Assembly (NCBI RefSeq): GCF_019880555.1
Contig: NZ_JAINVU010000005.1
Span: forward strand, 186,001 to 250,000
DNA from: Hephaestia mangrovi
Lineage (GTDB): Bacteria > Pseudomonadota > Alphaproteobacteria > Sphingomonadales > Sphingomonadaceae
Direction: 5' to 3'
DNA: 64,000 nucleotides
Shown: in pieces, positions 1 through 64,000 of the stretch
Numbering within the stretch: the first letter of the stretch is position 1
Layout of the letters: every line of letters begins with the position of its first letter
Notes under the pieces: generated by a model
What the model saw: only the letters and a program-made list of their open reading frames with translations
Databases searched by the model: none
Told to the model about the DNA's origin: nothing
Translations under genes and position numbers: made by a program

Positions 1-2407
1 CCATCACCACGAGCCGCAGCGCCTCGCCGGGCACGTCGACGCCGTCGCGCAAGGCATCAGTGCCGAGCAGCGAGGCATGCGGATCGTCGCGGAAGATGTC
101 GACCAACGTGCCGGTGTCGATCGGGTCGACATGCTGCGCCATCAGCGGCAGGCCTTCGCGCGCCAGCCGGTCGGCGGTGCGGCCGTGGACGCCGCGCAGC
201 CGCCGGATCGCGGTGAACAGGCCGAGCGTGCCGCCGCCCGCAGCGACGATCAGCCGGGCATAGGCGTTGGCGAGTGCCGCGGTGTCGCCGCGCTTGACGT
301 CGGTGACGATCAGCACCTCGGACTGCGCCGCATAATCGAACGGGCTGGTCGCCTCGAAATGCTGGGCGGGCTGGCCAAGGTGCGGCGCGCCCGAGCGGGC
401 ATCGGCGACCGACCAGTCGCCGCCGGCGCGCAAGGTGGCCGACGTGACGAGCGCGCCATGGGCGGGCTTGAGCACGGTTTCGGCGAACGGCTGGGTCGGA
501 TCGAGCCAGTGGCGGTGGAGGCCGATATCCCATTCGCGGCCCTCGATACGGTCGATCGCCAGCCAATCCACAAAGTCCGGATCGGCCGGGCCGCCGATGC
601 GGGCGAGCAGCGCCAGCCAGGCGCCGACCGTCTCGGCACGCCAGCCCAATGAGGCGATCGCGCCCTCGATCCGGGCGCGCGCCGGGCCGTCCATCCAGTC
701 GGGCGCCTCGGCGAGTACGGCTTCGAGCCGGCGGCCGAGCGCGACCAGCGGGCGATAGAGCGCGTCGAGCGCCTGCCCCGCGCCGGCGGCGGCGTCGATC
801 AATTCGGGCGAGGGCTCGGCGAGCTCGGTTTCCAGGCCGTAGCCGCTGTCACCCTTGCTCTCGTCGCGGGCGTAAACAAGGCCACGCACCGCCGCGAGCA
901 GGGTTTCGACCGGGCCGAACGGTTCGCCCTCGGCGAGGCGTTGCAGCCAGCCGTCCGACGGCAGCGCGCGAGCCGCGTCCCCGGCGGCCTGAATGGCGAG
1001 CCCGCCCTGCTCGTCATAGCTGGCGACGTCCGACAGCCGGGCCGCCAGCCCACGGCGGCGGCCGCGCGCCTTTGACTCCGGCCCGACCACCCAGCGGCGG
1101 ATCTCGATCGCCTCCTGCCCCGTCAGCGCGGTCGCGAACATCGAATCGGCGGCGTCGAACAGGTGATGGCCCTCGTCGAACACATAGCGGGTCGGGCGCG
1201 TTGCGGTCTCTCGCCCGCGCGCGGCGTTGACCATCACCAGCGCGTGATTGGCGATGACGATATCGGCCTCGGCCGAAGCGCGGGCGGCGCGCTCGATGAA
1301 GCATTTGCGATAGTGCGGGCAGCCGGCATAGACGCACTCGCCGCGACGATCGGTGAGCGCGGTGGCGCCGGCGCGACGGAACAGCGTGGTCAGCCAGCCG
1401 GGCAGATCGCCGCCGACCATGTCGCCATCGGCGGTATAGGCCGCCCAGCGCGCGACCAGCTGCGCGAGGATCGCGGCGCGGCCGGCGAAGCCGCCCTGCA
1501 GCGCGTCCTCGAGGTTGAGCAGGCACAGGTAATTCTCGCGGCCCTTGCGAGTGACGACCTTGTCGCGCCGCACCGCTTCGTCCGGGTAGACGCGCGCCGA
1601 TTCGTGGCCGAGCTGACGTTGCAGCGCCTTGGTGTAGGTCGACACCCACACCGCGCCGCCCGCTTTTTGCGACCATAACGACGCCGGGGCGAGATAGCCG
1701 AGCGTTTTGCCGATGCCGGTGCCCGCCTCGGCGAGGACGAGATTGGGGCTGTCGCGCATCATCCGCGGGGCGAAGGCTTGCGCGGCCGCCTCGGCGAAGG
1801 CGCGCTGGCCGGGGCGCTGCTCGGCGGCCGACCCGGTGAGGCGGGTGAGGCGATCCTGCGTCTCGGCCTCGTCTAGCGTCACCGTGCGCGGCGCCGGACG
1901 CGGCGCGGCCTCGGCCCATTCGGGGAGCTTCGAGAACAGCCAGCGTTCGTTCTCGGCGGGCCGGGCGACGCGCTCGGCGAGCAGCGGCGCCCACGGCCAG
2001 CGCGCCCGCGCGAGCGATTGCGCCGCCGTCCACGCGCCTTCGCGCTCGGGCCAATCGGCGCGCTCGGTGACGGCGAGGAGGCGCGCGGTCGCCTCGCGCA
2101 GGAAGGGCGCGACCTCCTGATCGCTGCCCGGCGGCGGCAGGCCGGCAGCGCGGGCGAGGCCCTTCGGCGTCGGCACCATGAAGCGCGCAGGGTGGAGGAA
2201 GGCAAACAGCTCCAGCAAATCGAGCCCCGACAGATCGGCATAGCCGAGCCGTTGCCCGACCAGCGCGGCGTTCATCACGATCATCGGCGTGTCGGCGGCC
2301 AGACGGATCGCCTCGCCGCGCCCGACCGCGCGAGTTTCGGCGGGCGTCGCGATCCAGATGCCGGCATGGCTGGCATGGAGCGCGGGATAGGGCAGATCGA
2401 TCGCCAC
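1..2407 (-). CDS. ATP-dependent DNA helicase, DinG/YoaA family (partial, C-terminus cut by window edge)
   Basis: The open frame runs off the left edge; about 802 codons are visible. A GTG start at 2407 is chosen because an in-frame TAA lies two codons upstream. The first ~200 residues are a sphingomonad-type N-terminal extension. The P-loop AEAGTGIGKT is at residues 226-235. It is followed by a four-cysteine cluster (one Cys in NYLCLLN, then CVYAGC and RKC), as expected for the iron-sulfur domain of XPD/DinG helicases, and by the DEAH-type box VFDEGHH. The visible C-terminal part includes the helicase motifs around LVTSATL. Family role: 5'-3' unwinding of DNA or R-loops during repair. The gene stands alone on this strand, with the next minus-strand gene 86 bp upstream. 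Substrate in this organism is not inferable. Confidence 0.9.
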   Translation of the reverse strand, partial: MAIDLPYPALHASHAGIWIATPAETRAVGRGEAIRLAADTPMIVMNAALVGQRLGYADLSGLDLLELFAFLHPARFMVPTPKGLARAAGLPPPGSDQEVAPFLREATARLLAVTERADWPEREGAWTAAQSLARARWPWAPLLAERVARPAENERWLFSKLPEWAEAAPRPAPRTVTLDEAETQDRLTRLTGSAAEQRPGQRAFAEAAAQAFAPRMMRDSPNLVLAEAGTGIGKTLGYLAPASLWSQKAGGAVWVSTYTKALQRQLGHESARVYPDEAVRRDKVVTRKGRENYLCLLNLEDALQGGFAGRAAILAQLVARWAAYTADGDMVGGDLPGWLTTLFRRAGATALTDRRGECVYAGCPHYRKCFIERAARASAEADIVIANHALVMVNAARGRETATRPTRYVFDEGHHLFDAADSMFATALTGQEAIEIRRWVVGPESKARGRRRGLAARLSDVASYDEQGGLAIQAAGDAARALPSDGWLQRLAEGEPFGPVETLLAAVRGLVYARDESKGDSGYGLETELAEPSPELIDAAAGAGQALDALYRPLVALGRRLEAVLAEAPDWMDGPARARIEGAIASLGWRAETVGAWLALLARIGGPADPDFVDWLAIDRIEGREWDIGLHRHWLDPTQPFAETVLKPAHGALVTSATLRAGGDWSVADARSGAPHLGQPAQHFEATSPFDYAAQSEVLIVTDVKRGDTAALANAYARLIVAAGGGTLGLFTAIRRLRGVHGRTADRLAREGLPLMAQHVDPIDTGTLVDIFRDDPHASLLGTDALRDGVDVPGEALRLVVM

Positions 2408-2493
2408 GCCCCCTTATTCGAGGATGCGGAACAGATTGGCAACAGGGCTGTCGGCGCGGACAGTCGCTACCGGATGTTCCGCCCCGCTCTTGC

Positions 2494-3225
2494 TCAGACG
2501 AACAATTCGGTGAGGAAATCCTTCATCGCCTGCCAGCTCCGCCTGTCCGCTTTTTCCTCATAGGCGACGCCGGGGCGGATCGGCGGCTTGCCCTTTAGCT
2601 CGACGTCTGTGAAGGCATGGCCGGCGCCGCCATAGCTGTGGATCTGCCAGTCGGCGTCGCTCTCGGTCAGCTCCCGGCCCAGCGCGACGACGCTTTCGGG
2701 CGGGCCGATCGGATCGTCCCAGCCGTGGCATACCAGCACCTTGGCGCGGATCGGCGACACGTTGGCATAATCGGGCCGATCGTAGACGCCATGGAAACTC
2801 ACCACGCCGCGCACGTCGAGCCCGGCGCGCGCCATATCGAGCGCACACTTGCCACCGAAGCAGAACCCCGCGGCCGCCGTCCTGGCCGGATCGACGCCGG
2901 CGAATTCCTTGAGCACGTCGAGCGACGCCGCCAGCCGGTCGCGCAGCAGCGCGCGATCGGCATTGAGCTCGTTCATATATTTGCCGGCGTCGCTGTCGGC
3001 GCGCGTGGTGCGCTTGCCCCGACCGAACACGTCGCAGGCAAAGCCGACATAGCCGAGCCCGGCCAGCGCCTCGGCCTTCTGATTATCCTCTTCCTTCTGC
3101 CCCAATACGTTGGGGATCACCAGCACGCCCGGCCGCTGCGCCTCGACCTCGTCGTCATAGGCGATCACGCCTTCGAACGGGCCGCCGGGGCCGTCATATA
3201 CGATGGTCTGGCGAACGATGGTCAT
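2494..3225 (-). CDS. dienelactone hydrolase family protein
   Basis: 243-residue alpha/beta hydrolase. The cysteine nucleophile sits in GFCFGGK (Cys122), the acid is probably the Asp of HGWDDP, and the histidine is in GGAGHAF; this Cys-Asp-His triad defines carboxymethylenebutenolidase-type dienelactone hydrolases. There is no signal peptide, so it is cytoplasmic. Known members hydrolyse dienelactones from chloroaromatic breakdown, but most genomic homologues have unknown substrates. The ATG at 3225 is preferred over an in-frame GTG at 3234 because GAGGAG lies about 8 bases upstream. It is divergent from gpmA, with 81 bp between the two starts. No aromatic-degradation genes lie nearby, so a general esterase role is as likely. 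Confidence 0.87.
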
Positions 3226-3306
3226 CGACGTCACTCCTCACGCTTGTCTTGGGGGCGGTGTCCCCCCTATCAGCGCGGCGACCCCAAGCCCAAGAAGGAA
3301 TCGGCC

Positions 3307-3990
3307 ATGCCCACCCTCGTCCTGCTGCGCCACGGCCAGTCGCAATGGAATCTCGAAAACCGCTTCACCGGCTGGTGGGACGTCGACCTGACCGATCAGG
3401 GCGTCGCCGAGGCGAGGGCGGCCGGCGACCTGCTGGCGGAGAAGGGCTTCGATTTCGACATGACCTTCACCAGCCTGCAGACCCGCGCGATCAAGACGCT
3501 CGACATCGCGCTCGAACAGATGGGCCGGCTGTGGCTGCCGGTCGAGAAGGACTGGCGTTTGAACGAGCGCCATTATGGCGGCCTGACCGGGCTCAACAAG
3601 GCGGAAACCGCGGCCAAGCATGGCGACGAGCAGGTGCATATCTGGCGCCGCAGCTTCGACGTGCCGCCGCCGATGGAGGCGGGCAGCGATTTCGACCTCT
3701 CGGCCGATCGCCGCTACGCCGGGATCGACATTCCCGCGACCGAAAGCCTGAAGGACACGATCGCGCGCGTGCTCCCCTATTGGCAAAGCCGCATCGTTCC
3801 CGAGCTCAAGGCCGGCAATCGCGTGCTGATCTCCGCCCATGGCAATTCGCTGCGCGCGCTGGTCAAGCACCTGTCCAACATCCCCGACGACGCGATCACC
3901 GGGCTGGAAATTCCCACCGGCCAGCCGATCGTCTACGACCTCGACGACGATCTGAACGCGACCGACCGCTATTATCTGAGCGAACGCTGA
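3307..3990 (+). CDS. gpmA: 2,3-bisphosphoglycerate-dependent phosphoglycerate mutase
   Basis: 227 residues, the usual length for the dimeric bacterial enzyme. The N-terminus carries the phosphohistidine motif LLRHGQS (His9), followed by the GWWDVDLT segment and [13 protein letters not shown], which are diagnostic of cofactor-dependent GpmA rather than other histidine phosphatases. The second catalytic histidine is in [11 protein letters not shown]. It interconverts 3- and 2-phosphoglycerate in glycolysis and gluconeogenesis. The ATG at 3307 has AGAAGGA about 7 bases upstream. The gene is monocistronic and ends in a terminator-like hairpin at 4020. Confidence 0.96.
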
Positions 3991-4019
3991 TCCCGCGTCG
4001 CGCGACACTGAAGACCGAG

Positions 4020-4046
4020 TATCGTCAGGCTGAACTGACGATATTT
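4020..4046 (+). terminator. probable intrinsic terminator of gpmA
   Basis: A perfect 9-bp inverted repeat (TATCGTCAG at 4020-4028, CTGACGATA at 4035-4043) with a 6-nt loop is followed by TTT, 30 bp after the gpmA stop. The U tract is short, so efficiency is uncertain. The rest of the ~250-bp gap to the next gene shows no gene or other clear signal. Confidence 0.6.
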
Positions 4047-4242
4047 GTGACGCAGGGTCCGTGAGCACCGGAAAGCGCGCAAGAGCCGCCATTTGCAGCC
4101 CGCCGGAACTGACCGTCGATCGGCCCTAGAGCGGTTTTTCGACCTAAGCCTTTCGGGCACCCCGCAAAGGTCCGCTCCAACCCGCCGCCCCTTATGATAA
4201 GGTGCCCCCGCGGCAATGCCCGCGCCATAAGGGTAGTCGAGC

Positions 4243-6057
4243 ATGGGGAAGGCAGGGGCGAGCCGACGGGATCCATGGCCGCCGGTTGCGCTTCCCGCCG
4301 TCGTGGGTGGTATATCCGGGCGTGTGCGGCATGCCTGGCTGGCGCTGCTCGTGCTGGTCGCCGCGATCCAGGTCGCCGGGCTCGGCTTCGTTTTCTACGA
4401 TGCCTATCGGATCAATCCGGCGCTGCACCGGATCGGGATCTCGCTCGAATTCGATGACGACGACCGGCCGGCGGTGAAGCCGCTGCGCCGCGACATCGTC
4501 GCGGCCGGCGTCGGCGCGGGCGATCGCATCGTATCGGTCGCCGGGCGTCGCTTCGCGGTGGATGCCAGTGCGCTGTCGATCGAACGCGCGATCATCGCGG
4601 CGCCCGGCGACACCGTGGCGCTCGGCATCCGCAAGCCAGGCGGGCGGGAAATCCATGTCCTCGCCAGCCGGTCATCGCGCGCGCCCCTGCTAACGGCCCC
4701 GAACCCGATGTCGGTGAACCTGCGCATGGCAATCCGGCTCGCGTCGACATTGTTGTGCTCGGCCGCCCTGCTGGGGTCAAGCGTCGTGCTGTGGCTCCGC
4801 CGCCCGCGCGATCCGGAAGCGTTTCTGTTCGGGATCGGCTTCCTCGGGATCGCCGCCAGCGTCGATCCGCCGCTACTGATGTGGCTGTCGATCGGCGCCA
4901 GCCGGGTGATCGATATCGTCACCGGTTTGTGGTGGATAGTGCTGACGATCGCGCTGGCCGCTTTCCCCGATGGCCGATTCACGCCGCCCTGGCTGCGCTG
5001 GTCGCTGGTGGCAGCCCCCGTTCTGGGCCTCATCCTGATCGTCGATCGGCTGGGCAACGTGACCACCCTGGTGATCGGCATCGGCGTGCCGCTGATGCTG
5101 CTGGCGACCCAGATCGCCCGCTATCGGCGCCTCGAACCGGGAACGAAGCGGCAGCAGATCAAATGGGCAGCGCTGGGCTTTTCGGCGGGATTCCTGCTCG
5201 TCGGCCTCAGCGCTGTGATGGCGCTGGCGCCGTATCAAAGCTGGTCGGTAGCGCTCGGCGGCGCGTGGGTGCTCGGGATCGTCTGCCTGTTCAACTTGGG
5301 CTTCGCGGCGATGCCGCTGGGATTGCTGATCTCGCTGATCCGGTATCGACTGTGGGATGTCGACCGCATCATCTCGCGCTCGGTCGCCTATACCGTACTG
5401 ACCAGTGGCTTCGGGCTGCTCTGGGCGCTGCTGTCGGACATCGCCAAGCAGATCGTCGCCGCTTTGCTGGGCCAAGACCATGCCGTGCTCGGCCTTGCGC
5501 TCGGCGCGATCGTCACCGCCGGCATATTCCTGCCGACGCAACATCTGGTGCTGCAATGGTCGAAGCGGCGCTTCAACCGATCGAGCGTCGATCTCGAACG
5601 CCTGCCCGAGCGGCTGCGCGTCTGGCGCGAGCGATGCGATGCGGCCGATGTCGCCACGCGCGCGCTCGACGTCGCGATGCGGGCGCTGCATGCCTCCGCC
5701 GGCGCCGTGTTCGCGCGCACGCCCGCGGGCCGCGCATTGCTCGCCCGGCACAGCGCCGCTGCCGACGCGGGCGCCGCGCCGGTGACGGCGGACGCGGCCA
5801 GGGCGGGCGGCGGCCATATCGTCCATCTCGAGGATCAGGACGGGCTCGCGGGGTGGATGGTCCTGATGCCGCGCGACGACGGATCGCGCTTTCCCCGCGC
5901 CGACCTCGCCGCGCTCGACGCGGCCGCAGGCCCACTCGCCAGGGCGCTGCGCGTCGCCGCCCCCGCCAGGCAGCATGACACCGCCATGCTCACCCTTCTC
6001 GACGAGGTGCAACAGCGGCTGGCGAAGCTCGAACAGCAGACCACCCGTCCCGCCTGA
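4243..6057 (+). CDS. PDZ-containing multi-spanning membrane protein, sensor-like, without a kinase domain
   Basis: 604 residues. One membrane helix (about 31-52) is followed by an extracytoplasmic PDZ-like domain (about 65-145, with [15 protein letters not shown]). Then come seven or eight membrane helices (about 160-430), a WSKRRFNR junction and a cytoplasmic degenerate GAF-like domain (about 455-575), ending in a short coiled coil ([14 protein letters not shown]). The pieces [11 protein letters not shown] and [21 protein letters not shown] are hallmarks of the membrane input module of some sensor kinases, and a PDZ between helices recalls Bacillus ComP. No H-box or ATPase domain follows, and no kinase gene is adjacent. 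The start is uncertain: ATG 4243 is used, with an in-frame GTG at 4323. Function unknown; signal sensing is an inference. Confidence 0.75.
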
Positions 6058-6146
6058 CGCGTAGCGATCGCACGACCTGCGCCGTAACGGTTGCTCCGCG
6101 CCCGCGCCGTCGCTACCAAGCCGCCTTCTCTGGCGAAGGGGCAGGC

Positions 6147-6632
6147 ATGGCGGAGGCACCGACGGTCGGCATCATCATGGGCTCCCGCTCCGACTGGGAG
6201 ACGATGCGGCATGCCGCCGAGACGCTCGACGCGCTTGGCATCGCGCATGAAGCCAAGGTCGTCTCCGCGCACCGCACGCCCGACCGGCTCTACGATTACG
6301 CCAGGGGCGCCAAGGGACGCGGCCTCAAGGTGATTATCGCCGGTGCCGGCGGCGCGGCGCACCTGCCGGGCATGGCCGCATCGATGACGCCACTGCCGGT
6401 GCTCGGCGTGCCGGTGCAATCGAAGGCGCTGGACGGCATGGACAGCCTGTTGTCGATCGTCCAGATGCCCGCCGGCATTCCGGTCGGCACGCTGGCGATC
6501 GGCAAGGCCGGCGCGATCAACGCCGCGCTGCTCGCCGCCGCAATCCTCGCGACCGGCGACGAGGCGCTCGCGGCCCGCCTCGCTGCATGGCGGCAGGCGC
6601 AGACCGACGCGGTGAGCGAGGAACCGGCATGA
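6147..6632 (+). CDS. purE: 5-(carboxyamino)imidazole ribonucleotide mutase
   Basis: 161 residues, the normal class I PurE length. It opens with [11 protein letters not shown], then [12 protein letters not shown] and [14 protein letters not shown], the conserved active-site segments (His of AHRTP). It converts N5-CAIR to CAIR in de novo purine synthesis, in the cytoplasm. Its stop overlaps the purK start by 4 bp (ATGA), so the two are translationally coupled. GAAGGGGCAGG precedes the ATG at 6147. Confidence 0.96.
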
Positions 6633-7708
6633 GAATGCTGCCACCCGGATCGACGATCGGCATTCTCGGCGGCGGACAGCTCGGCCGGATGCTGGCGATC
6701 GCCGCCGCGCAACTCGGCTATCGCACGCATGTCCTCGCGCCCGAATCGGAAAGCGTCGCCGCGCAGACCGCGTCGAGCTTCACCCGCGCCGATTATCACA
6801 GCCGCATCGTGCTCGACGAGCTGGCGGCGAGTTGCGACGTCGTTACCTACGAATTCGAGAATATCGCGCTCGATCCGGTCGAATATCTCGCCGGGAAGGT
6901 CGCGGTGCATCCGGCCCCGGTGGCGCTCGGCATCGCGCAGGACCGCGCTAACGAAAAACAGTTCGTCAACGATCTCGGCGGGCGCACCGCGCCGTGGCGA
7001 AAGGTGACGACGCGTGCGGAGCTGGACGAGGCGCTCGCCGCGATCGGCACGCCGGCGATCCTCAAGACGTTGCGGCTGGGCTATGACGGCAAGGGCCAGG
7101 TGCGGCTGACCTCGGCGGACGAGGCCGATGCCGCCTGGGATGCGATCGGCGGGCGGCCGGCGGTCCTCGAAGGCCATGTCGCGTTCGAGCACGAATTCTC
7201 GATCATCCTCGCGCGCGGGATCGACGGCACGATGACCAGCTATCCGCCGCCGAAGAACGAGCATGTCGACGGCATCCTCGCACGCTCGACGCTGCCCGCG
7301 CCGGCCCCGGTCGCGGCGCAATGGACCGAGGCGGCGGCGCTCGCCGGCCGCATCGCCGACAAGCTCGGCTATGTCGGCGTGCTGGCGTGCGAATTCTTCG
7401 TCGGCGCCGAGGGGCCGGTGTTCAACGAGATGGCGCCGCGCGTCCACAATTCGGGCCATTGGACGATCGAAGGCGCGGTGACCTCGCAATTCGAGAATCA
7501 CGTCCGCGCGATCTGCGGCCTGCCGCTCGGCGACACCGCGCTCACCGCGCCGAAGGTGGAGATGGAAAATCTGATCGGCGAGGCCGCCAACCGCTGGGCC
7601 GAGATCCTCACCGAGCCCGGCGCGCACCTTCATCTCTACGGCAAGCGCGCGGTGCGCGCCGGCCGCAAGATGGGTCACGTCACCCGGATCGCGCCGATTA
7701 TTTCTTGA
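6629..7708 (+). CDS. purK: 5-(carboxyamino)imidazole ribonucleotide synthase
   Basis: 359 residues, ATP-grasp enzyme. The N-terminal [11 protein letters not shown]-type signature (here [12 protein letters not shown]), the FENIALD segment, the ATP-grasp lysine region [14 protein letters not shown] and [15 protein letters not shown] near the C-terminus are typical of PurK. It makes N5-CAIR from AIR, bicarbonate and ATP, supplying PurE. The ATG at 6629 overlaps the purE stop. The 3' end overlaps the convergent secreted-protein gene by 11 bp. Confidence 0.96.
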
Positions 7709-8090
7709 CCGGCACGTATTGCTGGAACGACCCCAGCCGGCAATAGGCCGAGGGGATCGTCGTGCCCGGCTCGAGCACCCGGAACATATCGTTCCGGCAC
7801 AATTGCCCGCCGTGAATATCGTTGATGATCGTCACGTAATTGTCCAGCGACGGGCACGGGCCGACCACATTCGCCTTCCAGATCGTGGTGCCCTGGCGAT
7901 ACAGCAGCGTATCGTGCCCGATCACCTGCGGTCCGCTGGTGAACTGGGGATCGATACATTCGCTGGTCTTGCCCGGAACGTGGCCGGCAAGCGCCTTGGC
8001 CAGCTCGCGCTGGGGATCGTCGGTATCGTGGGCGAGCGCGGCACCGGCAACCAGCGTCGCGGCAAGACCGATCAGCATCATCCTACGCAT
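7698..8090 (-). CDS. small secreted protein, four-cysteine family, paralogue of its upstream neighbour
   Basis: 130 residues with a signal peptide (MRRMMLIGLAATLVAGAALA, cleavage after ALA). The mature part has four cysteines (45, 79, 98, 117) in the contexts SECID, VGPCPSL, QLCRND and YCRLGSFQQY. The same four-cysteine pattern and flanking residues recur in the protein encoded immediately upstream, so the pair is a tandem duplication. The ATG at 8090 is preferred over GTG at 8093 because GAGG lies 8 bases before it. No known family is recognised. The cysteines probably form disulfides in the periplasm. Likely co-transcribed with its paralogue, only a few bases away. Confidence 0.75.
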   Translation of the reverse strand: MRRMMLIGLAATLVAGAALAHDTDDPQRELAKALAGHVPGKTSECIDPQFTSGPQVIGHDTLLYRQGTTIWKANVVGPCPSLDNYVTIINDIHGGQLCRNDMFRVLEPGTTIPSAYCRLGSFQQYVPVKK

Positions 8091-8094
8091 CACA

Positions 8095-8493
8095 TCACCT
8101 CGTATAAGGAACGAACGAACCCAACCCGCACGAGCCGCTCGAAATGTTGGGCGTGCCCGGCGAGAAGGTGTGGATTATGTCGCCGCGGCAGAGCTGGCTC
8201 GAATAGGTCTTGCTGACGATCGGATCGCCATAGCGCAGGCCCGTGCACCCGCCGCTCACGTCGTTGCGATAGATCAGGCGCGGCGAATATTGATAGAGGA
8301 TCGTGCCTTCGAACTTCTTGACGTCACGTATCCGCGTCTGGTCGATGCACGACACCGGCTTGCCGGGGGTCAGCCCCTTCAAGGCATCGGCAATCTCGGC
8401 GAGTTGCTTGGGATTCTTCGCACCGGACGGGCTATCGCCATTTGCCGCACAACCGGCGAGCAAGATTGGAACAACGAGCGCAAGCCATCGCAT
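8095..8493 (-). CDS. lipoprotein, four-cysteine family, paralogue of downstream neighbour
   Basis: 132 residues. The signal sequence ends in the lipobox LLAGC (Cys15), so the protein is lipid-anchored. The mature part has cysteines at 49, 83, 102 and 122 in VSCID, GGCTGL, QLCRGD and SCGLGSF, matching the secreted protein encoded next. Other shared elements are PGK before CID, a T-hydrophobic-LY strand and PGT before the last cysteine. Function unknown. One copy is lipidated and the other soluble, which suggests a membrane-anchored and a released form of the same fold. ATG at 8493. Confidence 0.78.
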   Translation of the reverse strand: MRWLALVVPILLAGCAANGDSPSGAKNPKQLAEIADALKGLTPGKPVSCIDQTRIRDVKKFEGTILYQYSPRLIYRNDVSGGCTGLRYGDPIVSKTYSSQLCRGDIIHTFSPGTPNISSGSCGLGSFVPYTR

Positions 8494-8542
8494 CAGGCTA
8501 CTCCTTCGCGACTACCCCCCTGTCGTCGCTGATATAGAGCGT

Positions 8543-9271
8543 TCAGCCGCGAAATGCATCCTTTGCCGCGCGTCTTTCGGCCAATTGCTCGATCGAGGCG
8601 GCGCGCATGAAGGGATTGGTGGCGCGTTCGAGCGCGATCGTCGTCGGCATGGTCGCCTCGCCCGCCGCACGCGCCGCCTCTACGTCAGCCAGGCGCTCGG
8701 CGATCGCCGCGTTGTCGGGCTCCGCGACCCGGGCATAGCGCCCGTTGGCGAGCGTATATTCGTGCGCGCCATAGGCCTGCGTGCTTCCGGGCAACGCCGC
8801 CAGCCGCTGCATGTTGGCGAACATCTGCGCGGCATCGCCCTCGAACAGGCGGCCGCAGCCCATCGCGAACAGCGTGTCGCCGACGAAGATCACACCATCG
8901 TCGGCGAAATGATAGCTGACGTGCCCCGCAGTGTGCGCCGGCGTTTCCCAAACGCTGGCGACATGCGCGCCGAGCCGTACCGTATCGCCTTCGCCGACGG
9001 TGGCGTCGAGCGTGGGAATCTTCGCCGCTTCGGCGGCGGGGCCGGTGACGCGCGCGCCGGTCGCTGCCTTGATCGCGGCGTTGCCGCCGGTGTGATCGGG
9101 ATGCCAATGGGTGTTCCAGATCTGCGAGATCGTCCAGCCGCGCTCGCGCGCCGCCGCCAGCACCGGCTCGGATTCGGCGGGATCGATCACCAAAGTCTCG
9201 CCGCTGGCGGGATCATGCGCCATCCAGATGTAATTGTCGCTGAGCGCGGGAATGCGGACGATCTCGAACAT
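8543..9271 (-). CDS. gloB: hydroxyacylglutathione hydrolase (glyoxalase II)
   Basis: 242 residues, metallo-beta-lactamase fold. The metal-binding motif THWHPDH (His55, His57, Asp59, His60) is followed by TPAHTAGHVSYH and the FVGDTLFAMGCGRLFEG segment typical of GloB. The C-terminus contains NPFMR, a glutathione-site motif of the family. It hydrolyses S-lactoylglutathione to lactate and glutathione. The ATG at 9271 has AGGAGA about 7 bases upstream; an in-frame ATG at 9289 overlaps the preceding stop but lacks a site. Last gene of the gloA / nitronate monooxygenase / gloB run. Confidence 0.94.
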   Translation of the reverse strand: MFEIVRIPALSDNYIWMAHDPASGETLVIDPAESEPVLAAARERGWTISQIWNTHWHPDHTGGNAAIKAATGARVTGPAAEAAKIPTLDATVGEGDTVRLGAHVASVWETPAHTAGHVSYHFADDGVIFVGDTLFAMGCGRLFEGDAAQMFANMQRLAALPGSTQAYGAHEYTLANGRYARVAEPDNAAIAERLADVEAARAAGEATMPTTIALERATNPFMRAASIEQLAERRAAKDAFRG

Positions 9272-9285
9272 CGAAAAGTCTCCTG

Positions 9286-10356
9286 TCATGCCGCCAGCAG
9301 CGCCAGCGCCTCGCGGCCGAGCCGCTGCGTGAGGTGTTCGGCAGGCTCGTCGTGCCCCAGCCGCGCTGCCTGCCCCGCCCAGAGCGGCGAGAAACCGGCA
9401 TCGCCTTTGGCCTCGGCAGCGCGACGCAAGGGCGCGAGCGCGGTACTGGCATAGGGATAAGGCGGCGCGGCAGGATCGATCGGCCCAAGCGTTTCGACCA
9501 GGCGGTTGCGCAGGCCGCGCGCGAGGCCGCCCGAAAACAGGTTGGTGAAAACGCCATGCTCGGCCGCCTCGCTCGCCAGCGCGGCGCGGTGCATCGACGA
9601 GACGAGCGATTCGGGCGCGCGTAGATAGGCCGTGCCGATCTGCACCGCCGCCGCACCGAGCATCATCGCCGCGGCAATGCCGCGCGCATCGGCGATACCG
9701 CCGGCGGCGATCACCGGCACCTCGACCGCATCGACGATCTGCGGCAGCAACGCGAACAGCCCCATCCGCTCGGCGGGGTCGGCGGGCAGGAACGCGCCGG
9801 CATGGCCGCCCGCCTCCCATCCCTGGGCGATGATCGCATCGACGCCACGGCCAGCGAGATAGCGCGCTTCATCGACGGTGGTCGCATTGCCGATCACCAT
9901 CGCCCCGCTCGCGCGGACGCGATCGAGCAGGTCGGCGGTCGGCAGGCCGAAATGGAAGCTCACCACCTCGGGCCGCAGCGCCACGACCAGATCACCCATC
10001 GCCGCGTCGAACGGCACGCGGAGCGGCGGCGGCGGCGCGTCGCCGACATCGAACTCGGCGTAGAACGGCGCCAACCGCGTGCGCCAGGCGTGATCGTCGG
10101 GCGCGGCGGGCATCGCATGGCAGAAGAAGTTGAGGTTGACCGGCCCGACGCCCGCCGCGCGCACCGTTTCGACCTCGCGCCGCACCATCTCGGGCGTGGC
10201 CATGCCGCATGGCAGCGACGCCAGGGCGCCGCCGCGCGCCGCCGCGATGGCAAGCGCGCTGCCCCCGGCGCCGGCCATCGGCGCCTGGACGATCGGCAGC
10301 GACACGCCGACGCGCGCAATGAAGCGCGCATCAGGCCAGCCGCCCGCCATCACCAT
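9286..10356 (-). CDS. nitronate monooxygenase family flavoprotein
   Basis: 356 residues, TIM-barrel FMN enzyme of the 2-nitropropane dioxygenase family. Seen: the N-terminal QAPMAGAGGSALAIAAARGGALASL, VSFHFGLP (candidate catalytic His), IAQGWEAGGHAGAF and VIAAGGIADARGIAAAMMLGAAAVQIGTAYL, the FMN-phosphate loop. It oxidises alkyl nitronates such as propionate-3-nitronate. It lies between gloA and gloB, overlapping the gloA stop by 7 bp (ATG at 10356; a second ATG at 10350). That placement suggests joint expression for detoxification, an inference from context only. Confidence 0.92.
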   Translation of the reverse strand: MVMAGGWPDARFIARVGVSLPIVQAPMAGAGGSALAIAAARGGALASLPCGMATPEMVRREVETVRAAGVGPVNLNFFCHAMPAAPDDHAWRTRLAPFYAEFDVGDAPPPPLRVPFDAAMGDLVVALRPEVVSFHFGLPTADLLDRVRASGAMVIGNATTVDEARYLAGRGVDAIIAQGWEAGGHAGAFLPADPAERMGLFALLPQIVDAVEVPVIAAGGIADARGIAAAMMLGAAAVQIGTAYLRAPESLVSSMHRAALASEAAEHGVFTNLFSGGLARGLRNRLVETLGPIDPAAPPYPYASTALAPLRRAAEAKGDAGFSPLWAGQAARLGHDEPAEHLTQRLGREALALLAA

Positions 10357-10805
10357 TCGCCGACATTGGGCATCGACACCCAGGGCTCGGCCGGTTCGAG
10401 CGACCCGTCCTTCTGCAACAGCTCGATCGAGATGTTATCGGGGGTGCGGACGAACGCCATGTGGCCGTCCCGCGGCGGGCGGTTGATCGTCACGCCGGCA
10501 TCCATCAGCCGCTGGCAGGTCGCGTAGATATCGTCGACGCGATAAGCCAAATGCCCGAAATTGCGCCCGCCCCCATAGGTTTCCGGCGCGCCGCCGTCCT
10601 CGGGCGGCCAATTGTAGGTCAGCTCCACCTCGGCATGGGCGCGATTGCCCTCGCCGTTCATGTCGCCCGGCGCGGCAAGGAAGATCAGCGTGAACCGGCC
10701 CTTCTCGCTTTCCATCCGGCGAACTTCCTTGAGGCCCAGGAGTTCGAAGAAACGGATCGTCGCGTCGGGATCGGTGACGCGGATCATCGTGTGGAGATAG
10801 TTCAT
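10350..10805 (-). CDS. gloA: lactoylglutathione lyase (glyoxalase I)
   Basis: 151 residues, VOC-fold metalloenzyme. It begins MNYLHTMIRV; this His is the first metal ligand. RFTLIFLA, the glutamate in HAEVELTYNW, the second His in FGHLAYRVDD and the Glu in ISIELLQ complete the usual ligand set. It isomerises the methylglyoxal-glutathione hemithioacetal to S-lactoylglutathione, the substrate of GloB encoded two genes on. ATG at 10805, with GGAGGG about 10 bases upstream. First gene of the operon. Confidence 0.95.
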   Translation of the reverse strand: MNYLHTMIRVTDPDATIRFFELLGLKEVRRMESEKGRFTLIFLAAPGDMNGEGNRAHAEVELTYNWPPEDGGAPETYGGGRNFGHLAYRVDDIYATCQRLMDAGVTINRPPRDGHMAFVRTPDNISIELLQKDGSLEPAEPWVSMPNVGEW

Positions 10806-10898
10806 GGCTTGGCGCGCCCTCCGTTCGTCTATATTAAGTAACGGTTCATCGCAGATCGGCGATGCCGGTCTCGGGCAATATCGGGAGGATCGGCGGCA

Positions 10899-11615
10899 AT
10901 GGAAGAGCGCGTGACACGATTTGGCGGTCCGCTGCTGGTGGCCGCCGCGATCCTGGCGATCGGAATGATCGTCGGCGGCTATCTGCTCGGCAACGGTCTC
11001 GTCCGCGCGCATCACGCCGATCGCGCGGTGACGGTGCGCGGCCTCGCCGAGCGCGACGTCGTTGCCGATCTCGCGACCTGGGATCTTTCCTATTCCGAAC
11101 AGGGCACCGATCTCGCCGAGGTGCAGGCGCGCATCCAGCGCGACACCCAATCGGTGCGCGCCTATTTCCAGAAGCTGGGCTTCCCCGCCGACGCGCTGCA
11201 GCCGGCCGGCGCCAGCGTCAATCAATTCTACAATAACGGCGTGTCGACGGTGACGATCAACCAGCGCCTGCAGTTCCGGACGACCGACATCCCCCGCGCG
11301 CGGCGCGCGGTCGCCGACCAGTTCGATCTCGTCAACGCCGGCGTGCAGCTGCAGGACGGCTCCAAAATGAACTACAGCTTCACCAAATTGAACGACATCA
11401 AGCCGCCGATGGTCGCCGCCGCGACCAAGGACGCGCGCGCGGCGGCCGAACAATTCGCCAAGGACAGCGGCACCGCGGTCGGCGGCATCAAGAGCGCGAC
11501 CCAGGGCTATTTCTCGATCGAGGCGCGCGATGGCGACAGCGGCGGTTTCGGCGTCGCCGACACCCCGTTCAAGAAAGTCCGCGTCGTGACGACGGTGGAA
11601 TTCTACCTCGATTGA
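10899..11615 (+). CDS. SIMPL (DUF541) domain protein
   Basis: 238 residues. One N-terminal membrane helix (about 10-33) leaves the rest in the periplasm. From about residue 40 the sequence follows the SIMPL/DUF541 pattern: VTVRGLAERDVVADLATWDLSYSEQG, QRLQFRTTDI and a C-terminal VRVVTTVEFYLD. Family members (YggE, BP26) are periplasmic or outer-membrane proteins linked to oxidative stress, without an agreed biochemical activity. ATG at 10899 with GGGAGG upstream. The 3' end overlaps the convergent TPR gene by 13 bp. Confidence 0.88.
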   Translation: MEERVTRFGGPLLVAAAILAIGMIVGGYLLGNGLVRAHHADRAVTVRGLAERDVVADLATWDLSYSEQGTDLAEVQARIQRDTQSVRAYFQKLGFPADALQPAGASVNQFYNNGVSTVTINQRLQFRTTDIPRARRAVADQFDLVNAGVQLQDGSKMNYSFTKLNDIKPPMVAAATKDARAAAEQFAKDSGTAVGGIKSATQGYFSIEARDGDSGGFGVADTPFKKVRVVTTVEFYLD

Positions 11616-12433
11616 GGAACGGGCGTGGCGCCGCCGGGCGCATCGAATTGCTGCAGCGCCTGCTCGGCGGCGTGCCCGGCGGGGCTGTTGGGCGCCAGCG
11701 TAACCGCGCGGCGCCACGCCGCCTTGGCGCTCGGCTCGTCGCCGCTTTTCGCCGCGATGTTGCCGGCCTCGAGCTCGACCGGCGCCGCGTTCGGCGCGCG
11801 CGATTCGGCCTCGGCAATATCCTTGTGCGCGCGATCGAGATCGCCCATCCGCCGCGCCAGCGTCGCCGACAGCAGCCAGGCGAGCGAATCCTGCGGCACC
11901 GCCGCCAGCGCCTGATCGAGATCGGCGCGCGCCGCCGCCAGGTCTCCGGTCGCGACCAGCGCGCGGGCACGATCGAGCTGCGCCTCGCCGCGCTGGCGCT
12001 GGTCCAGCGTGCCGGCCGCCAGCGCGGCATCGAGCGCCGACTTCGCTCCCGCCGCGTCTCCGGCGGCGAGCCGTGCATTGCCCGCCTCCGCCCAATAGGC
12101 CGCCGCGCGATCGTCCTGCGCGGCCTGCGCCGCCTTGGCCGCGGTGACGAACTCGTCGCCCGCCGCCTGCCACTTGCCCTGATTGGCATAAGCGACGCCG
12201 AGACATTGCTGCGCGACGAACCCGCCGCCGTCGATCTGCCACTGATTGGCGCGCGTCTCGGCCTTTTGCGGATCGCTGACCGCGAGTTGCAGGCAGCCGT
12301 GGTAGCGCACCTCGTCGGGCGCCGGCGGCCCGACGACGCCGCCGATCGAACTACGCGTGCCGATCGACGATTGCGGCGTGTCACCGGGCTGGACGGCCTG
12401 TTGGGCGGCGAGGAGAAACGGGATCAGGAGCAA
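11603..12433 (-). CDS. secreted TPR-repeat protein
   Basis: About 276 residues with an N-terminal hydrophobic export signal (LLIPFLLAAQQA). The mature part has tetratricopeptide-type helical repeats from about residue 65 onward, recognisable as LGVAYANQGKW, GNARLAAGDAAGAKSALDAAL, RALVATGDLAAARADLDQAL and AAWRRAVTLAPN. The TTG at 12433 has GAGGA 8 bases upstream and overlaps the hydrolase stop by 10 bp; an in-frame GTG at 12478 would give 15 more residues. It probably acts as a protein-protein scaffold in the periplasm; partner unknown. Follows the alpha/beta hydrolase gene on the same strand. Confidence 0.8.
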   Translation of the reverse strand: MLLIPFLLAAQQAVQPGDTPQSSIGTRSSIGGVVGPPAPDEVRYHGCLQLAVSDPQKAETRANQWQIDGGGFVAQQCLGVAYANQGKWQAAGDEFVTAAKAAQAAQDDRAAAYWAEAGNARLAAGDAAGAKSALDAALAAGTLDQRQRGEAQLDRARALVATGDLAAARADLDQALAAVPQDSLAWLLSATLARRMGDLDRAHKDIAEAESRAPNAAPVELEAGNIAAKSGDEPSAKAAWRRAVTLAPNSPAGHAAEQALQQFDAPGGATPVPQSR

Positions 12434-13137
12434 GCGAGCACGTCCTCGATGGCACGGATGATGAGCGCGATGTCGCACGCGCGCGACATCCGGTGATCGC
12501 CATCCTTGACCAGCCAGGTCTGCACGTCGGCTGAACGAAGCGCGCCGGCGATCAGCGGCGCCCGCGCCCAGGGCACGTCGCGATCGGCCTGCCCCTGCAC
12601 GATCCGCACTGGCCCGTCATAGGCGATCTCGCCGTCGAGGACGTGGAGCCGCTCGCCCGCTTCCCAGAACGCCCGCGTGGTGACGGTCGGCTGGTCCGAA
12701 TAAGGCGACTCCTCGAGCACGCGGCCGTGCGCGGCAAAATCGCGCTTCTGCGCGTCGGTGAAACCCCAATCGGTGAAATCGGGCGCGGGCGCGATGCCGA
12801 CCAGCCCCGCCACCTTCTCCGGCCGCGCGATCGCGGCAAGCAGCATCAGCCAGCCGCCCATCGACGAGCCGACCAGCACCGCCGGCCCCGTGATCGTGTC
12901 GAGCATCGCCAGCGCGTCGTCGCGCCAGTCGGCCAGGGTGAAATCCTCGAACGCGCCCGGGCTCTCGCCGCAGCCGCGATAATCGAAGCGGAGGAAGGCG
13001 CGGCCGGTTTCCCGCGCCCAGATTTCCAGCGCGACCGCCTTGGTGCCGCTCATGTCCGAGGCATAGCCGGGCAGGAAAACGACCGTGGGAGAGGCGCCCG
13101 CGGTGCGATGATGGGCAAGCCGGGGGGAGTCGGTCAT
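12424..13137 (-). CDS. alpha/beta hydrolase, ABHD10-like
   Basis: 237 residues, cytoplasmic. Serine nucleophile elbow GSSMGG, the acid in GQADRDVP and the histidine in DGDHRMS give a complete triad. VVFLPGYASDMSGTKA and FDYRGCGESPG form the oxyanion side. The arrangement resembles the ABHD10/YqiA-like esterase and thioesterase group, which removes acyl groups from proteins or small molecules. Substrate not inferable. ATG at 13137. Coupled to the downstream TPR gene by overlap. Confidence 0.87.
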   Translation of the reverse strand: MTDSPRLAHHRTAGASPTVVFLPGYASDMSGTKAVALEIWARETGRAFLRFDYRGCGESPGAFEDFTLADWRDDALAMLDTITGPAVLVGSSMGGWLMLLAAIARPEKVAGLVGIAPAPDFTDWGFTDAQKRDFAAHGRVLEESPYSDQPTVTTRAFWEAGERLHVLDGEIAYDGPVRIVQGQADRDVPWARAPLIAGALRSADVQTWLVKDGDHRMSRACDIALIIRAIEDVLACS

Positions 13138-13204
13138 GTGCTCCCCCTAGAGCGGATGGCACCGGATCGAAACCTTTGTTCGGCAAGTCAACAGCCCCAC
13201 GCCC

Positions 13205-13279
13205 GTCACCCTGAACTCGGTTCAGGGTCCATGGACCGACGCCAACGTCGCACGGAGTGGCGGTTGTTGCTCAGCATGA
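13205..13279. repeat. dispersed palindromic repeat (full 30-bp copy plus truncated inverted partner)
   Basis: 13205-13234 reads GTCACCCTGAACTCGGTTCA then GGGTCCATGG: an imperfect palindrome ending in CCATGG. A truncated inverted partner, CTCAGCATGAC, ends at 13279. The same 30-bp unit occurs twice as an inverted pair at 42830-42925. It lies between two same-strand alpha/beta hydrolase genes. The arrangement is REP/BIME-like. Confidence 0.75.
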
Positions 13280-13296
13280 CGAGGCAAGGCGCTCGG

Positions 13297-14193
13297 TCAC
13301 TTTGCCAGAAACGCGTCGAGCGCCGCCTGGAATGCCGCTGGCTGGTCGAGCATCACGAAATGCGCGCTGTCGCCAACCGGCACGAAGGTAACGTTCGGCG
13401 CCTTGGCATATTCGGCCTTGTAGAAGGCGTCCGCCCGATCCTTGGGCAACTGGTCCGACCACGGATAGACCAAGGTGATCGGCGTCGCGATGGCCGTCAT
13501 GTCGGGGCGCAGGTCGGTAGTCATGTCCTCGTACATCGCCTCGCCGGAGACACGCGGATCGGCCTGTTTGAACCACGCCGCCACCTTCGCGCGGCTGTCG
13601 GGCTTGAGCGCCAGGGTGTTAGCCGTCGCACTCGCCGCCGCGTCGTTGGCGGGCCGGCCGTAGCTGGCGACCTCCCGGTCGCGCATCGCCTTCGCCTGCG
13701 GCTCGACCTGCGCGACCGTCGCGCCGGGCAGGAAGATATCGCCGACATAAGGCAGCGAATCGACCACCATCAGCTTGCCGACATCGGCCGGGTGCGCGTG
13801 CGCGAGCATCAGCGCAACCAGCCCGCCCATCGAATGGCCGACCACCGCCGCGCCCTGCAGCTTGTTCCTGGTGATATACGAATCGAGATCGCCAACCACA
13901 CCCTCGAGAATGCCGGGCTGCGTGTTGGCACCGGGATCACCGCCGCCGAAACCGTTGACCTGAACCAGGATCACGCGGTGATCGCTGGCTAGACCGGGGG
14001 CGACGCCATCCCACACCGCGCGTGGCGAGGAGAGGCCGGGGATCAAGATCACCGGCGCCCCCTTGCCGATCGCCTCGATCGAGATGTGGGCGGTATGTTC
14101 GGACGACGGCGCGGCGGCATGACCCGGCTGCGGATGCAGGATCGCCAGGGGCATGGCGGCGGACAAAGCGATACGGGCGAGAAAGCGGATCAT
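13297..14193 (-). CDS. secreted alpha/beta hydrolase
   Basis: 298 residues with a signal peptide (MIRFLARIALSAAMPLAILH, then PQPGHAA). Nucleophile elbow GHSMGG, acid Asp in YPWSDQLPK, histidine in GDSAHFVMLDQP. It resembles proline-iminopeptidase or esterase-type hydrolases. The ATG at 14193 overlaps the XRE regulator stop by 4 bp, making this the last gene of a three-gene operon (membrane protein, regulator, hydrolase). A periplasmic hydrolase controlled by an XRE repressor suggests an envelope substrate, but that is inference. Confidence 0.87.
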   Translation of the reverse strand: MIRFLARIALSAAMPLAILHPQPGHAAAPSSEHTAHISIEAIGKGAPVILIPGLSSPRAVWDGVAPGLASDHRVILVQVNGFGGGDPGANTQPGILEGVVGDLDSYITRNKLQGAAVVGHSMGGLVALMLAHAHPADVGKLMVVDSLPYVGDIFLPGATVAQVEPQAKAMRDREVASYGRPANDAAASATANTLALKPDSRAKVAAWFKQADPRVSGEAMYEDMTTDLRPDMTAIATPITLVYPWSDQLPKDRADAFYKAEYAKAPNVTFVPVGDSAHFVMLDQPAAFQAALDAFLAK

Positions 14194-14399
14194 TGCTCAT
14201 TCTCCTTCGACGGGCTCGCGAAGACGTCTTCGATGGCGAGCCCGAACAATTCGGCGATCTTGAACGCGAGCGGCAGCGAGGGATCGTAGCGGCCGGTTTC
14301 GATCGCATTGACGCTCTGGCGCGAAACCTCGAGCCGCTCGGCGAGATCGCTCTGGCTCCAGTTGCGCTCGGCACGGAGCACCTTGAGGCGATTGTTCAT
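14190..14399 (-). CDS. XRE-family transcriptional regulator (YozG/Cro-like)
   Basis: 69 residues, almost entirely one helix-turn-helix domain: LKVLRAERNWSQSDLAERLEVSRQSVNAIE with recognition helix around SRQSVNAIETGRY, then FKIAELFGLAIEDVF. This compact form is typical of repressors paired with a small membrane protein. It overlaps both neighbours by 4 bp. The promoter of its operon carries inverted repeats (14833-14880) suited to binding a small dimeric repressor, so autoregulation is likely. Confidence 0.92.
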   Translation of the reverse strand: MNNRLKVLRAERNWSQSDLAERLEVSRQSVNAIETGRYDPSLPLAFKIAELFGLAIEDVFASPSKENEQ

Positions 14400-14812
14400 T
14401 CGTCGCCCCCTGCCATCCGGTCCCTGATCGCGAGGACGCCCTGGACGATGCCGAAAGCCGCGCACCACAGCGGAAACGCGAGATAAACCGGCGGATGGCC
14501 GACCATGCCGGTATTTTCGAGGAAACCCCAGACGGTTGCAACGGCGAGCAGGATGCCCGTACCCCACAGCATCGACACGATCAGGCGGTTGCGGATGAAC
14601 TCGTCGCGCTCCTCCACCAGATAAAGACCCATCACCAGGATCACGCCCAGCAGCGGCAGGGTCGGCAGGATCGACAACATCGCCAGCGCCAGCCCGGCAG
14701 GATGATGCGCGTCGGCATAGCGGTTCGCGGCGAACAGGATCAGCACATAGGCCGTCATCAGCGGCATGAACCGCAGGATATACCGACGCTGTGCGGGATT
14801 CCCCTTGCGCAT
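14396..14812 (-). CDS. four-helix inner-membrane protein paired with XRE regulator
   Basis: 138 residues with four predicted membrane helices (about 13-30, 43-64, 80-100, 107-128). A conserved cytoplasmic EERDEFIRNR sequence lies between helices 2 and 3. This acidic-arginine motif after the second helix is common in membrane proteins found next to YozG-type regulators; their function is not established. The ATG at 14812 has AAGGGAG about 6 bases upstream. First gene of the operon, about 24 nt after the inferred transcription start. Confidence 0.82.
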   Translation of the reverse strand: MRKGNPAQRRYILRFMPLMTAYVLILFAANRYADAHHPAGLALAMLSILPTLPLLGVILVMGLYLVEERDEFIRNRLIVSMLWGTGILLAVATVWGFLENTGMVGHPPVYLAFPLWCAAFGIVQGVLAIRDRMAGGDE

Positions 14813-14832
14813 GACAAACTCCCTTCGAATCA

Positions 14833-14880
14833 GTAAAGGGAGCTTTACAGTCAAGTTTGCTTGTCTGTCAAGCGTGCTTG
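14833..14880. promoter_or_regulatory. operator-like inverted repeats over the XRE operon promoter
   Basis: Two copies of CAAG-N4-CTTG (14852-14863 and 14869-14880, centres 17 bp apart) sit inside the longer direct repeat GTCAAGnnTGCTTG. One lies in the -35/-10 spacer and one overlaps the -35. A third inverted repeat, GTAAAG-GGAG-CTTTAC (14833-14848), covers the -10. Positions fit repression by the operon's own XRE protein. Confidence 0.65.
14844..14871 (-). promoter_or_regulatory. sigma70-type promoter of the membrane protein / XRE / hydrolase operon
   Basis: On the minus strand a perfect -35 TTGACA (14871-14866) and a -10 TGTAAA (14849-14844) are separated by 16 bp. The predicted transcript starts near 14836, giving a leader of about 24 nt that contains the ribosome site. 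The promoter lies between the stop codon of the Mur ligase gene and the operon start. Confidence 0.7.
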
Positions 14881-16296
14881 CTATTCTGTCGCTGTCGCTT
14901 TCCTTTTGATCGACGCCAGCATGTCCGCCGCCAGCACGCTCAGCGTGTCGTCTCGCGCGCCCATCACCACGATGCGATCGCCCGCTCGCGCCACGGCAAC
15001 GAGATGCGCAGCGGCGGCCTCGCGAGCGGGAATATGGCGGGCATTCGCGCCGGCGGCGGCGATGTCGGCGACGATATCGGCGCTGGTCACTTCGCGCGCC
15101 ACGGTGCCGCCCTGATAGACCGGATCGGGCAGCACGAGTTCGTCATCATGCCGCAGCCGCTCGACGAAACTCGCCACCAGTTCGCGCCGCATCTGCTTGA
15201 GCGGGCCATAGCCGTGCGGCTGAAACAGGATCAGCAGGCGACCGGGAAAGGCGTGCAGCGTATCGAGCGTGGCGGCGATCTTGTCGGGGTTGTGGCCGAA
15301 ATCGTCGATCACCGCGACGCCGTTCGCCTCGCCGACCAGCTCGAATCGCCGCCTGAGCCCGGTGAACCCGCCGATCGCCGCCACGGCGTTGGCCAGCGAC
15401 ACCCCCGCCGCGCCCGCCGCCCCGATCGCCGCCAGCGCGTTCGAGACATTGTGGCGGCCGGGCACTTGCAGCGAGACGCGAATCGGCGGCTCGCCCTGCT
15501 CGGCAATGTCGAAATCGACCCCGAACGGGCGTTCTTCGAGAGCCGACGCGACAAGATCGGCATCGCCGTCGATCGCGACGGTCAGCCGCCGCTCGGGCGG
15601 CAATGCCATCGCCAGCGCGGCGCCTTCTGCATTGTCGAGGTTGATCACCGCGCGGCCCGCGCGGCCGATGAAATCGCCGAACAACGTGCGCAGTTCATCA
15701 AGCGACTTGTGATCGACGCTGACGTTGTTGAGCACCGCGATCTGCGGCCGATAGAGCGCGATCGATCCGTCGCTTTCATCGACCTCGCTGACGAACGCAT
15801 CACCGGCGCCGACCAGCGCGCTGGCGAACGGCGCTTGCGGCGAAACGAAATTCTTCATCACCGCACCGTTCATCACCGTCGGATCGCGCCCCACCTGGTA
15901 CAGGATCCAGCCGATCATGCCGGTGACGGTCGATTTGCCGCTGGTGCCGGCGACGCCGATCGGCAGCACCGCGGCATTGAACAGCGAGGCATTGAGCTCG
16001 GCGCGCGTCATCCGCGCCGCGCCGAGGCGATTCGCCGCGACGATATCCGCCACCGTCTCTTCGACCGCCGCCGAGGCGACGACGATCTGATCGGCCGAGG
16101 TCACGCCGCTGCCGTCCTGCGCGAACAGCGCGATGCCACGCGCCCTCAGCGCATCGAACTTGGCGGGCACGCGCCCGGCATCGAGCGCGCGGTCCGATCC
16201 CGCCACGGTTGCGCCGCGCGCGGCGAGGATCATCGCCAGCGGCATCATGCCCGAGCCGCCGATGCCGACGAAGAAGTAGGATTTGCCGTCCGTCAT
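14881..16296 (-). CDS. Mur ligase family protein (MurC/Mpl type)
   Basis: 471 residues with the MurC-type order. An N-terminal Rossmann domain begins [14 protein letters not shown]; the ATPase P-loop GTSGKST is at 117-123; NNVSVDHK and the [12 protein letters not shown] segment follow; the C-terminal domain contains [16 protein letters not shown]. MurC and Mpl usually have GTHGKTT, so the P-loop is divergent. The divergent neighbour is an LD-carboxypeptidase, which makes a peptidoglycan-recycling role (joining recycled peptide to UDP-MurNAc, as Mpl does) more likely than the essential MurC step. ATG at 16296; the gene ends directly at the XRE operator repeats. Confidence 0.85.
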
Positions 16297-16342
16297 GCGC
16301 CCGCGCTATCGACGCTTTCCATTTCGGGGGCAAGGAGCAGCC

Positions 16343-17158
16343 ATGCGCATCGCGGTCGTCGCACCCGCACGAGAGCTTGATCGAGGCACCGCGGCCAGGG
16401 CCGAGGCGTTCGTCGCGATCGCCTTTCCCGAAATCGAGCTGATCGTCGACCCGCAATGCTTCCTTTCCGACGGCCATTTCGCCGGCAGCGATGCCGAGCG
16501 CGCCGCGGCGTTCGTGCGACGCGCCAACGATCCGGCAATCGACGCGATCTGGTTCGGCCGCGGCGGCTATGGCTCGAATCGCCTGCTCGACGCGGTGATG
16601 CCCGAACTCGGCCCGGCGGCGCGCGACAAGGCCTATCTCGGCTATTCGGATTGCGGCTTCCTGCTCGGCGCGCTCTACGCCCGGCGGATCGGGCGACCGA
16701 TCCACGGGCCGATGGCGATCGACATCAATCGCGAGGGCGGCGACGCGACCGTCACCCGCAGCCTCGCCTGGCTGACCAGCGGCGACCGCGCCGGCCTCGA
16801 GCCCGGGCTCGGCGATCGCCCCGCGGCGGCGTTCAATCTCGCGATCCTTACCGCGATGATCGGCACGCCCTGGCTGCCCGATCTCACCGATCACGTGCTG
16901 CTGATCGAGGAAGTCTCCGAACCGCTCTACCGGATCGATCGGATGCTGTTCCAGCTTGCCCATGCCACGCAGCTGAAGGGGCTCGCCGGGGTCCGCCTCG
17001 GCGCGGTGCGCGACGTGCAGGAAAACGACCCGCCATGGGGCGAAAGCCTGAAAACGATGATGACGCGCTGGTGCGGCGAGATGGGCGTGCCGTATCTCGG
17101 CCGCGCCGAAATCGGCCATGATGCGGCAAATCGCGTCGTGCCGTTCGGCCTCGCCTGA
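16343..17158 (+). CDS. LD-carboxypeptidase, peptidase family S66
   Basis: 271 residues. The serine nucleophile lies in LGYSDCG (Ser102) after the FGRGGYGSNRLLD segment. The acid is probably in LIEEVSEPLYRIDRML and the histidine in GRAEIGHD near the C-terminus, the S66 Ser-Glu-His order. HGPMAIDINR is the other conserved stretch. Known members (LdcA) remove the terminal D-Ala from murein tetrapeptides in the cytoplasm. ATG at 16343 with AAGGAG upstream; 46 bp from the divergent Mur ligase start, so the two may share a control region. Confidence 0.9.
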   Translation: MRIAVVAPARELDRGTAARAEAFVAIAFPEIELIVDPQCFLSDGHFAGSDAERAAAFVRRANDPAIDAIWFGRGGYGSNRLLDAVMPELGPAARDKAYLGYSDCGFLLGALYARRIGRPIHGPMAIDINREGGDATVTRSLAWLTSGDRAGLEPGLGDRPAAAFNLAILTAMIGTPWLPDLTDHVLLIEEVSEPLYRIDRMLFQLAHATQLKGLAGVRLGAVRDVQENDPPWGESLKTMMTRWCGEMGVPYLGRAEIGHDAANRVVPFGLA

Positions 17159-17174
17159 TCCTGCGCCTCCGTCC

Positions 17175-17558
17175 TCAGCGGGAGATCGTCGCGGCCTCGC
17201 GACGATCCGCCTGTTCGGCGACCGGCGGCTGCCGTACCATCACGAACGGGCCGCCCCAATTGCCCCTTATCCGCCACGTGCCGGCAATCTCGGTCGCCTC
17301 GGCATCGAGCGTGCCGGCGTAATGGATCGGCGACGCATGACGATCGTCATAGGTTTTGATGAAGCTCACCGCGGTGCCGGCGCGAAGGCCCTGGATCAGC
17401 CCGGTGAACGACCGCCCGTCGGATGCCGTCTCCTCGGTCTCGCCGGCGAGATTGCCGCCGCGATCGATCAGCGTGGCGACGAAGGTTTCGGGCGGCAGCA
17501 GCCGCGGATAGCTGAAGATGCCGTGCCAGACGCCCGAAAGATCGACCGCCTCGCTCAT
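17175..17558 (-). CDS. conserved hypothetical protein
   Basis: 127 residues, no signal peptide or membrane segment. [14 protein letters not shown] and [19 protein letters not shown] suggest a small beta-barrel with repeated G-x-W strands, and [11 protein letters not shown] suggests another strand-turn. I do not recognise a named family. The ATG at 17558 overlaps the Trm112 stop by 4 bp, so it is the last gene of the ybbN / LON / Trm112 operon. Confidence 0.8.
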
Positions 17559-17734
17559 CGCGACAGGCGCCGCGCCTCCTCGGCAAGCAGCACCGGCACG
17601 CCGTCGCGCACCGGATACGCCAGCCCGGCGGCATCGGACACCAGCTCCGCCGCCGCCTCGTCATAGCGCAATCTGGTGCGCGTTACCGGGCAGACCAGGA
17701 TCGACAGCAGCCAGGGATCGAGCGGCGCGCTCAT
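17555..17734 (-). CDS. Trm112-family small protein
   Basis: 59 residues read directly from the sequence: it begins [18 protein letters not shown], continues [20 protein letters not shown] and ends EEARRLSR. The ILVCP and [12 protein letters not shown] segments define the YcaR/Trm112 family. Eukaryotic Trm112 activates methyltransferases; the role of the bacterial one-domain protein is poorly defined. Only the first of the usual zinc cysteines is present. It overlaps both neighbours by 4 bp (start 17734, stop 17555). Confidence 0.88.
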
Positions 17735-18357
17735 TGCAGCGTCACCCGGTCCTCGCCGTCGTGGCGGCCGAAGAACTGCATCAGCTGGACGAGCAGATCG
17801 GCGCGATCGTCGAGGCTCGGCGATTCGAGCAACGCCTGTTTGGCGGCGACGTCGAACGGCGCGATCTGGGCGATGCCGTTGACCAGCGCCTCGTCGTCAA
17901 GCCGGCTCACCGCGCTCCAATCGACCGCATAGCCCTGCGCATCGGCGAAGCGCCGCGATTCGAGCTCCAGCGCCGCCCGCCGCCCCAGCGCGAGCACCGG
18001 ATCACGCTCGGCTGGGGGCAGCAGCTCGGCCTCGATCTGGCGGAACGCCGTCGTCACGTCGAGCTCGTTGAGCAGACGGAACAGCGCGACGCCCTCCAGC
18101 ACGAGATTGTAGCAACCGTCGTCGAGCGCCTCGACCTCGGCGATCCGGCCGACGCAGCCGATCTCGAACAGCGGCGACTCGCCCTTGTCATGGTCGGGGC
18201 ACGGCCGCGGCTGGATCATGCCGATGCGGCGATCGCGTGCCATCGCATCGGAAACCATCGCCCGATAGCGCGGCTCGAAGATATGCAGCGGCAGGTGCAT
18301 GCCCGGAAACAGCAGCGCCCCCGGCAACGGGAAAACCGAGAGGCGCGTCACCGTCAT
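17731..18357 (-). CDS. LON substrate-binding (PUA-like) domain protein
   Basis: 208 residues. The N-terminus [30 protein letters not shown] is the characteristic start of the ATP-dependent Lon N-domain, and [30 protein letters not shown] continues it. No ATPase or protease domain follows, so it is a stand-alone LON domain, likely binding unfolded proteins. The ATG at 18357 overlaps the ybbN stop. Being coupled to a thioredoxin/TPR chaperone-like gene supports a proteostasis role by inference. Confidence 0.92.
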
Positions 18358-19265
18358 CCGAACAGGATCGCCGACAGCCGCCGGCGCTGCGCCGCCACCC
18401 ATGGGTCTTCGAGCCCGACCACCTCGAACAGCTTGAGCAGTTGCGCGCGCGCCGCGCCGTCGTTCCATTCGCGGTCGGCGGCGATGATCGCCAGCAGATT
18501 GTCCGCCGCGCCCTCACGATCGCCCGCCGCCATCTGCCCGCCGGCGAGCCGGAACCGCGCGTCGAGATCGTCCGGACGCGCGGCGACCTCGGCGGCGAGG
18601 CCGGAGAGATCGTCGACGGGCTTGGCTTCCCGCTTGAGCGCGAGCGCGGCCTTGGCGCGGTCGATCTCGGGCTGTTTGGCGAGCTCTTCGGGCAGCGCGG
18701 CAATCGCCGCTTCGGCCTCGGCATCGCGATTCGCCGCGATCAGCGCGCGAATCCGGCCCGAAGCGACCGCGGGATGCTCCGGCGCCATCTCGGCCAGTTG
18801 GTCGAAGATCGACAGCGCGCGCTCGGCATCGCCGTCACCCAGCACCTGCTCGCCCATCGCGATCAACGGCTCGATCTCGGCCTCGAGATCCTTTTCCTCG
18901 CTCTCGATCGGCAATTGGCGCAGCAATTGATCAAGCGTCGTCTTGAGCTGCGATTCGGTGCGCGCATTGGTCAGATCGGCGACCAGCTGGCCCTGGAACA
19001 TCGCATAGACGGTGGGGATCGACCGCACCTGAAATTGCGCGGCGATGAACTGGTTCTTGTCGGTATCGACCTTGGCCAGCACCACGCCCTTGTCGGCATA
19101 GTCGGCGGCCACCTTCTCCAGCACCGGCGCCAGCGCCTTGCACGGCCCGCACCATTCCGCCCAGAAATCGATGATGACGAGCTTGGTCATCGACGGTTCG
19201 ACGACGTCGCGACGGAAGCTTTCGACCGCTTCCTTTTCCTGCGGGCTCATGCCGAGCGTTGCCAA
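18354..19265 (-). CDS. ybbN: thioredoxin-domain plus TPR co-chaperone, YbbN/CnoX-like
   Basis: 303 residues. A thioredoxin domain (about 15-125) carries an intact WCGPC active site in IDFWAEWCGPCKALAP and the cis-proline RSIPTVYAMF. It is followed by TPR-like helices (about 130-303). YbbN/CnoX proteins protect and hand over unfolded proteins to chaperones. The TTG at 19265 is chosen because AGGAG lies 6 bases upstream; an ATG at 19250 would remove five residues. First gene of a four-gene operon. Confidence 0.9.
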   Translation of the reverse strand: MATLGMSPQEKEAVESFRRDVVEPSMTKLVIIDFWAEWCGPCKALAPVLEKVAADYADKGVVLAKVDTDKNQFIAAQFQVRSIPTVYAMFQGQLVADLTNARTESQLKTTLDQLLRQLPIESEEKDLEAEIEPLIAMGEQVLGDGDAERALSIFDQLAEMAPEHPAVASGRIRALIAANRDAEAEAAIAALPEELAKQPEIDRAKAALALKREAKPVDDLSGLAAEVAARPDDLDARFRLAGGQMAAGDREGAADNLLAIIAADREWNDGAARAQLLKLFEVVGLEDPWVAAQRRRLSAILFG

Positions 19266-19423
19266 GACATACTCCTGTTCTTTTCCCTTACCGGCCTTAT
19301 GTGGGGCGGACGGGGCGTGCGCCAACCCTTTTTGCAGATCGGCGACAAGGGGCTTGCCGACCCCGAAAGCCGATGCTAACAGCCGCCGCCTTACCCAGGG
19401 CCTTCGCGGCCCGGACGCCAAGA

Positions 19424-19498
19424 GCGGGCGTAGCTCAGGGGTAGAGCACAACCTTGCCAAGGTTGGGGTCGAGGGTTCGAATCCCTTCGCCCGCTCCA
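19424..19498 (+). tRNA. tRNA-Gly (anticodon GCC)
   Basis: 75 nt including an encoded CCA. The acceptor stem GCGGGCG pairs with CGCCCGC before the discriminator T and CCA. The D-arm is TAGCTCAGGGGTAGAGCA. The anticodon arm CAACC-TTGCCAA-GGTTG gives GCC. The T-arm is GAGGG-TTCGAATC-CCTTC. All cloverleaf stems are intact. Confidence 0.98.
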
Positions 19499-19598
19499 GG
19501 TCGTCGCCAAGGATTTGGCGACGCCAAATCCACGATCAGCGACGACCACGGCCGGCATCGCCGCAGGCGATGACCGACGGCGCGGCTTGGCCGCGCCG
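19499..19598. repeat. nested and alternative hairpins downstream of tRNA-Gly
   Basis: Immediately after the tRNA CCA: GGATTTGGCG-A-CGCCAAATCC (19511-19531) is a perfect 10-bp inverted repeat. CGTCGCCAA-GGAT-TTGGCGACG (19502-19523) is an alternative 9-bp hairpin using the same bases. GGTCGTCGC (19499-19507) also pairs with GCGACGACC (19539-19547). A further 9-bp hairpin with a TTG loop is at 19578-19598. There is no U tract, so a classical terminator is not evident. No gene is seen in 19499-19681. Confidence 0.7.
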
Positions 19599-19681
19599 GA
19601 ATCAACGAGTGCGTGTTGGCGCGCCGCCCTGCCGGGCTGCGCACGGCGTTCGCATCCAGCGTGGCCACGTCGACCGATCGG

Positions 19682-20695
19682 TCATGATCCTGATGGTAGC
19701 GGCGCGGCAGGATCGACCAGCCCGGCGGCGCGCAGATCCTGCCAGAAGCTGGCGGGCACGATCTCGTCAAACGCCGCGCGGTCTTCGGCGATGCGGCCGG
19801 GCCGGCTGGCCCCGGGGATCACCGCCGCCACTGCCGGATTGGCGAGCGAGAAGTGCAGGCCCGCTGCCTTCATGCTGACGCCGTGGCGATCGGCGATTGC
19901 CTTGATACGCGCGACCCTGTCGAGAATCTCGGGCGTGGCGGGCGCATATTCGAAGTTCGGCCCGCCAACGAGCGCGCCCGAACTATACGGCCCGCCAACC
20001 ACGATGCTGGCGCCATGGTCCGCCGCCAGCGGCATCACGCGCTGCAGCGCCCGGCCGTGATCGAGCAGCGTATAGCGGCCGGCGAGCAGGAAGGCACCGG
20101 GGCGCGACTCATCGAGGCCGAGCACCAGCTCGATCGGCTCGACCTTGTTGACGCCAAGACCCCATGCCTTGATCGTGCCTTCGTCGCGCAGCCGGTCGAG
20201 CGCGCGGAAAGCGCCGGTGCGCGCTTCCTCGAACTTGGCCAGCCACAGGTCGCCCCAGAAATCCTGCGCGAGATCATGGACGAAGGCGATCTCGATATGG
20301 TCGGTGCGCAGGCGCTTCAGGCTGTCCTCGATCGAGCGCAGTGTCGCGTCATAGCCATAGTCGTTGACGATCCGGTTGGCGCGGCCGTGCGCGAACACAC
20401 CGGCTTTCTCGCCCTGCTGGCGGGCGCCGACGTCCTCCAGATCGTCGAGGATGATGCGCCCGACCTTGGTGCTGATGACATATTGGTCGCGCGGCTTGCC
20501 GGCGAGCGCCTCGCCCATGCGCAATTCGGCAAGGCCGGCGCCGTAGAAGGGGGCGTTGTCATAATAGCGAATACCGTCGTTCCAGGCCGCTTCCACCGTG
20601 GCGAGAGCCTCGTCCTCGGGAATATCGCGGAACATGTTGCCGAGCGGCGCGGCACCGAAGCCGAGTTTGCCCGGAAGAATGTTTTCGAGAGCCAT
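19682..20695 (-). CDS. aldo/keto reductase (aldose or pyridoxal dehydrogenase-like)
   Basis: 337 residues, NAD(P)-dependent TIM barrel. The tetrad is visible: Asp in IRYYDNAPFYG (Asp and Tyr), Lys in VISTKVGR and His in FVHDLAQD. The C-terminal VIPGASRPGRIAEDRAAF is the cofactor-phosphate segment. The layout matches the D-threo-aldose 1-dehydrogenase / L-fucose / pyridoxal 4-dehydrogenase subgroup. Substrate not determined. ATG at 20695; the 174-bp divergent region to the DUF72 gene probably holds both promoters, but I see no clear motif. Confidence 0.9.
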   Translation of the reverse strand: MALENILPGKLGFGAAPLGNMFRDIPEDEALATVEAAWNDGIRYYDNAPFYGAGLAELRMGEALAGKPRDQYVISTKVGRIILDDLEDVGARQQGEKAGVFAHGRANRIVNDYGYDATLRSIEDSLKRLRTDHIEIAFVHDLAQDFWGDLWLAKFEEARTGAFRALDRLRDEGTIKAWGLGVNKVEPIELVLGLDESRPGAFLLAGRYTLLDHGRALQRVMPLAADHGASIVVGGPYSSGALVGGPNFEYAPATPEILDRVARIKAIADRHGVSMKAAGLHFSLANPAVAAVIPGASRPGRIAEDRAAFDEIVPASFWQDLRAAGLVDPAAPLPSGS

Positions 20696-20869
20696 AGTGC
20701 GCAATCCTTTCAGGCGATCGACGGCGGACCGGGCAACGCGACACGATCCTCGTCGGTGATCCCTGAACGTGCGAACTGGCAAGGCACGATTCAACCGCGC
20801 GCGCGATGGCGATCCCGAATCGTCGGACAGACATATCGCGCGGCTCGGCGAACCGGCTAAACAAGACGG

Positions 20870-21673
20870 ATGAGCAAGAAAGACGAAGGCGCGATTCGCG
20901 TCGGTATCGGCGGCTGGACCTATGCCCCGTGGCGCGGCAGCTTCTATCCGGACGGCCTGGCCCAGAAGCGCGAGCTCGAATTCGCGTCGCGCGCGGTGAC
21001 CGCGATCGAGATCAACGGCACTTATTATTCGAGCTTCAAGCCCGCCAGTTTCGCAAACTGGGCAGCTGCGGCGCCCGACGGTTTCGTCTTCACCGTCAAG
21101 GCCTCGCGTTTCTGCACCAACCGCAAGGTGCTTGCCGAGGCGGGCGAATCGGTCAAGCGGTTCGTCGGCCAGGGGATTGTCGAGCTGGGCGACAAATTGG
21201 GACCCATCCTGTGGCAATTCATGGCAACCAAGAAGTTCGACGCCGATGATTTCCGGGCGTTTCTCTCGTTGTTGCCGGCCCGGCACGGCGGCGTGGCGCT
21301 GCGCCACGCGATCCAGGTGAGGCACGAAAGCTTCGCGGTGCCCGAATTCATCGCAATGGCGCGCGATGCCGGCGTCGCGATCGTCTTCGCCGATTCGACC
21401 GATTATCCGGCGATCGCCGATGTCTCTGGCGATTTCGTCTATGCCCGGCTCGAGGCGGCGCGCGAGGAGGAGGCGACCGGCTATTCGGCGGACGAGCTCG
21501 ATCGCTGGGCGGCGGCGGCGCGCGCCTGGGCCGCCGGTGACAGCCCGGCCGGCCTATCCTGCGTCACCGATCCGGCGCCGAAACAGCCGCGCGACGTGTT
21601 CGTCTTCGCGATCAACGGCGCCAAGGTACGCGCGCCCGCCGCCGCGCAGGCGCTGATCGACCGGCTGCGCTGA
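20870..21673 (+). CDS. DUF72 family protein (YecE-like)
   Basis: 267 residues, TIM-barrel-like. VGIGGWTYAPWRGSFYPDGLAQKRELEF, VTAIEINGTYYSSFKP and FVFTVKASRFCTNRKVLAEA are the conserved DUF72 blocks. VRHESFAVPEFIAMARDAGVAIVFADS follows. Biochemical function of the family is unknown. ATG at 20870, monocistronic. Convergent with the hemC-hemD operon, 2 bp between stops. Confidence 0.9.
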   Translation: MSKKDEGAIRVGIGGWTYAPWRGSFYPDGLAQKRELEFASRAVTAIEINGTYYSSFKPASFANWAAAAPDGFVFTVKASRFCTNRKVLAEAGESVKRFVGQGIVELGDKLGPILWQFMATKKFDADDFRAFLSLLPARHGGVALRHAIQVRHESFAVPEFIAMARDAGVAIVFADSTDYPAIADVSGDFVYARLEAAREEEATGYSADELDRWAAAARAWAAGDSPAGLSCVTDPAPKQPRDVFVFAINGAKVRAPAAAQALIDRLR

Positions 21674-21675
21674 TC

Positions 21676-22587
21676 TCAGGACGCTGCCGGCTTTTTCCCG
21701 GTCGGTGCCGCCGTATCCGGTGATGGTGCGGGTGCGGGCTGCGGCGCCGATGCCTGCGAGGGCGCCGCGACAGGCGCACCCTGACCGAGGATCGCCGCGG
21801 TTTCGATCACGTCGAGCGCGCGCCGTGCATCGATATAGCGATGCGCCGCCGTCAGCCAGCGCTGCGCCCCGCTCGCGCCGGGCAACCGCTCGATCTCGGC
21901 CAGCGCGGCCTCGACCTGCCCCGCCTCGAGCAGCCGCCGCGCCCGCGCCATCCGCGCCGACGGGCGCGGTGAGGGCGATGCTTCCTTGTGGATGACGATC
22001 AGGTTGGACAGCGTGTTGCGCAATCCCGACCACAAGGCCTCATGCCCGCCGCTGACCAGATCGGGCGCGATCGAATCGAGCCCGAGCCGCAGATCCTCCA
22101 GCGTCACCGGCGCGCGCGATGCCTGGATCACCATCGTTACCGCGCGCGGCTGGGTCGCACCAAACCGCTCGCGCAATTGCCCCTCGATATAGCCGAGCCC
22201 GATGCCGCGATCGATCGCGCGGCGCGCGGCGAACGCGATCAGCAGCCCTTCGGCGCGCGTCGCATTGCCCGAGGCAGCCTCCGCCTTGGTGTCGATCACC
22301 GCACTGCGCGCCTCGAGATCGGCGAGCCGCGCCGACAGCGCCGCCTCGCGCGCCGCCAGCGTATCGAGATCGGCGGTGGGATCGATCGCGACGCTGCGGG
22401 CGGGCGGCGGCGCGGTCTTGACCGGAACGGTGGTTCGTGCCGGCGCCAGCCAGGGCAGGCGATCGCCCCATTGCCGGATCGCCAGCCCGGCCAGGACGAT
22501 CCCGGCGACGAACACCAGCAGATAGACGAGGAGGGCGCCGCGCCATCGCCGGCGGCGCGGAAGCGAAAAGGGGTCGTCGCTGGCCAT
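21676..22587 (-). CDS. mitofilin-like (MICOS/COG4223) membrane protein
   Basis: 303 residues. An N-terminal cytoplasmic segment (FSLPRRRRWRG) is followed by one membrane helix (about 18-38) and a coiled-coil stretch (LAAREAALSARLADLEARSA). The C-terminal domain, with MARARRLLEAGQVEAALAEIERLPG, resembles mitofilin, and an Ala/Pro-rich tail ends it. In alphaproteobacteria this gene typically follows hemC-hemD, the ancestral position of Mic60, which bends membranes and tethers envelope proteins. ATG at 22587, 32 bp after the hemD stop. Confidence 0.85.
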   Translation of the reverse strand: MASDDPFSLPRRRRWRGALLVYLLVFVAGIVLAGLAIRQWGDRLPWLAPARTTVPVKTAPPPARSVAIDPTADLDTLAAREAALSARLADLEARSAVIDTKAEAASGNATRAEGLLIAFAARRAIDRGIGLGYIEGQLRERFGATQPRAVTMVIQASRAPVTLEDLRLGLDSIAPDLVSGGHEALWSGLRNTLSNLIVIHKEASPSPRPSARMARARRLLEAGQVEAALAEIERLPGASGAQRWLTAAHRYIDARRALDVIETAAILGQGAPVAAPSQASAPQPAPAPSPDTAAPTGKKPAAS

Positions 22588-22619
22588 CGCCGCTCTTATC
22601 GACGGCTCGCGAGGCCCGG

Positions 22620-23285
22620 TCAATCGGCCAGCCGCCGCGCCAGCGCGACCAATGCCGCATCGTCGCGCGTCGCCGCGACGGCCACTTCGCCCCATCCCGC
22701 GCCAGCCGCTTCCGCCACCGCCAGGCTGAGCGCCGCAAGCCGGATCGAGGCGCGGTCGATCGAGCTGGCCAGTGCCGCCAGGCGGCGCGCGGCGCGCGGC
22801 GAATGCAGCATCGCCACCTGACCCTCGATCGGCAGCAGATCGTCGGGCGCGCGCGCGATCTCGCGGCTTTCGTAAACCGTGACGACCGTGGCCACGCCCG
22901 CCGGCGCCGCCGCGCGATCGCGGCCGGCAAGATGGAGCAGCCGGTGCTTGCCGCGCGTGGCAGCCAGCCGCACGATCGCCGCGATGCCGTCGCTGCCGGT
23001 CGCGGCCACATCGAGGCCCGCGTCACGCGCTACCTGCGCGGTGGCTTCTCCCACGGCGAAGACGGGCAATCCGGCAAGCGCGCCGAGCCCCGGCCCCGCG
23101 CATCGCACGGCATTGGCGCTGGTCAGCAACAGCGCGTCATGCAGCGCAGGATCGGGCGGCGGCCACGCGATCGGCAGCACCTCGAACAGCGGCAAGACGA
23201 TCGCCGCCAGCCCGACCTGCTCAAGCGCCGCGACCGTGGCGCGGTTGCCCGGCGCCGGCCGGAACACCGCGACACGGCGCGTCAT
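22620..23285 (-). CDS. hemD: uroporphyrinogen-III synthase
   Basis: 221 residues, two-lobed HemD fold with low family conservation. Recognisable: VAVFRPAPGN at the start, LLLTSANAVRCAG, VFAVGEATAQVARDAGL and LHLAGRDRAA. It cyclises hydroxymethylbilane to uroporphyrinogen III in haem and tetrapyrrole synthesis. The ATG at 23285 overlaps the hemC stop by 4 bp, and the position directly after hemC supports the call. Confidence 0.9.
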   Translation of the reverse strand: MTRRVAVFRPAPGNRATVAALEQVGLAAIVLPLFEVLPIAWPPPDPALHDALLLTSANAVRCAGPGLGALAGLPVFAVGEATAQVARDAGLDVAATGSDGIAAIVRLAATRGKHRLLHLAGRDRAAAPAGVATVVTVYESREIARAPDDLLPIEGQVAMLHSPRAARRLAALASSIDRASIRLAALSLAVAEAAGAGWGEVAVAATRDDAALVALARRLAD

Positions 23286-24199
23286 GCCCCGAACAGCCGC
23301 CGGATCGCGGCGGGCGCGTCCGCCAGCAGCGTGGCGGCCAGCGTGGGCGCCAGTTCGGCATCGTCGCTGCGGCCGATCCGCGCGCCAGCAACCTGTTCGC
23401 TGCCATCCATCGCGTAAAGCCGGGCGCGCAGCAGCACCCAATCGTTCTCGATCATCGCAAGCGCGGCCACCGGCGAATGGCAATCGGCATCGAGCGCGGC
23501 GAGCAGCGCGCGCTCGTGGCCAACGCAGCATGACGTCGCAGCGTCATCGATCGCCGCCAGACTCGCGCGCGCTTCGGCATCCCCGGTCCGGCACTCGATC
23601 CCGACCGCGCCCTGCGCCGGCGCCGGCAGCATGGTATCGACGGCGAGGCGCGTGCCGATATCCGGCCGGCCGAGCCGATCGAGACCGGCGGCCGCCAGAA
23701 TCGTCGCGTCGACCTCGCCCGCCGCCAGCTTCGCCAGCCGCGTTTCGACATTGCCGCGAAACAGCGTGGTGCGGAAATCGGGCCGCAGCGCGCGCAATTG
23801 CGCTGCCCGGCGCGGCGAGCTGGTGCCGATCACCGCGCCCGGCCGCAGCGTGTCGATCGCCTCCGCGCCGATCAGGCAATCGCGCACGTCGGCGCGCGGC
23901 AGCATCGCGGCGATCGTGATCGCGTCGGGCCGCACCGTCTCGACGTCCTTCATCGAATGCACCGCGGCGTCGATCGCGCCAGCGAGCAGCGCGCGATCGA
24001 GCTCCTTGGTCCACAAGGCCTTGCCGCCGATCTCGGCCAGCGCGCGATCCTGCACGCGGTCTCCGGTGGTCCTCACCGTGACGATCTCGATCGCGTCCAC
24101 CGCCCAGCCGTGCGCGGCGGCAAGCGCGTCGCGCACCATGTGCGCCTGGACGAGGGCGAGCGGCGATCCCCGGCTGCCGAGGCGGAAACGAATGGCCAT
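23282..24199 (-). CDS. hemC: hydroxymethylbilane synthase (porphobilinogen deaminase)
   Basis: 305 residues. GSRGSPLALVQA, GGKALWTKELDRALL, DAAVHSMKDVET and GTSSPRRAAQL are the conserved catalytic and substrate-binding blocks. The dipyrromethane-cofactor cysteine is in DADCHSPVAALA. It polymerises four porphobilinogens. ATG at 24199; divergent from tsaD, with 40 bp between start codons. This hemC-hemD/tsaD divergence is common in alphaproteobacteria. Confidence 0.96.
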   Translation of the reverse strand: MAIRFRLGSRGSPLALVQAHMVRDALAAAHGWAVDAIEIVTVRTTGDRVQDRALAEIGGKALWTKELDRALLAGAIDAAVHSMKDVETVRPDAITIAAMLPRADVRDCLIGAEAIDTLRPGAVIGTSSPRRAAQLRALRPDFRTTLFRGNVETRLAKLAAGEVDATILAAAGLDRLGRPDIGTRLAVDTMLPAPAQGAVGIECRTGDAEARASLAAIDDAATSCCVGHERALLAALDADCHSPVAALAMIENDWVLLRARLYAMDGSEQVAGARIGRSDDAELAPTLAATLLADAPAAIRRLFGA

Positions 24200-24239
24200 C
24201 GCGGGTTGTGCTAGCGATGGTTACGGCTAGAGGAAAGCC

Positions 24240-25274
24240 ATGGCGCTGATCCTCGGCCTCGAATCGAGCTGCGACGAAACCGCTGCCGCGCTGGTGCGCG
24301 ACGACCGCACGATCCTGGCCCACGCGCTTGCCGGGCAGGAAGCGGCGCATCGCCCCTATGGCGGCGTCGTCCCCGAAATCGCGGCGCGCGCGCATGTCGA
24401 AATGCTCGCGCCCCTGATCGAGCGCGCGTTGGGCGAGGCAGGCGTCGGGCTGGACGCCGTCGACGCGATCGCCGCGACTGCCGGGCCCGGCCTGATCGGC
24501 GGGGTGATGGTCGGCCTCGTCACCGGCAAGGCGCTGGCGCATGCCTGCGGCAAGCCGCTGGTCGCGGTCAATCACCTCGAAGGCCATGCGCTATCGCCGC
24601 GCCTCGCCGATCCCGATCTCGCGTTTCCCTATCTGCTGTTGCTCGTTTCGGGCGGGCATTGCCAATTGCTGTTCGTCGAGGGCGTCGGCCGCTATCGCCG
24701 CCTCGCCACCACGATCGACGACGCCGCGGGCGAGGCGTTCGACAAGACCGCCAAGCTGCTTGGCCTCGGCTTCCCCGGCGGCCCCGCGGTCGAGCGCGCC
24801 GCGGCCGAGGGCGACGCCAGGGCGGTGCCGCTGCCGCGCCCGCTGGTCGGCAGCGACGAGCCGCATTTTTCCTTTGCGGGCCTGAAAAGCGCGGTGCTGC
24901 GCGCGCGCGACGCCGGAACCTGGGCACCCGAGGATATCGCCGCCTCGTTCCAGCAAGCCGTGGTCGATTGCCTGATCGACCGCACCACGCGCGCGATCGA
25001 CCGCGCCGACGGCGCGACCGCGCTGGTCGTCGCCGGCGGCGTCGCTGCCAACCAGGCGGTTCGCGGCGCGCTGGCCGAGCTCGCGCGTGTCTCCGGCCTG
25101 CGCTTCGTCGCGCCGCCGCTGTGGCTGTGTACCGACAATGCCGCGATGATCGCCTGGGCGGGCGCCGAACGCTTCGCCGCCGGGCTGACCGACCCGCTCG
25201 ATACGCCGGCGCGCGCGCGCTGGCCGCTCGATCCCCATGCCGAGCGCGCCCGCGGGGCAGGCGTGAAGGCATGA
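24240..25274 (+). CDS. tsaD: tRNA N6-adenosine threonylcarbamoyltransferase
   Basis: 344 residues, ASKHA fold. It begins [14 protein letters not shown]. The metal-binding histidines are His112 and His116 in [37 protein letters not shown] and the C-terminal [12 protein letters not shown] and [12 protein letters not shown] complete the family signature. It transfers the threonylcarbamoyl group to A37 of ANN-decoding tRNAs. The stop overlaps gpsA by 4 bp. Confidence 0.97.
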
Positions 25275-26248
25275 GGATCGGCGTGATCGGCGGCGGTGCC
25301 TGGGGCACCGCGCTCGCGCAGGTCGCCGCCGCCGATGGCGCGCCGGTGACGTTATGGGCACGCGAGCCCGAGGTCGTCGAGGCGATCAACCGCCGTCATT
25401 GCAACGAGCTGTTCCTGCCGAGCGCTCGTTTGTCGCCGTCGATCACCGCAACCGGCTCGCTCGGCGCGCTTGCCGAGGCCGAGGCGCTGCTCGTCGTGAC
25501 GCCGGCGCAGCACGTCCGCGCGATACTTGCCGAAGCCGCGGTCGGCGCGACGCCGCTGGTGCTGTGTGCCAAGGGAATCGAGGCCGGGACGCGGCGGCTG
25601 GTCGGCGAGGTCGCCGCCGCGATCCATCCGCGCGCGCCGCTCGCGGTGCTGTCCGGCCCCACTTTCGCACATGAGGTCGCCGCCGGCCTGCCCACCGCGG
25701 CGACGCTGGCCTGCGCCGATCCGGCCATCCGCGACGCGCTGATCGCCCGGCTCGCACGCCCCGCTTTCCGGCTTTATGCCAGCGACGACGTGATCGGCGC
25801 GGAGATCGGCGGCGCGGTCAAGAACGTGCTGGCGATCGCCTGCGGCGTGGTCGAGGGCGCGGGGCTCGGCCAGAATGCGCGCGCCGCGCTGATCGCGCGC
25901 GGATTCGCCGAGATGACGCGTTTCGGCCTGGCGCGCGGCGCGCAGCCCGAAACGCTGGCCGGCCTGTCCGGGCTCGGCGATCTCGTGCTGACCTGTTCGT
26001 CGACCAGCTCGCGCAATTTTTCGTTCGGCGTCGGGCTGGGGCGCGGCACGCCCGCCGCCCGTCTGCTCGCCGATCGCCGCACGGTTGCCGAGGGCGCCTT
26101 CACCGCCCCGGTGCTGCGCGAGGCAGCCGCCGAGGCGGGCGTCGCCATGCCGGTATCCGAGGCGGTATGCGCGCTGATCGACGGCGCCCCCGTCGATGCG
26201 GTAATCGCCGATCTCCTCAACCGCCCCCTGCGCGACGAGCGGGGGTAG
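25271..26248 (+). CDS. gpsA: glycerol-3-phosphate dehydrogenase [NAD(P)+]
   Basis: 325 residues. The Rossmann start [38 protein letters not shown], the catalytic lysine in [17 protein letters not shown] and the [19 protein letters not shown] block are typical of GpsA. It reduces dihydroxyacetone phosphate to sn-glycerol 3-phosphate for phospholipid synthesis. The ATG at 25271 is coupled to tsaD. Confidence 0.96.
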
Positions 26249-26284
26249 CATCGGTTTCGGCCGACCTGAATCGGCTCGGCAGGC

Positions 26285-27523
26285 TTAGGGCGAACGGTCG
26301 GCTGCCAATGCAGCGTCCGCCTCGTCGTCCCCGGGTTCCTGTTGCAATCCCATCTTCCTGGTCAGCCAGGGCATCGTCAGCCCCTGGACGAAGATCGAGA
26401 AGGCGACCACCGCGAACGACACGACGATGATCGTGTCGCGCTCGGGCACCGTCACCGGCACGTTGAGCGCCAGCGCCAGCGCCAGCGCGCCGCGCAACCC
26501 GCCCCAGAACAGCACGTGCTTGTATTTCCACGGCACCGCGAGGCGCGTCTTCGCAAATGACGCCATGACGGGATAGACCGCCGCGGCACGCCCGGCGAGC
26601 ACCAGCGCGGTGGCGATCACCGCTGCCTCGAGCACGTCGAAGAACGGCATTTCCGCCTCTCGCCCGCCGATCAGGATGAAGATCAGCGAATTGACCAGGA
26701 AGGCGACGAACTCCCAATGGTGGAGCACGCCGGAGCGGCCGTCGTCCGAAATTGCGCCGAGGAACCCGTAATTGCCGACGATCAGCCCCGCCGTCACCGT
26801 CGCCAGCACGCCCGAGGCATGGAAATGCTCGGCGAGCAGGAACGAGCCGTAGGCGATCAGCATCGTCAGCGTGATTTCGACCAGCCGATCGGTCGCGCGG
26901 CCGGCGATGGCGATCAGCGGGAACGCGACGACCGCGCCGGCGATCACGCCGCCGACCACCGTCTTGACCAGATCGAGCACGATTCCGCCGCCGCCCATCG
27001 CCCCGCCATCGACCGCGATCGCAAGCAGCACCGCGAAGCCCACTGCTGCGACGCCATCATTGAGCAGGCTTTCCGCCTCGACCAGCAGATGCAGCCGCGG
27101 CTGCACCTTCATTGCCTTGAACGCCGCGATCACCGCGACCGGGTCGGTCGCCGAAATCAATACGCCGAACATCGCCGCGCCGATCCAGCTCCAGCCGAGC
27201 AGCCAGTGCATGCCCCCCGCGACGACGATCGCCGCAATCGCCACGCCGAAGGTGACGAGCGCCAGTAGCAGCGGCAGCTCGCGCCGGAACGGCTTCCAGG
27301 GAATCTGGATCGCCGCCTCGAACACCAGCGGCGGCAGGAAGATGTAATAGATCAGTCCCGGCGTCAGCGACGGCGTCGTGCCCGGCGCAAGCACCGCCAT
27401 CGCGATGCCCGCCGCGACCAACCCGACGCTATAGGGAAAATCGAACCGCCGCGCCGCCATGGCGACCAGCGAGGCAACGAACAGCAGGGCACCGAGCGTT
27501 TGAAAATCAAAACCTTGCATCAT
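26285..27523 (-). CDS. Na+/H+ (or K+/H+) antiporter, CPA1 family
   Basis: 412 residues, about 11-12 membrane helices. The CPA1 transport-site motifs are present: FLPPLVFEAAIQI, LISATDPVAVIAAFKAM, VEAESLLNDGVAAVGFAVLL and VLFWGGLRGALALALAL. It exchanges cytoplasmic Na+ or K+ for protons. ATG at 27523 (a second ATG follows directly). Divergent from the beta-lactamase-like gene across 122 bp without a clear motif. Confidence 0.92.
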   Translation of the reverse strand: MMQGFDFQTLGALLFVASLVAMAARRFDFPYSVGLVAAGIAMAVLAPGTTPSLTPGLIYYIFLPPLVFEAAIQIPWKPFRRELPLLLALVTFGVAIAAIVVAGGMHWLLGWSWIGAAMFGVLISATDPVAVIAAFKAMKVQPRLHLLVEAESLLNDGVAAVGFAVLLAIAVDGGAMGGGGIVLDLVKTVVGGVIAGAVVAFPLIAIAGRATDRLVEITLTMLIAYGSFLLAEHFHASGVLATVTAGLIVGNYGFLGAISDDGRSGVLHHWEFVAFLVNSLIFILIGGREAEMPFFDVLEAAVIATALVLAGRAAAVYPVMASFAKTRLAVPWKYKHVLFWGGLRGALALALALNVPVTVPERDTIIVVSFAVVAFSIFVQGLTMPWLTRKMGLQQEPGDDEADAALAADRSP

Positions 27524-27645
27524 TCTCCCTCGATTCGCCGCAGCAAGCGGGGCATTCGTCGCAGCGATCGGCTCCGGCTATATCCAGCATCACCGGAAAT
27601 CCGCATGTTCACGCTCGATAAACGGGGCATGAGTATCGTAGCGTA

Positions 27646-28809
27646 ATGCGGGTCGAACGCAGGACAATCAGGATCGGTGCGGCGGCACTGGCGGCAACGA
27701 TGGCCGTGTTGATCGTCGGCTGCAAGTCCGACGGCGCCACCGATGGCGCGCTGGCAACGCGCGGGCCGGTCCGCGCGCCCTATCAGGTGGCGATGCCAGT
27801 GCCGGCGGCGCGCGCGCGGCCCCGGCCGCCCCAGGCGTTGCAAGCCACGCTCACCGCGCTCACCGCGCAATTCGGCGGCCGCGCCGGCATCGCGGTGCAG
27901 AGCGTCGGCGAGGGCTGGACCGCGCAGAGCCACGGTGATCTCTATCTGCCGCAGCAGAGCGTCAGCAAATTGTGGGTCGCGATGACGATGCTCGACGCGG
28001 TCGACCGCGGCCAGCTCCATCTCAGCGATCCGATCAGCGTGACGCGCGCCGATCTTACCGTGTTCCATCAGCCGATTGCCGCGCTGGCCGTGAAGGGCGA
28101 CGGCTATCACACCACGATCGGCGATCTCGATTATCGCGCGCTGACGACCAGCGACAACACGGCCAACGATCGCATCTTGCGGGCCGCCGGCGGCCCGCGC
28201 GCGACCGCGGCGATGTTCGCGCGCAAGGGGATCGTCGGCATTCGCGGCGGCCCCGACGAGAAGAACAAGCAGTCGGCGACCGCGGGGCTCGACTGGAAGC
28301 CCGAATATTCGATGGGCATGGCATTCCAGGATGCGCGCGCGCGGTTGCCGCATGACGTGCGCGAAGCGGCGTTCGATGCCTATGTCGCCAATCCGTCGGA
28401 TGGCGCGCAACCCAATGCGATCGTCGATACGCTCGCCCGCCTCGTGCGGGGCGAATTGCTGTCGCCGGCCTCGACCCGATGGCTGCTCGGCACGATGGCC
28501 GATTGCAAGACCGGCTGGGCGCGGCTCAAATATCCGCTGCCCGACGATTGGCAGATCGCGCACAAGACCGGCACCGGCCAGGATTGGGGCCGCCGCACCG
28601 CGGGCTTCAACGATGTCGGCATCCTCACCGCGCCCGATGGCCGGATGTACACCGTCGCGGTGATGATCGGCGATGGCACGCAGAGCGTCCGCGAAAAGCA
28701 GAAGCTGATCCAAGACGTCGCGCGCGCGATCGTCACCGCGCATGACGAACAGCCTATGGCGATCGCGCAACAGGGCGGTGACCATATGGGCGGGCACGGC
28801 GCAAACTAG
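27646..28809 (+). CDS. class A beta-lactamase-like lipoprotein, canonical Glu166 not evident
   Basis: 387 residues. The signal ends in a lipobox (LIVGC, Cys26), so it is predicted to be lipid-anchored. The serine hydrolase core has SVSK (Ser105, Lys108), SDN (169-171) and HKTG (Lys307), the order of class A beta-lactamases. The omega-loop region reads DWKPEYS (216-222), where class A enzymes have WEPELN; here Lys218 replaces Glu166 and Ser222 replaces Asn170. A ~30-residue insertion follows. It may therefore be a penicillin-interacting protein or peptidase-like hydrolase rather than an efficient beta-lactamase. ATG at 27646. Confidence 0.85.
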   Translation: MRVERRTIRIGAAALAATMAVLIVGCKSDGATDGALATRGPVRAPYQVAMPVPAARARPRPPQALQATLTALTAQFGGRAGIAVQSVGEGWTAQSHGDLYLPQQSVSKLWVAMTMLDAVDRGQLHLSDPISVTRADLTVFHQPIAALAVKGDGYHTTIGDLDYRALTTSDNTANDRILRAAGGPRATAAMFARKGIVGIRGGPDEKNKQSATAGLDWKPEYSMGMAFQDARARLPHDVREAAFDAYVANPSDGAQPNAIVDTLARLVRGELLSPASTRWLLGTMADCKTGWARLKYPLPDDWQIAHKTGTGQDWGRRTAGFNDVGILTAPDGRMYTVAVMIGDGTQSVREKQKLIQDVARAIVTAHDEQPMAIAQQGGDHMGGHGAN

Positions 28810-28848
28810 TTTGTCCCGCGCGTCCGGTGCGCTAGACCGCCCGGCGAC

Positions 28849-31611
28849 ATGCCCAACCATCTCTACCTGGTCGACGGCTCCGGCTACATCTTCCGCGCCT
28901 ATCACCGCCTGCCGCCGCTGACGAACATCCGCGGCGAGCCGGTCGGCGCGGTCTATGGCTATACGACGATGCTTTGGAAGCTCGCCGACGAGCTGCACAA
29001 GGCCGACGGCCCGACCCACATGGCGGTGATCCTCGACAAGTCGAGCCACACCTTCCGCAACGAGATGTACGATCAGTACAAGGCGCACCGCCCGCCGCCA
29101 CCCGAAGACCTCATCCCGCAATTCCCGATGATCCGCGACGCCACCCGCGCCTTCTCGCTGCCGTGCATCGAGGAGGAAGGCTGGGAGGCCGACGATCTGA
29201 TCGCCAGTTACGCCAAGGCCGCGCTGGCGCAGGGCTGGCAAGTGACGATCGTCAGCTCCGACAAGGATCTGATGCAGCTGATCGAGCCCGGCCTCGATCT
29301 CTACGACACGATGAACAATCGCCGGCTCGGGCCGGAGTATGTCCAGGATAAGTTCGGCGTCGGCCCGAACAAGCTGGGCGAGGTGCTGGCGCTGATGGGC
29401 GACAGCGTCGACAACGTGCCCGGCGTGCCCGGCATCGGGCCCAAGCGCGCGTCGGACCTGATCAACGAATACGGCTCGGTCGAGGCGGTGCTGGCCGCCG
29501 CGCCCGAGATGAAGAAATCGAAGATGCGCGACAATCTGATCGAGCATGCCGAGATGGCGCGGCTATCGCGCAAGCTGGTCGAGCTCGCGCGCGATGTGCC
29601 GCTCGAACATCCGCTCGAAGAGCTGGGGTTGCAGGGCATTCCCGAAGCGCCGTTGAAGGCGTTCCTCGAGCATCACGGCTTCAAGTCGCTGCTCGCGCGG
29701 CTGGGCGCGGTCGCCGATCCGCCGGTTGCGGCACCGAAAGCCGACGTGGTGCTGCCCGAAGAACCGCCGTGCGATCACGATGCTTATGAGACGGTGATCG
29801 ACGAGGCCGCGCTCGATCGCTGGATCACCGCGTCGCGCCATCAGGGCTTCATCGCGATCGACACCGAGACAACCGGCAAGGATGCTACCCGTGCCGAGCT
29901 GGTCGGCGTGTCGCTGGCACTCGCGCCCAACCGCGCGTGCTACGTGCCGATCGGCCATGGCGGCACCGACATGTTCGCCGAGAAGCCCGCGCAGCTCGAT
30001 CGCGACGTGGCGCTGGCAAAGCTCAGGCCGCTGCTCGAGGACCAGAGTGTCCTGAAGATCGGCCACAACCTCAAATACGACCTGATCGTGCTCGGCCGCT
30101 GCGGGGTCGACGTGGCACCCTATGACGACACCATCCTGATGAGCTTCGATCTCGACGCCGGCCTGCATGGCCACGGCATGGACGAGCTCGCCGCGACGCA
30201 CCTGTCGCACAGTTGCATCGCCTATAAGGACGTGGTCGGCACGGGGAAGAAGCAGCTCGGCTTTCACGAAGTCGATCTCAAGGCAGCGACCCGCTACGCC
30301 GCCGAGGATGCCGACGTGACGCTCAGGCTGTGGAGCCGTTTCAAGGCGCGATTGCCGGCGGAAGGCGCGACGCGCGTCTATCAGATGGTCGATCGACCGC
30401 TCGCCGCGGTGGTTGCCGGCATGGAGCGGCATGGCGTCAAGGTCGATGCCGAAGCGCTGTCGAAACTCTCGACCGAGTTCGCGCACCAGATTGCCGATCT
30501 GGAAAAGACCCTCCATGATCGTGCCGGCGGGCCGTTCACCATCGGCAGCCCCAAGCAACTGGGCGACGTGCTGTTCGAGCGGCTCGGGCTGAAGGGCGGG
30601 CGCAAGGGAAAATCGGGCGTCTATTCCACCGACGTCAACGAGATGGAGCGTCTCGCCGCCGACAAGGACGAGCCGTTGGGCGCCGAGATCGCCCGACTGG
30701 TGCTCGACTGGCGGCAACTCTCCAAGCTCAAATCGACTTATACCGACGCGCTGCAGGCGCAGATCAATCCCGAGACCGGCCGAGTCCATACCAGCTACTC
30801 GCTGACCGGCGCACAGACCGGGCGCCTCTCCTCGACCGATCCCAATCTGCAGAACATCCCGATCCGCACCGAGGTCGGCCGCCAGATTCGCGACGCCTTC
30901 GTCGCCGAGCCGGGCAACGTCATCCTCGCCGCCGATTATTCGCAGATCGAGCTGCGCCTGGCCGCGCACATGGCCGACGTGCCGGCGCTGCGTCAGGCGT
31001 TCGAACGCGGCGACGACATCCATTCGATGACCGCGACCGAATTGTTCGGCGAGGTCAATCGCGACACCCGCGCGCGCGCCAAGACGATCAACTTCGCGAT
31101 CCTCTACGGCATCTCGCGCTGGGGGCTGGCCGGGCGGCTCGATGTCGAGCCGGACGAGGCGCAGGCGATGATCGACACCTATTTCCAGCGCTTCCCCGGG
31201 ATCAGCAATTATATTGCCGCAACGATCGAGCAAGTCCGCGAGCGCGGCTTCACCGAGACTTTGTTCGGCCGCAAGACGCACTTCCCGCGGATCAAATCCA
31301 AGGTGCAGCACGAGCGCCAAGGCGCCGAGCGCGCCGCGATCAACGCCCCGATCCAGGGCACCTGCGCCGACATCATCAAGCGCGCGATGACGCGCATGGG
31401 GCCAGCGCTGATCGAGGCGGGCCTGCCCGATGTGCGCATGCTGCTGCAGGTCCATGACGAACTGGTGTTCGAGCTTCTCGAAGGCGATGTCGAGAAAGCG
31501 CGCGCGGTGATCGAGCGTGTCATGGCGACCGCGGCCGAACCGGCCGTGACGCTTAGCGTGCCGCTCGGCGTCGAGATCGGCGTCGGGCCGAGCTGGGGAG
31601 CGGCGCATTGA
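28849..31611 (+). CDS. polA: DNA polymerase I
   Basis: 920 residues, full-length three-domain Pol I. A 5' nuclease domain (about 1-295; LVDGSGYIFRAYH, EADDLIASYAK, SDKDLMQLI, GDSVDNVPGVPGIGPKRA) is followed by a 3'-5' exonuclease domain (about 315-515) with intact FIAIDTETTGKD, and a polymerase domain (about 530-920) with SLTGAQTGRLSSTDPNLQNIP, DYSQIELRLAAH (near residue 696), the O-helix RAKTINFAILYG and VHDELVFEL. It is active in repair and Okazaki fragment processing. The stop overlaps the next start (TTGA). Confidence 0.98.
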   Translation: MPNHLYLVDGSGYIFRAYHRLPPLTNIRGEPVGAVYGYTTMLWKLADELHKADGPTHMAVILDKSSHTFRNEMYDQYKAHRPPPPEDLIPQFPMIRDATRAFSLPCIEEEGWEADDLIASYAKAALAQGWQVTIVSSDKDLMQLIEPGLDLYDTMNNRRLGPEYVQDKFGVGPNKLGEVLALMGDSVDNVPGVPGIGPKRASDLINEYGSVEAVLAAAPEMKKSKMRDNLIEHAEMARLSRKLVELARDVPLEHPLEELGLQGIPEAPLKAFLEHHGFKSLLARLGAVADPPVAAPKADVVLPEEPPCDHDAYETVIDEAALDRWITASRHQGFIAIDTETTGKDATRAELVGVSLALAPNRACYVPIGHGGTDMFAEKPAQLDRDVALAKLRPLLEDQSVLKIGHNLKYDLIVLGRCGVDVAPYDDTILMSFDLDAGLHGHGMDELAATHLSHSCIAYKDVVGTGKKQLGFHEVDLKAATRYAAEDADVTLRLWSRFKARLPAEGATRVYQMVDRPLAAVVAGMERHGVKVDAEALSKLSTEFAHQIADLEKTLHDRAGGPFTIGSPKQLGDVLFERLGLKGGRKGKSGVYSTDVNEMERLAADKDEPLGAEIARLVLDWRQLSKLKSTYTDALQAQINPETGRVHTSYSLTGAQTGRLSSTDPNLQNIPIRTEVGRQIRDAFVAEPGNVILAADYSQIELRLAAHMADVPALRQAFERGDDIHSMTATELFGEVNRDTRARAKTINFAILYGISRWGLAGRLDVEPDEAQAMIDTYFQRFPGISNYIAATIEQVRERGFTETLFGRKTHFPRIKSKVQHERQGAERAAINAPIQGTCADIIKRAMTRMGPALIEAGLPDVRMLLQVHDELVFELLEGDVEKARAVIERVMATAAEPAVTLSVPLGVEIGVGPSWGAAH

Positions 31612-33116
31612 GCGACGCCGCCGTACCGCAGGACGATATCGCCGCGCTTGCCAAGGGGGGGCGCACCAATGTCACCGGGTTCGTGCTGCGGCTGTTCGCG
31701 CGGATCCCGTTCCTGTTCATCGCCGGGCGCCTCTACGGCCCGGAGCTGGTCGGCCGCTTCGCGCTCGCCGTCGTCGTGGTGGAGCTGGCCGCGCTGATCG
31801 CGACGCTCGGCCTCAAGCGCGGCCTTGCCCAGGCGCTCGCCAATGCCGATCGGCCGCACGTCCATGTCGTGTGGGACGCGATGGCGGTCGCTTTCGTCGT
31901 CTCGCTCGCGGCGAGCGCGGTGCTGATCGCCTTTCCGCAGGCGATGTATCCGGATAGCGACATCCACGGGCTCGACCGCTTCCTGCCGTGCATCATCTTC
32001 GCGATCGCCTGGTCCGACGTCAGCCTTGCCGCACTCGCCTATCGCCACAACGTCAAGGCAACGGTGACGGCGCGCGCGATCGTCGAGCCGTGGACGATCT
32101 CGATCGGCGCATGGATCATGTCGTTCGTGTCGTTCCACGACGGGCTGGTGCTCGCCTATGTCGCATCGATGGCCGCCGCGATGATTGCCTCGGTGATCCC
32201 GTTCGTAAAGAGCTACGGCCTGCCGCATGGCTGGAGCCCGCGGGTGCGGCCGCTGCTGGCGCTGGCGCGACAGAACATCCCGCTCGCTGGCGCCGACGCG
32301 ATCGAATGGGGCACACGCAACGTCGATCGCTTCATCCTCGGCCTGTTGTTCGCGCCGAAGATCGTCGGCATCTATTATATGGCGCAGCAGATCGCCTCCC
32401 TGCCGCAGAAATTGAAGACCAGCTTCGAACCGGTGATGGGGCCGGTGATCACCAAGAGCCTTGCCGACAACGATTATGCCGCCGTCGCCAACCAGATCCG
32501 CCAGGTCGCGTTCTGGACAGTCGCGGCGCAAGCCGGAATCGCATTGTGCGGGGCGATTCCGGGCAAGGCGGTGATGGGGGTGGTCGGCCCGCAATTCGTC
32601 GCCGGCACCGCGGCGATGGCGTTCCTGCTGATCGCCGAGGTGCTCGCCTCGACCGGCACCGTCTGCGAATCGGCGCTGGTCTATGTCGCGCGGCATCGCA
32701 ATCTGATGATCTCGCTGGCCATGCTCGGCGTGCAGATCGTGCTGAGCTTCGCCTTGATCTTCGCGATGCGCGCGCGTCACTGGCCGATCAATTATCAGGC
32801 CGCCGGCCCGGCCGTCGCGCTGATGCTGTCGGTCGCCGCGACCTCGACGATCAAGGCGACTTTGCTCAAGAGCGTCCTCAAGATGCGCGTCTCGGGCTTC
32901 CGCTGGCCGCTGGTCTGGGCGTCGCTGGCGGCGATCGCCGCGGGCACGATCTTCACCTCCTTGCCGCACCGCTTCGAATGGGCCGAACTGGCGCTGGGCA
33001 TTCCCGCGATCGTCGGCGCCTATGGCTTCGTCATCTGGCGCTGGGCGTTCGGCCCCGAGGACCGCAAGCTGTTCAAGAAGCTGCCCGGGCCGGAGGAAGC
33101 GGCGCTGCCCATCTGA
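31608..33116 (+). CDS. polysaccharide flippase-like (MOP superfamily) membrane protein
   Basis: 502 residues, about 12-14 membrane helices. [37 protein letters not shown] is typical of Wzx/polysaccharide biosynthesis transporters. The middle segment [37 protein letters not shown] is also MOP-like. Family role: flipping lipid-linked glycans. No glycosyltransferase lies nearby. The TTG at 31608 has GGGGAG 7 bases upstream and overlaps the polA stop, so it depends on polA transcription and translation. Confidence 0.87.
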
Positions 33117-33137
33117 AGGAGCGCCACCGTCGGCCGA

Positions 33138-34706
33138 TCAATGCCGGAAGTGGCGCATGCCGGTGAACACCATCGCCAGGCCGGCCGCGTCGGCAGCGGC
33201 GATCACCTCGTCGTCGCGGATCGAACCGCCGGGCTGGATCACCGCCGTCGCCCCCGCCTCGACCGCGGTCAGCAGGCCGTCCGCGAACGGAAAGAAGGCA
33301 TCCGAAGCGACTGCCGAGCCGATCGTGCGTGATTCGCCCCAGCCCGCCTTTTCGGCCGCGTCCTTCGCTTTCCAAGCCGCGATGCGCGCGGATTCGACGC
33401 GGCTCATCTGGCCGGCGCCGATGCCAGCGGTCGAGCCGCCCTTGGCATAGACGATCGCGTTCGACTTGACGTGCTTGGCCACCGTCCAGGCGAAGCGGCA
33501 ATCGGCCAGTTCCTGTGTCGTCGGCGCGCGTTTGGTGACGACCTTGAGCTCGCCCTCGATCAGCGCGTTGTCGCGTGACTGCACCAATATGCCGCCGGCG
33601 ATCGAGCGAATCGAAAGGCCTGGCCGGGCTGGATCGGGCAGTTCGCCGGTCAGCAGCAGCCGCAGGTTCTTCTTCTTGGCGAACACCGCCTTGGCCGCGT
33701 CGGAAGCGTCGGGCGCGCAGACGACCTCGGTGAAAATCTCGCTGATCGCTGCTGCAGTCTCCTCGTCCAGCGGCCGGTTGAGGGCGACGATACCGCCGAA
33801 CGCCGACACCGAATCGCACGCGAGCGCCGCCTTGTAGGCGTCGATCAGGGTGTCGGCGGTGGCGACCCCGCACGGATTGGCGTGCTTGACGATGACGCAG
33901 GTCGGTGGGCCGTCGCGGAACTCGGCGAGCAATTCCAGCGCAGCATCGGCGTCGTTGTAATTGTTGTAGCTGAGCGCCTTGCCCTGAACTTGTTCGGCCT
34001 GGGCGATACCGCCGACGCCCTGTCGGGCCGGTAGGTACAGCGCCGCCGACTGATGCGGATTCTCGCCATAGCGCAGCTCGGCACCCTTGGTGAGCGCGAG
34101 CGGCAGGGTGGCGGGCAACGTCTCGCCCTGATCGATCGTCGCGAACCAGCGCGCGATGCCGGCATCATAGTTTGCGGTGGCGGCGAACGCCTTGGCGGCG
34201 AGCCGCTTGCGATCGTCGAGCGTCGTCGTGCCACCCTCGACCAGCGCGTAATCGGCCGGATCGGTGACGATCGCGACATAGGCATGGTTCTTCGCCGCCG
34301 AGCGGACCATCGACGGGCCGCCGATATCGATATTCTCGATGATCTCGTCGCGCCCGGCGCCCTTCGCCACCGTCTGCGCGAAGGGATAGAGATTGACCAC
34401 CACCAGATCGATCGCGCCGATATCGTGATCGCGCATCGCCGCGGCGTGCTCGGCATCGTCGCGCACCGCGAGAAGGCCGCCATGCACCTTGGGATGCAGC
34501 GTCTTGACGCGACCGTCCATCATTTCGGGAAAGCCGGTGAGATCGGAGATGTCGCGCACGTCCAGCCCCGCATCGCGCAGCGCCTTCGCCGTCCCGCCGG
34601 TCGACACCAGGTCGACGCCCTTCCCCGCAAGCGCCTTGCCGAGTTCGACGATGCCGGTCTTGTCGGAAACGGATAGCAACGCGCGCTTGATGGGGATCTC
34701 GGTCAT
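33138..34706 (-). CDS. purH: bifunctional AICAR formyltransferase / IMP cyclohydrolase
   Basis: 522 residues, the normal PurH length. N-terminal IMP cyclohydrolase domain (about 1-195: [45 protein letters not shown]). C-terminal AICAR transformylase domain with [26 protein letters not shown] (catalytic Lys-His) and [10 protein letters not shown]. It performs the last two steps of IMP synthesis. ATG at 34706. Confidence 0.97.
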
Positions 34707-34721
34707 GGGAGCCTCGTCCGT

Positions 34722-34781
34722 TCGCCCTGAACTTGTCGAAGGGCGGGGTGGCGATCGGGCTTCGACAAGCTCAGCCCGAGC
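34722..34781. repeat. dispersed inverted-repeat element (CTGAACTTGTCGAAGG type)
   Basis: Between purH and the heparinase gene, CCCTGAACTTGTCGAAGGGC (34725-34744) and GGGCTTCGACAAGCTCAGCC (34757-34776) form imperfect inverted copies of one short sequence around a 12-bp centre. It resembles palindromic elements scattered in sphingomonad genomes and differs from the CCATGG-ended family at 13205 and 42830. It may act as a transcript hairpin. Confidence 0.65.
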
Positions 34782-34809
34782 GGGATGGGTGTGCGCCCCC
34801 CAATAACGG

Positions 34810-36546
34810 TCAACCCGCGCGCTTCAAGACCCAGCTGACATTCGCGCCACCCGGCGGGGCTTCGCCCGCGACCACGAGCTGCTGCGTCGGCTGCGGTCTG
34901 CCGCCTTCATCGATCCACAGGCTCGATTCGACCGCGATCATCGCGCCCTTGCAGCGGAATTGCCACGCCGCGCCACCCGGCAGGCGCAACAGCGCCGCCA
35001 TGCCGTCGGCGGTCGGCGACACCTGCACGCCCGATCCGAGATGAAACCGCACCGCGAACGGCGTGGGGCCAGCCTTGCGGCGGCGCCCGGTCGGTAACAA
35101 CATGTCCTCGCCGCGCAATTCGCGGCCGTCGCTGGTCAGCACCAGCTGGCGGCGATGGACGAAGCCGAAGCGTCGGGCATAGCCGTCATGGCTCGCCTCG
35201 ATGCGGCTCGCGGCGTCGCTTTCCTCGCGCGCGAGCTCGACCTCGCGGACCCCCTTGCCAAGCGCGCCATCAGGCAGCACCGCGGTCGAATTGCTGTCGG
35301 CGAGCGTCAGCGTCGAATGCGCGGCGGTGCTGCGCAATCCTTGCACGACGTCCGCAGGCACTTGCGCCACCGCGCCGCGCGCGCCGCCGCAATTGACCAC
35401 GATCCGCGCCGGCCCGTCGGACATTTCGAACGCCAGTGTCGAGGCGCACCCGGTGTGCATCAACCGGGCGATCGGCGGCGGCGCAGCATCGACGATCACG
35501 ACCGTCTTTTGCGCGGCAAGCCGTTGATAGCCCCAATCGCGCGACTGTTTGAGCGGGCGCTTGCGGACGCCGGTTGCGGCGACGATCTGATCGAGCCGCT
35601 CGACGCCGACCGGCACGCTGCCCTGCCAGCTCGACAATCCGCCATCGCCGTGGGTGACGCCGAGCAGCGGCGGCACCATCCGCGCGAGCGTCCCCGCGAC
35701 CGCCACCGGAGCATCGATCCGGCGCGCGGCATAGCAATTGGCGAGCATCGTCAGCAGCATGACGATATCGAGCTGTGCGGCCGGCGAGCGTGAAACGGTG
35801 CCCCCGTCCTCGAAAACCGACGTGGCGATCGCCTTGGCCAGCCCAGCTTCACCGATCGTCCGCCGCGGATCGCCGCCGGGGACGAGCAGCCCCGCCGCCA
35901 CCGTTCCGCACCAGCTCGCGACCCGCGGCACGCCGGCCGGCAGCTTGTCGGCACCGCGATCAATGTGGCGGGCCGATCGCGCGAAACAATTGAGCACTGC
36001 CGACCGATAGACAAGGTCGGTCGAGGACAGGATCAAGGGCGCATGCGCCGCCCAGAACAGGATGCGCCGTCCGATCAGATCGTGGCGCCAGGCCGGCTCG
36101 GTGACGTGATCGGCGTGCGCGTCGAGCCATTTCTGCATAAGATATTCGGCGATCGGCGCCGCTTGCGCGCGCGGCGCGACGGTCGAGAGGTCGCGCAACC
36201 AGGCAAAGCTGTGAAGATGCTCGGCGAAGCGCGGCGACCAATCGGGATGCGCGAGCTTGATCCCCTCGATCGGGCGGCCCTCGCCGGCGATCGTCAGCAT
36301 GCCCTTCATCAGCGCATGGCCGCGGCGCACATCGCCGAGGAACGGATCGTCGGGCACCGCGATAAGCTTGAGCGGATAGCGCCCGCGCAAGCGAAGCCCG
36401 TGGATCGGCGTCCGCCAGGTCAGCCGCGCGAACCGTTCGGAAAGCCGCTCGGCGAGCGACAGCCCCTTGTCGCTGCCGAGGCGAATCAGCCGCTTGCCCT
36501 GCTCGATGCCGTCGGCAGCGGTGTCGGGCTTGGCCCGGTCGCTCAC
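34810..36546 (-). CDS. heparinase II/III family protein
   Basis: 578 residues. An N-terminal alpha-toroid-like part (about 60-330) precedes a C-terminal beta-sandwich (about 340-578) matching heparinase II/III-like proteins: [50 protein letters not shown] and [16 protein letters not shown]. The family includes polysaccharide lyases, but the alphaproteobacterial member in this housekeeping setting has no proven substrate. No signal peptide is seen. The GTG at 36546 overlaps the rpe stop by 4 bp. Confidence 0.88.
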
Positions 36547-37205
36547 CCGCCCCTCAGGGCACGAATGTTGGCAGCATAATGGTCCGGCCCGCCCTTGAAG
36601 GTGGCGGTGCCGGCGACCAGTGCGTCGGCGCCGGCGGCAATCGCAGCCTTCGCGGTTTCGGGATCGATGCCGCCATCGACCTCGAGATCGATGTCGCGGC
36701 CGGACTTGTCGATCATCGTGCGGATCGCCTCGATCTTGCGCAACTGGCTGGGAATGAAGCTCTGCCCGCCGAAGCCGGGATTGACGCTCATCACCAGGAT
36801 CAGGTCGGCCAGATCCATCAGATAATCGAGCATCTTCGCCGGCGTGCCGGGATTGAGCACCACGCCGGCGCGCTTGCCCAGCGACTTGATGTGCTGAAGC
36901 GAGCGATGAATATGCGGCCCCGCTTCGGGATGAACGGTGATCGTGTCGGCGCCGGCCTCGGCAAAGGCATCGAGATAGGCATCGACGGGCGAGATCATCA
37001 GATGGACGTCGAACGGCAGCGTCGTCACCGGGCGCAGCGCCTTCACCACCACGGGCCCCATCGAGATGTTGGGCACGAAATGCCCGTCCATCACGTCGAT
37101 ATGAACCCAATCGGCGCCCGCCGCCTCGATCGCGCGCACCTCCTCACCGAGGCGGGCGAAATCAGCACTGAGGATCGATGGCGCGATGCGAACGGGCTTG
37201 GTCAT
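36543..37205 (-). CDS. rpe: ribulose-phosphate 3-epimerase
   Basis: 220 residues. [54 protein letters not shown] and LEVDGGI carry the metal and catalytic residues of Rpe. It interconverts ribulose-5-phosphate and xylulose-5-phosphate. ATG at 37205. 46 bp downstream of rsmB on the same strand and overlapping the heparinase gene. Confidence 0.96.
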
Positions 37206-37251
37206 GCGCACCAGCATGTAACACGCCCGGTTGCGCCCGCAAGGTGGCGCG

Positions 37252-38556
37252 TCAGGCGGCGCGTCTCAGCCGCGCGATGAAGAAGCCGTCGCACCCGCCG
37301 TCCGCCTCGATCGTGCCGGGCAGCAGGCGCAGCCAGCCTTGCGGTGCCGCGCTTATGCCCACCGGCAGCTCCTCGGCACGCACCGGATCGATCGCGAAAT
37401 CGGAACGCGAAGCGAGCAGGCGATCGATCTGCGCCTCGCCCTCGGCGGGTTCCAGCGAACAGGTGGCGTAGACCAAGGTGCCGCCCGGCCGCAGCCAATC
37501 GACCGCGCGCGCCAGCAGCCGTTCCTGCAGCACTGCCGCGTCCTCGATCAGCGCCGGCGAGACGCGATGGAGCACGTCTGGATGCCGCCGGAAGATGCCG
37601 GTCGCGCTGCACGGCGCGTCGAGCAGCACCGCGTCGACCGGCGCTGGCGGCGCCCAATCGAGCGCGTCACGAGCGATCACCTCCGCGGCAAGGCCGGTGC
37701 GGGCAAGGTTGTCCGAAAGTCGCGCGAGACGACTTTCCGATATGTCGACCGCAGCCACCTGCCACCCCGCGGCGGCGAGTTGCAGCGTCTTTCCCCCGGG
37801 GGCGGCGCAAAGGTCGATCGCCCGGCCCGGCCCAGCGCCGATCAACCGGGCCGGCAGCGAGGCGGCGATATCCTGCACCCACCAGGCGCCTTCGGCATAG
37901 CCGGGGAGCTGCGGCACCGGCGCGTGGTCGGCGAGGCGGCGGTGGCCGGGAATCAGCGCGACGCCCCCGAGATCGGCGGGAGCGTCATCGTTTTTGAGCG
38001 TCAGGTCGAGCGGTGGCGGCGCGGCGATCGCGCGCGCGGCCGCGGCTACCATGTCTCCGCCCCAGGCCGTCCGCCACCGCTCGGCAACCGCTTCGGGCAG
38101 CGTCGGCACCGCCGGCAACGTCGCCCCCCGCCGCATCAACGTGCCGAACACGCCGTGGACGAGCTTGCGCGGGCCGCCGTCGACCAGCGGCAGCACTGTC
38201 GAGATCGCCGCGTGCGGCGGCGTGCCGAGCATCAACGCCTGGGCAAGCGCGATCCGCAGCGCGACGCGCGCCTTGGCATCGCCGGGAAGCGGCCGCGCGG
38301 TTGCCGAATCGATCAGCGCGTCGAGATCGGGCAGGCGGCGCAGCACCTCGGCCGCAATGGCGTGTGCGAGCGCGCGGTCGTTGGCCTGATCGAGCTCGCG
38401 CGCGGCGGTGTCGAGCGCCGCCTCGAGCGCCTGGCCGCGTCGCAACACCGCATCGAGCAGCCGCAGCGCCGCTCGCCGCGCGGGCACGCCGGGGCCATCC
38501 TGCTGCGATGCGCGTCTTGATCTCGGGCGTCGGTCGGCCAATTGTACACCTGTCAT
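37252..38556 (-). CDS. rsmB: 16S rRNA m5C967 methyltransferase, RsmB family
   Basis: 434 residues. An N-terminal NusB-like helical domain (about 25-160, [23 protein letters not shown]) is followed by a Rossmann methyltransferase domain. This has the SAM motif [15 protein letters not shown], motif [19 protein letters not shown] and motif [13 protein letters not shown], giving both cysteines of m5C RNA methyltransferases. ATG at 38556, only 11 bp from the divergent DUF1674 gene. Heads the rsmB-rpe-heparinase-purH strand. Confidence 0.94.
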
Positions 38557-38567
38557 TGTCGGGAGAA

Positions 38568-38741
38568 ATGCCCATGGGCCGCCGCCCGCCGCACGTAAAG
38601 CCGCCAGCGCATCTTTCGAAGAGCCCGCCGGTGCCGAAACCCGATCCCCGGCCGCCCGAGGACGAGGCGCACGACCCGTTGGGGCTCGATCCGACGCGCT
38701 ATGGCGACTGGACGCTGAAAGGGATCGCCGTCGACTTCTGA
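38568..38741 (+). CDS. DUF1674 protein, succinate dehydrogenase assembly factor 4 homologue
   Basis: 57 residues. It is proline-rich at the N-terminus (VKPPAHLSKSPPVPKPDPRPP) and ends with the family motif DPTRYGDWTLKGIAVDF. The mitochondrial homologue SDHAF4/Sdh8 binds flavinylated SdhA before complex II assembly, and the alphaproteobacterial protein is thought to act likewise. ATG at 38568 with GGGAGA upstream; an ATG two codons later (38574) is also possible. Confidence 0.88.
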   Translation: MPMGRRPPHVKPPAHLSKSPPVPKPDPRPPEDEAHDPLGLDPTRYGDWTLKGIAVDF

Positions 38742-38784
38742 TCGGGAGCGGAACGAAACCCGCGGCTGGCGCGTCGAGCCTTGC

Positions 38785-40638
38785 GTGACTGCTCGCGACC
38801 TCTTCGCCGACCGGCGGTGGCGCTGGACGGCGATTGCGGCAGCCATTGTCCTGGCTCTGCTGCTGATCGTGGCGACCTTCCCGTTTGCGTGGCTCAAGCC
38901 CAGCCTGGAACGCGACTGGACGCGCAAGATCGGGCGTCCGGTGACGATCGGCGAGATGCGGCGCGAAACGCTGTTCTCCTTCACCCCGACGATCATCGTC
39001 CGCGATGTCCGCGTGCCGCAGCCCGCCTGGGCGGGGACCGGCAATCTGGCGACGATCGGGACCGGGGAAATACGTTTCAACGTGTTCTCCGCGCTGCTCG
39101 GGCATTTCCGGCCGACGGAAATCGCGCTGTCCGGGTTGCGGCTCGCGCTGGTGCGCGATGCCGACGGGCGGACCAACTGGACCTCGGGTAGCCGCGGTCG
39201 CGGCCGCCTCGCGCTCGACCGGCTGGCGCTGAGCGGCGCGCAAGCGACCTATCGCGATGCCAAACGAGATCGCGAGGCTCACCTGACGCTTGCCGCCGAT
39301 CGAACGCATGGCGTCACCATCACGGGAACCGGCAAGATCAAAGGCCATGCGGTGACGATCGAGGCCTATGGCCCGCCGATCACCGATGCCGCCGCGCGCT
39401 GGCCGTTCGCGGCGCGGATCGCGGGGGATGCGGTGGGCATGACGGTCAAGGGCGTGATGGCCCACCCTCTCGATACCGCGCACATGACGGCGCAGATGAC
39501 CGCGCATGCCATGGATCTCAAGCTCGTCGACGCGATCATCGAGGCCGGACTGTTCGGCACCCAGCCGGTCAAGCTGGCCGCGCATGTTGTCCACGACGGC
39601 ACGCGCTGGACGGTGACGAACCTGCGCGGCGCGATCGGCGGATCGGACCTGACGGGGCATGTCTCGACCAAAATCGTCGATGGCCGCACCAAGCTGGACG
39701 GCGCCGTGACGTTCGGCCGGCTCGATTTCGACGATCTCGCCTCGGACGAAGGGCTGGCGCGGGCGCGCCAGGTGACCAGCCAGATCGGCCGCAAGCTCGT
39801 GCCGCCGACCCGAATCAATCTTGCTCATATCGGCGATACCGATGGCGTGATCCGCGTCGTTGCGCGCAAACTGATATCGAAATCGCCTTCATCACTCACC
39901 GCCCTGAGCGGCACGCTGACGCTCGATCACCGCCGCCTGACGCTTGATCCGTTCAGAATCGATCTCACCCGCGGCCATGTCACGGGCCGAATCATCGTCG
40001 ACCAGCACGACGGCGCGCCGCTGCCCCGGGTCACCCTGGCGCTCGACCTCGCCGGCAGCGACCTGCCGACCCTGGTCGGCGGTGACGGCGACGTTACCGG
40101 ATCGGTGACCGGCCGGCTGCGCCTCGTCGGCCGGGGCAGCACCTTTCGCGAGGTGGCCGGCAATGCCGATGGGCGCATCGGGCTGATCGCGCGCGACGGC
40201 GTTCTCCCCGCCAAGGTCGCTTCCGAGCTCGGGTTCGATCTCGGCCGCACGCTGACCACAAGCGACGACAAGCAGGCCGGGCTGCGCTGTGCGGCGATCG
40301 GGCTTGCGATGCGCGGCGGCACCGGCACGCTGGATCCGATGGTGATCGACACGACGCGCGCGCAATCGCGCGGGCAGGGCACCGTTCGCTTCCCGCAGGA
40401 AGCGCTCGCGATCCGGCTGACCGGCGCGCCCAAGGCGAAAAGCGTGCTGCGCCTGCCTGCCGCGATCATCGTCAGCGGCACGATAAAGGACCCGCAAGTC
40501 GACCTGCAGAAGGGCGCCAAATCGGTCGGCAACATCCTGAAGGCGATCGGCCAGTCGATCGCCGGAGACCAGCCGCCGCGCGCAACCGACGCCGATTGCA
40601 ACGCGCTCGCCGCGCGGGCGCTGGGGAGCCGATCTTGA
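38785..40638 (+). CDS. AsmA family protein
   Basis: 617 residues. One N-terminal membrane helix (about 15-36) is followed by an AsmA-type start: LERDWTRKIGRPVTIGEMRR, then IIVRDVRVPQPAW and LSGLRLALVRDADGRTNW. Long repeated beta-strand segments continue, ending with the C-terminal AsmA block (SELGFDLGRTLTTSDDKQAGLRC, then VRFPQEALAIRLTG). AsmA-like proteins span the periplasm and are implicated in phospholipid transport to the outer membrane. The GTG at 38785 lies 43 bp after the DUF1674 gene. Confidence 0.9.
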   Translation: MTARDLFADRRWRWTAIAAAIVLALLLIVATFPFAWLKPSLERDWTRKIGRPVTIGEMRRETLFSFTPTIIVRDVRVPQPAWAGTGNLATIGTGEIRFNVFSALLGHFRPTEIALSGLRLALVRDADGRTNWTSGSRGRGRLALDRLALSGAQATYRDAKRDREAHLTLAADRTHGVTITGTGKIKGHAVTIEAYGPPITDAAARWPFAARIAGDAVGMTVKGVMAHPLDTAHMTAQMTAHAMDLKLVDAIIEAGLFGTQPVKLAAHVVHDGTRWTVTNLRGAIGGSDLTGHVSTKIVDGRTKLDGAVTFGRLDFDDLASDEGLARARQVTSQIGRKLVPPTRINLAHIGDTDGVIRVVARKLISKSPSSLTALSGTLTLDHRRLTLDPFRIDLTRGHVTGRIIVDQHDGAPLPRVTLALDLAGSDLPTLVGGDGDVTGSVTGRLRLVGRGSTFREVAGNADGRIGLIARDGVLPAKVASELGFDLGRTLTTSDDKQAGLRCAAIGLAMRGGTGTLDPMVIDTTRAQSRGQGTVRFPQEALAIRLTGAPKAKSVLRLPAAIIVSGTIKDPQVDLQKGAKSVGNILKAIGQSIAGDQPPRATDADCNALAARALGSRS

Positions 40639-40660
40639 ACGCGGCGCCGAGCCGATTCAG

Positions 40661-40867
40661 CTACGCTGAATCCGCCTCCAGCGACGCCCGCGCCCGCGCG
40701 AGATCGTCCTCATCGACCATCACCCGCACCGGGATCAGCAGCCAGCTACCGTCGGCGATGCTGGCGCCGGCGTCGAACGCCACCGCGTCGATGCCTTCCG
40801 ATTCGAGCCGCCCGACGATGATGTGCGCTTCATTGCGATCGAAGCGGCCGAGTTCAGTGAGAGCCAT
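40661..40867 (-). CDS. DUF2007 domain protein
   Basis: 68 residues: RFDRNEAHIIVGRLESEGIDAVAFDAG followed by IPVRVMVDEDDLARARASLE. This is the ferredoxin-like DUF2007 (putative signal-transducing) fold; activity unknown. It follows flhB by 27 bp on the same strand, so it may be read through from the flagellar operon, though no flagellar role is known. Convergent with the AsmA gene. ATG at 40867. Confidence 0.85.
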   Translation of the reverse strand: MALTELGRFDRNEAHIIVGRLESEGIDAVAFDAGASIADGSWLLIPVRVMVDEDDLARARASLEADSA

Positions 40868-40894
40868 GCGAATCGGTCTAGCACCGAAAGGCGT

Positions 40895-42028
40895 TCAGGC
40901 AGAACCCTGCCGGACGCCGTTTTCGTCGAACCGCGCGGTATCGGGCACGTCGATCGGCGGCGGGCTGCCGCCGGCCTGCGCATTCAGGTTGAACACAAAC
41001 GCCAGCACGGCCGCAATCGCCATGTAGAGATCGTCGCGGATATCCTGGTTTTCCTGGCTGGTATAATAGATCGCGCGGGCCAGCGCGGGATATTCGAGCA
41101 CCGGCACCTTGGCGTCACCGGCGACGTCACGAATCGCCAGGGCCGTGGCACCACGCCCTTTCGCCACCACCACCGGCACCTTGTCCTGCCCGCGATCGTA
41201 GCGCAGCGCGACCGCGAAATGGGTCGGGTTGGTCAGCACGACATGCGCGCTCTCGACCGCTTTCTTGACCGAGCGCCGTGCCATCGCGCGCTGGCGCTGG
41301 CGCTGCTGCGCCTTCACTTCCGGCGAGCCTTCCTGCTCCTTGTGCTCGTCCTTCACTTCCTGCTTCGACATGCGGAGCTGGTGGAGCAGGCGGACGATCT
41401 GGATCGGCAGGTCGATCCCGGCGATGATCACCAGCCCACCGGCCATCGCGAACAGGATGCCCATCATGCGATCGCCGAGCAGGGCCACTGCCTCATGAAC
41501 GTCGGTCGCGGCCAGCCCGAAGGAGGGCTTGGAAACCTGCCACAGCATATAGGCGCCGATCACGCCGAGCAGCGTCACCTTGAGCAGCGACTTGCCGAGC
41601 TCGATCCAGCCCTGCGCACCGACGATCCGCTTCAGGCCCGAAGCTGGATTGATCCGGCTCGCCTTCGGCGCGAGCAGCTTCGAATTGAAGCGCAGCCCGG
41701 AAAGCCCCGCTTGGCTGGCGATCGCGGCGACGACGACGATCGCGAACAAGCTGGCGAGCGACGGCGCCAGCTTCCAGCCGGCTTCGGCGAGCGGACGGAA
41801 CGGCTCGAAATCGGCGACATCGCCGCGGTTGAATTGGAAGCTCGCCGCCATCACCGCCTGGCACCCGCGCATCAGCCCGGGCCCGAACAGCGCCATCCAC
41901 CCGCACCCGGCGAGCACCGCAAGCGCGGTGGCGAGTTCGCGCGACTTGAGCAGCTGGCCTTCGTCGGCAGCCTTCTGCTTGCGCTTGGGTGTCGGCGCTT
42001 CTGTCTTTTCGCCGAATTCCTCCGCCAT
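40895..42028 (-). CDS. flhB: flagellar export apparatus protein FlhB
   Basis: 377 residues. A hydrophilic start (EKTEAPTPKRKQKAADEGQ), four membrane helices up to about residue 210, and a cytoplasmic domain with the self-cleavage site NPTH (267-270). Cleavage between Asn and Pro switches export from rod/hook to filament substrates. LRYDRGQDKVPVVVAKGRG after the site is conserved. The start abuts the fliR stop. Last flagellar gene of the operon. Confidence 0.97.
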   Translation of the reverse strand: MAEEFGEKTEAPTPKRKQKAADEGQLLKSRELATALAVLAGCGWMALFGPGLMRGCQAVMAASFQFNRGDVADFEPFRPLAEAGWKLAPSLASLFAIVVVAAIASQAGLSGLRFNSKLLAPKASRINPASGLKRIVGAQGWIELGKSLLKVTLLGVIGAYMLWQVSKPSFGLAATDVHEAVALLGDRMMGILFAMAGGLVIIAGIDLPIQIVRLLHQLRMSKQEVKDEHKEQEGSPEVKAQQRQRQRAMARRSVKKAVESAHVVLTNPTHFAVALRYDRGQDKVPVVVAKGRGATALAIRDVAGDAKVPVLEYPALARAIYYTSQENQDIRDDLYMAIAAVLAFVFNLNAQAGGSPPPIDVPDTARFDENGVRQGSA

Positions 42029-42801
42029 CAGCCGAACACCAATGTCTGCGAGGCGGCCAGGCCTTCACGGATGATGACCTGCATGTAATCGCCCATCGCC
42101 GGGAAGGCGATGGCGAGCGCGATCACGCCGACCGCGAGGCTCGCCGGCAAGCCGACCGCGAACAGATTGAGCGCGGGTGCCGAGCGCGACAGCATGCCGA
42201 CGATGAGGTTAAGGCATAACAGCAGGAAGCCGACCGGGAGCGCGAGCAGGAATCCGGCCGAAAAGGCATAGCCGCCGAAAAAGGCGATGTGCTTGAGTTG
42301 GTCGGGGGTCAGCCACGCCGCACCCGGCGGCAGCGCCTGATAGCTCTTCACCACCATGTCGACGAGGATCAGGTGTCCGTCGAGCGACAGGAACAGGAGG
42401 GTCAGCAGGATCGACATAAACTGGCCGACCGCCTGGCTCGAGCCGCCCGATTGCGGATCGACCATCGATGCGAAGCCGATGCCCATCGAATTGCCGATCA
42501 TCTCTCCGGCGATCAGCGGCGCGGCGAACGCGATTTGGAGGATGAACCCCATCGCGAGGCCAACCAGCGCCTCGGCGGCGACCGACAGGAAGGTCGTCAG
42601 CGCGAACACCTGATGCGGCGGCGTGATCGGGTGGATGCCGAGCACCAGGATGCCGATCGCGCCGGAAAGCGTGATCCTGACCGGCAGCGGCACTTGCACC
42701 GCGCCGAACACCGGAGCCGCGATCAGCGCCGATCCGACGCGGACCATGACGAAGATCAGCGCCCACAGCTGCGGCTCGATCGAGAGGCCGAAGCCCAACA
42801 T
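42028..42801 (-). CDS. fliR: flagellar export gate protein FliR
   Basis: 257 residues, mostly membrane helices. FVMVRVGSALIAAPVFG, EMIGNSMGIGFASMVDPQSGG and FSAGFLLALPVGFLLLCLNLIVGMLSRSAPALNLFAVGLPASLAVG are typical. With FliP and FliQ it forms the export gate. The ATG at 42801 is preferred: the upstream in-frame ATG at 42834 lies in a dispersed repeat and would add 11 non-family residues. Confidence 0.95.
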   Translation of the reverse strand: MLGFGLSIEPQLWALIFVMVRVGSALIAAPVFGAVQVPLPVRITLSGAIGILVLGIHPITPPHQVFALTTFLSVAAEALVGLAMGFILQIAFAAPLIAGEMIGNSMGIGFASMVDPQSGGSSQAVGQFMSILLTLLFLSLDGHLILVDMVVKSYQALPPGAAWLTPDQLKHIAFFGGYAFSAGFLLALPVGFLLLCLNLIVGMLSRSAPALNLFAVGLPASLAVGVIALAIAFPAMGDYMQVIIREGLAASQTLVFG

Positions 42802-42829
42802 TCTATTGGTCGCCCCCGGCTCCGAAGCC

Positions 42830-42925
42830 GTCATGCTGAACTTGGTTCAGCATCCATGGCACCACGCCCACGTCGCGCATGCCGCCGATGATGCGCCATG
42901 GACCCTGAAACAAGTTCAGGGTGAC
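42830..42925. repeat. inverted pair of 30-bp palindromic repeats between fliQ and fliR
   Basis: Left copy 42830-42859 (GTCATGCTGAACTTGGTTCA, then GCATCCATGG); right copy 42896-42925, its inverse (CCATGGACCCTGAAACAAGT, then TCAGGGTGAC). They are separated by 36 bp. The same unit is at 13205-13234. The pair is a BIME-like insertion in an otherwise tightly packed flagellar operon and could form a long hairpin in the transcript. Confidence 0.8.
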
Positions 42926-42951
42926 GAACGAGGGCACGTCTCCCGGGTTAG

Positions 42952-43221
42952 TCACTGCACCAGATCCGGAATGCGCTCGAAGATGCTCGTGGTGAAGTCG
43001 GTCAGCAGCCCCATGATCATGCTGCCGAAGATCACCAGGCTGATCGCGACGACGATCAGCTTCGGCACGAACGACAGGGTCTGTTCGTTGATCGAGGTCG
43101 CTGCCTGGATCATGCCGAGGATGAGGCCCGCGAGCAGCGCCGGAATCAGGATCGGCGCGGCGGCGAGCGCAAGCACCCACAGCGCCTCGTGCGCAACCGA
43201 CAGGAAATAATCCGCGTCCAT
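42952..43221 (-). CDS. fliQ: flagellar export gate protein FliQ
   Basis: 89 residues with two membrane helices. LAAAPILIPALLAGLILGMIQAATSINEQTLSFVPKLI is the strongly conserved FliQ core. It assembles with FliP and FliR in the export gate. ATG at 43221, 10 bp after fliP; followed by the repeat pair before fliR. Confidence 0.97.
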   Translation of the reverse strand: MDADYFLSVAHEALWVLALAAAPILIPALLAGLILGMIQAATSINEQTLSFVPKLIVVAISLVIFGSMIMGLLTDFTTSIFERIPDLVQ

Positions 43222-43231
43222 CGTCCCGCCC

Positions 43232-44152
43232 TCAGGTCATGAAACTGTTGGCAAGGCTGCCCATGGTGAGCGCCCAGCCGTCGACGAGGACGAACAGCAG
43301 CAATTTGAACGGCAACGAGATGATCGTCGGCGAGAGCATCATCATGCCGAGGCTCATCAGCACGGTGGCGACGACGAGATCGATGACGATGAACGGCAGG
43401 AAGATCAGGAAGCCGATCTGGAACGCGGTCTTCAATTCGCTGGTGACGAACGACGGCAGCAGGATCGAATAGGGCACTTGCGCGGCATTCTGGAACGGGC
43501 CGGCGTGCGCCATCTCGGCGAACATCGTGATGTCCTTCTTGCGCGTCTGCTTGATCATGAAATCGTGCAGCGGCGCGCCGGCGGTCTTGATCATCTGCGT
43601 CGCGCCGATCTGGCCGGCCGAATAAGGCTGGATCGCGGTCGTATTGATGCGGCTGATCACCGGCGACATGATGAAGAAGCTCAGGAACAGCGACAGGCCG
43701 ATCAGCACCTGGTTGGGCGGGGTTTGCTGCAAACCCATCGCCTGGCGCAAGATCGACAACACGATGATGATCCGCGTGAAGCTGGTCATCATCAGCAGGA
43801 TGCCGGGCAGGATCGTCAGCAGCCCCATGATGATGAGGATCTGCAGGCTGAGCGCCATCGGGGCGTTGCCGTTCGCCTGATTCTGCGCGCTCGACTTGCC
43901 GAGATCGCCCAGCGCGCGATCGATCGCGTCGCCGACGCCCGGTGTCGCAGGCGCGGTCACTTGCGCGGGCGCGGATGGCGCCGGCAGCTCTTGCGCGAAC
44001 GACGGCGCGGCTATCGCGAGGCAAAGCAGGATGGCGAGGATCGCCAGCACCAGCCGGGCGCCGGCCCCGCCCCCCGTCCGCCGCGCGGGCTGGACGAACA
44101 GCGAGGGCCCCGCCTGGCCTCGCAGGCGCCGCACGGTCACGTTCTGGCTCAC
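43232..44152 (-). CDS. fliP: flagellar export gate protein FliP
   Basis: 306 residues. A long N-terminal extension with a cleavable-type signal (ILAILLCLAIAAPSFAQ, about 37-54) and a Pro/Ala linker precede the conserved core: LTILPGILLMMTSFTRIIIVLSILRQAMG, QTPPNQVLIGLSLFLSFFIM, ILLPSFVTSELKTAFQIGFLIFLPFIVIDLVVA and LMSLGMMMLSP. The GTG at 44152 overlaps the fliO stop by 4 bp. Confidence 0.97.
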   Translation of the reverse strand: MSQNVTVRRLRGQAGPSLFVQPARRTGGGAGARLVLAILAILLCLAIAAPSFAQELPAPSAPAQVTAPATPGVGDAIDRALGDLGKSSAQNQANGNAPMALSLQILIIMGLLTILPGILLMMTSFTRIIIVLSILRQAMGLQQTPPNQVLIGLSLFLSFFIMSPVISRINTTAIQPYSAGQIGATQMIKTAGAPLHDFMIKQTRKKDITMFAEMAHAGPFQNAAQVPYSILLPSFVTSELKTAFQIGFLIFLPFIVIDLVVATVLMSLGMMMLSPTIISLPFKLLLFVLVDGWALTMGSLANSFMT

Positions 44153-44403
44153 TTGTCGCCCCGGTCGATCAGGCTGACGCCGTTACGGCTGACCGAGACG
44201 AGCAGCTTGCGCCCCTCGAATTCGAGCACCGCGAGCTTGGTGCCGGTCGACACCATCATCGTCTCGGTCACCTTGAGCATGCGATTGGCGGGCTGCCCCG
44301 GCATCCGGCTTTCCAGCTTCCGCCACAGCCACAGACAGCCGATCATCAGGCCGCAGACGAGCGGCAGCAGGATCACCAGCTTCAGCACATAGGCCCACAT
44401 CAT
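44149..44403 (-). CDS. fliO: flagellar biosynthesis protein FliO
   Basis: 84 residues: one membrane helix (about 4-27), then a short cytoplasmic domain with RMLKVTETMMVSTGTKLAVLEFEGRKLLVSVSRNGVSLI, the FliO pattern. FliO is a chaperone for assembly of the FliP ring. Two consecutive ATGs (44403, 44400) overlap the fliN stop. Confidence 0.9.
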   Translation of the reverse strand: MMWAYVLKLVILLPLVCGLMIGCLWLWRKLESRMPGQPANRMLKVTETMMVSTGTKLAVLEFEGRKLLVSVSRNGVSLIDRGDK

Positions 44404-44708
44404 AGCGGCTTGGCGCGCTTGTCGGGGCTCACCAGCTCGGTCATGCGCACGCCGAAGCGCTCGCCGACCGTAACCACTTCGCCGCGGCCGATCAGCGTGC
44501 CGTTGACGAACACGTCGAGCAGCTCGTTGGCCTGGCGATCGAGCTCGATCACGCTCGATTCGCCGAGCGCGAGCAATTCACGCAGCGAAAGCTGGGTCGA
44601 GCCGATCTCGACCGTCAGCTTGACGTCGACGTCCTGCAGCAAGCGAAAGTTCGCTGCCACCGCGCCGTCGGCCGGGATGCCCCCGTTTCCCCCCGTCATG
44701 TCGTTCAT
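44400..44708 (-). CDS. fliN: flagellar motor switch protein FliN
   Basis: 102 residues. A single SpoA domain (about 25-100): LLQDVDVKLTVEIGSTQLSLRELLALGESSVIELDRQANELLDVFVNGTLIGRGEVVTVGERFGVRM. It forms the lower C ring with FliM and docks the FliH-FliI export ATPase. ATG at 44708, 2 bp after fliM. Confidence 0.97.
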   Translation of the reverse strand: MNDMTGGNGGIPADGAVAANFRLLQDVDVKLTVEIGSTQLSLRELLALGESSVIELDRQANELLDVFVNGTLIGRGEVVTVGERFGVRMTELVSPDKRAKPL

Positions 44709-44710
44709 CG

Positions 44711-45667
44711 TCAGTCCTCGTTCTGAATGCGCTTGATCTTGGTAAGCTTGATCGCCGCCTTGCCGTTCGACGTGCCGACCGTGCCGGTGCCGAATCGATC
44801 CCCGCCGACCATCACCGGTACGTCGTTTCCGAACGCGATCGGGATGACGTCGCCGACTTTCAGCTCCATCAACTGGGCAAGCGAGATGGTCGGCTCGGCG
44901 AGCACCGAGCGGACTGGAAAGGTGATCGCCATCGCGGCGCGGGTCAGCCCGCCCGACCAGGTCGGATCGGGTTCGGCGGTCTTGCCGACCACCTTGCCGG
45001 TGAGCTGCGGCGTGTGCGGTTTCAGCACGGCGACCGGATAGACCAGATCGATGAAGCGCGGCTCTTCCTCGTCCGAGGCCATGCCGAAGCGCGTCACCAC
45101 CATGGCGTCATCGCCGTCGAGATCGGCGAGCATCGCGGCGTTGGCCTCGACATGGCCCGGCGCGAAGTCGAGCTTGGCGAGCGGTTCCCAGGCCGATTTC
45201 AGCGGCGCGGTGAGCATCGCGGCGACGCGGCCAACCATCGCCTCGGCGGCGGGCGAAAATTCGCTGGGCAGCGCCTTGGGCGTATCGCCAATGCCGCCGA
45301 AGAACAGATCGAGCATCTCGAGCACGAAGCGCCCGTCAAACACTGCCAGCGCGACGCCGGGCGACGAAGCCGGCGACGGCGTGACGGCGAGCGGCATCCA
45401 CGCGGTCAACCCTTCGGGCCGCTCGGCGCGATAATCGGCGAAGCGCTGCACGACGAGCGGTTCGGCCCAAATGCGCAGCTCGCGCCGCAGCACCGGCTCG
45501 AACACCCCGCGCAAGCTGCGCGCCAGCCGCGCCGAGAGATGCTGCACGCTGTGCAGATCCCCGAACGGGTTGAGCTTGGGCGCGCCGAACGCGAACGCGC
45601 TTTCCACGCTGGCGCGCGGGCGTTCGCGTCGATCGGCCTTCACCGTGGATGACGGGCTGTTAACCAT
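44711..45667 (-). CDS. fliM: flagellar motor switch protein FliM (no N-terminal CheY-binding motif seen)
   Basis: 318 residues. The middle domain is recognisable by SARLARSLRGVFEPVLRREL and LEMLDLFFGG. The C-terminal SpoA domain contains PTISLAQLMELKVGDVIPI. The N-terminus (MVNSPSSTVKADRR onward) shows no LSQxEIDALL-type CheY-P site, usual in enteric FliM. The ATG at 45667 is chosen over a TTG at 45682; the longer version does not supply the motif either. Confidence 0.93.
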   Translation of the reverse strand: MVNSPSSTVKADRRERPRASVESAFAFGAPKLNPFGDLHSVQHLSARLARSLRGVFEPVLRRELRIWAEPLVVQRFADYRAERPEGLTAWMPLAVTPSPASSPGVALAVFDGRFVLEMLDLFFGGIGDTPKALPSEFSPAAEAMVGRVAAMLTAPLKSAWEPLAKLDFAPGHVEANAAMLADLDGDDAMVVTRFGMASDEEEPRFIDLVYPVAVLKPHTPQLTGKVVGKTAEPDPTWSGGLTRAAMAITFPVRSVLAEPTISLAQLMELKVGDVIPIAFGNDVPVMVGGDRFGTGTVGTSNGKAAIKLTKIKRIQNED

Positions 45668-45671
45668 GTCA

Positions 45672-46274
45672 TCACTGAACAACGAAATTGGTAAAGTAGA
45701 CGTTACTAATACCGCCGAATCCTTCCTTTTGGATCAAAACCTGGTTGATCGCGTCGGCAATGTGCTTCTGCAGCTGCTTCTTGCCGTCGGAGGTGAACAC
45801 CTCGTCCTCGGTGGTGTCACCCAGCGCCATCAGCACTGCCGAGCGAACCGCGATCTCGTGCGTCTTGAGGTTATCGATCACGCGCTGATCGTAGGGCGTC
45901 GACACCGCGATCCCGACCTGGATGTAATGGACGCTGTCCTGCAGGTTCGAGGTGAAGTCCTTGTCGAGCTCGTAATAGGTCGAGGCGTATTTGGCGCCGC
46001 CGGTGCCAGCCGGCGTCGCTTCCTTGGAACCGCCGCCGCTCGTCTCGCTGCCCGATCCCTCGGCGGCGCTGACGCGCACCTCCTCGCTTTTCGGCACGAG
46101 CTGCGGCACGTCCTGCGCGGGCTTCGCCTCGGCGCTCGAGCCGCCCATTTTCTGGGCGAAGAACATGCCGCCGGCAGCGCCAGCGCCGACCAGGACGAGC
46201 AGCACGGCACCGATGCCGAGCAGCTTGACCAGCTTGCCCTTCTTCTTGGGGGTGTCTTCCTTCTTGTCAGCCAT
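45672..46274 (-). CDS. fliL: flagellar basal body protein FliL
   Basis: 200 residues. A lysine-rich cytoplasmic start, one membrane helix (about 18-40) and a long Gly/Ser/Ala-rich linker (about 44-92) precede the periplasmic FliL domain: YYELDKDFTSNLQDSVHYIQVGIAVST, RSAVLMALG and the C-terminal VYFTNFVVQ. FliL rings surround the stator units. ATG at 46274. Confidence 0.95.
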   Translation of the reverse strand: MADKKEDTPKKKGKLVKLLGIGAVLLVLVGAGAAGGMFFAQKMGGSSAEAKPAQDVPQLVPKSEEVRVSAAEGSGSETSGGGSKEATPAGTGGAKYASTYYELDKDFTSNLQDSVHYIQVGIAVSTPYDQRVIDNLKTHEIAVRSAVLMALGDTTEDEVFTSDGKKQLQKHIADAINQVLIQKEGFGGISNVYFTNFVVQ

Positions 46275-46293
46275 GGTGTGTTTCCTTCGTCAA

Positions 46294-47997
46294 TCAGGCG
46301 AGTCGGGTTGAAACGGGTGCCGCCGCGTCGTCCTCGATCGCCATGGCGGAGGCGGGACGCGGCGGAAGCGGTGGATTGGCGCTGTTTTGCTGTTGCTGCG
46401 GCTGCTGGCGGCCGGCCTCGCCGCCGCCGGCATCGACGGTGGCCTGGCCGAGCTTGACGCCGCGCACCTGCGCAGCCTCGGCCAGCCTGGGCTGCGCATC
46501 GGCGAGCATCGTGCGGGTCTGCGGTACGTCGGCGGCGAAACGGACATGAACAGCGTCGCCATCGTGTCTGATCGACACATCGACCTTGCCGAGCGCGTCG
46601 GGCATCAGCGTGATTCGCGTGCTGGTCGCATCGGCGGCGTCGCGCAGCGCCTCGATATGATCGATCATCGTCTGCGGCCAATCGTCGCGCCGCATGTCGA
46701 GCGCGATCTGTTGCGCATGGCCGGTGGCGACTACCGTCCCGGCGACCTGCGCCGAACCGGCCGCCGCGGAAAGCGCCTGCAACGCGATCTCGCGCGGCGA
46801 CGGCTCGGTGGCGTCGGCGCGCCGGCTCGGCAGCATGCTGCCCGAGAGCGCGAAACCGAACACCATGCCCGCGGCCTGCGGCGACGTCGCGGCGGGCGGC
46901 GCGGGAGCGGCGCTCGTCGCGTCGACGATATGCGGTAGCGGCGCCTGCGTCGCCCTGCCCGCCGCTTGCGCGTCCGGCATAGTGGTCGGCGGAGCGACCG
47001 AAGTGGTGGGCAGGTGGGGCGAGACTACGCCCCCCATCGTCGATTTGCCCTCGGCGACAGACGCAACACCGATAGACAGCTGCGTCCCGATCGGAGAGCC
47101 TGGACCCGAGACCCGGGTGGTATCAGTCGCGGTGACGAGCGAAGCCATCGGCGACCGAGCCGGCGACGGCTGTACAGACGTGTCGGGCCGCGAAGATGCT
47201 GCTTGCGCAGCGAGAACACTGGCATCCGACGCGACGCCCGCGCTGATAGGCTGCGGCACGGACAACGCCTGCTTTTCGGCGCCGAGCGGCTTGGCGGGGG
47301 TTGTCGGATCGGTTGTTACATCGGCCTGTCCGGTTGGCGCCGGCTTGGTCAAATTGGCCAATGTATCGGCATCGATCGCCGGTGCTGCAGCCACGGCGGA
47401 AGCGCCCGCCCGGTTTACCTCGATCGCATTGGTCGCGCCCGGGTCGGTTGTCGCGGCGTCGGCGCTGGAGGCCGCGTCCGATACGCGGATCAAGATCGCC
47501 TCGGCAGGCGCGGGCCCGGCGATGGGCGGAATTACCGCCGAAGCCGAATCGATCGACGCTGCCGCCGTCTCGTGCTTTTTCTTGTGGTCATTGGACGTCC
47601 GGGTCTGCTCAATCGCCGGCGAGGCATCACCGCTCGCTTCGAGCAGCGCCACCAGCGCCGTATCGGTCGCGTCGGGCTGCGCATCACCGGCATCGGCAAC
47701 TACGGGCGCCGAATCGGCAGATGATTTCCCGGCACCGTCGGATGAGGAGAGCGAAAGCTGGGCTTTGACCGGAACGACCGCAGGCATCGCGATGCCGCCG
47801 ATTCCCGGCAAGACGTTGCCGGTTTCGGCAAGCGGTTGCCGCGCGGCCTGCAGCACGGGTGTCGTCATCGATCCGCTCGCCCCCGGCACCGCCAGATCGG
47901 CCAGCGCCGCCGCGAAATCGCCCGCTACCGGCGCAAGGCCGGGCGCGCCGATCGCAAGCGGCGAGGTCAGACTGGTCGAGAGTGTCAGGTCGAGCAT
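46294..47997 (-). CDS. fliK: flagellar hook-length control protein FliK
   Basis: 567 residues. Most of the protein (about 1-430) is low-complexity Ala/Ser/Thr/Pro, as expected of the secreted molecular ruler. The C-terminal domain (about 435-520) has the Flg_hook pattern: STRITLMPDALGKVDVSIRHDGDAVHVRFAADVPQTRTML. A Gln-rich tail follows (QQPQQQQNS). It interacts with FlhB to stop hook export. ATG at 47997. Confidence 0.93.
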   Translation of the reverse strand: MLDLTLSTSLTSPLAIGAPGLAPVAGDFAAALADLAVPGASGSMTTPVLQAARQPLAETGNVLPGIGGIAMPAVVPVKAQLSLSSSDGAGKSSADSAPVVADAGDAQPDATDTALVALLEASGDASPAIEQTRTSNDHKKKHETAAASIDSASAVIPPIAGPAPAEAILIRVSDAASSADAATTDPGATNAIEVNRAGASAVAAAPAIDADTLANLTKPAPTGQADVTTDPTTPAKPLGAEKQALSVPQPISAGVASDASVLAAQAASSRPDTSVQPSPARSPMASLVTATDTTRVSGPGSPIGTQLSIGVASVAEGKSTMGGVVSPHLPTTSVAPPTTMPDAQAAGRATQAPLPHIVDATSAAPAPPAATSPQAAGMVFGFALSGSMLPSRRADATEPSPREIALQALSAAAGSAQVAGTVVATGHAQQIALDMRRDDWPQTMIDHIEALRDAADATSTRITLMPDALGKVDVSIRHDGDAVHVRFAADVPQTRTMLADAQPRLAEAAQVRGVKLGQATVDAGGGEAGRQQPQQQQNSANPPLPPRPASAMAIEDDAAAPVSTRLA

Positions 47998-48034
47998 GCG
48001 CGTCAGCGCCTCCGGCGGTGGTACCGCTGGCTAT

Positions 48035-48454
48035 TCAGCAAGGATCGTGCCGAATCTTTCGTACCGGCGGCAATTCCTCCAGAGCGCGCATCGCCTTGAG
48101 CGCCTGATCGGCGGTTTCGCGCTCGATCAGCTTTTCGATCGCACTGTGATCGCGCTTCGCCTCGCGCGTCGCCGCGGCGGCGCGTTCGAGAGTCTCGTTC
48201 GCGGCATGGAGCCGCGCGTCGGCCGCTTCGGCAGAACGCTGCAGACGATCGCGAAAATGTGCCGCCGCCATCAGCGCCAGCGCGCCGCTCGGCTCGGGCG
48301 CCGGCGCGACATTGTCGGCAAGCGCGGCGATGCGGTTGCGCAGATGCTGCTCGCTGTCGAGCTTGGCCTGCGCGCGCACTTCGTCGGCGCGGACCATGTT
48401 GAGCTGCAACTCGCGCACGCGTAGCAGCCGGTCGAGCGTCTTGCGGTCAGCCAT
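48035..48454 (-). CDS. fliJ: flagellar export chaperone FliJ
   Basis: 139 residues, almost wholly helical with heptad character: LDRLLRVRELQLNMVRADEVRAQAKLDSEQHLRNR and ATREAKRDHSAIEKLIERE. FliJ is the coiled-coil stalk of the FliI ATPase; family sequence conservation is low and the position directly after fliI is the main support. The ATG at 48454 overlaps the fliI stop by 8 bp. Confidence 0.88.
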   Translation of the reverse strand: MADRKTLDRLLRVRELQLNMVRADEVRAQAKLDSEQHLRNRIAALADNVAPAPEPSGALALMAAAHFRDRLQRSAEAADARLHAANETLERAAAATREAKRDHSAIEKLIERETADQALKAMRALEELPPVRKIRHDPC

Positions 48455-49781
48455 CGCCGAACACGCCGACCAGTTCGGCGACCGCGACATCGAGCGGGAC
48501 GACCTCGTTCGCGTCCTGGCGGATATATTCCATCACCGCGCCGTGGCAGGCGATCGCGCGGTCGATCGCCGGGTCGGCCCCAGCGCGATAGGCGCCCATC
48601 AACACGAGATCGCGATTTTCCTCATAGGTCGCGAGATGGCGGCGCAGCACCCGCGCCGCCTTGGCATGGTCGGCGCTGACGATGTCGGTCATCACGCGGC
48701 TGACCGACGGGCCGACGTTGATCGCGGGATAGACGCCGCGCTCGGCAAGCGCCCGCGACAGCACGATATGCCCGTCGAGGATCGAACGCGCCGAATCGAC
48801 CACGGGATCGTTGCCGTCGTCGCCATCGGCAAGCACCGTGTAAATCGCGGTGATCGAGCCGCCCGACGAGACGCAGGTGCCCGCGCGCTCGATCAGATTG
48901 GGCAGCATGGCGATCGCCGACGGCGGATAGCCGCGCGCCGATGGCGGCTCGCCCAGCGCCAGCCCGATCTCGCGCCCGGCATGGGCAACGCGGGTCAGCG
49001 AATCCATGATGAGCAGGACTTTCTTGCCCTCGGCGCGGAATTGTTCGGCGATCGCCGTCGCCCTCAGCGCGCCGCGGATGCGCAGCACCGGCGAATGGTT
49101 GGCGGGCACCGCGACAACCACAGATCGCGCGCGCGCCTCGCCGGCGACCTTGGTTTCGAGGAAGTCGGCGACCTCGCGGCTACGCTCGCCGATCAGGCCG
49201 ATGACGATTACGTCGGCCTTGGCGGCACGGACGATCATGCCCAGCAACACCGACTTGCCGACGCCCGATCCGGCCATGATGCCGACGCGCTGGCCCTGGC
49301 CGATCGTCAGCAGGCCGTTGATCGCGCGCACCCCGACATCGAGCGGTTCGAGCACGCGTCCGCGGTCGAGCGGGTTTTGCAATTTGCCGGCGAGCGGCCA
49401 TTTTTGCGCACCGCGCACGGGGCCGAGCCCGTCGATCGGCTTGCCCGCGCCATCGACCACGCGGCCGAGCAGTGCGGCGCCGACCTCTGCCTCCCCCGGC
49501 GGGCCGATCGGGCGCACCGGCGATTGCGGCAGCAGCGGCGCGGGGCCGCCCAGATTCATCAGCAGCGTGCGGCCGTTGCGAAAGCCGATCACCTCCGCCT
49601 CGACGCGGTTCGAGCCGTTGTCGCCGCCGACCGCACAGACAGTACCGACCGGTAACGTCAGCCCGACCGCCTCCATCAGCAGCCCGTCGAACGAGGCGAG
49701 CCGCCCGCACACTTTCGGCCGCGGCGCGAAATCGGCATGGCCCAGCGATTCGAGATAATCGGCGGTAAAGCGGTTCAACAT
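48447..49781 (-). CDS. fliI: flagellum-specific ATPase FliI
   Basis: 444 residues. Walker A AGSGVGKS (170-177), Walker B VLLIMDSLTR and the export-ATPase stretch ERGVYPAINVGPSVSRVM identify FliI over F1 ATPase. It energises substrate entry into the export gate with FliH and FliJ. ATG at 49781, 1 bp after fliH. Confidence 0.97.
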   Translation of the reverse strand: MLNRFTADYLESLGHADFAPRPKVCGRLASFDGLLMEAVGLTLPVGTVCAVGGDNGSNRVEAEVIGFRNGRTLLMNLGGPAPLLPQSPVRPIGPPGEAEVGAALLGRVVDGAGKPIDGLGPVRGAQKWPLAGKLQNPLDRGRVLEPLDVGVRAINGLLTIGQGQRVGIMAGSGVGKSVLLGMIVRAAKADVIVIGLIGERSREVADFLETKVAGEARARSVVVAVPANHSPVLRIRGALRATAIAEQFRAEGKKVLLIMDSLTRVAHAGREIGLALGEPPSARGYPPSAIAMLPNLIERAGTCVSSGGSITAIYTVLADGDDGNDPVVDSARSILDGHIVLSRALAERGVYPAINVGPSVSRVMTDIVSADHAKAARVLRRHLATYEENRDLVLMGAYRAGADPAIDRAIACHGAVMEYIRQDANEVVPLDVAVAELVGVFGDG

Positions 49782-49782
49782 G

Positions 49783-50529
49783 TCAGTCCCGCGGCAGGGC
49801 GACGCGGTCGATCGCCTGGCTCAATTGCTCGAGCCACAGATCGGGGCCGTCCTCGATGATCGTCGAGGCCGATTCGAGCACGAAGCTGCCGCGCTCGATG
49901 GTGGCGTCGCCGGCGGCGAACACCGTCTTGGGCAGCCGCCCTTCGATCAGGGCGAGATCGTCGGGATTGACCCGGAGCAGCGCCGATTCGGTGGTGTCGG
50001 CCAGCATCTCGGTCGCCGCGGTGACGCGCTTGGCAAGCAGATCGCCATCGACCCCGGTTTCGCCGATCAACCGGCTGACCAGCAACATCACCGTCTGGCG
50101 CAACTGCCCCGCCACCCGTTCGCGATCGATCTGCCCGGCGGCGCGCAATTCGGCCGTGATCTCCTCGATCAACGCGCGGTCGCGCGCGCCGTTGGCCGCT
50201 GCCTCGGTAAGGCCGGCGGCCTTGCCCTCGGCATAGCCCATTTCGTGCGCCGCCTTGATCGGATCGATGAAGCTGCTCGCGCCGGCCGGCTTGCTGTCCT
50301 CCTCGGCTGCGGCGAGCGGATCCCATCCTTCGGTGGGATTGCTGCCGCGATCGGCGGGGCTGAAGTGGCGCGGCTCGGCCGGCCCGCCCTCGGCCCGGCG
50401 CTGCCGCCCGCCGGCGCGCTCCTTGATATCGGCGGGCGCGAACAGCTCGCCGCCGAGATTGAACGCCCGGTGCAGCGCTTCGGCGGCGGCATTGTGGCGC
50501 GCCGTGAATCCGGCAGTGAAATCAGACAT
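49783..50529 (-). CDS. fliH: flagellar assembly protein FliH
   Basis: 248 residues. The N-terminal third is polar and variable; AHEMGYAEGKAAGLTEAAANGA shows the glycine-repeat helix typical of FliH. The C-terminal half (VAGQLRQTVMLLVSRLIGETGV, LLRVNPDDLALIEGRL and a final STIIEDGPDLWLEQL) matches the FliH/V-ATPase E stator fold. It regulates FliI. The ATG at 50529 overlaps the fliG stop. Confidence 0.93.
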   Translation of the reverse strand: MSDFTAGFTARHNAAAEALHRAFNLGGELFAPADIKERAGGRQRRAEGGPAEPRHFSPADRGSNPTEGWDPLAAAEEDSKPAGASSFIDPIKAAHEMGYAEGKAAGLTEAAANGARDRALIEEITAELRAAGQIDRERVAGQLRQTVMLLVSRLIGETGVDGDLLAKRVTAATEMLADTTESALLRVNPDDLALIEGRLPKTVFAAGDATIERGSFVLESASTIIEDGPDLWLEQLSQAIDRVALPRD

Positions 50530-51529
50530 AATCGTCTTCCCCGCCGCCCATCATGATCGTGCCGTCCTTGGCCAGCGTGCGGGCGATCTGGATGATCGCC
50601 TTCTGCGCTTCGAGCACCTCGGAAAGCCGCATCGGCCCGCGCGCTTCCATCTCGTCGCGGATGCCGTCGGCGGCGCGCGCCGACATGCAGCCGAGGAACC
50701 GCTCGCGCGCCATCTCGTCGACACCCTTGAGGGCGCGGCTGAGCAGATCGCCGTCGACATTGCGGATCAGCGTGCCCAAATTCTTGTCGTCCATGTCGAG
50801 CAGGTTGTCGAACACGAACATCGCCTCCTCGATCTCCTTGGCGGTGGCGCGATCGATCTTGGCGAGCTTGGGCATGACGCGCTGCTCGGTCGCCTTGCGC
50901 GCGCTCGACATGATCTTGGCCGCTTCCTTGGTACCGCCGAGCGACAGCCCGCCGGCCTGCTTGGCGGTGCCGGTGCGGGTGGCGACGACGGTCTTGAGCG
51001 TTTCGATCGCTTCCGGACTGATCGGGCCGAGCCGGGCGATGCGATGCATCAGTTCGGGCTGCAACGCATCGGGCAGCAGCTCGAGCACCTTGGCGGCGAC
51101 CGCGGGATCGCAATTGGCGAGCAGCAGCGCCGCGACCTGCGGGTGCTCCTTTTCGACCATCGCCGCGATATCGGGCGCCTCGAGCCAATCGAGCAGGTCG
51201 ATCGCGCAGCATTCCTCGGGCGGGGTGATCCGCGCCAGCACGCTCGACGCTTTCTCCGGGCCGAGCGCACGGTTCATCACCGCGGCGATCCTGGGCGCGG
51301 GGTCGAAGCCGATCGCCGTCCGTTCGCGCGCCTTGCCGACGAAATCGTCGAGCACGCTTTCGACCTCGGGCTCGCCGACATCGGCGACCGCGAACATCGC
51401 GGCGCCGAGCTGGCGCACTTCCTCGGGATCGAGCTTCTGGAGGATCGCCGCGGCTTCCTCCTCACCGACCAGCATCATCAGCACCGCGGCGCGTTCGACG
51501 CCGGTGAAGGTTTTCGGCTGCATGTTCAT
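50522..51529 (-). CDS. fliG: flagellar motor switch protein FliG
   Basis: 335 residues. N-terminal VERAAVLMMLVGEEEAAAILQKLDPEEV binds FliF. EHPQVAALLLANCDPAVAAKVLELLP carries the middle-domain EHPQ motif. The C-terminal torque helix includes RALKGVDEMARERFLGCMSARAADGIRDEME. The ATG at 51529 follows the fliF stop as TGATG; a GTG at 51532 is the alternative. Confidence 0.97.
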   Translation of the reverse strand: MNMQPKTFTGVERAAVLMMLVGEEEAAAILQKLDPEEVRQLGAAMFAVADVGEPEVESVLDDFVGKARERTAIGFDPAPRIAAVMNRALGPEKASSVLARITPPEECCAIDLLDWLEAPDIAAMVEKEHPQVAALLLANCDPAVAAKVLELLPDALQPELMHRIARLGPISPEAIETLKTVVATRTGTAKQAGGLSLGGTKEAAKIMSSARKATEQRVMPKLAKIDRATAKEIEEAMFVFDNLLDMDDKNLGTLIRNVDGDLLSRALKGVDEMARERFLGCMSARAADGIRDEMEARGPMRLSEVLEAQKAIIQIARTLAKDGTIMMGGGEDDYV

Positions 51530-53241
51530 CACTGGGCGTCCGATTTGATCATGTCGCGCACGGCGAGCGCGGCGCGGGCGGGGTTGTCGCGGGTGAAGCC
51601 ACGGACCAAGCCGACGCGATCGTCATAGCCCCGCCCGCCTTCGAGCATGTCGATGCTGACCGGTGCGTGATGCGCCTCTCCGCCTTCACCACCTTCGCCG
51701 CCCGAGCCGTTGCCCAGCGCGAGCCGCGGCTGCGCCGCTTCCTCGCGCTTCTTGAGCAGCGTCTTGGCCAGCGGCCGCACCCCGAACAGCAGCACCAGCA
51801 GCGCGACCACGATCGCGGTGACGTTGCGCAGCACCATCGGCAGCCAGCTCGCCTGATACCAGGGCGTCGAGGCGGCATCGGCGTCGGCACCGGCGAACTT
51901 GGCCTGGATTACCGTCACCTGATCGTTGCGGCTCTGATCGTATCCGACCGCGGCGCGGACTGCCTGCGTGATGTTGTTGACCTCCGCCTGGCTGCGCGGC
52001 TTGCCCGTACCGGGATCGCGCAGCACCACCGCGACCGACAGGCGCTTGATCGCCCCCGGCGCACCTTGCGTCACCGAGACCTCGCGACCGAGATCATAAG
52101 CGCGGGTGTAACTGTCGCTGGCCTTCTGCGAGTCGGGCATCGGCCCGGCGGGCGTGGCCGCGTTGGCGGCGCCGGCAGCCGGCTGGCCGTTGGCGGGCGC
52201 CTGAGCGGCGGCCTTGGCGGCGGGCGTGGTGATCTGGCTCGCCGGGGGCGGCGTGTTGGAAAGCGCGCCGGGAATGCCGCTCGGCGGCGCCGAAGCACCG
52301 GCGTCGGTCGTCCAATTGCCCTGTTCGGCGCGCAGTGCGCCGTCCTTGTCATAGCTTTCGCGCGTCGCCTGGGTCTGGTCGAGGTCGACATCGGCCTGCA
52401 CCTCGGCCGAGAAATTGCCCGCGCCGACCAGCGGCGTCAGCAGCTGGATCAGCTGCGTGCGGTACTTTTCCTCCACCTTGCGCTGGAATTCGATGCGATC
52501 GTCGCTCGCCTGCGTCGCGGAATCGGTGCCGCCGGGCTTGCTCAGCAGATTGCCCATCTGATCGACGACGGTGACCGCGTCGGGCTTCATTCCCGGCACC
52601 GACGACGCGACGAGGTTGACGATCGAGGCGACCTGCGCGTCGCCGAGGCTGCGCCCGGCGACGAGCTTGAGCACGACCGAGGCCGAGGGCGCGGGATTGT
52701 CGCGAACGAACACCGAATCCTCGGGCATCGCCAGGTGGACGCGCGCGCTGTCCACCGTGTCGATCTCCTGGATCGATTGCGCGAGATCGCTCTCGCGCGC
52801 CTGGCGCAACCGCTCGCCCTCGACCGCGCGGCTGGTGCCCATCGGCATGTCGTCGAGGATCGCATAGCCGGTCGGCGCCGATTTCGGCAGGTTCTGGCTT
52901 GCCAGCAGCATCCGCGCCTTGGCGTAATCGTCGCGGCCCACGGTGACGGCGCCAGTATCCGGATCGATCCGGTTGGCGATCCCGCCGGTGGTCAGTGCCT
53001 GCGTGACGGCAGCCTTGTCGGCATCGCCGAGCCCCGCGAACAGCGTCCGCTGCGGCGGAGTGGACAGCATCACCCAGGCGAGCGCGGCGGCGGCGATCAG
53101 GCCGATCATCAGCGTCATCGGCAGCGCGCGGCGCACCGCGGGCTGCTGCAGGATCGTGCCGATCTGCTTCAGCGGGTTGGCGAAGCGTTCAGGAACGAGG
53201 TTCGGCGCACCGGCGCCGGCAGGGGCAAGTTGGTTGCTCAT
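51529..53241 (-). CDS. fliF: flagellar MS-ring protein FliF
   Basis: 570 residues. Two membrane helices (about 40-60 and 455-475) flank the periplasmic ring-building motifs: LFAGLGDADKAAVTQAL, ARMLLASQNLP, IDTVDSARVHLAMPEDSVFVRDNPAPSASVVLKL. A long Ala/Pro-rich periplasmic insert lies at about 305-375, and the C-terminal cytoplasmic tail binds FliG. ATG at 53241, 4 bp after fliE. Confidence 0.97.
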   Translation of the reverse strand: MSNQLAPAGAGAPNLVPERFANPLKQIGTILQQPAVRRALPMTLMIGLIAAAALAWVMLSTPPQRTLFAGLGDADKAAVTQALTTGGIANRIDPDTGAVTVGRDDYAKARMLLASQNLPKSAPTGYAILDDMPMGTSRAVEGERLRQARESDLAQSIQEIDTVDSARVHLAMPEDSVFVRDNPAPSASVVLKLVAGRSLGDAQVASIVNLVASSVPGMKPDAVTVVDQMGNLLSKPGGTDSATQASDDRIEFQRKVEEKYRTQLIQLLTPLVGAGNFSAEVQADVDLDQTQATRESYDKDGALRAEQGNWTTDAGASAPPSGIPGALSNTPPPASQITTPAAKAAAQAPANGQPAAGAANAATPAGPMPDSQKASDSYTRAYDLGREVSVTQGAPGAIKRLSVAVVLRDPGTGKPRSQAEVNNITQAVRAAVGYDQSRNDQVTVIQAKFAGADADAASTPWYQASWLPMVLRNVTAIVVALLVLLFGVRPLAKTLLKKREEAAQPRLALGNGSGGEGGEGGEAHHAPVSIDMLEGGRGYDDRVGLVRGFTRDNPARAALAVRDMIKSDAQ

Positions 53242-53245
53242 CTGA

Positions 53246-53616
53246 TTACACCGGCATGCTCATGATGTCCTTGTAGGCGGACAACAGCTTGTTTCTGACC
53301 TGCAGGGTGGCTTCGAAGCCGACCTGCGCCTGCTGGCGCGCCAGCATCACCTTGGCGATGTCGATCGTCTCGCCGCGCTCATAAGCGTCGGAGAGCGCCC
53401 CCGCCTGTTGCTGGCCGTCGTTGACGCTTTTCAGCGCCTGTTCCATCGTGTCGGCGAAGCTCGCCGGCTTGGCCGACGCCGCACCCGTCGCGGCATTGGC
53501 GCCGCCGACCGGCGCCGATTGCGCGCGCTGCAGCGCCTGGTTCTGTTCGAGGATCTGCGCGCGCAGCGCCATCACCCGATCGACGGGGCTCATCCCGCCG
53601 ACGCCACCGACCCCGC

Positions 53617-53620
<4 letters not shown>
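53246..53620 (-). CDS. fliE: flagellar hook-basal body adaptor FliE
   Basis: 124 residues. The C-terminal [31 protein letters not shown] and [34 protein letters not shown] are the FliE signature. It joins the MS ring to the rod and is an early export substrate. The ATG at 53620 overlaps the regulator stop by 4 bp. Confidence 0.96.
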
Positions 53621-54882
<1,262 letters not shown>

Positions 54883-54979
54883 GAAGCCCCCCAATAGTGA
54901 GCAGGGTAGCGATTCCCCGCTGCACAGCCTTCAAATGCAGCTTACGTGGTAAATGAAGCGTGAAGATTTGCCGGGTGGC

Positions 54980-55018
54980 GGCAAAATTTTGCCAGCTTTG
55001 CCGTTGCCTTGCTGCAAC
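54980..55018. promoter_or_regulatory. candidate regulator-binding palindromes between the FlbD-like gene and fliC
   Basis: GGCAAAATTTTGCC (54980-54993) is a perfect 14-bp palindrome in a GC-rich setting, and GTTGC-cttgct-GCAAC (55003-55018) is a second inverted repeat 9 bp further on. They lie midway in the 279-bp divergent region. Binding by the FlbD-like protein is an inference. Confidence 0.5.
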
Positions 55019-55064
55019 AAAACCGCCCGCCGTAGCGTCAACCGCAGAAAAAATTCGATTCCGC

Positions 55065-55091
55065 TAAAGCCACCCCGCAGCCGGTCGTTAC
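55065..55091 (+). promoter_or_regulatory. sigma28-like promoter of fliC
   Basis: TAAA (55065-55068), a 15-bp spacer, then GTCGTTAC (55084-55091), compared with the sigma28 consensus TAAA-N15-GCCGATAA. A nearly identical 31-bp block at the same spacing precedes fliD. The predicted leader is about 60 nt, ending in GGAG before the fliC ATG. Confidence 0.65.
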
Positions 55092-55161
55092 CCGGTCTGG
55101 CGGCTCGGCCCTTCGCTATGGGGGCGGCGGGGATCGCCAGCTACGAACGGAGACACGGACA

Positions 55162-55983
55162 ATGACTGTTATCGGAACCAACATCAGCGCGCTGCGTGCG
55201 TCGAATGCGTCGACCTCGGCGCAGATGGGCCTCTCGCAGGCGATGCAGCGCCTGTCGACCGGCAAGCGCATCAATTCGGCTTCGGACGATGCCGCCGGCC
55301 TGGCGATCTCGAACTCGATGACCGCGCAGATCAACGGCATGAACCAGGGCATTCGCAACGCCAACGACGGCATCGCGATGGCCCAGACCGCTGATGGCGC
55401 GCTCGACGAAGTCACCAACATGCTGCAGCGCATCCGCGAGCTCGCGGTGCAATCTTCCTCGGGCACCTATTCGGATGATGACCGTGCCAACATGCAGACC
55501 GAAGTCGATCAGCTGTCGACCCAGATCGGTTCGATCGTCAACAACACGCAGTTCAACGGGGTCACCCTGTTCGACGGCAGCGCCGGCTCGGGCGGCACCG
55601 TGACGATCCAGACCGGCGCCAACGCCAGCGATACCGTCGATCTCTCGCTCGACGACCTCACCGGCGACTTCGGTTCGCTGTCGGTCGACGTGTCGAGCGC
55701 TTCCGCCGCCAGCAGCGCGCTGTCGGACATCGACGACAACCTGAAGACGATCAACGACACCCGAGCAAGCCTCGGTGCGTCGGAGAGCCAGCTGCAGTCG
55801 GCGGTCAACAACATGACGACCGATGCGGCCAATCTGACGGACGCCCGCAGCCGCATTCAGGATGCCGACTTCTCGGCCGAGACGACCAATCTCGCCAAGG
55901 CCCAGATCCTCGGCCAGGCCTCGACCGCGATGCTCGCCCAGGCCAACCAGAGCCAGCAGAACGTCCTGAAACTGCTCCAGTAA
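55162..55983 (+). CDS. fliC: flagellin
   Basis: 273 residues, a short flagellin with little D2/D3 insertion. The N-terminal D0/D1 part (IGTNISALRASNAS, QRLSTGKRINSASDDAAGLAIS, RNANDGIAMAQTADGAL) and C-terminal part (RSRIQDADFSAETTNLAKAQILGQAS, ending QSQQNVLKLLQ) are canonical. It is preceded by a sigma28-like promoter and GGAG, and followed by a strong terminator. It is secreted through the system encoded by the divergent operon. Confidence 0.98.
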   Translation: MTVIGTNISALRASNASTSAQMGLSQAMQRLSTGKRINSASDDAAGLAISNSMTAQINGMNQGIRNANDGIAMAQTADGALDEVTNMLQRIRELAVQSSSGTYSDDDRANMQTEVDQLSTQIGSIVNNTQFNGVTLFDGSAGSGGTVTIQTGANASDTVDLSLDDLTGDFGSLSVDVSSASAASSALSDIDDNLKTINDTRASLGASESQLQSAVNNMTTDAANLTDARSRIQDADFSAETTNLAKAQILGQASTAMLAQANQSQQNVLKLLQ

Positions 55984-56067
55984 TCAGGTACACGGCTCCG
56001 GCGCCGCCCCCCTTAAGGGTGTCGGGGCCGCCCAACAGCGCCCGCCCGCAGGGCAGGGATGCTAACG

Positions 56068-56101
56068 AAACCCCGGCGACCGCACGGCCGCCGGGGTTTT
56101 T
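56068..56101 (+). terminator. intrinsic terminator of fliC
   Basis: AAACCCCGGCG (56068-56078) pairs with CGCCGGGGTTT around a 10-nt loop and runs into TTTTT (to 56101), 85 bp after the fliC stop. It is the strongest classical terminator in the window. It also separates fliC from the convergent ene-reductase gene. Confidence 0.88.
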
Positions 56102-56124
56102 GTGCGTCGGGCTCGATCGCCGTC

Positions 56125-57213
56125 CTATGCGGCGGCGCCTTCCAGCGTCGGATAATCGACATAGCCTTCGGGTCCGCGCGCATACCAGGTCGGCATGTCG
56201 TCGGGATTGAGCTCGGCGCCACGGCGGAAGCGTTCGGGCAGATCGGGATTGGCAAGGAAGGTGCGGCCGAAGGCGACAGCGTCGGCAATCCCGGCACCGA
56301 GCACTGCCTGCGCGTCGGCGGCGCGGAAATCCTGATTGAGCACCAGCGGCCGGCCGAACACCTCGCGAATCGCCGGCGAGACCTTGGGCTGAGTGGTGCT
56401 GCCGAATGTGCCGTCGGGGCCTGGCTCGCGGAGCTCGAGGAAAGCGATGCCGATCTCGTCCAGCGCCCTGGCGGCGGGCACGAACACCGATTCGGGATCG
56501 CTGTCGATCACGCCCTGGGTATCGCCATTGGGCGAAAAACGCACCGCGGTGCGGTCGGCCCCTGCCACCGAAGCGATCCGTTCGACCACCTCGCGCAGCA
56601 GGCGGATGCGATTCTCCACGCCGCCGCCATAATCGTCGGTGCGCTGGTTGGCGCCATCGCGCAGAAACTGGTCGATCAGATAGCCATTGGCGGCGTGAAG
56701 CTGCACGCCGTCGAACCCCGCCGCGATGGCGTTGCGAGTCGCGCGCTCATAATCATCGAGCAACCGCGGGATTTCCGCGACGTCGAGCGGGCGCGCCTCG
56801 GCGTAAGGCTGCTTGCCGTCATAGGTGTGCGCCTTGCCCGGCGCGGTGGTCGCCGATGACGAGACGGGGCGCGCGCCGTCGAGGAAGTCGGGATGAACGA
56901 TCCGGCCCATGTGCCACAGTTGCGCGAAGATCCGCCCGCCGGCGCCTTGCACCGCCTGCGTCACCGGCTTCCACGCCTCGGTCTGCTCATCGGTCCACAG
57001 CCCCGGCGCATAGGGCCAGCCCAGCCCCTCGCGGCTGATTCCGGTCGCTTCGGAGATGATCAGCCCGGCCGAGGCGCGCTGCGCATAATAATCGGCCATG
57101 ATCGGGGTCGGCACATGTTCGCGAGTCGCGCGACCGCGCGTCAGCGGCGCCATCAGGACGCGATTCGGCGCTTCCACGGCGCCGAGCTGAATGGGGTCGA
57201 AAAGGCTTGGCAT
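56125..57213 (-). CDS. alkene reductase, Old Yellow Enzyme family
   Basis: 362 residues, FMN TIM barrel. NRVLMAPLTRGRATREHVPT, the substrate-binding pair in VQLHAANGYLIDQFLRDGANQRTDDYGG (HxxN) and ADAVAFGRTFLANPDLP match NemA/OYE ene-reductases, which reduce activated C=C bonds and nitro compounds with NAD(P)H. ATG at 57213. Single gene between fliC and fliD, not functionally linked to flagella. Confidence 0.94.
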   Translation of the reverse strand: MPSLFDPIQLGAVEAPNRVLMAPLTRGRATREHVPTPIMADYYAQRASAGLIISEATGISREGLGWPYAPGLWTDEQTEAWKPVTQAVQGAGGRIFAQLWHMGRIVHPDFLDGARPVSSSATTAPGKAHTYDGKQPYAEARPLDVAEIPRLLDDYERATRNAIAAGFDGVQLHAANGYLIDQFLRDGANQRTDDYGGGVENRIRLLREVVERIASVAGADRTAVRFSPNGDTQGVIDSDPESVFVPAARALDEIGIAFLELREPGPDGTFGSTTQPKVSPAIREVFGRPLVLNQDFRAADAQAVLGAGIADAVAFGRTFLANPDLPERFRRGAELNPDDMPTWYARGPEGYVDYPTLEGAAA

Positions 57214-57299
57214 AAGGTTTCCTTTTGCTACCGGGCTGTCGCCATATAGGAGGGCGGGGCGCGGCAATGCACCGGCGAACGGACCAAAGATTTTCTCGT

Positions 57300-58205
57300 A
57301 TGCCGCAAAGCGAATCGCCCGCGCTGGCCCTCGCCGCGCTGTTTCTCGCCAATGCGGCACTGGCCTTTGGGCCATGGTTCGTGCGGCTTGCCGACGTCGG
57401 GCCGGTCGCCGTCGGCTTCTGGCGAGTCGCACTGGCGGTGCCGCTGCTCGCTGTGATGGCGCTGGCCAGCGGCGCGCGACCGCGGCGCCTCGCGCCGGCC
57501 CTATGGGGCGTGCTTGCTGCAGGCGGCCTGTGCTTCGCCGCCGATCTTGCCAGCTGGCATATCGGCATCCTGCGCACCACGCTCGCCAACGCGACCCTGA
57601 TCGGCAACTCGGCGATCCTGTTCTACCCGATCTACGGCTTCGTGATCGCCCGCACCTTGCCGAGCCGCGGCCAGGGGCTCGCCCTGCTGCTCGCCGCGAT
57701 CGGCGCCGGACTGCTGATGGGCCGGTCTTACGAACTGTCGACGCGCAATCTCGCCGGGGACCTGCTGTGCCTCGCGGCGGGCATTCTCTACACCGGCTAT
57801 TTCATCCTGATGGCGCGCGCTCGCGCGGTGATGGCGCCGCTGCCGGCGCTGACGCTGTCGTCGATCGCCAGCGTCGTGCCGCTTTTGGTGTTCGCGACGC
57901 TCCTCGGCGAGCACATCTGGCCGCACCATTGGGCGCCGCTGATCGGCGTCGCGCTGGCGAGCCAGGTGCTCGGGCAGGGGATGATGATCTACGCGCTCGG
58001 CAAGCTGCCGCCGCTGGTCGTCGGCATCGCGCTGCTTACCCAGCCGATCATCGCCGGCACGGTCGGCTGGCTGGTCTATGGCGAAACGCTGGGCGTGGCG
58101 GACCTTACCGGCGCCGCGCTGGTTGCGGTCGCGCTTGTGCTCGTTCGTCGGCGCGAGCCTGCGGCGTTGCCGATCGAGGCGATTGAGCCTAGATCGGGGG
58201 TGTGA
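57300..58205 (+). CDS. EamA family (DMT) transporter
   Basis: 301 residues, about ten membrane helices in two EamA halves. The first half contains FGPWFVRLADVGPVAVGFWRVALAVPLL and ANATLIGNSAILFYPIYGF. The second contains LGQGMMIYALGKLPPLVVGIALLTQPIIAGTVGWLVYGE. It is probably a metabolite exporter; substrate unknown. The ATG at 57300 begins just before the conserved region; an in-frame ATG at 57267 is possible. The stop overlaps the COQ9 start region. Confidence 0.9.
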   Translation: MPQSESPALALAALFLANAALAFGPWFVRLADVGPVAVGFWRVALAVPLLAVMALASGARPRRLAPALWGVLAAGGLCFAADLASWHIGILRTTLANATLIGNSAILFYPIYGFVIARTLPSRGQGLALLLAAIGAGLLMGRSYELSTRNLAGDLLCLAAGILYTGYFILMARARAVMAPLPALTLSSIASVVPLLVFATLLGEHIWPHHWAPLIGVALASQVLGQGMMIYALGKLPPLVVGIALLTQPIIAGTVGWLVYGETLGVADLTGAALVAVALVLVRRREPAALPIEAIEPRSGV

Positions 58206-58867
58206 TGGACATGCTGCCGCCAGACGCCACGCTCGACGAGATCCGTGCCGCGATCGCCCCCGATCTCGCGGTCAATGCCGCTTTCGACGGCTGGACGGAG
58301 GCTGCGATCACCGCTGCGGCGGCTGGCCATGGCGTTGATCCCGATGTCGCCCGTCTCGCTTTTCCGAACGGCGCGATCGACATGATTGCCGCCTGGTTCG
58401 AGGCGATCGACCGCGCGATGATCGCCGCGGTGCCCGATGCCGCGCTGGCCGGGATGAAGATTCGCGAGCGCATCTCGGCCCAGGTCGAGGCGCGGCTCGA
58501 TGCGCTGGCCCCCGATCGCGAGGCGCTGCGTCGCGCGCTCGCCATCCTCGCGCGCCCGCGCAACGCGCTTGCTGCGGCGAAGCTCGGCTGGCACGCCGCC
58601 GACCTGATGTGGCGCCGCGCCGGCGACACCGCGACCGATTACAATCACTACACCAAGCGCACGATTCTCGCCGGGGTCTACACCGCGACGATCGCCGTGT
58701 TCCTCGATGACGAGAGCGAGGGCCTGGCCGATACCCGCGCCTTCCTGTCACGCCGGATCGACGGCATCCTGCGGTTCGAGAAGGCCAAGGCACAATTCGC
58801 CGGGCGGCGCGATCACCTGCCCAGCCTGTCGCGCTTCATCGGCCGTTTGCGCTACCCGCCGGCCTGA
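58205..58867 (+). CDS. COQ9 family ubiquinone biosynthesis protein
   Basis: 220 residues, all-helical TetR-like fold. FDGWTEAAITAAAAGHGVDP, FPNGAIDMIAAWFEAID and DLMWRRAGDTATDYNHYTKRTILAGVYTATIAVFLDD are the COQ9 signature. Mitochondrial COQ9 binds lipids and presents demethoxy-quinone to COQ7. ATG at 58205 (TGATG with the transporter stop); a GTG at 58202 is the alternative. No other ubiquinone gene is nearby. Confidence 0.93.
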   Translation: MDMLPPDATLDEIRAAIAPDLAVNAAFDGWTEAAITAAAAGHGVDPDVARLAFPNGAIDMIAAWFEAIDRAMIAAVPDAALAGMKIRERISAQVEARLDALAPDREALRRALAILARPRNALAAAKLGWHAADLMWRRAGDTATDYNHYTKRTILAGVYTATIAVFLDDESEGLADTRAFLSRRIDGILRFEKAKAQFAGRRDHLPSLSRFIGRLRYPPA

Positions 58868-58892
58868 CCCCGCGCCCACCCACGATTTTCGC

Positions 58893-58919
58893 TAAAGTTT
58901 CGCCGCAAGCGGTCGCTTC
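58893..58919 (+). promoter_or_regulatory. sigma28-like promoter of fliD-fliS
   Basis: TAAAGTTT (58893-58900, a perfect match to the sigma28 -35 consensus), then 11 bp, then GTCGCTTC (58912-58919). Aligned without gaps, 23 of 31 positions match the block upstream of fliC. The fliD ATG is 23 bp after the -10. Confidence 0.7.
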
Positions 58920-58942
58920 TCCTGGGAAAGGGGAACGGGGCG

Positions 58943-60448
58943 ATGACGACCACCAGCGGCACGAGTTCGACCAGCAGCAGCTCGACCAGTGCGACTGCGT
59001 CGATCATCAGCCAGCTCAACGCCGGCTCGGGCATCGATACCGGCGCTTTGGTCGATCAGCTCGTCGCCGCGCAATTCGCCACGCAGGAAGACCAGCTCTC
59101 GACCAAGGGCGACACACTGACCGCGGAGATCAGCGCGGTCGGCCAGCTCAAGAGCGACATCACCGGATTCACGTCGGCGCTGTCGACGCTGATCAAGGGC
59201 GGCACGCTGCAAACCGCACCGACTACCTCCAACAGCAGCATCGTGGGCGTGTCGGCGCTGGCCGGCGCCTCGCTTGCCGGCCTATCGGCGCAGCTCGAAG
59301 TCGATCAGCTCGCCACCGCGCAATCCGCCTCGAGCGGGGTCATTGCCGATCCGCTTGCCACGATCGGCGGTGGCACGATGACGCTGACGTTCGGCACCGC
59401 GACCGTCAGCAATGGTCAGATGACCGGCTTCACCGCAGGCGCGGACACGCCCATCGACATCACGATTCCGGCAAATGCCAATCTCAACGACATCGCCAAG
59501 GCGATCGCCAATGCTCATGCCGGGGTTACCGCATCGGTCATCACCGACGGCAGTGGCGCGCGCCTCATGCTCAAGGGCGCGACCGGCGAGGCGCAGGCCT
59601 TCACCCTGACCGCGACCAGCGGCGATGCCGCGCTCTCCTCGCTCAATGTCGGCGTCGGCGCCACCGGCACGACGATCGGCACCGCCGCGCAGGATGCCGA
59701 AGTGACGCTCGATGGCGTCCAGTTCAGCAGATCGAGCAATTCGTTCACCGATCTCATCGCGGGCGTGCAGGTCGATCTCGCCTCGGCGCAGCCCGGCACG
59801 ATCGTGTCGATCGGCTCAAGCCGGCCGACTGCGGCGTTGAGCCAGGCGGTCACCGATTTCGTCGACACCTTCAACCAGGTGATCGCCGAGGTGAACACCG
59901 ATACCGATCCGCAGGGCGGCACGCTGAGCCAGGACACCGCGGCCAAGAACCTGAAAACGATGCTCCGCCAACTCACGCTGACCAAGCTGATCCCGAGCGG
60001 CGTCGACGGCGCCCCGACCACGCTGGCCGAGATCGGCGTCGGCACCAATCGTGACGGCACGCTCTCGGTCGACGCCGATCAGCTGTCGACGGCGCTTGCC
60101 AAATGGCCCGATCAGATCGAGGCGATGTTCGCGGATCTCAAGGGCACCAGCGTCTCGCTCGGCGCCAATGTCATCGACAGCGGCCGCGGCCTTTTGGGGG
60201 CGCTCAGTTCGATTTCGGCGAGCGCGTCGAGCACGGTCTATGGCCTCACCGCCAGCGCGACCAAATATACCAAGGCGCAATCCGATCTGTCGGACGCGAA
60301 GGACAAGCTGACCAAGCAGGAAACCGATACCCGCGCCCGCCTGACGCAGCAGTTCGCGACGATGGATTCGATGGTCGCGTCGTACAAATCGACCCAGACC
60401 TTCCTGCAACAGCAGATCGACGCCTGGAACGGCAAGAGCGGCAACTGA
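58943..60448 (+). CDS. fliD: flagellar filament cap protein FliD
   Basis: 501 residues. A Ser/Thr-rich start and then the N-terminal helical domain SGIDTGALVDQLVAAQFATQEDQLSTKGDTLTAEISAVGQLKSDITGF. The middle contains beta-rich DLASAQPGTIVSI, and the C-terminal helix includes ARLTQQFATMDSMVASYKSTQTFLQQQIDAWNGK. It caps the filament and aids flagellin insertion. Directly followed by fliS. Confidence 0.96.
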   Translation: MTTTSGTSSTSSSSTSATASIISQLNAGSGIDTGALVDQLVAAQFATQEDQLSTKGDTLTAEISAVGQLKSDITGFTSALSTLIKGGTLQTAPTTSNSSIVGVSALAGASLAGLSAQLEVDQLATAQSASSGVIADPLATIGGGTMTLTFGTATVSNGQMTGFTAGADTPIDITIPANANLNDIAKAIANAHAGVTASVITDGSGARLMLKGATGEAQAFTLTATSGDAALSSLNVGVGATGTTIGTAAQDAEVTLDGVQFSRSSNSFTDLIAGVQVDLASAQPGTIVSIGSSRPTAALSQAVTDFVDTFNQVIAEVNTDTDPQGGTLSQDTAAKNLKTMLRQLTLTKLIPSGVDGAPTTLAEIGVGTNRDGTLSVDADQLSTALAKWPDQIEAMFADLKGTSVSLGANVIDSGRGLLGALSSISASASSTVYGLTASATKYTKAQSDLSDAKDKLTKQETDTRARLTQQFATMDSMVASYKSTQTFLQQQIDAWNGKSGN

Positions 60449-60450
60449 TC

Positions 60451-60852
60451 ATGGGCCGTTATGCGACCAGGCTGGGCCGCGACCCGGCGGCGACCTATCG
60501 CCAGATCGACGTCGCCGGGCGCACCGCCGAAGCCGATCCGCACCAGCTCGTCGAACTGCTCTATGACGAGCTGATCCACGCGCTGCGCACCGTCGCCTGG
60601 GCGACCGAGCATCGCCGCTTCAAGGTCAAGAGCGAGAAGGCGACGCGCGCCACCGCGATCCTGTTCGCGCTGGAGGCCGGCCTCGATTTCGAAAAGGGCG
60701 GCGCCGTCGCCGTCACCCTGGCGCAGCTCTATCAGGGCGCGCGCAAGGCGGTGATCGAGGCGAGCGTCGGGCGCGACCCCAAACCGTTCCTCGACGTCGC
60801 TGCCAATCTCGAGGAGATCGCCGCGGCCTGGCGCAGCCTGCGCGCCGGTTGA
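60451..60852 (+). CDS. fliS: flagellin export chaperone FliS
   Basis: 133 residues, helical: PHQLVELLYDELIHALRTVAWATEHRRFKVKSEKATRATAILFALEAGLDFEKGG matches FliS. It binds the C-terminal disordered part of flagellin to prevent premature assembly. ATG at 60451, 2 bp after fliD. Convergent with the GNAT gene, 6 bp between stops. Confidence 0.93.
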   Translation: MGRYATRLGRDPAATYRQIDVAGRTAEADPHQLVELLYDELIHALRTVAWATEHRRFKVKSEKATRATAILFALEAGLDFEKGGAVAVTLAQLYQGARKAVIEASVGRDPKPFLDVAANLEEIAAAWRSLRAG

Positions 60853-60858
60853 GGCCGG

Positions 60859-61533
60859 TCAGCCGCGCACGATCAGTGCATAGGTCAGCGTCGCGCGCGC
60901 CCGGAAACCGAGCCGCTCGTAAAGCGCGATGGTTGCCGCGTGATCGGCATAGGCATGCAGGAAGGGCGTCTCGCCACGCGCGGCAATCCGCGCGGCGACC
61001 GTCGCCAGCAGGGCCGCGGCATAGCCCCGCCCGCGAAAGCCGGGGCGCGTGCACACCCCGCTCACCTCGGTAAAGCCGGGCAGCCGCAGCCGCTCGCCGG
61101 CCATTGCGACCAATCGCTCGTCATCACGAATGCCGATAAAATCGCCCAGTTCGTGCGTTCGCGCGAAGAACGGCCCCGGCTCGGTCAGTGTCGCCAGATC
61201 GAGCATGTCGGCGGCATCGCGCTCGTCGAGCGCCATGAAGGCGATTTCAGGCGCGGCCGCCGGCGCGTCGGCAACCATCTGCACGCACGCCGCCTGCTTG
61301 TGAATCCGCAAGCCGGACGGCAGCGGCGGCAAGCGGCTCTCGACCAACCCGATCATGCCGCCATCGGGGACGAGATCGGCCAGCGCGGCCAGATTGCCGG
61401 GCGCCTCATCGGCGGCTGCCGCGAACAAACCGATCGCCGGATCGAGCCGCACCGCGCGAGCATCGCCGATCGCGAATGGCCGCTGCCGCGTCGTCAGCGC
61501 ATGCCACACCGGCCTGTCGAGCACATGCGCCAT
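60859..61533 (-). CDS. GNAT family N-acetyltransferase
   Basis: 224 residues. The C-terminal acetyltransferase domain carries the acetyl-CoA loop VCTRPGFRGRGYAAALLATVAARI and the end motif ALYERLGFRARATLTYALI (FR47-like). The N-terminal half (about 1-110) is a second, degenerate GNAT-like or unknown domain. Substrate unknown. ATG at 61533, 2 bp after the ribA stop, so it may be co-transcribed with ribA. Confidence 0.9.
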   Translation of the reverse strand: MAHVLDRPVWHALTTRQRPFAIGDARAVRLDPAIGLFAAAADEAPGNLAALADLVPDGGMIGLVESRLPPLPSGLRIHKQAACVQMVADAPAAAPEIAFMALDERDAADMLDLATLTEPGPFFARTHELGDFIGIRDDERLVAMAGERLRLPGFTEVSGVCTRPGFRGRGYAAALLATVAARIAARGETPFLHAYADHAATIALYERLGFRARATLTYALIVRG

Positions 61534-61535
61534 GA

Positions 61536-62609
61536 TCAGAGCTGGTGGCCGGTACGATCGCGTTTGGTGGCGAGATAGCGTTCGTTATGCGGATTGGGCG
61601 GCAGCTTGTGCGCCACGCGCTCGACGACCGTGATGCCCGCCGCCTCCAGCCCCGCGACCTTCGCCGGATTGTTGGTCAGCAACCGGATACGATCCTGCCC
61701 GAGGAGCTGGAGCATCCGCGCTGCCACCGCGAAATCGCGCGCATCGATCGCGAAACCGAGCCGCGTGTTGGCGTCGACCGTGTCGAACCCCTGGTCCTGC
61801 AACGCATAAGCGCGCAGCTTGTTGATCAGGCCGATGCCGCGCCCTTCCTGGCGAAGATAGAGCAAGATGCCCCAGCCGCTCTCCTCGATCTCGTGGATCG
61901 CGGCGTGGAGCTGCGGCCCGCAATCGCATTTGAGGCTGCCGAGCACGTCTCCGGTCAGGCACTCGCTATGCAAGCGGACGAGCGGCGGGCCGCCGTTGGG
62001 CTGGCCGATGAGGAGCGCGACATGCTCGCCCGGCATCTCGGGGGTGCGGAACGCGACGATCTCGCTGTCCTCGGCGCCCGCCACCGGCAATCGCGCCCGC
62101 GCCGCGATAGTGAGGCGCGCGGCATCCTCATGCGCGGCGATATCGTCCGGCGTCACGCGGATGTCCGCATCGCGACCGGGGAGCACGAAGAAAGCGGGCA
62201 ATATCCCGGCGATCCGCGCAAACCGCAGCGCCGTCGCGGCGAGGTCCGGCGCCGGCGTCGCAACCGCGCGATATGGCCCCTTGAGCGGGGTCGCCAGATC
62301 GAGCTGCGGATCGGCGAGCGCGGTCGCCGCCGCCATGTCGAGCCATGGCGCGCGCGCGATCGTCACCGGCGCATCGGGCGTTGCCGCCTCGCGCTGATTG
62401 GCGAGCTTCAGCGTCTCGGCCCGCCCCGCCGACAGCAGCACCGCCGCCTCGCCGGCCGGATCGAATGCCGCCAGCCGCTCGGCATCGGCCGTCTCGATCG
62501 CCAGCAGCGCGAGCCGGACGTCGCCATCGGCGATCGCGACCGGCCAGCCGCGGCGCAGCGCATCGATCGCGCGGGCCGCGGCGCGCGGATCGCTGGCGCC
62601 CTCCTTCAT
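61536..62609 (-). CDS. ribA: GTP cyclohydrolase II with degenerate N-terminal RibB-like domain
   Basis: 357 residues. The C-terminal RibA domain (about 155-357) is complete: VRLHSECLTGDVLGSLKCDCGPQL with zinc cysteines 217, 228 and 230, LRQEGRGIGLINKLRAYALQDQG and RLLTNNPAKVAGL. The N-terminal ~150 residues resemble 3,4-dihydroxy-2-butanone 4-phosphate synthase (AIDALRRGWPVAIADGD) but lack the acidic DDEDRENEGD-type site, so that activity is probably absent. First step of riboflavin synthesis. The ATG at 62609 overlaps the exonuclease stop by 4 bp. No FMN riboswitch is seen. Confidence 0.93.
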   Translation of the reverse strand: MKEGASDPRAAARAIDALRRGWPVAIADGDVRLALLAIETADAERLAAFDPAGEAAVLLSAGRAETLKLANQREAATPDAPVTIARAPWLDMAAATALADPQLDLATPLKGPYRAVATPAPDLAATALRFARIAGILPAFFVLPGRDADIRVTPDDIAAHEDAARLTIAARARLPVAGAEDSEIVAFRTPEMPGEHVALLIGQPNGGPPLVRLHSECLTGDVLGSLKCDCGPQLHAAIHEIEESGWGILLYLRQEGRGIGLINKLRAYALQDQGFDTVDANTRLGFAIDARDFAVAARMLQLLGQDRIRLLTNNPAKVAGLEAAGITVVERVAHKLPPNPHNERYLATKRDRTGHQL

Positions 62610-63400
62610 AGCGCAAACTCGGTCATGATCGGCACATGGTCGGAGGGTTTGAGCCAGCTGCGGCACTCCTCGAACACGGTATGCGCGGTCGCCGTGGCGG
62701 CGACGTCCCCGGTCGCCCACATGTGATCGAGCCGGCGGCCGCGATCATTCTTGGTCCAGTCGGGCGAGCGATAGCTCCACCAGGTGTGCAGCCGCGCCGG
62801 CGCCGGATAGAAATGCCGGCCGAGGTCGACCCACGAATTGCTTGCCTTGAGCCCGCCGAGCGCCTCGACCTCGATCGGCGTATGGCTGACCACCTTGAGC
62901 AACTGCTTGTGGTTCCACACGTCCGCCTCAAGCGGCGCGATGTTGAAATCGCCGACCAGGATGGTCGGCACGTAGAGCGTTTCGGACCAGCGCGTCATCC
63001 GGTCGACGAAATCGAGCTTCTGCCCGAATTTCGGATTGATCTCGCGATCGGGCACGTCGCCGCCCGCCGGAACATACACATTCTCCAGCCGCACGCCGTT
63101 TTCCAGCCGCACGCCGACGTGCCGCGCCTCGCGATTGGCCTGCCAGTCGAGCCGGTCGTCCTCGGCCAGCGGCACGCGGCTCAGGATCGCGACGCCGTGG
63201 TGCATGCGCTGCCCGTGCAGCACGATATGGTCATAGCCGAGCTTGCGGAACGGCGCCTTGGGGAAATCGCCATCGATCACCTTGGTTTCCTGCAGGCACA
63301 GAATGTCCGGCTGCGCTTCCTTGAGGAAGCGTTCGACGATCTCGATCCGGAAGCGGACGGAATTGATGTTCCAGGAGACGATTTTCAACGTGTCGGCCAT
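62606..63400 (-). CDS. xth: exodeoxyribonuclease III
   Basis: 264 residues, EEP nuclease fold: IVSWNINSVRFRIEIVERFL, DILCLQETKVIDGDFP (metal Glu), VYVPAGGD, ILVGDFNIAPLEADVW, RRLDHMWAT and the final PSDHVPIMTEF (catalytic Asp-His). It acts as an AP endonuclease and 3'-5' exonuclease in base excision repair. ATG at 63400. First gene of the xth-ribA-GNAT run. Confidence 0.95.
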   Translation of the reverse strand: MADTLKIVSWNINSVRFRIEIVERFLKEAQPDILCLQETKVIDGDFPKAPFRKLGYDHIVLHGQRMHHGVAILSRVPLAEDDRLDWQANREARHVGVRLENGVRLENVYVPAGGDVPDREINPKFGQKLDFVDRMTRWSETLYVPTILVGDFNIAPLEADVWNHKQLLKVVSHTPIEVEALGGLKASNSWVDLGRHFYPAPARLHTWWSYRSPDWTKNDRGRRLDHMWATGDVAATATAHTVFEECRSWLKPSDHVPIMTEFAL

Positions 63401-63515
63401 GCGCCAGCCATGTAGCCATCGCGCCGCCGGGGCGCCAGTGCCGCACGCGCGCCTTGCCCGCGACGCTGATCGCCGCCTATCGGAGCGGCCGGACCGACGC
63501 ATCAGGATCGCCGCC

Positions 63516-64000
63516 ATGCCCCATACGCTCCTTCGCCTGGCGATGCCGCTCGCCGCCGCCTTGGTCGCCCTCTTGACCGCCGGCGGCGCGCTGGCCGCAC
63601 CGCGCTGCATGCTTGCGCCGCCCGGTCAGACGCAGCGCATCGCGGTCGACGGTACCGGGCGGCCGATGCTGCTGCACCTGCCGCGCGGCTTCGACGCCCA
63701 GTCGCCCGCGCCGATCGTCTTCCTGCTCCATGGCAGCGGCGGCACCGGCGCCGGCATCCTGGCCGAATCGCGCCTCGCCGCGGCCGCGGACCGACACGGC
63801 TTCATCGTCGCCGCGCCCGATGCCGGGATTCCCGCCGGCAAGGGTTTCGTGTGGAATATTCCCGGCGTGCCGACGACGCGCGGAACGGTCCCCGGGCCGC
63901 ACGCCGCCAACGATACCGCCTATATCGAGACCGCGATCGACCGCCTGGTCGCGGCGGGCTGCGTCGATCCGGCGCGCGTTTATGTCACCGGCCTTTCCGG
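63516..64000 (+). CDS. polyhydroxybutyrate depolymerase / feruloyl esterase-like secreted hydrolase (partial)
   Basis: The right edge cuts the gene; 161 codons are visible. A signal peptide (LRLAMPLAAALVALLTAGGALA) is followed by PAPIVFLLHGSGGTGAG, a GxG-type oxyanion loop, then HGFIVAAPDAG and DPARVYVTGLSG, which runs into the expected GLSxGG serine elbow. This resembles the LpqC/PHB-depolymerase family of periplasmic or extracellular esterases. ATG at 63516. Divergent from xth across 115 bp. Confidence 0.82.
   Translation, partial: MPHTLLRLAMPLAAALVALLTAGGALAAPRCMLAPPGQTQRIAVDGTGRPMLLHLPRGFDAQSPAPIVFLLHGSGGTGAGILAESRLAAAADRHGFIVAAPDAGIPAGKGFVWNIPGVPTTRGTVPGPHAANDTAYIETAIDRLVAAGCVDPARVYVTGLS

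Follow-up and report, generated by a model that had tools for sequence, protein, structure and literature searches.

An array of AAG-N4-CTT inverted repeats lies on the promoter of a three-gene operon of Hephaestia mangrovi that encodes a small membrane protein, a small XRE-family regulator and an alpha/beta hydrolase, and sequence comparison makes it likely that this array is the operator for autoregulation of the operon by the XRE protein. The promoter of the operon that encodes the regulator carries a conserved operator both among near relatives, with paired sites at 80 of 81 loci (the best 80 of 540 loci plus the window, as we call the whole 64,000-nucleotide stretch of DNA that was analysed), and among distant ones, with at least two sites at 33 of 35 loci with a similar XRE protein vs 0 of 15 with a more diverged one.

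Results

Inverted repeats overlie the promoter and the first-gene start

The minus strand of the window across the array reads AATAGCAAGCACGCTTGACAGACAAGCAAACTTGACTGTAAAGCTCCCTTTACTGATTCGAAGGGAGTTTGTCATG. It contains three AAG-N4-CTT inverted repeats, sites A, M and B, whose centres (14874.5, 14857.5 and 14840.5) are separated by a uniform step of 17 bp. The features of the operon and the array are as follows (site scores are from the 22-bp model described below).

13297..14193, minus strand: alpha/beta hydrolase gene, 298 aa, accessory member of the operon
14190..14399, minus strand: XRE (HTH_3) regulator gene, 69 aa, HTH_3 E = 4e-16
14396..14812, minus strand: membrane protein gene, 138 aa, four transmembrane helices predicted, invariant D70-E71, without Pfam family
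14810..14831, minus strand: degenerate fourth site C, GATTCGAAGGGAGTTTGTCATG, centre 14820.5, score 7.5, 20 bp from B
14830..14851, minus strand: operator site B, ACTGTAAAGCTCCCTTTACTGA, centre 14840.5, score 24.9, presumed -10 in left arm
14844..14849 (14849-14844 as read), minus strand: presumed -10 hexamer TGTAAA, matching the -10 consensus TATAAT at four of six positions
14847..14868, minus strand: operator site M (middle), ACAGACAAGCAAACTTGACTGT, centre 14857.5, score 19.0
14864..14885, minus strand: operator site A (upstream), AATAGCAAGCACGCTTGACAGA, centre 14874.5, score 21.3, -35 hexamer in right arm
14866..14871 (14871-14866 as read), minus strand: -35 hexamer TTGACA

An earlier reading of this DNA from its letters (the sequence-only reading) had pointed to two CAAG-N4-CTTG repeats, which we confirmed at 14852-14863 and 14869-14880, and to one GTAAAG-N4-CTTTAC repeat, confirmed at 14833-14848, where site B is a perfect inverted repeat. 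The 17-bp step it gave for the two CAAG sites was correct, but it missed that all three sites keep to this step; its literal word was GTCAAGnnTGCTTG, and the central bases vary between sites and loci. Also not in that reading was site C, a degraded copy (AAGGGAGTTT) that spans the Shine-Dalgarno region and the start of the first gene. The first bases of TTGACA belong to the right arm of site A and the rest extends into the gap, and a 16 bp spacer separates the hexamer from TGTAAA. Both hexamers do overlap sites as had been claimed, but 'exactly within' them was slightly generous wording, as the first base of TGTAAA lies one position outside site B.

The operon and its XRE protein

The gene set of the operon had been named correctly by the sequence-only reading but in the wrong order; the true order is membrane protein, XRE, hydrolase. 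Both operon junctions (membrane protein/XRE and XRE/hydrolase) are ATGA overlaps, and an ATGA overlap at the XRE start was found in 59 of 80 loci (best 80 of 540). In 53 of these best 80 of 540 loci a hydrolase gene begins 150-400 nt away from the start of the XRE gene, and the hydrolase was rejected as a core member because it adjoins the XRE gene in only those 53. Downstream of the operon's hydrolase, in the same orientation, lies a second alpha/beta hydrolase gene (237 aa, 12424-13137, minus strand).

Immediately upstream of the operon is a MurC/Mpl-like ligase gene of the same orientation (14881-16296, minus strand), whose end coincides with the beginning of the site A core. This Mur ligase is intermediate between MurC and Mpl (273 bits for TIGR01082, under the cut-off of 335, and 142 bits for TIGR01081), and its gene is divergent from that of a Peptidase_S66 LD-carboxypeptidase (16343-17158, plus strand); the two look like a peptidoglycan-recycling pair beside the operon. 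A ligase homologue was also seen upstream in many of the 80 loci (best 80 of 540).

The XRE protein belongs to the HTH_3 (XRE/Cro-C1) family, with a PF01381 score of 59.2 bits against a gathering cut-off of 23, and its HTH domain is intact. Its closest PDB match (E = 1.3e-25) is 9k3w, a 65-aa XRE protein entered as 'Transcriptional regulator, PbsX family', which matches residues 2-61; no paper bearing this entry code was found in the literature search. Among characterised systems, CylR2 (PDB 1utx, E = 1.2e-13) is the nearest in sequence. Assignment as the XRE antitoxin of a type II toxin-antitoxin system was not supported, with the HipB, HigA and Y4mF models all below their curated cut-offs.

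The repeats are not a product of chance

A chance origin of the repeats is excluded. In the organism's own genome (3,788,905 bases; 3.79 Mb), the tandem pattern AAGN4CTT-N6-8-AAGN4CTT gave two overlapping matches, both at this locus, vs none for the reversed-pattern control. GWMAAGN4CTTKWC matched only sites B and M (reversed-pattern control, 6), and TAAAGN4CTTKAC only site B (reversed pattern, 2 and 3 on the two strands). The searches of this genome with the full and tandem motifs therefore returned this locus only, and we claim no regulon elsewhere in it; confinement of the full motif to this locus is what a dedicated local regulator would show.

Across the best 80 of 540 loci, the stretch from -500 to -400 relative to the XRE start held 150 copies of AAG-N4-CTT vs 71 in the 475,660 positions outside it, and between -520 and -390 the spacing of the arms was sharply defined, with 152 matches for N4 vs 0-23 for each of N0-N3 and N5-N12. 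A 22-bp score model was built from the exact cores in the -520 to -390 interval of the 80 loci themselves and is in that respect circular; the exact-core counts and the comparison of 35 with 15 distant loci (below) are independent of this circularity. At a score above 9 the model found 47 matches in 482,700 positions of reversed loci, and at a score above 13 it found 252 in 116,867 positions within 1.5 kb upstream of the XRE gene vs 3 in 248,186 positions downstream. AAG-N4-CTT words inside the XRE gene (18 at +150 to +200) were set aside as codons of a conserved stretch; all 18 had negative scores.

Paired sites are conserved in near relatives, with TTGAC fixed in site A

The near set was obtained by scanning a species-level genome collection with the XRE protein and taking the best 80 of 540 confirmed loci, which with the window made 81 loci; at each we used the site pair that scored best among those with 30-36 bp between the sites. 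Upstream of the operon, 80 of the 81 (best 80 of 540 plus the window) carried a pair with a distance of 31-34 bp, the sole miss being L101, which had no such pair. The distance was 34 bp in 41 of the pair-bearing loci, 32 bp in 25, 33 bp in 13 and 31 bp in 1. The sequence-only reading had offered to give up its idea if the repeats proved unconserved upstream of orthologous operons; the idea survived this check and also the comparison by XRE subfamily described below.

At all 80 pair-bearing loci (best 80 of 540 plus the window; the same loci are meant throughout this paragraph) the right arm of site A contained TTGAC, while the other arms varied at these bases, from which we infer that operator and -35 are fused. 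The earlier proposal of an operator over the -35 is thus well supported. Its counterpart over the -10 holds as to the overlap of TGTAAA with site B but is weaker, since the distance of the outer sites varies (31-34 bp in near loci and more in distant ones). The -10 is less certain, in our reading of the loci, because at a pair distance of 32 bp no good hexamer keeps a fixed distance; with variable spacing the sites are not always on the same promoter bases. A middle site was present in 29 of the 80, at 16 bp (15 loci), 17 bp (10) or 18 bp (4) from A, the window representing the 17+17 type of array. Since 51 of 80 lack it, the 17-bp triple stack is not essential. A further site 3' of B, on the start of the first gene, was found in 60 of 80, at 21 bp in all but one of the 60, where the distance was 22 bp. 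Arrays also precede extra membrane-protein genes that lengthen the operon, the XRE gene then being farther away (e.g. L058, L060, L061 and L064). At least two tandem membrane-protein genes were seen between array and XRE gene at L058, L060, L061, L064, L116 and L152.

The sites track the XRE subfamily across classes

From the class 289 genomes were drawn and from the phylum 299; they yielded 51 distant loci (L116-L166), 50 after L138 was dropped. At least two sites above score 13 were present in 33 of 35 loci whose XRE protein was at least 57% identical vs 0 of 15 with lower identity (Fisher p = 6e-11; the cut was picked after seeing the data and sits in a gap between about 52% and 57%). By kinship, the 35 high-identity loci divided into 10 of 11 with sites in the organism's own family, 14 of 15 in other families of the class and 9 of 9 in other classes of the phylum; here as in the near set the loci are related by descent, and a genome may belong to more than one set, so that the counts are not independent events. 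The two high-identity loci without a site pair were L156 (one site) and L163 (none). Similarly, when exact cores were counted without the model, 65 were found in 52,384 upstream positions of the 35 loci (at least one in 32 of 35) vs 0 in 22,404 positions of the 15. Distances between neighbouring sites ranged from 16 to 44 bp in the distant loci, bar one overlapping 5-bp call (L161), indicating that the geometry drifts while the site persists. We conclude from these comparisons that, on the evidence of the sequences, the operator follows the XRE subfamily across classes.

The membrane partner

A homologue of the membrane protein was found directly upstream of the XRE gene in 80 of 80 near loci (profile search; best 80 of 540). 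Over all loci the profile matched in 111 of 130; it found nothing in the 15 low-identity loci and gave an upstream match in 30 of the 35 high-identity distant ones. At L117, L118, L153, L156 and L163 the upstream reading frame is of another kind, with four hydrophobic stretches and DE at its centre, and the profile match of L118 lies downstream. The membrane partner thus seems to exist in several diverged forms (L117, L118, L153 and L163, beside similar XREs). It was present in 91 of 199 family genomes drawn.

D70 and E71 are invariant in an alignment of 55 sequences. The predicted structure is confident and helical (pLDDT 94.4, pTM 0.78), with helices at 6-36, 41-48, 51-67, 71-100 and 109-133 and four hydrophobic stretches; D70-E71 lie at the turn before helix 71-100, and in this model the positive-inside rule would place that turn in the cytoplasm. 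The membrane protein of the window had no match in Pfam or NCBIfam, and its 55 relatives gave only scattered weak matches in Pfam (lowest E = 0.00056, DUF389, 2 members). Four distant partners gave nothing above cut-off. A PDB profile search reached E = 0.53 at best, and Foldseek returned 60 matches in the PDB with E of 10 or less, of which not one reached 0.001.

Discussion

Since the sites are conserved at the same gene pair in many other bacteria, the XRE protein is the probable regulator of its own operon, and its intact HTH domain and kinship to CylR2, reported to bind the promoter of the operon it controls, argue for autoregulation. The sequence-only reading, which had proposed tight, cooperative autorepression by the XRE protein, is to that extent supported in part. 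The XRE protein might instead be an activator or a two-way switch, as are some restriction-modification controller proteins, that at low level would fill some sites and aid RNA polymerase and at high level would fill all and repress. Several sites of unequal score would suit such a switch, as would an extra site 21 bp upstream of A, found in 17 of the 80 pair-bearing loci (best 80 of 540 plus the window). However, a dimer should block at the -35, the presumed -10 and the ribosome-binding site, which carry the best-conserved sites, and none of the window's four sites lies wholly upstream of the -35; we regard this alternative as unlikely. It is more improbable still, by some distance, that the sites belong to another regulator of these operons with XRE as an incidental partner: binding of XRE to the sites is deduced from sequence, which leaves room for such a regulator, but the sites track the XRE subfamily across classes (33/35 vs 0/15) and, unlike those of a global regulator, occur as full motifs nowhere else in the genome. 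That the repeats mainly reflect promoter and Shine-Dalgarno constraints, without a dedicated operator, has next to no chance of being correct even though TTGAC and AAGGAG are common promoter and ribosome-binding words, because both arms and the exact N4 are kept (152 vs 0-23 matches; best 80 of 540 loci), the CTT right arms after the Shine-Dalgarno and the middle site are also kept, and loci of more distant XREs have no sites.

In the autoregulation model that we favour, an XRE dimer would occupy each AAG-N4-CTT inverted repeat, and several dimers may bind together. Sites A, M and B, 17 bp apart, would blanket the -35, the spacer and the presumed -10, and the further site would cover the ribosome-binding site in most relatives, so that bound XRE would exclude RNA polymerase and keep the operon low. 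At 10.5 bp per turn the 17-bp step corresponds to ~1.6 helical turns and puts neighbouring sites on different faces of the DNA, and by the same arithmetic a step of 21 bp, as between A and its upstream neighbour or between B and C, keeps the two sites on one face. Translation of the genes would be coupled through the ATGA overlaps. In the least certain step, the four-helix membrane protein, produced together with XRE from the same mRNA, would probably set XRE activity at the membrane; for example, the cytoplasmic loop with the invariant Asp-Glu might hold or release XRE, and the state of the membrane would thereby feed back on the operon.

Lambda cI/Cro and SinR are multi-operator autorepressors in which XRE-fold dimers bind inverted-repeat promoter sites. 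The array described here likewise has inverted-repeat sites on a promoter, but differs from them in its AAG-N4-CTT sites, its steps of 16-18 bp or 31-34 bp, the site on the ribosome-binding site and the membrane-protein partner.

In the CylR1/CylR2 system of Enterococcus faecalis, the promoter is reported to be bound by the repressor CylR2, and induction to require CylR1, a suspected membrane protein of small size (PMC3709268; PMC11343131). As there, a small XRE protein (CylR2 has 66 aa) is encoded with a small multi-helix membrane protein, with no phosphorelay (PMC3709268), and here the XRE protein is homologous to CylR2 and the membrane-protein gene adjacent. The likeness of the membrane proteins is one of description, four helices being predicted here, unlike the three described for CylR1, and whereas CylR1/CylR2 control a divergently transcribed lantibiotic operon (PMC3709268), the array here heads the pair's own operon, whose third gene encodes a hydrolase. 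The operon has no lantibiotic cluster, and no further full sites were found in the genome; therefore 'works like' CylR1/CylR2, and not 'is a', is the appropriate description. On this analogy, the four-helix partner with the invariant Asp-Glu suggests a membrane-linked switch. CylR2 is compared with other XRE dimers in PMC8960796.

Conserved Xre + membrane-protein gene pairs in many bacteria (YoaS-like, PA2784-like and PA4076-like), which the present pair resembles in make-up, are listed and excluded from toxin-antitoxin systems by Makarova et al., 2009 (PMC2701414); unlike the present analysis, the available text of that paper yielded no operator or mechanism. No description of the AAG-N4-CTT operator was found in the literature searched, which largely excludes subscription papers, so that one may be in print.

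More tentatively, and with the odds against it, the pair could stand for a broad proteobacterial class of phosphorelay-free membrane switches, in which a four-helix protein with an invariant cytoplasmic Asp-Glu would capture or release a tiny XRE repressor, and in which a shared AAG-N4-CTT code on the -35, and often on the ribosome-binding site, would block initiation at several steps, code and partner occurring together across classes.

Taken together, this is a genuine and well-conserved operator; its logic is ordinary, and the gene pair at which it lies is widespread though little known. It provides a concrete operator code and promoter for an XRE/membrane-protein pair of which no functional account was found in the literature searched, and a reporter built on this operator could be used to identify the signal that the membrane protein senses.
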